From: Gemmatimonadota bacterium
GTDB lineage: Bacteria > Gemmatimonadota > Gemmatimonadetes > Gemmatimonadales > Gemmatimonadaceae
NCBI GenBank assembly: GCA_026387915.1
Contig: JAPLKS010000016.1
Coordinates: forward strand, 1 to 33,467
Direction of reading: 5' to 3'
Length of the DNA: 33,467 nt
Shown here: in pieces, positions 1 to 33,467 of the stretch
Position numbering within the stretch: the stretch's first letter is position 1
How the letters are laid out: every line of letters begins with the position of its first letter
Position numbers and translations under genes: made by a program
The notes under the pieces: generated by a model
What the model saw: the letters and a program-made list of their open reading frames with translations, nothing else
The model's database searches: none
What the model was told of the DNA's origin: nothing

Positions 1-31
1 CGCACCGCGGCGGCAGCAACTCGCGTTAGGA
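1..31 (-). repeat. attC site of cassette 4, truncated by the window edge
   Basis: Only one half-site is present. It ends in GTTAGGA at 25-31 (plus strand) and carries the arm GCGGCGGCAGCAACTCG, nearly identical to the matching arm of the attC at 2539-2665. On the minus strand this is the 5' (R''-L'') half of an attC following the small gene at 70-258. It shows that the cassette array continues to the left. Confidence 0.75.
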
Positions 32-69
32 TGCGCGCGGCGCGGACGGCGAGTCGCGCAGGCGCTCGT

Positions 70-258
70 CTACCAGCCGGTGAATCCAGCGCGCAAGTCA
101 CTCACCATGTGGTGCCGCAGAGCGGGAACCGCAGCGTAGGCGACGACCAGAACGGTCACCGACGCGAACGCCAGCGAACGCCCCCACGCTTTGCGGCGAT
201 TGGCGAAGCCGACAACAGGCACCGCGAAGGCCAGCACTTCCAGAATCGCGAAGAACAT
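70..258 (-). CDS. Small hypothetical membrane protein (cassette 4)
   Basis: This is a 62-residue protein with two hydrophobic stretches, roughly residues 1-17 (MFFAILEVLAFAVPVVG) and 28-46, separated by a basic NRRKAWGR loop. That predicts a two-helix inner-membrane hairpin with an R/H-rich C-terminal end. I recognise no family. The ATG at 258 is preferred because AAGGG lies nine bases upstream. An in-frame TTG at 276 would add six residues. The gene fills the cassette between attC 299-422 and the truncated attC at 1-31, in the same orientation as all other cassette genes. Small membrane proteins of unknown role are common integron cargo. Its position as a cassette gene is well supported, its function is unknown, and it could still be a chance frame. 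Confidence 0.5.
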   Translation of the reverse strand: MFFAILEVLAFAVPVVGFANRRKAWGRSLAFASVTVLVVAYAAVPALRHHMVSDLRAGFTGW

Positions 259-298
259 GTCGTGGTACCCTTGCAAAGAGAAAAGATGACTGGCGACA

Positions 299-422
299 AC
301 CTAACGAATTGGGTTCAGCTGCGAGGAGACGCGGGCGCACACATTGATGCTACTTCTCCAAACTCGACGGCGCACCCCTACAATCGGTGTCCGAACCTCG
401 TCGGCTGCAACCCGTGTTAGCC
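299..422 (-). repeat. attC site of cassette 3
   Basis: This is a 124-bp imperfect inverted repeat. Read on the minus strand it begins GGCTAAC and ends GTTAGGT, a perfect GTTRRRY core. The inner arms GGGTTGCAGCCGACGAGG and CCTCGCAGCTGAACCC pair with mismatches and an extra base, as in attC folds. The loop shares the 14-mer CACATTGATGCTAC (plus strand, 340-353) with the attC at 2539-2665. It lies 7 bp beyond the stop codon of the cassette 3 gene. Confidence 0.88.
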
Positions 423-429
423 TGCACGG

Positions 430-930
430 TCATGGATGCTTCGGTGCTGGCAGGAAGACCACGCTGATCCGCTGCACTTGGCGCACCCAACGCGCGGGCC
501 GCTTCTCGTCGGGGACGATCAATTGAAACGGCCCATCCTTCGCGGCGAGTGCCGCACCGTCTTTACGATCAACCAGCAGAATGCGTCGATCGGTGAATCC
601 CGCGTTGAATTCCGCGAGCGTGAACGTGACTCGGTATCCATCGGCGGCCTCGACCAATACGTAGGATGCGAGCGCGGGTCCGCGCAGTGAGTCGCCGACC
701 GGCGCGCCGATGAGTGGCAAGACGTCGGCAAGTGAGACACCCGAAAACGTGCCACTGACTGCATGTGCTGCGGCCTTGACCTCGTGGCGAGTCATTTTAG
801 CAACGTCAGCTGTTGAGAGCGTGCGCCGCTGACCAGAGGGACCGACAAGGTCGATGGTGGCTGGGGCCTGCGCCGCAGCACGCGCAGAGACGAGAACGGC
901 GGCAATCGCAACGAATCGAGAAAAGTGCAC
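430..930 (-). CDS. Secreted molybdopterin-binding-domain-like protein (cassette 3)
   Basis: This 166-residue protein has a signal peptide ending near AAAQA (residues 17-21), followed by a single domain. The segment from the beta strand ATIDLVG through GPFQLIVPDEKRPARWVRQVQRI (residues ~130-155) resembles the small oxidoreductase molybdopterin-binding fold of the sulfite-oxidase/YedY superfamily (PF00174-like). I see no obvious conserved cysteine to ligate molybdenum, so it may be a non-catalytic or reduced member that binds another ligand. It is predicted to act in the periplasm. The gene is the sole occupant of its cassette, bounded by attC 959-1072 upstream and attC 299-422 downstream. Family assignment is by visual similarity and is moderate; substrate and partner are unknown. 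Confidence 0.72.
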   Translation of the reverse strand: MHFSRFVAIAAVLVSARAAAQAPATIDLVGPSGQRRTLSTADVAKMTRHEVKAAAHAVSGTFSGVSLADVLPLIGAPVGDSLRGPALASYVLVEAADGYRVTFTLAEFNAGFTDRRILLVDRKDGAALAAKDGPFQLIVPDEKRPARWVRQVQRISVVFLPAPKHP

Positions 931-958
931 GGCGTACCGATCAGATGGTTTAGTGTCA

Positions 959-1072
959 GGCTAACGACGGGCGTTGTGCCGCGGCGGCTCATCAAAGGAG
1001 GCGGCCAGCGAGCGTAGCGAGCAAGTGGCCGCAGGCCTTTGAGCCGCCGTCGGTACCAACGCGAGGTTAGGT
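959..1072 (-). repeat. attC site of cassette 2 (divergent arms)
   Basis: This is a 114-bp inverted repeat. On the minus strand it starts ACCTAAC (a perfect RYYYAAC) and ends GTTAGCC. The arms CGGCGGCTCAAAGG and CCTTTGATGAGCCGCCG pair with a two-base bulge, and an inner GCGGCCA...TGGCCGC stem caps the structure. The loop sequence differs from the attC sites at 299-422 and 2539-2665, so this cassette probably had a different origin. Confidence 0.88.
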
Positions 1073-1230
1073 CGCGTGCATTCACATACGAAGTACCACA
1101 CGGCGTAGACATGGGACGGCGTCGTAGCGTACGCGAGGCGTCAGATCGGCGCCTCGCTGCGGTTGCGCCGAAGCGGAGTCCACGCGCTGCCTCAATCAGC
1201 CGTTCGGGACGGCGACGCGCAATTCGGTCG

Positions 1231-1260
1231 GCCACCCCGCGCCACCCCGCGCCACCCCGC
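1231..1260. repeat. Three tandem copies of a 10-bp unit
   Basis: GCCACCCCGC is repeated exactly three times, followed by a short GCTGCGCTGCGCG run. It lies in the ~214-bp non-coding tail of cassette 2 between the esterase stop and its attC. No other feature was seen in that tail. It may be simple slippage. Confidence 0.85.
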
Positions 1261-1286
1261 GCTGCGCTGCGCGATGGCGCGCGATG

Positions 1287-2372
1287 TTACATCCCTGACC
1301 GCCGATTCGCGGTGAAGAACGCCCAGATGCGCTCCGACCCCCATTCGCGAGAAACCGGACCGATCGCCCCGACCGTCTGGTACTGGAAGCCGTTCGGCCA
1401 GGTGTGGCCCGCCCCTTCGACGCGGAGCGTGACCAGCGCGGCCCGACAGTCGCGCCAGGTCGTGCTGACGGTCTGCAATCCATCGGCGTTGCGATCGGGC
1501 TCACGGACGACCGCGGGCGTCGCTGAGCATCCCAGCCTGGCCGCCCACGCCGCTGCGCTCGCGTCCACGCCGACCTTGAGACCCGAGCCAACGCCCACGC
1601 AGACGCGATCGCTCTCTTCATAGGTCCAGCATGGATCCGCCGTCCCGTGGATCTGGAGCACCGCGACGGGGCGCTCGGGTTGGCATGGTGCGGTGGCCGC
1701 AAACTGATTCACACCGCCCACTGAGGCGATCGCGACGATGCGGCTCGACAGTGTGCACGCGAGACGGTGCGCGAGCGCGGCGCCGTTCGACAGACCCGTG
1801 GCGAACGTGGCCCGCGTGTCCACGTTGATCCACCCGTTCAGCTGGTCGAGCACCGCTCGCACGTAGCCCTCGTCGTTGACGCCCGTCGCACAGGCGAGTC
1901 CGCTGACGCATTGCCAGGGGCCCTGCCCACCGCCCGCGTTGAAGGTGCGGAACTCCGGATCGCTCGGTGTGCCAGAGCCGTTCGGGACGACCAGCACGAA
2001 CCCCTCACGCTCGGCGAGCTGCTGCAGGCAGTCAGGGGATGTCAGGTCGGGCTGATTGGCCGCATTCGGCGGGCACGTGATCGACAGCGTCCCCGTGGCG
2101 TTGCCGCCGCCGCCATGGAACATCAGCACGACCGGTTGCGGCGAGGCCACGACCGTACGAGTCGGGACAAACACCCGATACGGGCGTCCGGCCCATCCCG
2201 GCACGTCGCACGAGCCGATCGTGCCCGGGGCGACGCAGGCCGTCGACGTTGCCCGCCACGCGGGCTCACTCGGCGTGGCGGGCGGGCTGGTTGCGCTGCC
2301 CCCACACCCAGCAAGGGCTGCACAGATGAGTGCCGCCGCGCGGCGCGCGCCTGGGGCGCAGCGTCTGATCAT
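1287..2372 (-). CDS. Lipoprotein esterase of the PHB depolymerase/LpqC (feruloyl-esterase-like) family (cassette 2)
   Basis: This is a 361-residue alpha/beta hydrolase. The N-terminus has a lipoprotein signal with lipobox LAGC (C23), so the enzyme is predicted to be lipid-anchored on the outside. An oxyanion-hole motif HGGGGN lies at ~86-91, the nucleophile elbow GLSNG puts Ser at 195, and Asp246 (HGTADP) and His323 (GAGHTWPNG) complete the triad. This is the pattern of extracellular PHB-depolymerase/LpqC-type esterases that cleave short-chain or aryl esters. ATG 2372 is chosen over an in-frame start at 2474 because it gives a proper lipoprotein signal and has GGAG about eight bases upstream. 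Paired cysteines suggest disulfides. It sits alone in a ~1.58-kb cassette, large for an integron. The exact substrate cannot be read from sequence. Confidence 0.88.
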   Translation of the reverse strand: MIRRCAPGARRAAALICAALAGCGGSATSPPATPSEPAWRATSTACVAPGTIGSCDVPGWAGRPYRVFVPTRTVVASPQPVVLMFHGGGGNATGTLSITCPPNAANQPDLTSPDCLQQLAEREGFVLVVPNGSGTPSDPEFRTFNAGGGQGPWQCVSGLACATGVNDEGYVRAVLDQLNGWINVDTRATFATGLSNGAALAHRLACTLSSRIVAIASVGGVNQFAATAPCQPERPVAVLQIHGTADPCWTYEESDRVCVGVGSGLKVGVDASAAAWAARLGCSATPAVVREPDRNADGLQTVSTTWRDCRAALVTLRVEGAGHTWPNGFQYQTVGAIGPVSREWGSERIWAFFTANRRSGM

Positions 2373-2538
2373 GTCATCGCACTCCGGCGCCGGCTGCGCA
2401 TTTGCCGCGCGCCAGATGAGGTTCACAATCATGCCATTGTATAGACGACACGAACCCTCGCGTGTTAACGACACCGTTCAAAATGCCAAAGGGAGTTCGG
2501 AACTCGATCTCACGGGACCGCGAACGCTCGTCGCGTCG

Positions 2539-2665
2539 ACCTAACGACGAGAGTTCTGCTGCGCGGCCAGAGAGCCGCTCACATTGATGCTACGTCGTCG
2601 AGACGTCGCGCGCGAGCCACTACAACGAGTGCCCGCACCGCGGCGGCAGCAACTCGTGGTTATGC
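2539..2665 (-). repeat. attC site of cassette 1
   Basis: This 127-bp site reads on the minus strand from GCATAAC (2665-2659) to GTTAGGT (2545-2539). The arms ACGAGTTGCTGCCGCCGCGG and CCGCGCAGCAGAACTCTCG pair as an attC hairpin with extra-helical bases. It shares the loop 14-mer CACATTGATGCTAC (plus, 2580-2593) with attC 299-422. The TAA stop of the upstream cassette gene (2660-2662) lies inside its first core box. Confidence 0.92.
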
Positions 2666-2980
2666 ACCAACGCGCTGCAGGACGCCCGGCTTGGCTAGTG
2701 CGATCGCCGCGAGCAGCGCTGCCACGTGTCCGCGCAAATCCGCAAGACGATTTGAGTGCGCAACCACGAGAATCACGCCAAACGGCAACCCCGCGATGTG
2801 CTGCTGATGCGGAATATTCCGATCCATAGTGACGAATGCGTCGCAGACCGTTGCCGCGCGGCGCATCAACTCCCCGTTCTGCGTGCCTGCCCAGCCGAGA
2901 CCGCGAACGGTGACCACTTCATAGCCGACCACCAGCGCCGCGAAGTCCAGCGGGAGGTTCTCGTCAAGCAGTACGCGCAC
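2660..2980 (-). CDS. DUF5615-family PIN-like protein, putative toxin (cassette 1)
   Basis: This 106-residue protein starts MRVLLDENLPLDFA and carries VVTVRGLGWAG and DAFVTMDRNI, the typical layout of DUF5615/Mut7-C-like PIN-fold proteins. Acidic residues D6, E7 and the Asp of TMDRN would form the metal-binding nuclease site. Family knowledge pairs such proteins with DUF433 proteins as predicted VapBC-like toxin-antitoxin modules, the PIN-like partner being a putative RNase. Its start overlaps the end of the DUF433 gene by 17 bp, implying translational coupling. Its stop codon is inside the attC, a compact arrangement often seen in cassettes. The toxin role is inferred from family and context only. 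Confidence 0.85.
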   Translation of the reverse strand: MRVLLDENLPLDFAALVVGYEVVTVRGLGWAGTQNGELMRRAATVCDAFVTMDRNIPHQQHIAGLPFGVILVVAHSNRLADLRGHVAALLAAIALAKPGVLQRVGA

Positions 2981-3185
2981 CGGCCACCAGAGTGTCTCGG
3001 GCCGCGTCCAAGGCGGCGATCGCGCGTGCGCGCGTCACCGACGGAAATTGATGCAAGAACTCGTCGATCGTATCGCCGCCTTCGAGATAGTCGAAGAGAG
3101 TTTGGACCGGAACGCGCGTGTCGACGAACACGGGGGTTCCACCCAGCGTCAGGGGATCACTATGTACGGCGTCGCGGAGGTCCAT
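2964..3185 (-). CDS. DUF433-family protein, putative antitoxin (cassette 1)
   Basis: This 73-residue protein contains the DUF433 signature: GGTPVFVDTRVPVQTLFDYLEGGDTI followed by FLHQFPSVTRARAIAALDAA, a small helix-turn-helix-like fold common in antitoxins. It would bind the downstream DUF5615 product and the shared promoter. It is the first gene after the integrase, 125 bp from the integrase stop, and overlaps the next gene. No strong Shine-Dalgarno is visible. An AT-rich stretch with TATTAT (minus strand, 3218-3213) may be its own -10 box. Toxin-antitoxin cassettes with their own promoters are known to stabilise chromosomal integron arrays. Confidence 0.85.
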   Translation of the reverse strand: MDLRDAVHSDPLTLGGTPVFVDTRVPVQTLFDYLEGGDTIDEFLHQFPSVTRARAIAALDAARDTLVAGARTA

Positions 3186-3212
3186 GGGTCAGTCTCGCTG
3201 AGGGGCTACCTG

Positions 3213-3218
3213 ATAATA
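3213..3218 (-). promoter_or_regulatory. Possible -10 box of the cassette 1 gene pair
   Basis: TATTAT on the minus strand lies 27 bp upstream of the DUF433 ATG, in a locally AT-rich stretch (about 3210-3290) that stands out in this GC-rich window. No convincing -35 box is seen at normal spacing, so the call is tentative. Confidence 0.35.
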
Positions 3219-3310
3219 CACCAATCTTGCTTTGCGTGCATAACGAAGATTAGACTGCATTCTATATCGTGTGTGGCCGACAACTCCTGCGAACGCCTGT
3301 CAGCCTATCA

Positions 3311-4411
3311 CTACGTTGCAGACGATCCATTAGCGCCGCAAGTCTCTGCGCCACTTGGCGTTGAGGTGGCGCCCGTCCACCGCCTAACGTGAGTGGGATC
3401 TGCAGCCTGCGCCGCTGGCACTCCCTTTTCCGCGTCTTCTGAGCCGAGCGCATCGAGTGGGCTGCGCACGCCGCGGCCGCCGCGGTTGAGGACGTGCGTG
3501 TAGATCATTGTCGTGGCTACGTTGGAATGGCCGAGGAGTTCCTGCACCGTGCGGATGTCGTAGCCGGCTTCAAGTAGGTGCGTTGCGAACGAGTGGCGGA
3601 ACGTGTGGCAGGTCACGCGCTTCAGCAGGCCGCACGAGCGCACGGCGTCGGACACCGCACGCTGCACCACACTTTCGTGAAGGTGATGCCGCACCCAGTT
3701 GCCGGTTGCAGGGTCGCGATAGTGCCGAGTCGCAGGAAAGAGCCATTGCCAACGCAGGTCCCATGGCGCGCTCAGTGATTTTGCTGCGAAGGCGTTTGGA
3801 AGTGCCACCGCGCCACGGCCGGCCGCGAGGTCGCGACGGTGCAGCGCGCGCACGCGCACGATCTGCGCCTCGAGCAGCGGCACGAGCGTGTCCGGCAACA
3901 TCGTCAGTCGGTCTTTGCCGCCCTTGCCGTGGCGCACGATCAATTCGCGGCGCGTCACATCCACATCCTTCAGTCTGAGCGAACAGGCCTCTAGCAACCG
4001 AAGCCCAGACCCGTACAGCACCTGTACAATGAGTTTCGATGTTCCTCGCGTGCCCTCAATCACTCGCCGCGCCTCGTCACGGCTCATGACCACTGGTTGC
4101 CGCTGCGGTCGCTTGGCGCGCACCACATCGTTCAGCCAACCGACGGGAGTCTCAAGGACCTCACCGTACAAAAAGAGCAGGGCGGCAAGCGCCTGATTCT
4201 GCGTCGAGGCCGCCACACGCCGCTCCACCGCTAGATACGTCAAAAATCCCGATAGCTCGCGTTCGCCCAGTTCACGGGGGTGACGACCCGGAAAATGGCG
4301 CACGTATCGCCGCACCCAACCGAGGTATGCCTCGACCGTGCGCGGACTGGCATGCCGAAGCGCCAACTGCTCGCGCATGACCCCAAACAGGGTCCTCCTA
4401 GGCTCGCTCAT
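3311..4411 (-). CDS. intI: Integron integrase (tyrosine recombinase)
   Basis: This 366-residue enzyme recombines attI and attC sites. An N-terminal SAM-like DNA-binding domain (~10-95) is followed by the catalytic domain with R138, K163, H269, R272, H295 and the nucleophile Y304 (MIYTHV). The extra region found only in integron integrases is clear at ~189-256: LHRRDLAAGRG, LPNAF, WDLRWQWLFP and HHLHESVVQRAV. The ATG at 4411 begins MSEPRRTLFG; an in-frame ATG at 4528 would add 39 unconserved residues. The conserved core ends near SPLDALG (~323). The rest is a tail that crosses the attI core (GTTAGGC encodes V342-R343), so residues ~343-366 come from the first cassette. The gene points towards its cassettes rather than away from them. 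No LexA box was recognised. Confidence 0.96.
   Translation of the reverse strand: MSEPRRTLFGVMREQLALRHASPRTVEAYLGWVRRYVRHFPGRHPRELGERELSGFLTYLAVERRVAASTQNQALAALLFLYGEVLETPVGWLNDVVRAKRPQRQPVVMSRDEARRVIEGTRGTSKLIVQVLYGSGLRLLEACSLRLKDVDVTRRELIVRHGKGGKDRLTMLPDTLVPLLEAQIVRVRALHRRDLAAGRGAVALPNAFAAKSLSAPWDLRWQWLFPATRHYRDPATGNWVRHHLHESVVQRAVSDAVRSCGLLKRVTCHTFRHSFATHLLEAGYDIRTVQELLGHSNVATTMIYTHVLNRGGRGVRSPLDALGSEDAEKGVPAAQAADPTHVRRWTGATSTPSGAETCGANGSSAT
3382..3450 (-). other. Putative attI site inside the integrase 3' end
   Basis: On the minus strand GTTAGGC at 3388-3382 is a perfect GTTRRRY core, lies immediately before cassette 1, and is not part of an attC-like hairpin. Its position after the conserved end of IntI and before the first cassette is what an attI needs. 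The core is in frame with intI. The outer limit of the site (3450) is a guess. Confidence 0.6.
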
Positions 4412-4527
4412 AACAGCCATTCTCGCAGGCAAGAGGCCGCAACGCGCCATCATATAGTTGCAAACGGCGTCACGAGGCCGCCGCCCCACCGTTTGCCCCA
4501 CTCCGCCACACCTGCGATGTTTCCCCA

Positions 4528-5184
4528 ATGCCCGAACGCCGCTACGACGAAAAAGAAGTCGCCGAGATCTTCAAACGCGCCACCGAAGCGCAACTCGAGG
4601 TTGCGCGCCAGCTCCCGCCAAGCGAAGGGCTCACCCTGGCGGAAGTCCTCGAGATCGGCCGGCAAGCGGGCATCACCGCCGAGTCAGCCGCTGACGCGGC
4701 GCGCTCGCTCGACCGACACGAGCCACGTTTCCGCCGCACCCTACTCGGTGCGACCGTCGGCGTCGGACGCACCGTTGCACTGGAGCGCCGAGTGACGACC
4801 GAAGAATGGGAACGACTCGTCGTGGTGCTACGCGACACCTTCGACGCGCGCGGCGTGGTCAAATCCGACGGCGGACTCCGCCAATGGACCAATGGCAACC
4901 TGCAAATCCTCATTGAACCCACCGAACACGGCGACCGACTCCGCATGCGCACCGTCCACGTCGCCGCGCGAAATATCGTCACGGCCGGTGTTGTCGTGCT
5001 CGGCGCGATCGGCGCAGTCACCGCCGTGAGCGTCGCAACAGGAGTGCCTGGCGCCGCATTGCAGGAACTCGTCCCACTCGCCACCATGGGCGCCACCCTG
5101 CTCGGCGTGGGCGCGCTCCGATTGCGCGGCTGGGCTGCCACGCGCATTCAGCAGATGGACGACATAGCAGCGCGCTTTCGTTAA
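4528..5184 (+). CDS. Hypothetical two-TM protein with SHOCT-like N-terminus
   Basis: This 218-residue protein begins RRYDEKEVAEIFKRATEAQ, a short amphipathic region reminiscent of SHOCT-type and similar N-terminal modules that I associate with Gemmatimonadota and Acidobacteriota hypothetical proteins. A predicted helical segment GLTLAEVLEIGRQAGI (~34-50) and a soluble mixed region (~70-145) follow. Two membrane helices lie at ~151-172 (VTAGVVVLGAIGAVTAVSVA) and ~182-199 (LVPLATMGATLLGVGALRL). The C-terminus is basic and probably cytoplasmic. It is divergent from the integrase gene with 116 bp between starts, and 38 bp precede the following amidase. No function can be assigned; it marks the right border of the integron. 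Confidence 0.8.
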   Translation: MPERRYDEKEVAEIFKRATEAQLEVARQLPPSEGLTLAEVLEIGRQAGITAESAADAARSLDRHEPRFRRTLLGATVGVGRTVALERRVTTEEWERLVVVLRDTFDARGVVKSDGGLRQWTNGNLQILIEPTEHGDRLRMRTVHVAARNIVTAGVVVLGAIGAVTAVSVATGVPGAALQELVPLATMGATLLGVGALRLRGWAATRIQQMDDIAARFR

Positions 5185-5222
5185 CTCGTATTCGTTATCC
5201 TCCAACCGCACCAGCAATCATC

Positions 5223-6788
5223 ATGCGCTTGCTCAAACTCATCGCCGCCGTTGCCATCGCCACAGCTGCCGCGCCCGCCGCACTCGCCGCACAACGCGCC
5301 GCACCGTTCAATGTGCAAGAAACAACTATCGCCCAAGTCCACGCGGCCTTCCGCGCAAAATCGCTCACCTGCCACCAGCTCGTGCAGCGCTATCTCGACC
5401 GCATTAGCGCCGTCGACAAATCAGGGCCGGCCATCAACGCCATCATTACCCTGAACGAGAACTCGCTCGCCGTGGCAGATTCGCTCGATAAACGATTTGC
5501 CAAAGAAGGACTCGTCGGCGCGCTCCACTGCATTCCGATGGTGGTCAAAGACAACTTCGAAACACGCGACCTCCAAACCACCGCGGGCTCGCTCGCCCTC
5601 AAGGGGTGGATTCCCAATCAAGACGCCACCATGGTCGCGCGCGTCCGCGCGGCGGGTGCCATTGTGCTCGCCAAAACGAATCTCGCCGAGTGGGCTTTTA
5701 CGCCGTACGAAACGGTGAGCTCGATTCTCCCCGGCTACACCAAGAATCCCTACGCCCTCGATCGCGTCACCGCCGGCTCTAGCGGCGGCACTGCGGCCGC
5801 GGTCGCCGCCAACGAAGCGGAAGTCGGACTCGGCTCTGATACCGGGAACTCCATTCGCGGCCCCAGCTCGCACAACTCGCTCGTAGGCATCCGCTCCACC
5901 ATGGGGCTCACCTCGCGCGCGGGCGTAGTGCCACTCGCCAACGGTTCTGACATCGCCGGCCCGATGGCCCGCACCGTCGCCGACGCAGTCGCTGTGTTTC
6001 AAGTGGTCGCGGGCGAAGATCCCGAAGACGCGGTCACCGCACCGGCACGCGAACACCGCGAAAAAGATTACAACAGCTTCGTCAAAGCGGGCGGACTCAA
6101 AGGCGCACGTATCGGCATCCTCCGCCAAGCATACGAACGGTCCACGACCGACACCGAAATCGTCAGCGTGTTCATGCGCGCGGTCGACGCTATGAAAGCC
6201 CAAGGCGCGGTCATTGTAGACCCCGCAGGGATCGACTCGCTCAACGCCATCACCCGCGCAGGCGGCGGTGGATGCAGCACCTTCAAGTTTGACCTCGAAC
6301 GCTACCTCGCCAAACGCGCGCCCAACGCGCCAGTACACACGATCAAAGAAGTGCTGCGCAGCGGCAACTATCACCCCACCGTGCAGCTACGGCTGCAGGT
6401 GAACGACTCCGTGACCGTCGCGCCGGAAGACAGCCCGGGGTGCAAAGCGCGCGAAGTGATGCGCGACCGGTTCCGCGCCGCCGTGCTCAAAATGATGGAC
6501 TCGCTCAAACTCGACGCCCTCGTGTATCCCACCTGGAGCAACCCGCCACGCCTCATTGGTGATCTCAACACACCGGCGGGCGACAACAGCCAACTGTTCT
6601 CCCCCACCACGGGCTTTCCCGCCATCACCGTGCCCATGGGCTACACGCGCGGCAACACTCTCCCCGTGGGGATGACTTTCTTTGGCCGGCCGTGGAGCGA
6701 AGGAAAACTGATCACACTGTCGTATGGTTTTGAACAAGCCACCCACCACCGACGCGCCCCCAAGCTTGCCGCGGCGGGCGCTCGCTAA
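5223..6788 (+). CDS. Secreted amidase (amidase signature family)
   Basis: This 521-residue amide hydrolase has a signal peptide (cleavage after ALAA, ~23), so it is probably periplasmic. The amidase-signature Ser-cisSer-Lys triad is visible: Lys109 in VVKDNF, a cis-Ser at 186/187 in TAGSSGGT, and nucleophile Ser210 in GSDTGNSIRGPSS. The consensus GGS before the nucleophile is GNS here, a variation seen in secreted members distinct from GatA. The C-terminal half contains the usual substrate-pocket region with PTWSNPPR and TGFPAITVPMGY. The gene is not next to gatB/gatC, so a role in tRNA amidation is unlikely. Substrate is probably a small or aryl amide or peptide amide, not predictable here. 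It follows the two-TM gene on the same strand. Confidence 0.92.
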   Translation: MRLLKLIAAVAIATAAAPAALAAQRAAPFNVQETTIAQVHAAFRAKSLTCHQLVQRYLDRISAVDKSGPAINAIITLNENSLAVADSLDKRFAKEGLVGALHCIPMVVKDNFETRDLQTTAGSLALKGWIPNQDATMVARVRAAGAIVLAKTNLAEWAFTPYETVSSILPGYTKNPYALDRVTAGSSGGTAAAVAANEAEVGLGSDTGNSIRGPSSHNSLVGIRSTMGLTSRAGVVPLANGSDIAGPMARTVADAVAVFQVVAGEDPEDAVTAPAREHREKDYNSFVKAGGLKGARIGILRQAYERSTTDTEIVSVFMRAVDAMKAQGAVIVDPAGIDSLNAITRAGGGGCSTFKFDLERYLAKRAPNAPVHTIKEVLRSGNYHPTVQLRLQVNDSVTVAPEDSPGCKAREVMRDRFRAAVLKMMDSLKLDALVYPTWSNPPRLIGDLNTPAGDNSQLFSPTTGFPAITVPMGYTRGNTLPVGMTFFGRPWSEGKLITLSYGFEQATHHRRAPKLAAAGAR

Positions 6789-6802
6789 CCCCCCCCAGCA
6801 CT

Positions 6803-7144
6803 ATGGCCACCGACGCGAGTTATGCCGCCTACGTGTGCGATCAACTGCACGACGCCGGCGGGATCACCATCACCAAGATGTTCGGGGAGTACGGGCTGTA
6901 CCGTCACGGAAAAATCGTCGCACTCATTGCCGACAATCAGTTCTTCGTAAAACCGACGCCGCAGGGTGAAGCGGTGGTCGGTAACGTCACATGGGGGCCG
7001 CCCTACCCGGGCGCAAAACCATTTATCAACGCGAGCGATCTGCTCGACGACCCGTCGATACTCGTCCAACTGATTCTCGCCACGGACGCGGCGCTGCCAG
7101 CGCCAAAACCGAAAAAGCCAAAATCTCCAGCCAAAAAGAAGTGA
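6803..7144 (+). CDS. TfoX N-terminal domain protein
   Basis: This 113-residue protein consists of a TfoX_N domain (residues ~5-95) with the hallmark ITITKMFGEYGLYRHGKIVALI and the following DNQFFVKPT strand, then a Lys/Pro-rich tail (KPKKPKSPAKKK) that could bind nucleic acid. TfoX in gamma-proteobacteria regulates competence, but stand-alone TfoX_N proteins are widespread and mostly uncharacterised, so a competence role should not be assumed. It starts 14 bp after the amidase stop, and its stop TGA overlaps the GTG start of the prolyl-tRNA editing gene, giving a coupled pair. Confidence 0.88.
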   Translation: MATDASYAAYVCDQLHDAGGITITKMFGEYGLYRHGKIVALIADNQFFVKPTPQGEAVVGNVTWGPPYPGAKPFINASDLLDDPSILVQLILATDAALPAPKPKKPKSPAKKK

Positions 7145-7629
7145 CCGACATCTACGCCTTTCTCGACACCCACGGTATCAGCTACGAACGGTGCGACCAC
7201 GCACCGGCCTTCACCGTTGAAGACGTCGAACGCCTCGTCCCACTCGGCGGCGCCCGCACCAAAAACCTTTTCTTGCGCGACAAAAAGGGCACGCGCCAAG
7301 CGCTCGTCTCCGTGCGCGCCGACAAAACCGTCGACCTCGGCAAACTCTCCGCGAGCATCGCCTTTGAACGGCCAAGCTTTGGATCGCCCGACCGACTCAA
7401 AAAACGACTCGGCATTGAACCGGGCGCGGTGTCGCTGCTCGCGCTGATCAACGACCCCACGCACGATGTGGAATTATTTGTGGATCGCGATTTGTGGTCC
7501 GCCGATTCGGTGCAATGTCATCCGTTGGTGAATACGGCGACGCTACGGATTTCGGCCGAAGGCATCAAACAATTCCTGCAGGCCACCGGACACACGCCGC
7601 AGTTGATTGATCTGCCGGCGGCGGAGTAG
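7141..7629 (+). CDS. Prolyl-tRNA editing protein (ProX/PrdX, YbaK-like deacylase)
   Basis: This 162-residue stand-alone aminoacyl-tRNA deacylase has the INS/YbaK fold. The motif RTKNLFLRDKKG (~residues 39-50) is the lysine-containing signature of PrdX/ProXp-ala proteins, which hydrolyse mischarged Ala-tRNA(Pro). YERCDHAPAFTVED near the start and NPTH-like NDPTHDVELFVD further on also match. It acts in the cytoplasm as a translation quality-control factor. The start is GTG at 7141, whose last two bases and the next A form the TGA stop of the TfoX_N gene, suggesting translational coupling. Upstream in-frame codons overlap that gene and are unlikely to be used. Confidence 0.92.
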   Translation: MTDIYAFLDTHGISYERCDHAPAFTVEDVERLVPLGGARTKNLFLRDKKGTRQALVSVRADKTVDLGKLSASIAFERPSFGSPDRLKKRLGIEPGAVSLLALINDPTHDVELFVDRDLWSADSVQCHPLVNTATLRISAEGIKQFLQATGHTPQLIDLPAAE

Positions 7630-7664
7630 GGGTGGCACCAGCGGTCACACCGAGAGTTGATGCG

Positions 7665-8462
7665 ATGGCGACACCAACGGAATACTTTCGCTACGTCGCC
7701 ATTGGCGACAGCTCCACCGAAGGGCTCGAAGATCCGCTGCCAAATGGCGAGTACCGCGGCTGGGCCAATCGATTCGCCGAGCATGTGGCGGCGGCTCAGA
7801 GCACGCCGCTGCTCTACGCCAACCTCGCCGTCCGCGGCCGCAAGACGCACGAAGTGCGCAACGAACAGCTCGCGCCGGCGCTCGCGATGCAACCGGACAT
7901 CGCCACAGTCTTTGCAGGCGTCAACGACGTCGCGCGATTCACGTGCGACGTCCACGGCGTTGCCGCCGACCTCGAACACATGCTCGGCGCGCTCCGCTCC
8001 ACCGGCGCGACGGTGCTCACCATCACTATGCCGGACCTCTCGGCGAACGTTCCGCTCGCGCGACTCATGCGCGACCGGCTGCTCGCGCTCAACCAGCTCG
8101 TGCGCGACGCGGCCAATCGCACCGGCGCGCTCTGCGTCGATCTCGCGAGCTACGACATCACCACCGATCTCCGGCTCTGGCACCCGGACCGGCTCCACGC
8201 CAACAGCGAAGGACATCGGCGGATCGCCGGCGCGCTGGCCTCGGCCGTGAGCATCGACGCCGAGGAAGGGCACTGGGCCGACCCGCTGCCGGCCAAGCCC
8301 GCCCCAGGGCCAATAGACCGACTAAATGCCGAAGTCGCCTGGGCGCGCGATTTCTTCCTCCCCTGGGCTTGGCGACACGCCCGGGGGATCTCGTCAGGGG
8401 ACAAACGCGCTGCCAAACGGCCGAACCTGACCCCGGTTTCCCCTCTGAAACCGACCCCCTGA
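7665..8462 (+). CDS. SGNH/GDSL-family hydrolase
   Basis: This 265-residue cytoplasmic-looking SGNH hydrolase has block I GDSSTEG with nucleophile Ser16, block III GVNDV, and block V HPDRLHANSEGH with the Asp and His of the triad. There is no signal peptide. The family cleaves acyl esters or acetyl groups from lipids, sugars or peptides; the substrate is not evident. ATG 7665 has GAGAG eight bases upstream and is preferred to GTG 7632, which sits only 2 bp after the preceding stop. The C-terminal ~70 residues (after AVSIDAEEG) are rich in Pro, Ala, Arg and Lys and look like a family-specific extension. It follows the editing gene by 35 bp. Confidence 0.9.
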   Translation: MATPTEYFRYVAIGDSSTEGLEDPLPNGEYRGWANRFAEHVAAAQSTPLLYANLAVRGRKTHEVRNEQLAPALAMQPDIATVFAGVNDVARFTCDVHGVAADLEHMLGALRSTGATVLTITMPDLSANVPLARLMRDRLLALNQLVRDAANRTGALCVDLASYDITTDLRLWHPDRLHANSEGHRRIAGALASAVSIDAEEGHWADPLPAKPAPGPIDRLNAEVAWARDFFLPWAWRHARGISSGDKRAAKRPNLTPVSPLKPTP

Positions 8463-8567
8463 AATAGCCTTCGGCTTCTGGCCGAACTACTGTCCGCACG
8501 GTAGGTTAGGGCGACATTCATTTAATAGCCGCAGCCCCACCCTTCGGCCTGAAAGTCGCGCCCCTAC

Positions 8568-11204
8568 GTGACGCACAAAGACCTCACCCCGCGATTGAAC
8601 GCGGCGCTCGCTGGCCGCTATCGCGTTGACCGGGAAATCGGTCGCGGGGGAATGGCCACGGTCTATCTGGCCGAAGACATCAAACATCAGCGCAACGTCG
8701 CGCTCAAAGTGCTGCATCCGGAACTCGGCGTCGTGCTCGGCGCCGAACGGTTCCTCGCCGAAATCCGCACCACGGCCAACCTGCAGCATCCCAACATCCT
8801 GCCGCTCTACGATTCCGGCGCCGCCGACGGACTCGTGTTCTACGTGATGCCGTACATCGAGGGGGAGTCGCTGCGCGACCGGATGACGCGCGAAGGACAG
8901 CTCCCCATCGGCGACGCCATCCGGCTCATCCAAGGCGCCGCGTCCGCGCTCGACTACGCGCATCGCCACGGCGTGATCCACCGCGACATCAAGCCCGAAA
9001 ACATTCTGCTGCAGGACGGCCAGGCGCTCGTCGCCGACTTCGGCGTGGCGCTCGCCGTGACCAACGCCGCGGGGATGCGCATCACGCAGACGGGGATGAG
9101 CGTCGGCACGCCGGCGTACATGAGTCCGGAGCAGGCCGCCGCCGAACGCACCGTGGACGGACGCAGCGACGTCTATTCGCTCGCAGCCGTGATGTACGAG
9201 ATGCTCTGCGGCGAGGCGCCGTTCACCGGGCCGAGTGCAGCGGCGATCATGTCGCGCATGATGACCGAAGTGCCGCGCGCGGTGGACGCGCGCCGGCCGT
9301 CGGTTCCGGTGTACGTGAGCGACGCGGTGCATCGTTCGCTCGAGAAGATTCCGGGCGATCGCTTTGCGTCGGCCGCCGACTTCAGTCATGCGCTCGACAA
9401 ACCGGGCACCGGCACGTATCGCGCGGCGATTCGCTCGGCGCGGTCGCGGCGGCGCGAAGTGGTGTATGCGGTGGCGGCGGTGGTGCTTGCGACGGGCGCG
9501 TGGTACGCGGGGCGCGGCGGTGCGCGCGGAACTGAGAACGAACAGCCGCCGTCACGCCTGCTGATGCCCGCCGTGGACCCAGCGTTTGCGAGCACTGACC
9601 GCGAGATCGACATTTCGCCGAACGGTGACGAGTTGCTGTTCAAGTACAAGCGACCCGACGGCCGCATCACGCTCGCACGTCAGGCGCTCGATGCCACGGA
9701 TCCCATCCCGTTCCTGAATCTGCCGGCGGATATCGGCAATCCCGTATTTGGGCCCGACGGCAAGTGGTTCGTGGCCTCGGTGGCCGGCGATCGACACCTG
9801 TATCGCCAGTCCATCACGAGCGGTACGGCGGAGTCGCTCCCGATTCGCGCCGTGGGATTCACCGTCGACGGCCGCGGCAGAATCTGGTATCAGAACGATG
9901 CGCAGGAACTCGCGTATCTCGACGCCAACAACAAGTCGATCGCGGTGAAGGGGCTCAAGCCCAATCTCCTGCTGATGCAGATTCTCCCAAGTGAGCGGTA
10001 TGCGCTCATGGAGCGACGGCCGGCGCAGGGGGCGGCATCGGGCCCGATCATCGCGGTGGATCTGACGACGGGCGCTGAGACGACGGTCATCGGCAGCGAG
10101 ACGGTCGAGGCGTACTACACCTCGGGGCTGCTGGTGTACATCAAGCTCGACGGCACCATCAATGCGGCGCCGTTCGACCTGTCCACGCGCACGATCACGG
10201 GGTCGTCGGTGACCGTTGCCAGTGGCGTCGCGTCGTTCGCGGTGGCACAGTTCGCGGTTTCGCGCAACGGCACGCTCGCGTACCGGCCGCAGGGTCCGCG
10301 CAACATCGTGCTGTTGAACCGCACGGGTCAGACGCTCACGACCGTGCCGGGCGCCGACTTCAGCCACAGTCCCAAGTTCTCCCCCGACGGTCGTCGCATC
10401 GCGTTCGACGTCACCGACGCGGACGGTCGTGACGTGTGGCTCTACGACGTCGGCAGCCGAGCGCTCACACGAACCACCTTCGCGGGCAATGGGCACGATG
10501 TGGCCTGGTCGCCCGACGGGCACTCCATCGCGTTCCTTTCCGCCCGGGCCGGCACGCTGGGGATCTTCAGCAAGCGCGCCGACGGGTCCACGCAGAGTGA
10601 TTCGCTCCTTACGTCGTCGCAAATCGGATACTCGGGCACGTGGCTCAAGGACGGCAAGTCGCTCCTCACGGTCGTGCTCAACCTGAAGGCGAAGAGCGGC
10701 AGCGACATCGCCCTCGTGCGGAATGGCGGGCACGGACCGATCGAACCGGTGCTCGCTACGGAGTACGAAGAGCTGTATCCCATGCTCTCCCCGGACGAAC
10801 GCTGGCTCGCGTACTCCTCCGATCAGTCGGGCCGGCAGGAGGTATACGTGCGTCCGTTTGGTCGTGAGGGCGATCAGGCGCAGGTCTCGCTCGCCGGCGG
10901 AACCGAGCCGGTGTGGTCGAAAGACGGGAAGGAGCTGTTTTTCCGCACGTTCGACAAAGGCACGCCGGTGCTCGCGGTTGCCGCCATTCAGACCGTGCCG
11001 GCGCTCGCCGTCGCGTCGCGCACCAACCTGTTCCCGGTAGGCGACATCGAATCGTCGACGCCACACCCGGACTACGACGTATCGCCCGACGGCAAGTCGT
11101 TCGCGATGTCACGCCGCACGGGCGGATCGCCGAACATCGTCATCATCCAAAACCTCCCCGCACTCGTGAAGAAACTCCAGGGCGCCACGGCGGCACCGAA
11201 ATGA
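8568..11204 (+). CDS. Transmembrane Ser/Thr protein kinase with C-terminal PD40 beta-propeller
   Basis: This 878-residue Hanks-type kinase starts at GTG 8568. The kinase domain covers ~18-285: glycine loop GRGGMATVY, Lys47 in VALKVLHPE, HRDIKPEN with catalytic Asp140, DFG with Asp157, and the activation segment ending TPAYMSPEQA. An Arg-rich juxtamembrane stretch precedes one TM helix (~298-315). The remaining ~550 residues are repeated FSPDGR/WSPDG/LSPDERWLAYSS units of a WD40-like (PD40, TolB-type) propeller, probably periplasmic and sensing a ligand or binding proteins. This architecture is abundant in Gemmatimonadota and Acidobacteriota. Its stop overlaps the MATE start by 4 bp. The 105 bp upstream is non-coding, with no promoter I can define. 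Confidence 0.96.
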   Translation: MTHKDLTPRLNAALAGRYRVDREIGRGGMATVYLAEDIKHQRNVALKVLHPELGVVLGAERFLAEIRTTANLQHPNILPLYDSGAADGLVFYVMPYIEGESLRDRMTREGQLPIGDAIRLIQGAASALDYAHRHGVIHRDIKPENILLQDGQALVADFGVALAVTNAAGMRITQTGMSVGTPAYMSPEQAAAERTVDGRSDVYSLAAVMYEMLCGEAPFTGPSAAAIMSRMMTEVPRAVDARRPSVPVYVSDAVHRSLEKIPGDRFASAADFSHALDKPGTGTYRAAIRSARSRRREVVYAVAAVVLATGAWYAGRGGARGTENEQPPSRLLMPAVDPAFASTDREIDISPNGDELLFKYKRPDGRITLARQALDATDPIPFLNLPADIGNPVFGPDGKWFVASVAGDRHLYRQSITSGTAESLPIRAVGFTVDGRGRIWYQNDAQELAYLDANNKSIAVKGLKPNLLLMQILPSERYALMERRPAQGAASGPIIAVDLTTGAETTVIGSETVEAYYTSGLLVYIKLDGTINAAPFDLSTRTITGSSVTVASGVASFAVAQFAVSRNGTLAYRPQGPRNIVLLNRTGQTLTTVPGADFSHSPKFSPDGRRIAFDVTDADGRDVWLYDVGSRALTRTTFAGNGHDVAWSPDGHSIAFLSARAGTLGIFSKRADGSTQSDSLLTSSQIGYSGTWLKDGKSLLTVVLNLKAKSGSDIALVRNGGHGPIEPVLATEYEELYPMLSPDERWLAYSSDQSGRQEVYVRPFGREGDQAQVSLAGGTEPVWSKDGKELFFRTFDKGTPVLAVAAIQTVPALAVASRTNLFPVGDIESSTPHPDYDVSPDGKSFAMSRRTGGSPNIVIIQNLPALVKKLQGATAAPK

Positions 11205-12649
11205 GCGACACCACCGCCGCGCCGACCGACGAAGCATCATCGGCCAAGAAGCAGAGCGAAAAACGCTACGACCGCTCCATCGTCGAAGGACCGCTCAGCG
11301 CCGCGGTCTGGAAACTCGCGTGGCCCACCATCCTCGCCAACATCATTGGCGGATTGCAGGGCGTCATCGACCACGCCATGGTCGGCAACTACGTGGGCTT
11401 CACCGGCAACGCCGCCGTTGGCGTGAGCTGGCAGATCTTTCTCGTGGTCATCGTCTTCATCTCGTCGCTCTTCACCGGGATGAGCGTGCTCGTCGCCCGC
11501 TTTGCCGGCGCGGGCGATCACGAAAAAGTCGATCGCACCGTCTACCAAGCCTTCATTGCCGCCATCGTCATCGCACTCGGCGTGCTCGCGCCCGTGGGCT
11601 ACTGGCTCGCACCACATCTGCTCGGCATGGTGAATGCCTCGGCGGCCGTGCAAGCCGAAGCGCTGCCGTTTCTGCGCACGATGTTCGTGTTCAGTCTTGG
11701 CATGATGATCTTCTTCATGCTCGCCGGCGCACTGCGCTCCGCCGGAGACGCGCGCACCCCCATGGCACTCGGCATCGCCACGACGGTGCTCAACGTCACC
11801 TTCAATGTGATTCTCATTCGCGGACTCGGGCCGATTCCGGCGTACGGCACCAAGGGTGCCGCCATGGGAACCTCGTTGGCGTTTGGTATTGTTGGCATCT
11901 ACTCGCTCTGGAAACTGATGATGGGCGGCTGGGTGATTCGCTTTCCACGCCACGAGGGCTATGCCCCTGATTGGGCGATTATCAAATCGCTCTTCCGTTT
12001 TGGTCTTCCCACCGGCATTCAGGGCATTGCGATGAACGTGGGCGGCGTGCTGCTGCTCGGGTTCATTGGGAGCGTCAAGCACGGCGCCGAAGCACAGGCT
12101 ACGTACGCGGTGAGTTACAGCGAACTGTTTTCGTTTGTCACCTGGACGTCCACAGCACTGCTCGGTGCCGCAGCAACAGTGGCCGGTCAGAACCTCGGCG
12201 CAGGGAATCCCCATCGCGCCGTGCAGGGCGTGCACACCGCGGCGCGCATCGGGCTCGTGGGCGCTGCGATTATCGGCGCGCTCTTTCTGCTGATTCCGGC
12301 GCAACTGCTGGCCATCTTCGGCATGCACGACGCCATTGTGGTGGAAATCGGCACGCAATTACTGCGCGTGCTCGCACTCTCCGGCTTGTTCATTACCGTG
12401 GCGCTCACCTACACCGGCGGGCTACAGGGCACCGGCGACACCAAGGGGCCGCTGTATATCTCGATTGTGTCGCAGCTGATGCTGCCGCTCGCGATCTGCT
12501 TTGTGATGCAGCGTCTTGGAGAATTGCAGCCGATTCACATTTGGCTGGCTATTCTCGCTGGGCACTCCACACGATGCGTGCTGAGCGTGATTCGGTTCAA
12601 CCAGGGGAAGTGGCGGAACATCAAAGTGGATTTGAGCGCGCACGGCTGA
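11201..12649 (+). CDS. MATE-family multidrug/toxin exporter
   Basis: This 482-residue protein has a polar N-terminal tail (~30 residues) and about twelve hydrophobic segments in two similar halves, typical of Na+ or H+ coupled MATE transporters (NorM/DinF type). Diagnostic stretches are WPTILANIIGGLQGVIDHAMVGNY near the start and the half-repeat FGLPTGIQGIAMNVGGVLLLGFIG in the middle, with GAAATVAGQNLGAGNPHRA. It resides in the inner membrane and exports cationic or metabolic compounds. The ATG overlaps the kinase stop (ATGA), so the two are translated together and the kinase may control or be linked to the pump. That functional link is inferred only from gene order. The gene ends in a tandem-repeat tail. 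Confidence 0.95.
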   Translation: MSDTTAAPTDEASSAKKQSEKRYDRSIVEGPLSAAVWKLAWPTILANIIGGLQGVIDHAMVGNYVGFTGNAAVGVSWQIFLVVIVFISSLFTGMSVLVARFAGAGDHEKVDRTVYQAFIAAIVIALGVLAPVGYWLAPHLLGMVNASAAVQAEALPFLRTMFVFSLGMMIFFMLAGALRSAGDARTPMALGIATTVLNVTFNVILIRGLGPIPAYGTKGAAMGTSLAFGIVGIYSLWKLMMGGWVIRFPRHEGYAPDWAIIKSLFRFGLPTGIQGIAMNVGGVLLLGFIGSVKHGAEAQATYAVSYSELFSFVTWTSTALLGAAATVAGQNLGAGNPHRAVQGVHTAARIGLVGAAIIGALFLLIPAQLLAIFGMHDAIVVEIGTQLLRVLALSGLFITVALTYTGGLQGTGDTKGPLYISIVSQLMLPLAICFVMQRLGELQPIHIWLAILAGHSTRCVLSVIRFNQGKWRNIKVDLSAHG

Positions 12650-12671
12650 GCGCACGGCGGAGCGCACGGCG
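12648..12671. repeat. Tandem 12-bp repeat at the MATE gene 3' end
   Basis: GAGCGCACGGCG occurs twice in tandem, preceded by a related copy (GAGCGCGCACGGCT, 12634-12647) that contains the MATE stop codon region and followed by a partial GAGCGCGC. It occupies part of the 57-bp space between the convergent MATE and PIN toxin genes. Confidence 0.8.
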
Positions 12672-12706
12672 GAGCGCGCGCGAGCGCATGCGAAGCGGCT
12701 CGTGCG

Positions 12707-13087
12707 TTAGGCGCCGAATCCCAGCAGTGCGGCCACGTCCCGCTGACGTTCGTCGAGCGTCATAAAACTCAGCTCACTCGGCTCGGGCGCGAGATAGAGC
12801 GCGGTGGCGAGATGCCAGCAGTCGGCGCCGCGCACATATCCGGCCTCGAGCACCGCTGCAATCTCAGCGCTCAACGGTCGGTCGGGCAGCAGCCAGGTGA
12901 TGCTGCTCAACACCCGACTCGCGCCTTCCACGCCCTCGCGTCGGAGCGCGGCGCGTAACTCCGCCTCGAGCAGGTTGGACGACACGAGTCGATCGAACCG
13001 CGCCAGCCGGCGCTCAACTGCGGCCGCGCCGCGCTCGCCGAGTGCGACGGCCACGAGGCATGACGTGTCGACGTACGCGACCTTCAT
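12707..13087 (-). CDS. PIN-domain toxin (VapC-like)
   Basis: This 126-residue PIN-domain ribonuclease is the predicted toxin of a type II toxin-antitoxin module. Metal-binding acids are Asp7 (YVDTSCLV), Glu41/Glu43 (NLLEAELRAAL), Asp89 (GADCWHLATAL) and Asp112 (MTLDERQR), in the spacing usual for VapC. It acts in the cytoplasm on RNA when free of antitoxin; the RNA target is unknown. Its ATG overlaps the stop of the upstream antitoxin by 4 bp (13084-13087), so translation is coupled. It is convergent with the MATE gene. Confidence 0.93.
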   Translation of the reverse strand: MKVAYVDTSCLVAVALGERGAAAVERRLARFDRLVSSNLLEAELRAALRREGVEGASRVLSSITWLLPDRPLSAEIAAVLEAGYVRGADCWHLATALYLAPEPSELSFMTLDERQRDVAALLGFGA

Positions 13088-13359
13088 TCGCTGCGGTCGT
13101 CGAGAAAGCGCTTGAGCGCGCCCGGACGTTTTGCCAACTGCGGAATGCGATGTGTTCGCTTGGCGGGCGGGACGAGAATGCCACGCTCTTCTAGGGACGT
13201 CAGGCGAGCCGCGAGTGTATGGCCCTGCGGTTCAACCGCGCGGATCTCGACGGCAGGCTCGCCGTGCACCGTCACAATCACGGCGTGTCCCTCACGAACG
13301 CGACGAACAATGGCGGAGAGGTGCGCCTTGGCTTCGTAGAGCGAGTAGGTGTCCTTCAT
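13084..13359 (-). CDS. Phd/YefM-family antitoxin
   Basis: This 91-residue antitoxin starts MKDTYSLYEAKAHLSAIVRRVREG, then VIVTVHGEPAVEIRAV, the standard Phd/YefM N-terminal DNA-binding and dimerisation fold (~1-55). The C-terminal ~35 residues are basic and proline-containing and would wrap the PIN toxin. Both genes are read from a promoter whose operator palindrome (13373-13390) is the likely autoregulatory site. The start codon lies 6 bp after the predicted -10 box and has no Shine-Dalgarno, so the mRNA is probably leaderless. Confidence 0.92.
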   Translation of the reverse strand: MKDTYSLYEAKAHLSAIVRRVREGHAVIVTVHGEPAVEIRAVEPQGHTLAARLTSLEERGILVPPAKRTHRIPQLAKRPGALKRFLDDRSE

Positions 13360-13365
13360 TCGTAA

Positions 13366-13394
13366 AAGGTATCTAGTCTGACCAGACTAGTCAA
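13366..13394 (-). promoter_or_regulatory. Promoter with overlapping operator palindrome for the Phd/PIN pair
   Basis: On the minus strand a -35 box TTGACT (13394-13389) and a -10 box TACCTT (13371-13366) are separated by exactly 17 bp. A perfect palindrome CTAGTCTG-AC-CAGACTAG (13373-13390) fills the spacer and touches the -35 box, the expected position for repression by the antitoxin complex. The predicted transcription start falls on or beside the antitoxin ATG. Confidence 0.75.
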
Positions 13395-13395
13395 A

Positions 13396-14049
13396 TTAGA
13401 GATCTCTCGCCGTGCGCTCCAGAGGATCGGATAAATGGCCGCCCCGATACACTTTGACCCCGTCATTCACCCCATGCACCAGCAGCAGGGCGTCCTTCCG
13501 TCCGTACTTGGCCATGAGATCGTGCATCATCGGCTCCTCTCCACCCCAGGGATAGCCGAAGACCACATCAAAGTCTTCCAGCGCTTGCCCAAGTTGTAGA
13601 TAGCCGGACTCTCCAGTGCCGATCGTCCCCGTGCGCTCGTCGCCATCCGCCGTCTTCCAGTGGTAGCCGGTGGGCAGAAAGCTGGCGGCCGCAAAACGCG
13701 CCTTGGAATCGAACCGCTCAGCCAACGCACGCGCGGTCTTTACGAGCGATGCATCGAGCTCAATGCCGCAGGCATCGTAGCCGAGCAGGTCGGCCATGAT
13801 GGTGATCACACCCGTGGCCGAGCCCCATTCGAGAAAGCGGCGCTTTGGCGCACGATGCTCGAGAAGCGACGTGAGCACCACCTCATATTCGGCGGGCACG
13901 AACGGATGAAAGTCGTGATCGCGCACGTCGGAGTCGAACTTCTCGAAAATAGCCCACCCTTCTTCGCACAGCGCGGCCAGCCGAGTGCGCAGGGCCTCGT
14001 CCAGCTCAGGGCGCAAGACAGGTGGTCGAATCGGTCGTTGTTCGTGCAC
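13396..14049 (-). CDS. Class I SAM-dependent methyltransferase-like protein
   Basis: This 217-residue protein has a Rossmann-type SAM-binding core: FLEWGSATGVITIMADLLG (motif I, ~72-90), an acidic end of strand 2 in GIELDA (E97), and DVVFGYPWGGEE at the strand 4 position. The first ~70 residues form a helical cap with EEGWAIFEKFDSDVRDHDFHPFVP. Substrate unknown. GTG 14049 is chosen because AGGAG sits four bases upstream; longer frames to 14142 lack this. It lies 59 bp after the DUF779 gene on the same strand, so it may be the last gene of the aldehyde dehydrogenase cluster, although nothing links it functionally. Its stop is two bases from the -35 box of the following toxin-antitoxin promoter. 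Confidence 0.8.
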   Translation of the reverse strand: MHEQRPIRPPVLRPELDEALRTRLAALCEEGWAIFEKFDSDVRDHDFHPFVPAEYEVVLTSLLEHRAPKRRFLEWGSATGVITIMADLLGYDACGIELDASLVKTARALAERFDSKARFAAASFLPTGYHWKTADGDERTGTIGTGESGYLQLGQALEDFDVVFGYPWGGEEPMMHDLMAKYGRKDALLLVHGVNDGVKVYRGGHLSDPLERTARDL

Positions 14050-14108
14050 GGGACTCCTAGAAGTGGCTCGGAAACCGCCGCTCACCGCGGCGCGCCCCCA
14101 CGCGCAAT

Positions 14109-14477
14109 CTAACCCGCGATTCCGCCCGCGAGCGTCTCCCACTCTGCGTCGGTGAACAGGCGCGACCGCGTAAGAAAGCGAAGCCCCTCGGGCCCTTCGA
14201 GCGAAAACATGCCGCCGCGCCCGGGCACCACGTCAATAATGAGCTGCGTGTGCTGCCAGTACTCAAACTGCGCACGACTCATATAGAAGGCGCAACCGCC
14301 AATCTCTCCGAGCTGCACATCGGAGTCGCCGGTGAGGAATTCGTCGCGCGGGTAGCACATGGGCGCACTGCCGTCGCAGCAGCCGCCCGACTGATGGAAC
14401 ATCAGCGGGCCGTGTTTGACTTTGAGAGTCTCTATCAACTCGAGCGTGGCTGGCGTTGCAAGCACACGTTCAACCAT
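14109..14477 (-). CDS. DUF779 family protein
   Basis: This 122-residue DUF779 protein carries the hallmark HQSGGCCDGSAPMCYP (~28-43), whose three closely spaced cysteines suggest metal or redox chemistry, and DVVPGRGGMFSLE later. The family is found next to acetaldehyde dehydrogenase genes in many bacteria and is thought to support or regulate that enzyme, though the mechanism is unproven. Here it directly follows the aldehyde dehydrogenase gene on the same strand, with an 80-bp gap holding a hairpin. A strong GGAGGAG ribosome binding site lies just upstream of the ATG. Confidence 0.93.
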   Translation of the reverse strand: MVERVLATPATLELIETLKVKHGPLMFHQSGGCCDGSAPMCYPRDEFLTGDSDVQLGEIGGCAFYMSRAQFEYWQHTQLIIDVVPGRGGMFSLEGPEGLRFLTRSRLFTDAEWETLAGGIAG

Positions 14478-14497
14478 AAAATGCTCCTCCGTTGAAA

Positions 14498-14530
14498 ATG
14501 CGGGCGGCGCTCTCGCTGCGCCGCCCGCAT
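14498..14530 (-). terminator. Hairpin between aldehyde dehydrogenase and DUF779
   Basis: Perfect 13-bp arms ATGCGGGCGGCGC (14498-14510) and GCGCCGCCCGCAT (14518-14530) surround a 7-base loop. On the minus strand the stem is followed by TTTTC, giving a weak intrinsic terminator. As it sits inside a likely operon, it may act as a partial terminator or mRNA stabiliser that sets less DUF779 than dehydrogenase. The DUF779 ribosome binding site is just downstream. Confidence 0.7.
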
Positions 14531-14557
14531 CTCAACAATAACAGCTTTGGCCTAGGG

Positions 14558-16078
14558 CTAGAAGAAGCCGAGCTTGTTCGGGCTGTAGCTGACCAGCAGG
14601 TTCTTGGTCTGCTGATAGTGGTCGAGCATCATCTTGTGCGTTTCGCGGCCAATGCCGGACTGCTTGTAGCCACCGAACGCGGCGTGCGCCGGATAGGCGT
14701 GATAGCAGTTCGTCCAGACGCGACCGGCCTTGATGGCGCGGCCCATGCGATACGCGCGGTTGCCGTCGCGGCTCCAAACGCCAGCGCCGAGTCCGTAGAG
14801 CGTGTCATTGGCAAGCGCGAGCGCTTCGGCTTCGTCCTTGAACGTCGTCACCGAGACGACCGGGCCAAAGATTTCTTCCTGGAAGATGCGCATCTTGTTG
14901 TGGCCACTGAACACGGTCGGCTCCACATAGTAGCCGCCGGCCAGATCGCCGGTGAGCTTTGCGCGTGCGCCGCCGGTGAGGCACTTGGCGCCTTCTTGCT
15001 TGCCAATGTCGAAGTACGAGAGAATCTTTTCGATCTGCTCCTGCGACGCCTGTGCGCCGAGCATCGTGTCGGTATCGAGCGGGTTCCCCTGCTTGATGGC
15101 CTTCACGCGCGCGATGCAGCGCTCCATGAACTTGTCGTAAATCGACTCCTGGATGAGCGCGCGGCTCGGGCAGGTGCAGACTTCGCCCTGATTGAAGGCA
15201 AAGAGCACGAAGCCTTCAATGGCCTTATCAAAGAACGCATCGTCAGCGGCGGCGATGTCTTCAAAGAAGATGTTCGGCGACTTGCCGCCGAGTTCGAGCG
15301 TCACCGGAATGATGTTCTGGCTCGCGTACTGCATGATGAGGCGGCCGGTCGTCGTTTCGCCCGTAAAAGCAATCTTGGCGATACGCTTGTTCGACGCGAG
15401 CGGCTTGCCGGCTTCGAGGCCGAACCCGTTGACGATGTTCAACACGCCAGCCGGCAGCAGATCGGCAATCAACTCCATCAGCACCAGAATGCTCGTCGGC
15501 GTCTGCTCGGCGGGCTTGAGCACCACGCAGTTACCCGCGGCAAGTGCCGGCGCCACTTTCCAGGTGGCCATCAGGATGGGGAAGTTCCACGGAATGATCT
15601 GCCCCACCACGCCGAGCGGCTCGTGGTAGTGATAGGCGACGGTGTTCTCGTCGATTTCGCTGAGCGATCCTTCTTGCGCGCGAATGCAGCCCGCGAAGTA
15701 GCGGAAGTGATCGGACGCGAGCGGAATGTCGGCGTTGAGCGTCTCGCGGATCGGCTTGCCGTTGTCCACCGTTTCGGCGTAGGCGAGGATCTCGAGGTTC
15801 GCGTCAATGCGGTCGGCGATCTTGTTCAGGATGTTCGCACGCTCGGTGACCGAGGTGCGACCCCACGCATCAGCCGCGGCGTGCGCGGCGTCGAGCGCGA
15901 GTTCAATGTCTTCGGCCGAAGAGCGCGCCACTTTGCAATACGGCTTGCCCGTGATGGGCGTGATGTTGTCGAAGTACTCACCCTTGACCGGCGCCGTCCA
16001 CTTGCCGCCGATAAAGTTGTCGTACTTCGCCTTGAACGTGAGTTTAGCGCCAGCGGCGCCAGGTGCTGCGTAGATCAT
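14558..16078 (-). CDS. NAD-dependent aldehyde dehydrogenase (ExaC/acetaldehyde dehydrogenase type)
   Basis: This 506-residue aldehyde dehydrogenase oxidises an aldehyde, probably acetaldehyde, to the acid with NAD. Key residues are Asn167 (IIPWNFP), Lys188 (LKPAEQTP), Glu262 (LELGGKSP) and catalytic Cys301 in [12 protein letters not shown]; the ECFP-like [13 protein letters not shown] and the C-terminal [13 protein letters not shown] are also present. The CTC cysteine pattern and full-length similarity match the ExaC/AldA group that is regularly accompanied by DUF779, as here. It is cytoplasmic and tetrameric in the family. AGGAG lies upstream of the ATG. It likely heads an operon with DUF779 and perhaps the methyltransferase. 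I found no convincing sigma-54 or sigma-70 site in the upstream 343 bp. Confidence 0.95.
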
Positions 16079-16421
16079 TGCGGACTCCTGAAGGTGGATG
16101 CTTGCTGCAGAAACCGACCCCTCGTATCAATCACGTTCAAAGCCACGTGCGCTGCTACGTTCGCGTGAAGAGCATAGCACGCAGATGCGCCGTCGAACAG
16201 GAGCGATCAAGCTAGGTCGACCAAGCCGACACCACTACGGCGGATATCCTGAAAGCAGGTTGGTGAATCCCTGACGCGCGCACTCAACAGACTTGGACAC
16301 ACCTCGGACGCCGCGTCACCATCGGTACATCCCGTTCTTGTTTCCCCTTTTCGCGGCTCGCTCCTAAAGGACGGAGTGACAAAATGTCCCAGTCGCCGGG
16401 AGCGGTCGCTACCTTACACCG
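16079..16421. other. Intergenic region between divergent aldehyde dehydrogenase and YaeQ genes
   Basis: This stretch of 343 bp separates two divergent genes and must contain both promoters. I see no ORF with coding features, no repeat and no strong palindrome. A short pyrimidine-rich run and GGACGGAGTGAC occur at ~16340-16380 but are not in register with the YaeQ start. Confidence 0.6.
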
Positions 16422-16961
16422 ATGGCCCTGACCTCCACGATGTACACCTTCGATGTCGCGCTCAGCCACGTCGATCGCAACGTTTACGAATCGCTTGCCA
16501 TAAAGGCGGCGTGCCACCCCTCGGAGACCGAGGAGTACTTCGCTACGCGCATCCTCGCCTATTGCCTCGAGTACGCCGAAGGCATCGCGTTCTCGAAAGG
16601 GATTAGCGACGCAGACGAGCCCGCGATTACTGTGCGCGATCTCACCGGTGCTATTCAGGCGTGGATCGAAATCGGTTCGCCCGACGCCTCGCGTGTGCAC
16701 AAGGCGAGCAAAGCCGCGCCGCGCGTAGCGATCTATACGCACAAGGAACCGCGCCTCTTGCTGCGCGCCTATGAAGGGCAGCGCATTCACAAAGCCGAGG
16801 ACGTGGAACTCTACGCAGTGGATCGACCGCTACTCGATGAGATTGTACAGCGCCTCGACCGGCGCGTGAAGTTTGCACTGACGGTCACCGAGGGGCAGCT
16901 CTTTCTCGACTTTGGCGGCGACAGCGTGAGCGGCGCCGTGGTGCGGCATCCGATCGTGTGA
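16422..16961 (+). CDS. yaeQ: YaeQ family protein
   Basis: This 179-residue protein matches YaeQ along its whole length: STMYTFDVALSHVDRNVYE at the start, HPSETEEYFATRILAYCLEYAEGIAFSKGI, then AWIEIGSPDASRVHKASKAAPRVAIYTH in the middle. The fold belongs to the PD-(D/E)XK nuclease-like superfamily and retains acidic residues and a lysine in the E-x-G...HKASK region. Enterobacterial YaeQ was reported to compensate for RfaH loss, but its biochemical role is unclear. The ATG at 16422 is the first reasonable start; an alternative at 16440 would remove six residues. It ends 46 bp before a strong bidirectional terminator. Confidence 0.93.
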   Translation: MALTSTMYTFDVALSHVDRNVYESLAIKAACHPSETEEYFATRILAYCLEYAEGIAFSKGISDADEPAITVRDLTGAIQAWIEIGSPDASRVHKASKAAPRVAIYTHKEPRLLLRAYEGQRIHKAEDVELYAVDRPLLDEIVQRLDRRVKFALTVTEGQLFLDFGGDSVSGAVVRHPIV

Positions 16962-17007
16962 CGTTTGCGATTGGCCCGCGATCTGCCTACGAATAACACT
17001 TCAATAC

Positions 17008-17041
17008 AAAGCGCCCCGCGGAGTCATCCGCGGGGCGCTTT
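17008..17041. terminator. Bidirectional intrinsic terminator
   Basis: The arms AAAGCGCCCCGCGG (17008-17021) and CCGCGGGGCGCTTT (17028-17041) form a perfect 14-bp stem with a 6-base loop, flanked by A on the left and T on the right. It lies between the convergent yaeQ and M28 peptidase genes and can serve both. Confidence 0.9.
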
Positions 17042-17059
17042 GTGTGTGTCGAGTAAAAC

Positions 17060-18973
17060 TTACCGGCAGCGCGGCATTGTTGGGTCATTGCCGCTGATTG
17101 CCAGTCGATCTTTTCGGTTGGCAATTGCCGTCATCACGTCGTGAATAAATCGGCCGAGTCGTGCGCCGTGCTCGTAGTCAATGTACTGCGGCTCGTCGGT
17201 GGGCATGTGATAGTCCTGCGCGTAGCCAAGCGAGAAGTACGTGACCGGTACGTCCTTGAGCACATAGTTCACCTGATCGCTGCGGCAGAACCGGTTCATC
17301 GGATTGGCCGACACGTCCCACGACTTGTCGAGCGCCATCACTTCGGTGCGGTTGGCATTGACGCTGTCAATCACGTCACCGAACTCGCGGCTCAGGCGGC
17401 GTGCCCCGAGCATCTGCACAGAGGCAGGGCCGCCGAACTTCACCTGTTCGGCGCGTCCTTTGCCCACCATGTCCATGTTGTGCGCGGCGACGATGTTCTT
17501 GAGCGGGATGGTCGGGTGATTGGCGAACCACGCGGAGCCGAGCAGTCCGGACTCTTCGCCCTGGTGTGAAATGAAGATGATGGAACGGGCTGGTTTTTCC
17601 TTGGCGAACTTCTCGGCGATCTCCAGCAAGACCACCGTGCCAGAGCCGTCGTCGTCGGCACCATTCATGACGCTGTCACGGCGTGGCGCGCGAATGCTGC
17701 GCGCGCGGGCAATGAGCGAGTCAATGCGATGTTGTTGCTCAACCGTCGGTCGGCAGACGGGGTCGTTGGTCCCCTGGCGGCGCGTGACGGTGTTGACCGC
17801 GCGCAGCGAATCGTGGTCCACAATATTTGCCGTGGTTCCGACGTGATCGTTGTGTGCGCCCACGAGCACATATTCGGCGGCGCGCGCCGGATCGGAGCCT
17901 GGGAGCATCGCAATCACATTGCGCGCGGGAGTGGTGGACATGGTCCAGGTCTGCGCGAAGTTGGCGCTGAGTGCCGCACCCGCATCACCTACGGCGAGCT
18001 GCGTAGCCGGCTTACCAAAAATCTTGGCGGCCGCGGCGCGCGAGATCGTCGCGCCGCCGATGCCGGTGGTGTTGATGGTGGCCGGTTGCATAGCGCCGCG
18101 CATCGCGAAAGCCGCGCTGATGGTGGCGGCGGTGAGATCGTCGAGCCCAATCACGAGCACGCCCACGGCGCCAGCGGCGAGCGCACGGCCATCCCGCGCT
18201 CCGCCACCGAAGCCTCCGGCGCGACCTCCACCGGCGGCAGGAGCCGCGCCCGCTCCACCGGAACGTGCGGCGGCGGCTGCCGCATCAGCGGCAATGATGA
18301 TGGCTGCCGCACCGAAGCGGTCGGGCAGCGAATCACAGCGCGTGAGCGGCGCTGCAGGACGCGGCGCGGCGGCTGGTGCGGCGAGGAACACGGCCACCTT
18401 GCCGCGGAACATCGCCGGATCGAGCGCAACCGTGGTGTCGCCCCACTTACCAGCGAACACGGCGGCGGCGTTGGTGTAGTCTGCCTTTGCACCAATGCCG
18501 TTGTTCGGCGCGGGTGCCATCGGAATCCAGTCGGTTGTTTTTGCGAGCGGTGTGCCGCCCACCGAGAGCTTTGCCCCCGTGCTGTCAAAGCCAAAGGGAC
18601 CGAACGGCATGTTCTGGAAATAGCCGCCGTCTTCTCCGGCGGGCTTCAGTCCAAGCCGCTTGAACTCCGCAGCGATGTATGCGGTGCCTCGGAAGTTTGT
18701 CAGCTCGCCAATGCGTCGGCCGAGCATCGAGTCGTCGGCAAAGCCGTAGAGTCGGGTGCGAAGGTCGTTGGCGGTGATTTCCGTGACGGTCGGTCGCGGC
18801 GCCCATTTATACGGGCCTTCGTCGGGCCACACGGGTTTGACGCTGGCGGTCCACTCACCGGCCGACTTGGGCGCGGAGGGCTTGGTCGCGGCCGGCTTGG
18901 TCTGGGCCGACAGGGTGCCCGCCGCGAGAATGGCGACAGCGGAAAAACGAACGAACGAGGGGATGCGCAGCAC
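17060..18973 (-). CDS. Secreted M28-family zinc aminopeptidase with PA-like insert
   Basis: This 637-residue exopeptidase has a signal peptide (cleavage near LSAQ, ~24). The M28 zinc ligands run in order: His374 and Asp376 (GAHNDHVG), the bridging Asp near 440 (NGADDDGSG), Glu473/474 (HQGEESGLLG), Asp501 (NMDMVG) and a C-terminal His in QDYHMPTDEPQYI. The region ~150-345 before the catalytic core resembles a PA domain and contains an unusual Gly/Ala/Arg-rich insert (~238-262). GTG 18973 is chosen because it places a good signal peptide at the N-terminus; longer frames to 19216 run into the divergent gene's upstream region. It is likely periplasmic or outer-membrane associated and releases N-terminal residues from peptides. 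It is divergent from the metallophosphoesterase. Confidence 0.92.
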   Translation of the reverse strand: MLRIPSFVRFSAVAILAAGTLSAQTKPAATKPSAPKSAGEWTASVKPVWPDEGPYKWAPRPTVTEITANDLRTRLYGFADDSMLGRRIGELTNFRGTAYIAAEFKRLGLKPAGEDGGYFQNMPFGPFGFDSTGAKLSVGGTPLAKTTDWIPMAPAPNNGIGAKADYTNAAAVFAGKWGDTTVALDPAMFRGKVAVFLAAPAAAPRPAAPLTRCDSLPDRFGAAAIIIAADAAAAAARSGGAGAAPAAGGGRAGGFGGGARDGRALAAGAVGVLVIGLDDLTAATISAAFAMRGAMQPATINTTGIGGATISRAAAAKIFGKPATQLAVGDAGAALSANFAQTWTMSTTPARNVIAMLPGSDPARAAEYVLVGAHNDHVGTTANIVDHDSLRAVNTVTRRQGTNDPVCRPTVEQQHRIDSLIARARSIRAPRRDSVMNGADDDGSGTVVLLEIAEKFAKEKPARSIIFISHQGEESGLLGSAWFANHPTIPLKNIVAAHNMDMVGKGRAEQVKFGGPASVQMLGARRLSREFGDVIDSVNANRTEVMALDKSWDVSANPMNRFCRSDQVNYVLKDVPVTYFSLGYAQDYHMPTDEPQYIDYEHGARLGRFIHDVMTAIANRKDRLAISGNDPTMPRCR

Positions 18974-19143
18974 GGGAATCTCGGGTGGGAGCTCTGGTGC
19001 GTATTCCGGGCTCCGATAGTGAGCCCGGGACTGCTCAATAATACTACGCCTCTTATGAGACGGGCGTTCAAAATCAGCGGGGTCGCGGATCGGGACGCGG
19101 AGCGCCACATTCAACCTTTCCGACATCCAACAAGGAAGACGGC

Positions 19144-20292
19144 GTGAACAATATGAGCCAGCTGGTCCGTGGTCTGGTCGCCCTGTCGCTCGCCAGCGCG
19201 GCGACCCTTGGAGCACAAGCTCCTGCCGCGCGCGACACCATCATCACCGCCCCCACATGGGCACCGCGAACACCACTCCTGTCCGAAGCCGCCAGCGCCA
19301 AAATCAAGAAGTTCAGCTTTATCGCATACGGCGACACGCGCGGGCGCTTTGACGGCACCGCCCTCCAGGTAGAGCACGGCAAAGTCGTGGAATCCATGCT
19401 CGGCACCATCAAGCAGGTGGCCGGCACGGGCGATGCCATTCGGTTTGTGGTGCAGAGTGGTGACGCCGTGGTCAACGGCGCGCTCGCCACGCAGTTGAAT
19501 GTGAGCTACATCCCGCTCATCAATCGGCTCACGCAAGAAGGCAACGTTCCCTACTTCCTTACGGTCGGCAATCACGACGCGGCGCCGAGTCAGCTTGCCA
19601 CGCGACGGCCGGACGGCTTGCACAATTATTTTGCGGCGAACGCCAACCTCATTCCACCCAACAGCTCGACGCGCCGGCTCGCGGGCTATTCGGCGTATGC
19701 CTTTGGCTTTGGTAACACCTTCTTCGTGGCGTTTGATTCGAACATTCCCGAAGACAGCGTGCAGTTCGACTGGGTGCGCAAGCAGCTCGAAGGGTTGAAC
19801 CGCAAGCGGTATGTGAACATCGCGGTGTTCTACCATCATCCCGCGTTTTCGTCTGGGCCGCACGGCGGGCCCGTGATCGAAAAGCAGGCAGCCACCATTC
19901 GTGAAAAATGGATGCCGCTCTTTCGGCGTCATCACGTGAAGCTCTTACTGACCGGACACGAACATCTGTTTGAGCACTGGGTGGAGCGTTACTCCGACGC
20001 CAGCGGCACGCACCGCATGGATCAGATTGTGAGCGGCGGTGGCGGGGCTCCGCTGTACAAGTACGCGGGCGAGCCGGACCTCACGAGCTATCTCGCGGCT
20101 TACGCTTCCGAAAAAGTGTCGCTCGAGCATCTCGTGCGTCCTGCGGCCGACACCACCGGCAATCCGTACCACTACGTGGTGGTGCACGTTGACGGCGAAC
20201 GTATTTCTATGGAAGTCGTTGGTGTGGACTGGGGGCGCGGGTATGCGCCGTATAAATCCAGCGCGGTCACGCTCGACGACCCGCGACCGTAG
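19144..20292 (+). CDS. Secreted calcineurin-like metallophosphoesterase
   Basis: This 382-residue protein has a signal peptide (cleavage near LGAQ, ~25) and the five metallophosphoesterase blocks: GDTRGR (Asp64), SGDAVV (Asp107), VGNHD (Asn143, His144), a His in FYHHPAF, and GHEHLFEHW. Two metal ions would bind there. It is most like purple-acid-phosphatase or 3',5'-nucleotide-phosphodiesterase-type secreted members, but the substrate is not predictable. GTG 19144 has AAGGAAG about five bases upstream and is kept; ATG 19153 is an alternative. The region shared with the divergent peptidase gene (19974-free, 170 bp between starts) is AT-richer than its surroundings and probably holds both promoters. 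Confidence 0.92.
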   Translation: MNNMSQLVRGLVALSLASAATLGAQAPAARDTIITAPTWAPRTPLLSEAASAKIKKFSFIAYGDTRGRFDGTALQVEHGKVVESMLGTIKQVAGTGDAIRFVVQSGDAVVNGALATQLNVSYIPLINRLTQEGNVPYFLTVGNHDAAPSQLATRRPDGLHNYFAANANLIPPNSSTRRLAGYSAYAFGFGNTFFVAFDSNIPEDSVQFDWVRKQLEGLNRKRYVNIAVFYHHPAFSSGPHGGPVIEKQAATIREKWMPLFRRHHVKLLLTGHEHLFEHWVERYSDASGTHRMDQIVSGGGGAPLYKYAGEPDLTSYLAAYASEKVSLEHLVRPAADTTGNPYHYVVVHVDGERISMEVVGVDWGRGYAPYKSSAVTLDDPRP

Positions 20293-20383
20293 CCACTCGC
20301 AGTCGTCGTGTAGTGTAGTCGACGCGACCCAAAACGTCACGCCAATCGGCCGTCACGCGAAACGGCCGTCACGCCCCGCTCTC

Positions 20384-20397
20384 ACAGGAGCTCCTGT
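20384..20397 (+). promoter_or_regulatory. Ribosome binding site embedded in a perfect palindrome
   Basis: ACAGGAGCTCCTGT is a perfect 14-bp palindrome immediately before the amidohydrolase ATG and contains its AGGAG. Pairing of GGAG with CTCC could partly occlude the site in the mRNA, or the palindrome could bind a protein. Either idea is an inference. Confidence 0.5.
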
Positions 20398-22134
20398 ATG
20401 TCGAAGGTCACGCGCAAGGATTTTCTTGGACTCGGTGCGTTACTTGCCGGAGCTATCGGCCTCCCGAAACTCGCCGGCGCGCGACCATCGGGAACGGTGC
20501 CGGCGCTTCCGGGGATGGCGCAGAAGGGCGGTGGCATCGACGCCGACATCATTGTCGTCAACGGTCGTGTGCTCACGAGCGACGCGGCACGCCCGTGCGC
20601 AGAGGCGTTCGCCATTCGCGACGGGCGCTTTTTGGCTGTCGGCTCCAACGCCGACATCCGTAACTTGGCGTCGTCGCGCACCAAGATTATCGACGCGGCC
20701 CGCATGACCGTCACGCCGGGGTTCATTGACGCGCACAATCATCCGAGCGGCGTCAACGAACTCTACGAAGTGAACGGCAATCTCCGCTCTATCGCCGAGT
20801 TGAAGGCAGCTATCACGAAGAAAGCCGCCACGACTCCGCCTGGCATGTGGGTGAACGCCTACATGTTCGACGACACCAAACTTTCGGAGAATCGGCCGTT
20901 GCATCGGCGCGATCTCGACGAGGCCGCGCCCAATCATCTGGTGAGTGTGAACCACCGCGGCGGCCACACGAGCTGGTACAACTCCAAGGCCTTTGAGCTC
21001 GCCAAGATTACCAAGGACACGCCGGACCCCGCCGACGGCAGATTCTTTCGCGACGCCGACGGCACGCCCAACGGACGCGTGGCCGAACTTGCGCGCCGCG
21101 TGTTTGATCGTGTGGGCGAGCGTCAGCGTTTTACCCCCGAGCAGCAGCGTGAGCGCTCCCGAAAAGGGATGGCGCACATGTCGGAGCTCTACACGGCATC
21201 TGGCCTGACGACGGTGCACGACCTCAGTGCCACGCAGCCCAACATCCGCGCATACGAAGAAATTCGCGCCGAAGGAAATCTCCGACACCGCGTGTACATG
21301 ATGATTCGCGGCGGCGCTTTTCCGTTGCTGCGCGACGCCGGCGTCTACACGGGCTTCGGTGACGAATGGGTGCGCGTGGGCGGCGTGAAGTTTGCGGCCG
21401 ATGGGTCTGCGAGCGAACGCACCATGCGCATGAGCACACCATACGTGGGCACCGATGACTACGGCATTCTCACCATGACGCAGCAGGAGATCTACGACGC
21501 GGTAGACGATGCGCACAGTCACGGCTGGCAGGTGGGGATTCACGCCAACGGCGACGTGACCATCGACATGGTGCTCAAGGCCTACGAGCGCGCCCTCGCC
21601 AAGTGGCCGCATCCCGGTCGGCGGCATCGCCTCGAGCATTGCTCGCTCGTCAATCCCTCACTCATCGAACGCATTAAGAAGACCGGTTCCATTCCCACGC
21701 CGTTCTGGACCTACATCTATTATCACGGCGAAAAGTGGGCGGAGTATGGCGACGAGAAGATGCGCTGGATGTTTGCGCACAAGTCATTCCTCGACGCTGG
21801 CATCAAGGTGCCAGGCGCTAGCGACTACGGCCCAGGGCCCTTTGAACCGTTGATGGCGTTGCAGTCGCTCACCACGCGCCGCGATTACCGCGGCCACGAG
21901 TGGGGCGCCAATCAGAAGGTGACGATGGACGAAGCGTTGCGCATTGCCACCATCAACGGCGCACACGCGAGCTTTGAGGAAAACATCAAGGGCTCGATCA
22001 CGGCCGGCAAGCTCGCGGACTTTGTGCTGCTCGAGAAAGATCCGCACGACGTGGACTCGAACGCCATCAAGGACATCAAGGTGATGCGAACGGTGGTGGG
22101 TGGGCGGACGGTGTATCCGAAATCGGAAGGGTAG
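20398..22134 (+). CDS. Exported amidohydrolase (YtcJ-like, amidohydrolase 3 family)
   Basis: This 578-residue metal-dependent hydrolase carries DAHNHP (His113, His115) after TPGFID, a metal-bridging Lys candidate in GVKFAADGSASERT, His in GIHANGD, His in RLEHCSL and Asp in GASDYGPGP, the usual amidohydrolase-3 order. The N-terminus (SKVTRKDFLGLGALLAGAIGLP) looks like a Tat-type signal with an R-K pair rather than R-R, so export by Tat is likely but not certain. Family members deacetylate or hydrolyse formamide-like or cyclic amide substrates; no specific substrate can be given. It has a strong AGGAG site and is 105 bp downstream of the metallophosphoesterase on the same strand. Confidence 0.92.
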   Translation: MSKVTRKDFLGLGALLAGAIGLPKLAGARPSGTVPALPGMAQKGGGIDADIIVVNGRVLTSDAARPCAEAFAIRDGRFLAVGSNADIRNLASSRTKIIDAARMTVTPGFIDAHNHPSGVNELYEVNGNLRSIAELKAAITKKAATTPPGMWVNAYMFDDTKLSENRPLHRRDLDEAAPNHLVSVNHRGGHTSWYNSKAFELAKITKDTPDPADGRFFRDADGTPNGRVAELARRVFDRVGERQRFTPEQQRERSRKGMAHMSELYTASGLTTVHDLSATQPNIRAYEEIRAEGNLRHRVYMMIRGGAFPLLRDAGVYTGFGDEWVRVGGVKFAADGSASERTMRMSTPYVGTDDYGILTMTQQEIYDAVDDAHSHGWQVGIHANGDVTIDMVLKAYERALAKWPHPGRRHRLEHCSLVNPSLIERIKKTGSIPTPFWTYIYYHGEKWAEYGDEKMRWMFAHKSFLDAGIKVPGASDYGPGPFEPLMALQSLTTRRDYRGHEWGANQKVTMDEALRIATINGAHASFEENIKGSITAGKLADFVLLEKDPHDVDSNAIKDIKVMRTVVGGRTVYPKSEG

Positions 22135-22154
22135 GCGAGCGGCAAAATGATGGC

Positions 22155-22183
22155 TTGTGTGGGGTGGTACTGGGTACTATACT
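22155..22183 (+). promoter_or_regulatory. Promoter of the HigB/HigA-like pair
   Basis: TTGTGT (22155-22160) and TATACT (22178-22183) are separated by 17 bp. Two direct GGTACT copies (22166-22171 and 22173-22178), 7 bp apart, lie in the spacer and may be antitoxin operators. The -10 box ends 4 bp before the toxin ATG, again implying a leaderless mRNA. Confidence 0.6.
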
Positions 22184-22187
22184 TCTT

Positions 22188-22526
22188 ATGGCACCGCCCC
22201 ACGCCCGATGGATTGAGTTTGTGTATTCAGATTTCTACGAACGTTTCGTCAAAGGCTCACTCTCCGATGAGGTCGAGCGAGCCTTCGAGCAGACGATTGC
22301 AGCGAATCCGCTCGCGGGGCGAGTCATTCCGCGCGGCGGTGGAGTACGCAAAGTGCGGGTGGCGCTGCAAGGTACCGGAAAACGAGGCGGCGCCCGCTTC
22401 ATCTACTTCTTGCGACTGCGAAGCGACCGAGTCTATGTCCTGGCCGCCTTTGCCAAGAACACGCAACGCGATCTCACCCCCTCGCAACTGCGCGTGATCC
22501 GCGACCTACTTTCTACCGTGGAGTGA
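22188..22526 (+). CDS. higB: RelE/HigB2-family toxin
   Basis: This 112-residue predicted mRNA interferase has the signature NPLAGRVIPRGGGVRKVRVALQGTGKRGGARFIYFL and VYVLAAFAKNTQRDLTPSQL, matching HigB2-type RelE toxins that cleave mRNA at the ribosome. ATG 22188 is preferred over an in-frame GTG at 22155, which lies in the promoter. The stop overlaps the GTG of the downstream antitoxin by 4 bp. The toxin-first order is typical of hig modules. Confidence 0.93.
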   Translation: MAPPHARWIEFVYSDFYERFVKGSLSDEVERAFEQTIAANPLAGRVIPRGGGVRKVRVALQGTGKRGGARFIYFLRLRSDRVYVLAAFAKNTQRDLTPSQLRVIRDLLSTVE

Positions 22527-22936
22527 TACGCGTGGCAAAACGGCGCCGTCCGACAGTAGCAGAGCCAACAGTTGGAGACATCGTCATCGAAGGGCTCAAG
22601 CAGATGGTGGCCCTTGAGCAGGGAAAGCCGTACGGTGAATACCGTATCCATGCGGTGGCGCTGACCGCCGCTGATAGCAAAATCGCTGAAGCGCCGGAAT
22701 ACTCGTACCAGCGCATCGCGAAACTCCGTGCCCGTATGAAGCTCTCCCAACCGCTCTTTGCCCAAGCGCTCAATGTGAGTCCGGAGACTGTGCGCGCGTG
22801 GGAGCAGGGGAAGCGGCATCCAGATGGAGCCGCACTGCGCCTGTTGCAAGTGACGGAGCAACAGCCTGAGTTGCTGCTCTCAATGGTGAAAGAGCGAACG
22901 GTGCGTCCGTACAAAGCGCGCAAAACAAAACGCTAA
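22523..22936 (+). CDS. higA: HigA2-like XRE-family antitoxin
   Basis: This 137-residue antitoxin has an unstructured Lys/Arg-rich start, a central toxin-contact region and a C-terminal helix-turn-helix: IAKLRARMKLSQPLFAQALNVSPETVRAWEQGKRHPDGAALRLL (~73-116), which matches HigA2/XRE antitoxins. It neutralises HigB and should repress the shared promoter upstream of the toxin gene. The start is GTG 22523 overlapping the toxin stop (GTGA); GTG 22532 is an alternative. Convergent with the next gene; no terminator hairpin was recognised in the 80-bp gap. Confidence 0.92.
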   Translation: MIRVAKRRRPTVAEPTVGDIVIEGLKQMVALEQGKPYGEYRIHAVALTAADSKIAEAPEYSYQRIAKLRARMKLSQPLFAQALNVSPETVRAWEQGKRHPDGAALRLLQVTEQQPELLLSMVKERTVRPYKARKTKR

Positions 22937-23016
22937 GCCTTGCCGAACCGCACGCACGCGTCACCGGTGTTCGTGCCGGAATTGTGAGCCCGAAGCTCGG
23001 CGGCGCTATCGGTGCC

Positions 23017-23973
23017 TCAGTACCCCCGCCCCCGATCCACCGCCCAACTCGGCAACCGCCCCTGCTCAAGCGCCTCCACACACTCGAGAAATCCGCTCCC
23101 CGCGCCCTCGACAGTCGTTACCCCCGAGATGTGCGGCGAAATCATCACACGCGCATCATCCCACAGCGGTGAATCACTGGGGAGCGGCTCCACCGCAAAC
23201 ACATCGAGTGCCGCCCCACGCAACCATCCCTTGTCGAGCGCTTCTTGCAACGCGCCTTCGTCAAGCGTCGAGCCACGTCCGGCGTTGAGTAACACCGCAC
23301 CGTGACAGCGCGACAGCACCTCGCGTGAGAATATTCCGCGCGCGGCGGGCGTGTCAGGCACCACCAACACAATCCACTGCACATCGCCAACGACGTTGAC
23401 CAGTTCGCTCACGGGATATACCGAGCCAAACTCCGCGACCGGCGCGCCCGACCTCGACACGCCATTCACCTCGCAGCCGAGCGCGGTCAACGCACGCGCC
23501 ACCGCCCGTCCCACATCCCCGGTGCCCACGACGAGCGCCTTGGTGCCCGCGACCGCCACCCGCTCGCGCGGGGCCCACTGATGCGCTCGCTGCGAGTCCG
23601 CCAGCGCCAACAACTGCTGCCGAAACGCAAACACCCGTGCCACCGCCCACTCCGCGATCGCGGGGCCAAATGATTCCGGCGTGCGCGTCAGCAGCAACGA
23701 CCGATCCAGCTCCACCGGCGAGAGCCATGAATCCACCCCGGCGCCGGTGCAGTGCACCCATCGCACGTTGCCCATGGTCGCAGCGGAGGGCGGCCGTTTG
23801 AACCCGATGTAAGTGTCAGCCCACGCGAGGTCGTCAGCGGTAATGTCGGTGTGCGGAGCACCGCGAAACTCCAAGGCCGGACGCCGCTCGCGAATGTAGG
23901 CGGCGATAGCCGCGTGCGTGCCAGCACCAATCACGATGCGGCGCGGTGAATACGGCAGCGAAAACACACGCAT
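23017..23973 (-). CDS. D-2-hydroxyacid dehydrogenase
   Basis: This 318-residue NAD(P)-dependent oxidoreductase interconverts 2-hydroxy and 2-keto acids. The Rossmann motif ALVVGTGDVGRAVARAL is at ~143-160. The catalytic Arg lies in LLNAGRGSTLDE, Glu in FAVEPLP and His in ISPHISG, the standard triad of the D-isomer-specific family. The substrate-binding N-terminal half contains WVHCTGAGVDSW. ATG 23973 follows a GGGGG site; a TTG directly before it is ignored. Substrate could be glyoxylate/hydroxypyruvate-like but is not resolved. It stands alone, convergent with the hig pair and 276 bp from the divergent S9 peptidase gene; no other feature was seen in that gap. Confidence 0.92.
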   Translation of the reverse strand: MRVFSLPYSPRRIVIGAGTHAAIAAYIRERRPALEFRGAPHTDITADDLAWADTYIGFKRPPSAATMGNVRWVHCTGAGVDSWLSPVELDRSLLLTRTPESFGPAIAEWAVARVFAFRQQLLALADSQRAHQWAPRERVAVAGTKALVVGTGDVGRAVARALTALGCEVNGVSRSGAPVAEFGSVYPVSELVNVVGDVQWIVLVVPDTPAARGIFSREVLSRCHGAVLLNAGRGSTLDEGALQEALDKGWLRGAALDVFAVEPLPSDSPLWDDARVMISPHISGVTTVEGAGSGFLECVEALEQGRLPSWAVDRGRGY

Positions 23974-24249
23974 CAAACCCCCAGAGGAACACGGGCTTCA
24001 GCATCCCGGTCACGAAAGCGACCCTCAGCATTCCAAGATCGTCGACGGCACCACCCCTCGGCAATGGAACAGGAGCGTTGTCCCGAGGGGCGCGTGCACA
24101 CCACTACGGGTCATAAGATGAGTTCGTTCAACGAGTTATGGCCGTAGCTCGTACCGTTTCCGTACGGACCCGCATTTGCCGCCAAGCGTCCCGCTCTGCA
24201 ATTTCGAAGATTGGTGCTCGCCTTCCCGATAGCCCTGATGGAGTCTGCA

Positions 24250-26454
24250 ATGCGATTCGCGTTTCGTGCCGCCTTGGGCGGATTTCTTTGTGTCGTAGCG
24301 GCCAGTGCGCTGCCCGCTCAACATCGTGCCCTGACCACCGCCGATTACGATCGTGCGGTGAAGATGCTCGGTCCGTCTGTGACGCCGCTCGTGGTTGGGG
24401 GGACGGTGAACGCCACCTGGCTTCCCGATAATCGCTTCTGGTATGTGAACACCACCGCCGCCGGACGCGAGCAGGTGATGGTGGACCCCGCCAAGAAAGT
24501 GCGCGTGGTTTGTGATGCGCTACGCACGAACTGCCCAGGTGTGCCCGAGATGCCCGCCGGCGGTGGACGCGGCGGCGCAGGTGGACGCGCCGGTGGTGGT
24601 GGCGGACGCGGCGGCGCTGGTAACGCGGTCACCTCGCCCGACGGCAAGCGTGCGGCGTTCATTAAGAACTACAATCTCTGGGTGCGCGAGGTGGCGACGG
24701 GCACTGAAACGCAGCTGACCACCGATGGCGTCAAAGACTTTGGCTACGCCACTGACAACGCCGGCTGGGCCATGAGTGATCGCGCGATTGTGCTCTGGTC
24801 GCCCGACTCCAAGAAGATTGCCACCAACCAGCAGGACGAGCGCCACGTGGGCGAGATGTACCTGGTGGAGACCAAGGTCGGTCACCCCGTGCTCAAGCAG
24901 TGGAAGTATCCGCTCCCAGGCGACAGCGTCATTCAGATGATTCACCACGTGGTGATTGATGTGGACTCCAAGACGGTGGTGCGCCTCAAGGCACCGGCCG
25001 ACCCGCATCGCGGCACCATTGGCGACAACATCACCATGGCCGATTACAACTGGAGCCCCGACGGCTCGCAGTTGGCCTTTGCCTCCACGACGCGCGACCA
25101 CAAGTCCGCGGTGCTCAAACTGGCCGATGCAAAGTCCGGCGAAGTACGCACGCTCTTCGAAGAAACCGTGCCGACGCATTTTGAATCGCGCACCGGCTGG
25201 CGTGTGCTCTGGGAGAGCAAGGAAGTCATCTGGTATTCGCAGCGTGACGACTGGGGTCAGCTCTACCTCTACGACCTCACCAGCGGCAAACCCAAGAACA
25301 AAATCACGAGCGGCGAAGGGCCGGTAGAGGCCATCACCAAAATTGATGAAAAGGCGCGCACCATCTGGTATCAGGCCATGGGCCGCGAGAAGGGGCAGGA
25401 TCCCTATCTGCGCCACTTCTACAGGATTGGACTCGACGGCAAAGGCCCGCAGCTCTCGCTCACGCCCGATGACGGCGATCACACGATGCAAATGTCGAGT
25501 GACGGCAAGTGGATTGTCGATACCTATTCGAAAGTCGACGCCGCACCGGTGACCGTGCTGCGCGATGGCACGGGCAAGCTCGTGATGCCGCTCGAAAAAG
25601 CCGACGTCTCCAAGTTGATGGCCGCTGGCTGGAAGGCGCCGATTCCGTTCAGCGTAAAAGCCGCCGACGGCAAGACCGATATTTACGGCCAGCTCTTCCG
25701 CCCCACCAACTTCGATTCCACCAAGAAATATCCGATCATCAACAACGCGTACCCGGGGCCGCAGTCCGGGAGCGTTGGTGGCCGCAACTTTGCCGCCGCG
25801 CATGGTGACAAACAGGCGCTCGCCGAGCTCGGCTTTGTGGTCGTGTCCATTGACGGACGCGGTACGCCGGGCCGCTCCAAGGGTTTCCACGACGCCTACT
25901 ACGGCGCCATGGGCCGCGACAACACTCTCCCCGATCAAGTGGCAGGGATGAAGGAGCTCGCCAAGCGCTATGCGTGGATCGACATCGACAAAGCCGCGAT
26001 GTGGGGACACTCGGGCGGCGGCTTCATTACCGCCGACGCGATGTTCCGCTATCCGGACTTTTTCAAGGTCGGCATTTCAGAATCGGGCAATCACGACCAA
26101 CGCAACTACGAAGATGACTGGGGCGAGCGCTATCAGGGGCTCCTGCTCGCGGGTGCCGACGGTGGCGCCGACAGCTACAACGTCGAAGCCAACCAGACGA
26201 TGGCGCGGAACCTCAAGGGGCATCTGTTGCTCGCCCACGGCACCCTCGACAACAACGTGCCGCCCGACAACACGTTGCTCGTGGTGGATGCGCTCATCAA
26301 GGCCGGCAAGGACTTTGACCTGTTGATGCTACCGAATCAGGCGCACGGTTACGGCAACGCATCCAACTATATGATGCGCCGCCGCTGGGATTACTTCGTG
26401 CGCTGGTTGCTCGAGATGGATCCGCCCAAGGAATACGAAATCAAGGCGCCCTGA
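24250..26454 (+). CDS. Secreted S9-family (DPP IV-like) prolyl oligopeptidase
   Basis: This 734-residue serine peptidase has a signal peptide (cleavage near LPAQ). An N-terminal beta-propeller (DPPIV_N, ~50-490) with WSPDGSQLAF and similar blades is followed by the alpha/beta hydrolase domain with nucleophile Ser588 (GHSGGG), Asp667 (LDNNVPPDN) and His699 (QAHGYG). Family members release dipeptides after proline from the N-terminus. A Gly/Arg-rich low-complexity loop (~102-125) interrupts the early propeller, like the one in the M28 peptidase. ATG 24250 has GGAG six bases upstream; an earlier start at 24211 would bury the signal peptide. It is probably periplasmic and takes part in peptide scavenging with the M28 enzyme. 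Confidence 0.94.
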   Translation: MRFAFRAALGGFLCVVAASALPAQHRALTTADYDRAVKMLGPSVTPLVVGGTVNATWLPDNRFWYVNTTAAGREQVMVDPAKKVRVVCDALRTNCPGVPEMPAGGGRGGAGGRAGGGGGRGGAGNAVTSPDGKRAAFIKNYNLWVREVATGTETQLTTDGVKDFGYATDNAGWAMSDRAIVLWSPDSKKIATNQQDERHVGEMYLVETKVGHPVLKQWKYPLPGDSVIQMIHHVVIDVDSKTVVRLKAPADPHRGTIGDNITMADYNWSPDGSQLAFASTTRDHKSAVLKLADAKSGEVRTLFEETVPTHFESRTGWRVLWESKEVIWYSQRDDWGQLYLYDLTSGKPKNKITSGEGPVEAITKIDEKARTIWYQAMGREKGQDPYLRHFYRIGLDGKGPQLSLTPDDGDHTMQMSSDGKWIVDTYSKVDAAPVTVLRDGTGKLVMPLEKADVSKLMAAGWKAPIPFSVKAADGKTDIYGQLFRPTNFDSTKKYPIINNAYPGPQSGSVGGRNFAAAHGDKQALAELGFVVVSIDGRGTPGRSKGFHDAYYGAMGRDNTLPDQVAGMKELAKRYAWIDIDKAAMWGHSGGGFITADAMFRYPDFFKVGISESGNHDQRNYEDDWGERYQGLLLAGADGGADSYNVEANQTMARNLKGHLLLAHGTLDNNVPPDNTLLVVDALIKAGKDFDLLMLPNQAHGYGNASNYMMRRRWDYFVRWLLEMDPPKEYEIKAP

Positions 26455-26481
26455 ACAGTTGGGTCGTCTGGAAACATCGAG

Positions 26482-26518
26482 CCGTCCGGGAGAGAACTAC
26501 GGCTTCTCTCCCGGACGG
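26482..26518. terminator. Convergent hairpin overlapping the acylase stop codon
   Basis: The arms CCGTCCGGGAGAGAA (26482-26496) and TTCTCTCCCGGACGG (26504-26518) form a perfect 15-bp stem with a 7-base loop. The right arm encodes the last residues of the acylase and its TAG stop (26497-26499) lies in the loop. No U-tract follows on either side, so it is a stem of uncertain terminator efficiency serving two convergent genes. Confidence 0.65.
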
Positions 26519-28743
26519 TATCGCATTTGGGCCTGCGCGACGACGTCTTTTTCGGTGTATGCCACGGTCTTGAGTTCCCCGCGGGCGAACATCGCGGCTT
26601 GATCAGCGTGCCAGCGCGATTCCGGACGCGGGCTCTCGCCATACGCGAGCACCGAGTACGCGTGCGGCACATCCGTGAACTCCACCGCGAGCACCCAACC
26701 ATCGCCGCCGTTGGCGGCGAACTTGCCGTCGCTCGTCCGTTCAAACTGTAGCACACGAAAACAACCTTCGGCGCCGGTGCAGCCGCCCACGGGCACATCC
26801 ACCGTGCCGCGGCGCACGCGATGCACGTCGCCCCACGCCACGTCGTAGGAGCCGTACCGACGAGCGGTTTCACTCACGGCCCAGGCAAACGATTCCGCCG
26901 CGCGCGCAGCATCCGCGAGACCATACGGTGTTTTGAGCGGATCGGCGGCCGACCACGCCTTGGCAAAGCGCAACGAATCGGGTTTGCCGTTGCCGTAGCG
27001 TTGCCACCATACCTCAAAGAGCATCGCGCCCTTGCTGCTGGCGGCGGCACTGTTGTTCCACTTCTCCAATAGCGCGAGCGCGGCGGCCACGTCGCCGGTG
27101 GGGTGCGCGGCGCGCACCGCAGTAATGAGATCGGGCTTCACGCGGTCCGCGAGTAGCATCCGATAATCGTGCTTCATGCGCACCACATCATCCAAGCTCA
27201 CCTTGGTGTCGCCGCCGACAATATCGAGCGCCAACTGACTCCGTAGCGAGAACGACGGCTTCTCGAAATTCGGATACGCGTTGGTCGTATCAATGCCGCT
27301 CCGCACATTGGTGAAGTGCGGCGAGCTGTTCTCGTTGTGAACGTAGCCGCCTTTGGGGTTGAGGAACTGCGGCAGTGAATCAAAGGGCACGTAACGGGTC
27401 CACGTTTCGCGCGTCTCGCGCACGGCAACGGCCACCGTGTCGCCGCCCGAAACATGCGGCAGCGCGGGGAGCGCGGCGTTCCACACAAAAAAGATATTGC
27501 CCGCACGGTCTGCATAGGTGAAGTTCGACGTCAGCCGCCCGCGCAGCTTCATCGCTTCCTTCCACTCGGCGAGCGAGTTGGCGCGCATCATCCGCAAAAA
27601 CTGCTCACCGCCGCGGTACTCGCCGTCGCCTGCGGTTTTAACCACATAGATTTTGCCGTCGGCTCGGTGAATCACTGGCCCGAGCTGCGTCCACCAACTC
27701 TCGCGCGTCTCCGAGGAGAAGGCGCGGCCATGGCGAAACACCACCGTGTTGAGTTCGCGGGTCAGCGGGAGGGAGGTGCCGTCCAGGAGATAATGGTCGG
27801 GCATCGCCGGATCAGCCTCCAGCGCGTAGATCTCGCTCAATCCCTGTGCGTTGTTGGTGGTGGACCAGCCGAGGTTTCGGTTGAAGCCACCGACTACGGC
27901 AAAGGGGCCGCCAATGCGAAAATCGCCGTAGAAGTCGAGCACGCCGGGCACGGTCATATGCGCTTCGTAGTAGCCGGCGCTCCACGCGAGGTGCGGATTG
28001 CGAAGCAAAATGGCACGCCCGCTCTTGGTGCGGCTGGGCGCAAAGGCCCAGGCGTTTGAGCCGACGTTGTCGTTGCGCAGGGCGTCGGCGTTCGTTTGCG
28101 CGGCGGCGTCGTCCGCGGAGCTTGCGTCGGTCGGCCGTTCGGTGCTGCGCGAGGGACCCGCGCCACGCGATCCGCGCGTCCCACGCGCCGAGTCGCGTGC
28201 GGTGGCTGCTTCGAGGCGAGTTACAAACGCCTGCGCGGCCGCCCACGCCGGATCGCCAATATCGAGCGCCGCCACGTCGTAGCCGCTAAAATCGACAGGG
28301 AAACCCTTGGGGTATTCGTCCGGATGCAGGCTCACATAGCGGTTGATTCCCGCCGCGAAGCCGTCGTAGATGTCGCGTGTGTACTGCTCGAGTCGCGGGT
28401 AGTTCGCCACGGCCAGCGCACGCTGATGTTGATTGACGAAGTCCGACGCCATGCTGTCGCGTCCAAACACCCGCCCCATCTCGGCGCGAGCCCGTAGCAC
28501 ATTGATCGCCGTACGGGGACCGTAGTCTTCGAGCTGCAGCCAAGCGAGCGCGTACCCTGCGGCTCGCACGTTTTCGGCGCGAATATGGGGCACACCATAC
28601 GCGGTGCGAATGATCTCAACCTGCCGCCACAGTTCGTCCGGCTGGCGCCGAGCGGCAGTGAGGGAGAGGGCCGTGATGGCAATCAGCAGGGGGGCAATCG
28701 TGGCGAAGGCACGACGCGTGGAGCGGGCATGGAATAAACGCAT
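26497..28743 (-). CDS. Penicillin acylase-family Ntn hydrolase (AHL/penicillin acylase-like)
   Basis: This 748-residue precursor has an N-terminal hydrophobic signal (~12-30), an alpha-subunit region with EIIRTAYGVPHIRAENVRAAGYALAWLQLEDY, a low-complexity spacer rich in Arg, Ser, Ala and Asp (~184-225), then the autoproteolytic site Gly228-Ser229 in NVGSNAWAFAPSRTKSG, where Ser229 becomes the beta-subunit N-terminal nucleophile. RNPHLAW and later NNAQG-type residues follow as in the family. Members hydrolyse amides such as penicillin or acyl-homoserine lactones; which one is used here is unknown. It is periplasmic. It begins 8 bp after the usher-like gene stop, so it is probably the last gene of that operon. 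Confidence 0.92.
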   Translation of the reverse strand: MRLFHARSTRRAFATIAPLLIAITALSLTAARRQPDELWRQVEIIRTAYGVPHIRAENVRAAGYALAWLQLEDYGPRTAINVLRARAEMGRVFGRDSMASDFVNQHQRALAVANYPRLEQYTRDIYDGFAAGINRYVSLHPDEYPKGFPVDFSGYDVAALDIGDPAWAAAQAFVTRLEAATARDSARGTRGSRGAGPSRSTERPTDASSADDAAAQTNADALRNDNVGSNAWAFAPSRTKSGRAILLRNPHLAWSAGYYEAHMTVPGVLDFYGDFRIGGPFAVVGGFNRNLGWSTTNNAQGLSEIYALEADPAMPDHYLLDGTSLPLTRELNTVVFRHGRAFSSETRESWWTQLGPVIHRADGKIYVVKTAGDGEYRGGEQFLRMMRANSLAEWKEAMKLRGRLTSNFTYADRAGNIFFVWNAALPALPHVSGGDTVAVAVRETRETWTRYVPFDSLPQFLNPKGGYVHNENSSPHFTNVRSGIDTTNAYPNFEKPSFSLRSQLALDIVGGDTKVSLDDVVRMKHDYRMLLADRVKPDLITAVRAAHPTGDVAAALALLEKWNNSAAASSKGAMLFEVWWQRYGNGKPDSLRFAKAWSAADPLKTPYGLADAARAAESFAWAVSETARRYGSYDVAWGDVHRVRRGTVDVPVGGCTGAEGCFRVLQFERTSDGKFAANGGDGWVLAVEFTDVPHAYSVLAYGESPRPESRWHADQAAMFARGELKTVAYTEKDVVAQAQMRYRPGEKP

Positions 28744-28751
28744 GCCGAATG

Positions 28752-31484
28752 CTACGGCTTTTCCTTGTTCTCCGGCAACTTTTTGGCGCGAAGATCCATG
28801 CCGTCGCCCACGAAGGTGACGCTGCGGCGCTGCGGCACGAGGCGGAGTTCCACCTCGCGTCGTTCACCTGGGCTGACCACCATCGAGACGCGGTCGTTGG
28901 CAAAGTTGTGGAATGCCGGCAGGTCGCCCGTCCGAATGCGCATCACCCAGGCGCCCGGGGGCACCGTGCCGAAGTCAATGCGTCCCTTTTCGTCGCTCGA
29001 CTGGTACAGCGTGTCCTTGGCGCCTTCGAGGGCCACGAGCACGTTGGGCATCACGCCGGCATCCACCAGCGTGTCGGCACGCGCATTGATGGTGCTGCCC
29101 CCCGCATCGTAGCGGCGCACGACCGCGCGAATGGCGGCACCACGCGTGACCGCCACGTTGAACTCCACCGGCTGCGTGCCGGCGTGGCGCATGTCCACTT
29201 CCGCATTGCCTATCACGAGTTCGCCCACCGTGGGGTGCGAGGCATCGAGTTCGACGCGGTGCAACGCCGGCGGGAGCCCACGAAACATCACACGGCCCTT
29301 GGCGTCGGTGAGTGCGGCGTTGCCATTCATGCGCACGAGGACGCCGGACACCGGCTCACCGGTCAGCGCGTCGCGCACCACACCGATGGCGCGACCGGCA
29401 TCGCGGCTCCGCCCAGTCGGCATGTGCAACGGCATCCGATATTCGGCGAACAATCCGCTTGCGTTCGGCGTGCCGAACACGGCGGTGCGTTCAATGCGAT
29501 GCGCGCGCAGGCCAATCGTCGCGCCATTATCGAAACGATAGTCGAGGCGTACGTCACCCTGACCAAACCAGACGCCTGAGCCGTCGTAATCGCCGAGCGT
29601 CGCGCGCTGCGCCGACACGGCGACGAGCAGTTCCAGCGACAACGGCAGTTTGAGTTGGATATTCGCACCAGAGCTCTGCACGCCGCTCGTGCCGCTTGAC
29701 AGCGTGGCGCCGTAACTCTTGGACCCATACAGGTTGACCACGCCAGCGCTGCCGAAATCGGCGCGCAGGTTGAGCGAAAGTGCGGTGTATTCGCCGTGTC
29801 CCATGAGGAGCCGGTCTTCCGTAAGTCCACGCTCGGCGGACGTCGTCAGGTTGAGGCGCCCGAGGCTCACCGAAGTGGACGCGCGCAAACTGCGCTGATA
29901 CCCGCTGACGGTCACGCTGTCGGTGCTCGCGTCGCGTCGGTCGAGCGTCGTGTATTCAAGCGTGATCACCCCGATCCAGCTGATGCTCGCCGAGGTGGTG
30001 GAGAAGCGCTGCGAGGCCGGCGCGTGCGGCAGCAACGGCGGATGCCAGTCGCGCCCGCTCGCCGACACGTTGAAGGAAAGGCGGGACAGCGGATGATATT
30101 CTACCGACGCATCGCCGACGGTCGCACCTTTCAACGGACCTGCGTACGCCGAATCGGCGCGAATTCCGCTCGCGGAGATCGACCAGCTCTCGCCGCGTGC
30201 AAACAGACGCGCACGCGTGGCCAGCCCAGCGGCGGCCCCGCTGTCGCTACGTGCGCCTTCGAGTTGCAGTGAACCAGCAAACGGCAGTCGCACATCGACG
30301 CCAGTCGTGCCCACCAGTGCCGTGCTACGATTGTTTCCGATGCGTTCCATGGCGCTGCCGAACAAGCGAATCGGCCAGGACGTGGGCATGCCGATGCGAG
30401 CGCCGTACTCCGTGGTGGACTGCGACATCCAGCGCGGGCGCTGCGCGTACGCACCCGTCTCCAGCCAACTCGTAGACAGCCCCACCTCACCGCCGAGTCC
30501 GAGCAGGCCGCTACTCGTCAATGGGGAGAAGGAGAAGACGTTGTCACCCAATTTCAGCTTCCAACGCTCGTTCTCAATGTGCAGCTTGTACTCCTCGCGC
30601 TCACCAAAACCGAACTGCGACCGGCGGTTGGTCGGAGCGGCCAAGGAGAACACCGCGGAGGTGCGGCCATCGGCCAACAGTCCGCCACCTTGAATCACCA
30701 CAGGCGAGACGCCGGACGGGGCACCTGCCGCGCGTACGGCAATCTCAATCGGAACCGTGCTGTAGTTGCCGCCCACGGTCCCGCGCGGGACGAACGTTGT
30801 ATGCTGCGACGCAGAAGCCGAGACCCTGCTGTCATCGCGGTCGCTCACGCGAAGTTCCACGAGATCGTCCACGGCGTTGAGCAGCCCCGGATGCGACATG
30901 CCGCGGACCTCCACAACGGCTGTGCCACCCGGCGGAAGCTGCGCGACGGAGGGCTCCGTGCGCATCCGCACACGTTGCACCGACGTGCCGTCCAGTTCAT
31001 AGGTCGCGGGGAGGTTTCCGTGGTTGCGCACGAGGAACCGTGCGGCAAAGGGCATTCCCGTTGCGACCCAGCCTGGTGCGTCGAGGGGGAGCACTTCCAC
31101 CGCGCGATGCTCGCGCACCGTCACGACGAGTGAGTCGGCCGCAGCCAGATCATCAATACTCGCGCGAAGCACATACCGGCCCGCGGGCGCACCACTCGGC
31201 GTCGCCACACTGAGCAACACCACGTCACGGTCGTGCGGCGCCACGTGCACTTTCACGCTGCCCGTCAGGGCGAGCCAACCGGCGGGAACCGCCAGTGACA
31301 CACGAACGTGGGCCGAATCGCTCCCGTTGTTGCGGAGCGTGAAGGCTGTGGTCATCACATCGCCCGCGTCCGCACTCACGCCCTCGCGCCGCGCCACTCG
31401 GAGCGTCACGCCATCTTGGGCGCGCGCTGTTGAGGCGGCCAAGGCCGCCCACAACAACGCGTGGGCTACGGAGCGAAGGGACAC
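28752..31484 (-). CDS. Usher-like outer-membrane beta-barrel protein
   Basis: This 910-residue protein has a signal peptide (cleavage after ARAQ, ~23). Residues ~25-225 are two Ig-like repeats of the NEW3 type (TLRNNGSDSAHVRVSL, FLVRNHGNLPATYEL). The segment ~275-660 is a run of alternating polar/hydrophobic strands with aromatic ends, as in an outer-membrane barrel, including LGDNVFSFSPLTSSGLLGLGG, which recalls the usher GD...F.G region. The C-terminus (~700-890) has carboxypeptidase-regulatory/usher-plug-like modules (GEPVSGVLVRMNGN...TDAKGRVMFRGLPPA). By length, domain order and position after a chaperone-like gene, I infer an assembly platform for surface fibres. It is not a canonical PF00577 usher. 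The start codon is GTG with a weak ribosome binding site. It lies 20 bp after the chaperone candidate. Confidence 0.7.
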   Translation of the reverse strand: MSLRSVAHALLWAALAASTARAQDGVTLRVARREGVSADAGDVMTTAFTLRNNGSDSAHVRVSLAVPAGWLALTGSVKVHVAPHDRDVVLLSVATPSGAPAGRYVLRASIDDLAAADSLVVTVREHRAVEVLPLDAPGWVATGMPFAARFLVRNHGNLPATYELDGTSVQRVRMRTEPSVAQLPPGGTAVVEVRGMSHPGLLNAVDDLVELRVSDRDDSRVSASASQHTTFVPRGTVGGNYSTVPIEIAVRAAGAPSGVSPVVIQGGGLLADGRTSAVFSLAAPTNRRSQFGFGEREEYKLHIENERWKLKLGDNVFSFSPLTSSGLLGLGGEVGLSTSWLETGAYAQRPRWMSQSTTEYGARIGMPTSWPIRLFGSAMERIGNNRSTALVGTTGVDVRLPFAGSLQLEGARSDSGAAAGLATRARLFARGESWSISASGIRADSAYAGPLKGATVGDASVEYHPLSRLSFNVSASGRDWHPPLLPHAPASQRFSTTSASISWIGVITLEYTTLDRRDASTDSVTVSGYQRSLRASTSVSLGRLNLTTSAERGLTEDRLLMGHGEYTALSLNLRADFGSAGVVNLYGSKSYGATLSSGTSGVQSSGANIQLKLPLSLELLVAVSAQRATLGDYDGSGVWFGQGDVRLDYRFDNGATIGLRAHRIERTAVFGTPNASGLFAEYRMPLHMPTGRSRDAGRAIGVVRDALTGEPVSGVLVRMNGNAALTDAKGRVMFRGLPPALHRVELDASHPTVGELVIGNAEVDMRHAGTQPVEFNVAVTRGAAIRAVVRRYDAGGSTINARADTLVDAGVMPNVLVALEGAKDTLYQSSDEKGRIDFGTVPPGAWVMRIRTGDLPAFHNFANDRVSMVVSPGERREVELRLVPQRRSVTFVGDGMDLRAKKLPENKEKP

Positions 31485-31504
31485 GGGAATATCAGGCGAG
31501 AAAG

Positions 31505-32320
31505 CTAGAAGTTGATCGAGAACTGTTTCGCGAACACCGCGTCGCTGCCGGTATCGGCAAAGAGCACGGCCTTATAGCGCCCAGTCGGAAGGGTGCCGAG
31601 GTCGAAGTGCTGGCGGAGCGAGGAGCCCGGATAGAGCAGGCCGCGCGACTGTTTGGCCTTGGCGCGCAGCGCACCGTCGGCGTCGTACACTTCAATCCAG
31701 AGGATTGGCCGGTACGCACGCTCACCAGCGTTCGCCACATCCACGTCAAACATGGAGGCGTTGGACGACGTGGTGCTCACACGTTCGTTCTCGAACTGCA
31801 CCGTGCGCGCCCCCTGATCGCGCACGTGCGTCGTGACCTGAATGGCATAGCGGATGATCGCACCCACGGCTACACCCGGCGCGCCAGGCTTGGCGGACTC
31901 GGCGCTCTCGTTGGGGGCGCCCTCCACCATGATGGTGCTCCAGTAGCTCCCTGTGAGGGAGTCGCGCGACGGCACAAGCACGGAATACGGCACGACGATC
32001 TGCGTGCCGGCGGGCACGACCACGCGCGTGGTCTGCGGCGTGATCCAGTTGGCATTGGAACGTTGCATCGTGCCCGGCTCGTCGAATGCCGACGTGCCAT
32101 TGGCGAGGAAGCTGTAGTCGGTCTGGAAGATGCGCGCGACCTGCGGCCTCGTGGTCGAGTTGCCAATGACGATGGTGCCGGTGTAGCGATCGCCCGGAAA
32201 CGCGACGCGCTCTTCGACCGTGCTACTCAGCACGGCGATCTGCGCCTGGGCGGCGCGGGGCGCCTGCACGAGGCACAGCACAGCGCCGAGGCTAAGAGAG
32301 GACAGGTGACGACTACGCAT
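31505..32320 (-). CDS. Periplasmic Ig-like protein, candidate pilus chaperone
   Basis: This 271-residue protein has a signal peptide (cleavage near AAQA, ~26) and two beta-rich halves. The first (~30-150) runs VEERVAFPGDRYTGTIVIGNSTTRPQVARIFQ to VVVPAGTQIVVPYSVLVP, the order of a PapD-like N-terminal Ig domain with a conserved basic/polar turn. The second (~170-271) contains MFDVDVANAGERAYRPILWIEVYDADG and ends RYKAVLFADTGSDAVFAKQFSINF. I infer a chaperone that holds the downstream pilin-like products for the usher-like protein. The family may also overlap COG1470-type Ig proteins. It is 11 bp from the pilin-like gene and 20 bp from the usher-like gene on the same strand. Confidence 0.65.
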   Translation of the reverse strand: MRSRHLSSLSLGAVLCLVQAPRAAQAQIAVLSSTVEERVAFPGDRYTGTIVIGNSTTRPQVARIFQTDYSFLANGTSAFDEPGTMQRSNANWITPQTTRVVVPAGTQIVVPYSVLVPSRDSLTGSYWSTIMVEGAPNESAESAKPGAPGVAVGAIIRYAIQVTTHVRDQGARTVQFENERVSTTSSNASMFDVDVANAGERAYRPILWIEVYDADGALRAKAKQSRGLLYPGSSLRQHFDLGTLPTGRYKAVLFADTGSDAVFAKQFSINF

Positions 32321-32331
32321 TGTGGTTTCCT

Positions 32332-32781
32332 TTACGGGGCGAGGGTGACCGTGTATGTCACGGTGCGGGTCTGGGAGGTCACGACGCCGGCCGCAGCGGA
32401 AGCGGTCAGCGTATAGGTGAGCGTTTTGGCCGAGGCCGTCGGACTGTTGATCGTGGTGACGATGTCACGCGTCGTTGTGTCGAGCGTCACGGCGCCCATC
32501 GAGGTGTCCCCGACGTCTACGGCGGCCAAGACAGTGAGGGTAGTACCCGTTGGCATGTTCGAGCTCAGCCGAGCGGTGAGCTTGTACGTGCTCGAGCGGT
32601 CGCGACCGCCGATGTTGTAGCTGGCGACGGAATTCGACACGGGCGTGGGGTTGCTACCGGCCACGGCGCTCTGGATGCGCAACGACGGTGAGCCCGACAG
32701 CGTGACGCTCGATTGCGCGTTCGCTACTCCCGCACCGCAGAACACCGCGGCAGCGAAGAGGGCAGGGCGTCGAAAAGACAT
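32332..32781 (-). CDS. Secreted pilin-like beta-sandwich protein (paralog 1)
   Basis: This 149-residue secreted protein has a signal peptide ending GVANA (~22). The mature part is Thr/Ser-rich with regularly spaced hydrophobic strands: SVTLSGSPSLRIQS, YKLTARLSSNMPTGTTLTV, GAVTLDTTTRDIVTTI, and a terminal TRTVTYTVTLAP. This matches the gene at 32792-33250 position by position, including MPTG, GAVTLD and the final TRT...YT strand. Such proteins could be fibre subunits completed by donor strands, with the N-terminal strand as donor; that is inference. No cysteines. ATG 32781 has GGAG eight bases upstream. 10 bp separate it from the next paralog. Confidence 0.72.
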   Translation of the reverse strand: MSFRRPALFAAAVFCGAGVANAQSSVTLSGSPSLRIQSAVAGSNPTPVSNSVASYNIGGRDRSSTYKLTARLSSNMPTGTTLTVLAAVDVGDTSMGAVTLDTTTRDIVTTINSPTASAKTLTYTLTASAAAGVVTSQTRTVTYTVTLAP

Positions 32782-32791
32782 GGCAGGGCTC

Positions 32792-33250
32792 CTACGGACT
32801 GGTGACGAGCGTGTACGAAATCGTTCGGGTTTGACTGGCGATGAAACTCGCCGTGAGATCAGCGGTGAGCTGGTAGGTAATCGACTTCGACGTGACCGAA
32901 GTGCCGATGCCCGTGACCAGATCCCGCGGTGTGGCGTCGAGCGTGACGGCGCCGAGGCTCGTTCCCCCGCCGAGCGCCACCGCCGTTGCCTTGAGCGTGA
33001 GCCCTGTCGGCATGGCGGAACTGAGTTGTGCGACCAACTTCTTGGTGGTGCCAGTGACGTTGATGACGGTATACGTGGTAGAGCCGTCCGTAGCTGGTAA
33101 CAACGAGGTGCCTGCAACGGATGTTGTGACGCGAAGCGTTGGGGTACCACTCACGCTCATGTACTGAGCGCTGATGGCCTTCGTGGGGAGTAGCAATGTT
33201 GCCACTCCCCACGCGTGAACCATCCGAGTTGTGCAGCCCCTGCGCAGCAT
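32792..33250 (-). CDS. Secreted pilin-like beta-sandwich protein (paralog 2)
   Basis: This 152-residue paralog shares with the neighbour at 32332 the blocks SVSGTPTLRV, KKLVAQLSSAMPTGLTLK, GAVTLDATPRDLVTGI and the last strand SQTRTISYTLV. The signal peptide (cleavage near KAISAQ, ~29) follows a short charged N-terminus; an ATG at 33223 (M10) would give a more ordinary signal, but the ATG at 33250 is 6 bp after the upstream paralog's stop and has AAGGA. Function as for paralog 1. The pattern points to tandem gene duplication within one operon. Confidence 0.72.
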   Translation of the reverse strand: MLRRGCTTRMVHAWGVATLLLPTKAISAQYMSVSGTPTLRVTTSVAGTSLLPATDGSTTYTVINVTGTTKKLVAQLSSAMPTGLTLKATAVALGGGTSLGAVTLDATPRDLVTGIGTSVTSKSITYQLTADLTASFIASQTRTISYTLVTSP

Positions 33251-33256
33251 TGTTCC

Positions 33257-33467
33257 TTACACGCCGCCGGTGATGGTGTACGTCACCACGCGGGTGGTCG
33301 ACGCCACCACGCCGGCCAAAGCCGTTGCGTCGAGCGTATACGTCATCGTCAGGCCGGCGGCATTGACCTTCGTGATGCCGGTGACCAGATCGGCCGCCGT
33401 GGCCGACAGCGACTTCGCGCCACCGCTCGTGCCGCCAGCCGGGGCCGCGAGGGTGACCGAGAGCGTC
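33257..33467 (-). CDS. Third pilin-like paralog (5' end beyond window)
   Basis: Only the last 70 codons are present. They encode a sequence containing ADLVTGITKVNAAGLTMTY and ending VASTTRVVTYTITGGV, aligning with RDLVTGIGTS...SQTRTISYTLV of the next gene. The stop TAA is at 33257-33259, 6 bp before the start of paralog 2, and the phase is open to the window edge. The number of upstream copies is unknown. Confidence 0.75.
   Translation of the reverse strand, partial: TLSVTLAAPAGGTSGGAKSLSATAADLVTGITKVNAAGLTMTYTLDATALAGVVASTTRVVTYTITGGV

Follow-up and report, generated by a model that had tools for sequence, protein, structure and literature searches.

Background

Textbooks describe chaperone-usher pili, which are known chiefly from Proteobacteria. 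The pathway in its classical, archaic (Csu) and alternative (CFA/I and Ecp) forms relies on a three-part gene set of subunits, chaperone and usher, in which the usher carries a large 24-strand barrel, with a plug inserted, between N- and C-terminal periplasmic domains. In the donor-strand polymers that these systems build, the tip subunit lacks an N-terminal extension and the shaft subunits have one. Another large outer-membrane barrel, the MtrB porin of the Mtr complex, is a 26-strand electron conduit that works with cytochromes. Gram-positive bacteria have a separate surface system, WxL/WxLIP, which pairs small secreted WxL proteins with a two-domain binding protein (DUF916-DUF3324). In an AlphaFold2 prediction, a strand of WxLIP completes the WxL sandwich (PMC10599100).

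Here we analyze a locus that resembles each of these systems in part. It lies in a 33,467-nucleotide stretch of DNA from a Gemmatimonadota bacterium (hereafter, “the window”), which is an entire contig, C16, of a 3.58-Mb genome in 23 contigs. The original prediction, made from the letters of the window, had placed an atypical chaperone-usher-like locus at 26497-33467 and raised the possibility of a separate class of fibre or surface-layer assembly. Our analysis indicates, with a probability of roughly 0.7, that the locus encodes a chaperone-usher-like machine assembling surface fibres.

Layout of the locus

Five genes lie on the minus strand from 28752 to 33467: one for a subunit, truncated where the contig ends, two intact ones for secreted subunits, and one each for a 271-aa protein and a 910-aa barrel protein. 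The features are as follows.

33257..33467, minus strand: 3' part of a shaft-type (major) subunit gene; 69-codon open frame with a subunit match, with the remainder on contig C18 (left end)
32792..33250, minus strand: putative minor (tip-type) subunit, 152 aa, with signal peptide and without N-terminal extension (ORF, subunit alignments, phmmer to homologues)
32332..32781, minus strand: putative minor (tip-type) subunit, 149 aa, adjoining the chaperone gene, without N-terminal extension (sequence, subunit alignments)
31505..32320, minus strand: two-domain periplasmic chaperone, 271 aa, of WxLIP/PapD-type fold (EfmWxLIP1 profile match, fold search, profile-profile comparison)
28752..31484, minus strand: 910-aa outer-membrane barrel protein with usher-like domain order (AlphaFold2 pLDDT 86.5; Foldseek FimD 7.2e-12)
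31116..31409, minus strand: N-terminal Ig domain 1 (NEW3), residues 26-123 (PF10633, model strands)
30789..31100, minus strand: N-terminal Ig domain 2, residues 129-232 (weak PF22544, model strands)
29409..30764, minus strand: predicted 26-strand beta-barrel, residues 241-692, no plug insert (strand count in the model)
29193..29396, minus strand: C-terminal Ig-like domain 1 (CarboxypepD_reg), residues 697-764 (PF13620, model)
28833..29168, minus strand: C-terminal Ig-like domain 2, residues 773-884 (model strands)

The genes are tightly packed. Gaps of 6 bp separate the cut major subunit (stop 33257) from the 152-aa subunit (ATG 33250), 10 bp the latter (stop 32792) from the 149-aa subunit (ATG 32781), 11 bp the 149-aa subunit (stop 32332) from the chaperone (ATG 32320) and 20 bp the chaperone (stop 31505) from the barrel gene (GTG 31484). 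The tandem genes that had been described, running in one direction 6-20 bp apart, are thus borne out on the minus strand, with at least three subunits, the first one cut. The range first given for the system was too wide: it occupies 28752-33467, and 26497-28743 on the minus strand encodes a penicillin amidase homologue (PF01804, 7.8e-109) that shows no sign of belonging. The penicillin amidase gene (ATG 28743, minus strand) follows the barrel gene after 8 bp and is a possible operon neighbour; as a component of the system it was dropped for want of support, and it is absent among the recurrent neighbours listed. Convergent with the locus, a secreted S9-family prolyl oligopeptidase / DPP IV-like peptidase is encoded at 24211-26454 of the window, on the plus strand.

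Because the contig stops at 33467, just 69 codons of the first subunit fall within the window. The left end of contig C18 likewise has a subunit match and has 29 identical bases in common with the window end, and reading through from C16 into C18 gives a full subunit with a signal peptide and an N-terminal extension (QTATQTVTFQVDAINQI). Judged by sequence, C18 plausibly completes the gene. As the joint falls in a gene type that is tandemly repeated among relatives, copies may be missing through collapse. An OmpR-type response regulator is encoded divergently on C18 (L153:465-1154), just upstream of the subunit operon. As several Gemmatimonadota relatives also have such regulators close to their subunit genes, a two-component system may control the operon.

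A predicted 26-strand barrel in usher-like order

A large barrel in the 910-aa protein is well supported by an AlphaFold2 model built with 68 aligned members (signal peptide present, mean pLDDT 86.5, pTM 0.60). The original prediction had located it at about residues 275-660; the model places a barrel there, flanked by periplasmic domains in usher order, but extends it to 241-692. The NEW3-type N-terminal domains (PF10633, 3e-08) and the regulatory-type C-terminal domain (CarboxypepD_reg, PF13620, 1.3e-09) were confirmed as first described.

As in ushers, the predicted large barrel thus lies between N- and C-terminal periplasmic domains, with two Ig domains on each side. Against the PDB, Foldseek matched the protein to FimD (7.2e-12) and, ranked only slightly lower, to other ushers, interspersed with ciliary Ig-repeat proteins. 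In VIA-align the best match was MtrB (Z 20.3 over 408 residues, rmsd 5.4); PapC and FimD came lower, at Z 15.8, amid TonB receptors and porins. A search for the usher family PF00577 came up empty in the window protein and in the further members scanned, ten diverse and eight divergent, and no profile comparison with ushers was significant (at most 14% for five E. coli ushers and at most 16% for EcpC). The usher kinship of the barrel is therefore one of domain order and fold, not of sequence. Unlike the ushers, moreover, the window barrel is predicted to have 26 strands, its N-terminal domains are NEW3-type, and no plug insert is seen in the predicted structure, where the longest interval between barrel strands is about 15 residues.

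These results bear on whether the locus is a genuine, if highly divergent, chaperone-usher system of the archaic type, its barrel an usher that has drifted beyond recognition and lost the plug. The domain order NTD-barrel-CTD1-CTD2, the usher structures among the Foldseek matches and weak matches of CTD1 to CooC_C, shown by two barrel members, speak for such an origin, as does the reach of divergent chaperones to PapD-type chaperones (see below). The strand count of 26 rather than 24, the missing plug, the lack of PF00577 in every member scanned and the low profile scores speak against it, and we regard it as unlikely, although it is the alternative that we take most seriously.

The MtrB match allows another reading, in which the barrel belongs to a porin, of MtrB type or otherwise, with unrelated secreted proteins as mere neighbours. 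Yet the window barrel has two Ig domains on either side, which MtrB and other porins do not, and no cytochromes were noticed among the genes read at the locus. The strict linkage of barrel, chaperone and subunit genes across phyla, described below, already disfavours a chance neighbour, and we give this reading very little credence.

Two side observations concern barrel proteins elsewhere. The C-termini of three of them (L040, L042 and L046) carry an apparent LysM-type segment, read by eye, which suggests peptidoglycan anchoring of some barrel proteins. At L039:5677-9906 the barrel frame runs without a stop into what is, again by eye, isocitrate dehydrogenase-like sequence, either a fusion or an assembly error.

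A chaperone tied to pilus chaperones and to WxLIP

The 271-aa protein itself has no Pfam match, PF00345 included. An 81-sequence profile of its family, searched against the PDB, found EfmWxLIP1 of Enterococcus faecium (5e-07) over the second half of domain 1 and all of domain 2, and 33 of the 81 members have weak WxLIP_PGBD matches. For the fold, we used a fused subunit-chaperone model (locus L049, with the stop read as glycine) in which the chaperone part has pLDDT mostly above 90. The fold search returned WxLIP of Enterococcus at Z 17.4, followed by the pilus chaperones CfaA (13.0), FimC (12.2) and CsuC (12.0). As for donor-strand pairing, on which the original prediction staked itself, the expected donor loop of the chaperone is not a strand in the same model, and the interface is unreadable.

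Profile-profile comparison (hhalign) points the same way. Against eight Gram-positive WxLIPs, taken from WxL clusters in plasmid records, the family scored 95.2% (2.5e-08), and 95-97% over the comparisons; against the pilus chaperones of the E. coli K-12 operons, the main family scored 9%. Weaker matches from Gemmatimonadota and Bacteroidota, for which ten stretches were opened, provided a set of divergent chaperones, and nine of these ten stretches also hold a divergent barrel relative. The divergent chaperones scored 95.5% against WxLIP and 89.5% against the E. coli pilus chaperones (193 columns, 2e-06; reversed controls 0.2%). At Pfam cut-offs, the member from L155 passes PapD_N and those from L159, L160 and L164 pass WxLIP_PGBD. 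The family is thus tied to both pilus chaperones and the Gram-positive WxL-binding proteins. As the main family alone misses the E. coli chaperones, its link to the pilus chaperones comes through the divergent members. It differs from WxLIP at its end: the Gram-positive WxLIPs examined have a hydrophobic C-terminal segment, whereas the window chaperone stops at the second domain, without a C-terminal transmembrane helix.

Two kinds of subunit

The subunit alignments show two kinds of protein, with and without an N-terminal extension. We measured the segment from signal cleavage to the first core strand in all subunit profile matches, with signal peptides and cleavage sites assigned by a simple, crude score. 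Its median length is 6 residues in 38 chaperone-adjacent subunits and 20 in 97 subunits farther upstream, and the extension of about 20 residues in the latter has alternating hydrophobic residues (T-V-T-F-Q-V). By analogy with chaperone-usher pili, extension-less and extension-bearing subunits fit the pattern expected of donor-strand tip and shaft subunits, and the extension may act as the donor strand.

The subunit profiles matched no PDB or Pfam family, so that, in contrast to chaperone-usher systems, the subunit families here are unnamed. Profile comparison gave nothing significant against the WxL profile (at most 26%) or the E. coli pilins (at most 9%); a similarity of the C-terminal strand is only suggestive. 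A second family of small secreted proteins occurs at 32 loci; in almost every example listed, its gene directly precedes that of the chaperone. At two loci of a Bacteroidota group (L159:3808-11657 and L164:2914-11600), several closely similar subunit genes accompany a divergent chaperone and barrel, and a downstream protein of 477-478 aa with a subunit-like end and no Pfam match is a candidate large tip adhesin.

The kinship with WxLIP raises the question of whether the locus is instead a diderm form of WxL-like display, in which the 271-aa protein binds and stabilises single subunits at the cell envelope, no polymer forms and the barrel serves as an export pore or anchor. WxLIP is the closest relative of the chaperone by sequence and fold, and at several Gram-positive loci a small WxL gene lies just upstream of WxLIP, as a small secreted protein gene does here. 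However, the W-x-L motif occurs in 1 of 67 subunit rows, with no significant match to the WxL profile, and the chaperone lacks the membrane helix. Several extension-bearing subunit copies at many loci suggest polymers, and an outer-membrane barrel and diderm hosts likewise set the system apart from WxL/WxLIP. We therefore consider display without polymers improbable. The predicted insertion of a WxLIP strand into the WxL sandwich (PMC10599100) fits strand lending by the related chaperone in the fibre-building reading.

Distribution and gene linkage

A search of 298 Gemmatimonadota genomes gave about 18 long or contig-cut matches to the barrel protein; the other matches were short, mostly covering the carboxypeptidase-like domain only, and were left uncounted. 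Wherever enough flanking sequence is available in these relatives, the 271-aa protein and subunits stand beside the barrel. In the species-genome collection, the barrel alone retrieved no related loci; the chaperone alignment retrieved 232, of which 80 were kept for gene-set counts and searched with profiles from Gemmatimonadota members. A barrel gene was found at 78 of the 80 and subunit genes at 75. The distance from the chaperone end to the start of the barrel match is no more than 150 bp at 67 of the 78 loci and no more than 600 bp at 77; one locus (L091) has a different gene order. Of the two barrel-less loci, L057 is on a contig that ends at the chaperone and L124 has about 2.2 kb of downstream sequence. 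Given the same gene set at 78 of 80 distant loci, the arrangement in the window is not due to chance.

The record labels of the loci include Gemmatimonadota, Bacteroidota and relatives, Ignavibacteria, Rhodothermia, Armatimonadetes, Acidobacteriota, Gamma- and Deltaproteobacteria, Spirochaetales, Planctomycetota, Aminicenantes, Riflebacteria, Opitutia, Orenia and Acetomicrobium; two further loci are labelled Clostridia or Clostridiales and are taken as labelled. The host groups possess an outer membrane, and by these sequence matches the system is spread over a dozen or so diderm phyla. Cultured hosts include Thiocapsa roseopersicina, Thiococcus pfennigii, Draconibacterium sediminis and Orenia metallireducens. 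Of 249 Gemmatimonadota genomes, 2 have a PF00577 usher match (one above cut-off); there is none in the window's own genome, nor in 20 system-carrying genomes of other phyla (with E. coli positive as a control).

Discussion

Our computations recover a conserved gene set, two kinds of subunit, predicted folds and, with a crude score, signal peptides. From these we infer strand lending, an assembly order, translocation and fibre formation. Signal peptides would take the subunits into the periplasm, where the 271-aa chaperone would hold each one, probably supplying the strand that its beta-sandwich lacks, and hand it to the N-terminal Ig domains of the 910-aa protein. The 26-strand barrel would be the exit pore, and the two C-terminal Ig domains would hold the base of the growing fibre. 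The chaperone-adjacent subunit, without an extension, may form the tip, and the extension of about 20 residues on the other subunits may occupy the groove in the subunit before it.

The original proposal, that fibres may be assembled here by a class of machine separate from but comparable to chaperone-usher, holds up well computationally on the barrel prediction, the usher domain order and the ushers among the Foldseek matches. A chaperone fold common to WxLIP and the pilus chaperones, and two subunit kinds that fit donor-strand polymerisation, add to it. The system has a fair chance of deserving a class of its own. The full claim, that the class is distinct in having a pore that is not an usher homologue, in linking PapD-type chaperones with Gram-positive WxLIP through its chaperone and in extending over many diderm phyla, we put forward tentatively, at a little below even odds. 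We found no published description of the system in open-access full text, and no library used here names it as a unit, Pfam included; the putative fibre class is so far unnamed and unrecognised.

If about a dozen diderm phyla have a parallel system, it would mean that many bacteria thought to be fibre-less may have such fibres. Its chaperone joins two surface systems that have been studied separately, pili and WxL, in one family, which makes their common origin testable. If the class is indeed distinct, strand-lending assembly would either predate the diderm and monoderm envelopes or have passed from one to the other.

Follow-up and report, generated by a model that had tools for sequence, protein, structure and literature searches.

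The locus analysed here raises the question of what a set of paralogous subunit proteins is made for when their genes stand in one minus-strand row with the genes for a secreted partner protein and for a barrel predicted to lie in the outer membrane. The window—the whole 33,467-nucleotide stretch of Gemmatimonadota DNA that was analysed, and the entirety of contig C16 of its genome—carries, in this order, three subunit genes, a gene for a 271-amino acid secreted two-domain protein (31505–32320, minus strand) and a gene for a 910-amino acid predicted outer-membrane barrel protein (28752–31484, minus strand), with 6 to 20 bases between one gene and the next. The 271-amino acid protein is similar to the WxL-interacting protein (WxLIP; DUF916-DUF3324) and is proposed to act as a subunit chaperone, and the barrel is usher-like. 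The analysis described below makes it probable that the row encodes a donor-strand fibre system working like a chaperone-usher pathway by means of a chaperone of WxLIP type and an usher-like barrel that has no plug; the polymerisation of the subunits is our inference.

A first-pass annotation had described the three subunit genes as adjacent paralogs sharing MPTG, GAVTLD, RD(I/L)VT and terminal TRT..YT blocks, as forming a series that leaves the window, perhaps with more copies beyond, and as probable components of a heteropolymer. The first gene, sub1 (32332–32781, minus strand; 149 amino acids), lies directly before the chaperone-like gene, and is preceded by sub2 (32792–33250, minus strand; 152 amino acids) and by the 3′ part of sub3 (33257–33467, minus strand). 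All-against-all alignment, conducted without the first 20 residues of each protein, showed that the three are genuine paralogs with pairwise identities of 43–45% (56/127, 57/126 and 52/120 in the local alignments) and scores of 253, 258 and 218; none of the 1000 shuffles made for each pair scored above 99. The similarity exceeds by far what would be expected from chance and from the Thr/Ser/Ala/Val bias that the sequences have in common. The block pattern was only partly upheld, with GAVTLD being present in sub1 and sub2 but replaced by GAKSLS in sub3, which also has ADLVT instead of RD(I/L)VT and ends in TRVVTYT; its MPTG block lies just outside the window, the in-window part beginning with TLSV. 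Single-sequence scans of Pfam and NCBIfam with the two complete subunits and the 271-amino acid protein returned no match above cut-off.

The sub3 gene is interrupted by the contig end at base 33467. The last 29 bases of the window recur as the start of contig C18, the only other place among the matches listed (40 of 71 candidates scored), and the joined contigs encode a 158-amino acid paralog whose signal peptide and N-terminal extension are located on C18 (L003, about 30–295, minus strand). That sub3 might be a piece of a large unrelated protein is ruled out by this joined frame. The series does, then, leave the window, in that sub3 continues on C18, but no further copy follows it, and whole-genome searches with sub3 (38 of 45 candidates scored) and with the family profile listed the same three genes only, one of them in two pieces. 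It is possible that assembly collapse at the C16/C18 break hides copies, since a sister genome breaks within the same gene. In that genome (locus L182), the contig ends at 6145 inside the class A gene and shares 149 bases with the contig that follows; the broken gene is preceded by a class A-like frame of reduced length (4713–5313), which hints at changes in copy number.

The distribution of the row was examined at several depths. The 271-amino acid protein was found in 15 of 99 genomes, including its own, and the subunits in 12 of 99, one of them marginally, with the same gene order at 12 loci (own included); within the genus it occurs in seven of 17 other genomes, and in a sample of the phylum in 31 of 395. 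Relatives of the chaperone-like gene in Gemmatimonadetes are up to 94% identical. Wider spread was measured by one scan of species genomes with a 12-sequence profile of the 271-amino acid protein, which yielded 74 loci. Judged by their record titles, these belong to about 16 groups at the level of phyla: Gemmatimonadota, Planctomycetota, Bacteroidota with Ignavibacteria and Rhodothermales, Deltaproteobacteria, Gammaproteobacteria, Armatimonadota, Bipolaricaulota, Atribacterota, Aminicenantes, Bacillota including Halanaerobiales, Zixibacteria, Riflebacteria, Elusimicrobia, Verrucomicrobiota, Spirochaetota and Synergistota. When their reading frames were searched with iterated profiles, subunit relatives were revealed at 72 and barrel relatives at 71 of the 74 loci. 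Four loci lacked at least one of the two, and three of these (L072, L082 and L132) are cut by a contig end at the 271-amino acid gene. Of the 74 cassette genomes, 50 were tested for Omp85 and 49 of these encode it, as would be expected of a machine working at an outer membrane; a Treponema draft genome is the exception. Deinococcus deserti, Thiocapsa marina, Thiococcus pfennigii and Orenia metallireducens are among the carriers in culture. The alignments used below comprise 74 chaperone-like proteins (the window and 73 loci), 55 barrels including that of the window, picked for near-complete coverage from 91 matches, and 69 subunits, two of them from the window, out of 200 matches.

Around the row, the next gene upstream of sub3 runs divergently and encodes a response regulator (PF00072 and PF00486), and a divergent response regulator is also found upstream at both other loci checked (L023 and L026). 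On the other side, a penicillin amidase family gene (26497–28743, minus strand; Pfam E 7.8e-109) begins 8 bases past the barrel gene and is possibly transcribed together with the cassette; at L020 and L024, penicillin-amidase-like frames of ∼24% identity lie some 4 kb away from the barrel gene. Inspection by eye of ten loci with a gap between the chaperone-like gene and the barrel gene revealed no common extra frame. Two Deinococcus plasmids (L175 4947–10520 and L176 4873–10475) have a possibly related row, annotated as hypothetical throughout, which encodes, in turn, a ∼290-amino acid protein, a protein with a weak chaperone-like match, a ∼190-amino acid protein and a ∼1,000-amino acid protein.

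The subunits fall into two classes, distinguished by whether they span the whole 146-position model (class A) or begin near position 22 (class B). The alignment of sub3 to the profile begins at model position 5, which places it in class A, whereas sub1 and sub2 are without the N-terminal extension and belong to class B, which gives the genome of the window a single class A gene and two of class B. Among 78 loci, the nearest upstream neighbour of the 271-amino acid gene is a class B gene at 60, class A at 11, intermediate at four and absent at three; the remaining subunits comprise 89 of class A, 12 of class B and five intermediates, in a count that omits matches ending before model position 121. 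At four of the loci with a class A nearest neighbour (L092, L126, L130 and L131), a class B-type match is present beyond the barrel gene. Column statistics (203 rows, after removal of duplicate loci, intermediates and rows heavily gapped at the C-terminus) show that the class A extension, which comes after the putative signal cleavage site, is hydrophobic at positions 17, 19, 21 and 24 in 99–100% of 98 sequences, and at positions 18, 20 and 22 in 5–16%, these being mostly polar. Conversely, none of the 76 class B sequences has a residue at positions 1–13, and 17 have one at position 22. An alternating hydrophobic and polar pattern is the look of the donor strand in type 1 and P pili. As far as sequence can tell, the class A extension is patterned like such a strand. 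Additionally, an Armatimonadota locus (L087, 1122–6276) was found to have eight subunit genes in a row, seven of class A and one of class B, and at L029 a further class A gene (12739–13374, minus strand) immediately follows the barrel gene in the opposite orientation.

A structural model of a class A subunit (L069, from the same genus and taken from the subunit alignment) has a mean pLDDT of 91.4. When this model was compared by VIA-align, 42 of the 50 listed rows were chaperone-usher pilins or adhesins, with Z-scores of at most 8: the best match was CfaB (Z 8.0, rmsd 3.2, 103 aligned), with CooA at 7.9, EcpA at 7.2, FimG at 6.5 and CsuA/B at 6.3, and the remaining rows included archaeal cannula proteins, TLP-1 and integrins. 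Most of these alignments start at residues 32–41, past the extension. Since Z-scores of 6–8 are common for models without a clear match, the likeness to pilins supports a pilin-type fold but does not prove it. Foldseek with the same model returned no pilin below E 0.001 (best E 0.02), the comparison of the subunit profile with 17 K-12 pilins was not significant (E 0.19), and the best PDB match to the subunit profile had an E of 0.06. Pfam scans of the 69 subunits matched 23 families, none of them a pilin family, and found neither the WxL domain (PF13731; 0/69) nor DUF4402. No WxLIP or DUF4402 protein was among the fold matches listed, a result that excludes nothing. A likeness to DUF4402 proteins is seen in one genome of the same taxonomic order (L032, 1600–4207), where two proteins just above the DUF4402 cut-off flank a distant chaperone-like frame, in contrast to the lack of DUF4402 matches among the scanned subunits.

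The nature of the secreted partner was examined next. The 74-member profile, searched against the PDB, matched EfmWxLIP1 from Enterococcus faecium (9i25/9i1y) with an E of 7.5e-6 over profile positions 82–248 of 256; single-sequence PDB searches with the chaperone-like protein or the barrel gave no useful match. In a Pfam scan of single members at E 0.1, fn3_5 was the commonest match (34/74), WxLIP_PGBD was matched by 13 members (best 1.9e-6) and WxLIP_HBD by five (best 0.002), with the window's own 271-amino acid protein matching none of the three at this threshold. Comparison by hhalign with six Bacillota DUF916 proteins gave a probability of 98.8 and an E of 5.6e-17 over 224 columns, as against E 0.31 for the reversed profile and 0.19 or worse for ten column shuffles. 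These six proteins are not a random sample, having been reached via a chaperone-like family member (Cohnella, Pontibacillus) or via Pontibacillus, and two of them are unannotated tblastn stretches; the PDB and Pfam matches to WxLIP are independent of how they were chosen. Judged from these profile matches, the partner is a two-domain protein homologous to the Gram-positive WxL-interacting protein, minus the membrane anchor.

The region of the family that matches WxLIP contains a conserved strand, GTYWS-MIMVE, followed by a variable polar loop (residues 134–149) and then by residues 150–162 (31835–31873, minus strand), which column statistics mark as a candidate donor (G1-like) strand. In the 74-member alignment, residues 150, 152, 156, 158, 160 and 162 are hydrophobic in 88–100% of sequences, residue 154 is polar, 155 is partly hydrophobic and Arg157 is invariant. 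The strand, loop and strand together resemble the F1–G1 arrangement of PapD-type chaperones. In the Gram-positive system, according to a published study, AlphaFold predicts that a WxLIP strand fills a gap in WxL and so completes the WxL sandwich, and the first WxLIP domain alone has low stability (PMC10599100). By analogy, such completion is the logic of a pilus chaperone, although the main text of that study mentions neither chaperone, usher nor donor strand (PMC10599100). Among the open-access papers searched, none was found to connect either WxL or DUF916, in its title or the start of its abstract, to chaperone-usher systems or to assembly at the outer membrane, although two of the papers contain both WxL and chaperone-usher and one contains both DUF916 and outer membrane; a literature search for tubular donor-strand filaments returned nothing relevant.

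Homology to WxLIP could also be taken to mean that the cassette is related to the WxL/WxLIP surface complex and works at the outer membrane, with the WxLIP-like protein staying in the final complex and holding small beta-sandwich proteins, the barrel only exporting or anchoring them, and no long polymer being made. The view of WxLIP as an anchoring protein in the same study (PMC10599100) would suit this, as would the arrangement in Pontibacillus and Rossellomorea, where a WxL gene—a small beta-sandwich gene, as in the cassette—directly precedes the DUF916 gene and no barrel is annotated beside them. The Pontibacillus WxL protein matches PF13731, and a PDB search with it gave nothing informative. 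In Cohnella herbarum (L173, 2329–9825), the DUF916 gene shares its row with several hypothetical genes and one for a TadA ATPase. However, the hydropathy of the last 60 residues exceeds 1.6 in none of the 74 chaperone-like proteins (maximum 1.28; one is cut by a contig end), whereas all six Gram-positive DUF916 proteins have a hydrophobic C-terminal stretch (1.82–3.23), such that the partner in the cassette appears to have no membrane anchor; the cassette also differs in the lack of a Pfam WxL domain in its subunits and in the added outer-membrane barrel. A complex of this kind would leave the donor-strand-like extension of class A without a role, and the eight subunits in one row at L087 fit a polymer. 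It seems unlikely, then, that the cassette encodes a surface complex of this type.

An origin within the classical chaperone-usher pathways, with a PapD-type chaperone and a FimD-type usher changed beyond Pfam recognition, was considered also. The gene logic is the same as in type 1, P, CFA/I and archaic Csu pili: subunits, a secreted two-domain partner and an outer-membrane barrel, with a pilin-like predicted subunit fold, a donor-strand-like extension and one subunit class that does without it. The chaperone-like profile, however, is strong against WxLIP and not significant against the PapD type. Indeed, PF00345 and PF02753, which we take to be the PapD-type chaperone families, were matched by none of the 74 members at E 0.1 and are absent from all 24 matched families, and hhalign against eight K-12 PapD-type chaperones gave an E of 0.006 with a best shuffle of 0.056. 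WxLIP and PapD may nonetheless share ancestry.

The barrel protein was modelled with a mean pLDDT of 86.7 and a pTM of 0.61. The model has two N-terminal Ig-like domains (residues 27–232, with an NPCBM_assoc match at 39–110; 30789–31406, minus strand), a predicted beta-barrel in which 26 strands were counted (residues 241–692; 29409–30764, minus strand) and two C-terminal beta-sandwich domains (CarboxypepD_reg at 701–763; 28833–29396, minus strand), so that the predicted barrel, like that of an usher, is flanked by beta domains. Classical ushers have a plug domain inserted in the barrel; none is present in the predicted barrel here, where the longest inter-strand gap within residues 241–692 is 15 residues. 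Pfam detected CarboxypepD_reg in all 55 barrels and NPCBM_assoc in 47 of them, and it is these NEW3-type and CarboxypepD_reg-type accessory domains, together with the missing plug, that set the protein apart from FimD-type ushers. The usher family PF00577 is absent from the window's barrel and, for the other 54 barrels, from the 25 of 65 matched families listed; a classical usher elsewhere in the genome was likewise looked for, and no PF00577 match was found in the whole genome, with an E. coli control positive. A profile comparison with seven K-12 ushers gave an E of 4e-6 against 0.003 for the reversed profile, and under another setting 0.002 against 0.3 over a different region; the match thus beats its reversed control, and is only suggestive. 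A PDB search with the barrel profile matched mainly the C-terminal beta-sandwich (NOMO2, E 2.4e-18), with no usher among 28 rows. Foldseek with the barrel model gave FimD as its first hit (E 1.4e-12), although the TM-scores were 0.20–0.28 and the FimD matches were interspersed with axonemal Ig-repeat proteins and porins; VIA-align placed MtrB first (Z 17.9, 414 aligned), followed by PapC and the porin OpdO, equal at 15.4. The modelled barrel appears to resemble ushers, then, but also other large barrels. Since sequence matches to the usher, chaperone and pilin families are lacking, the system is not filed as a chaperone-usher member, and descent from a classical one by divergence alone is rated slightly below the WxL/WxLIP-like surface complex, as improbable. 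That the barrel is a porin-like protein co-transcribed with secreted soluble adhesins or matrix proteins, with no assembly pathway at all, would accord with MtrB being the best VIA-align match, with the many porins that score alike and with the weak subunit match by Foldseek, but is very hard to reconcile with conservation of the cassette over about 16 groups, the usher-like domain order and the two-class pattern.

A donor-strand fibre system with a WxLIP-type chaperone is accordingly left as the preferred reading, and its operation can be envisaged as follows. The cassette would build a thin surface fibre and export it through donor-strand complementation, with each subunit being an Ig-like pilin that is one strand short. 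Within the periplasm, a subunit would be bound by the WxLIP-like protein and lent a strand, for which residues 150–162 are proposed, before being handed to the plugless usher-like outer-membrane barrel for export. At the barrel, an incoming class A subunit would displace the lent strand with its N-terminal extension, and class A would polymerise in this manner. A class B subunit, having no extension, could accept a strand only, and would thus be placed at the tip or the start of the fibre. A single-tip model does not require the two class B genes found at the window locus, and the nearest gene being class A at 11 of the 78 loci also speaks against this reading. Expression is probably controlled by the divergent response regulator. 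The heteropolymer proposed from the three paralogs alone is thus supported, on the basis of the conserved neighbourhood, the two classes and the pilin-like model, with the polymer itself a predicted product.

In a broader sense, it is conceivable, at somewhat less than even likelihood, that the cassette represents an ancient pathway of its own by which outer-membrane bacteria assemble fibres, running parallel to the classical chaperone-usher pathway, and that the WxL/WxLIP system is its membrane-anchored, usherless counterpart; WxLIP would then be a strand-lending chaperone and not primarily a binder of wall or host. If this is the case, many bacterial groups hold a fibre pathway that annotation has missed, an example being a Deinococcus deserti plasmid that carries the cassette with its genes annotated as hypothetical, FimB/Mfa2 family and carboxypeptidase regulatory-like. 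WxL-interacting proteins, about which little is understood, would gain a testable job, namely the lending of a strand to WxL domains, and the surface complexes of Gram-positive bacteria would be linked to fibre assembly at the outer membrane.
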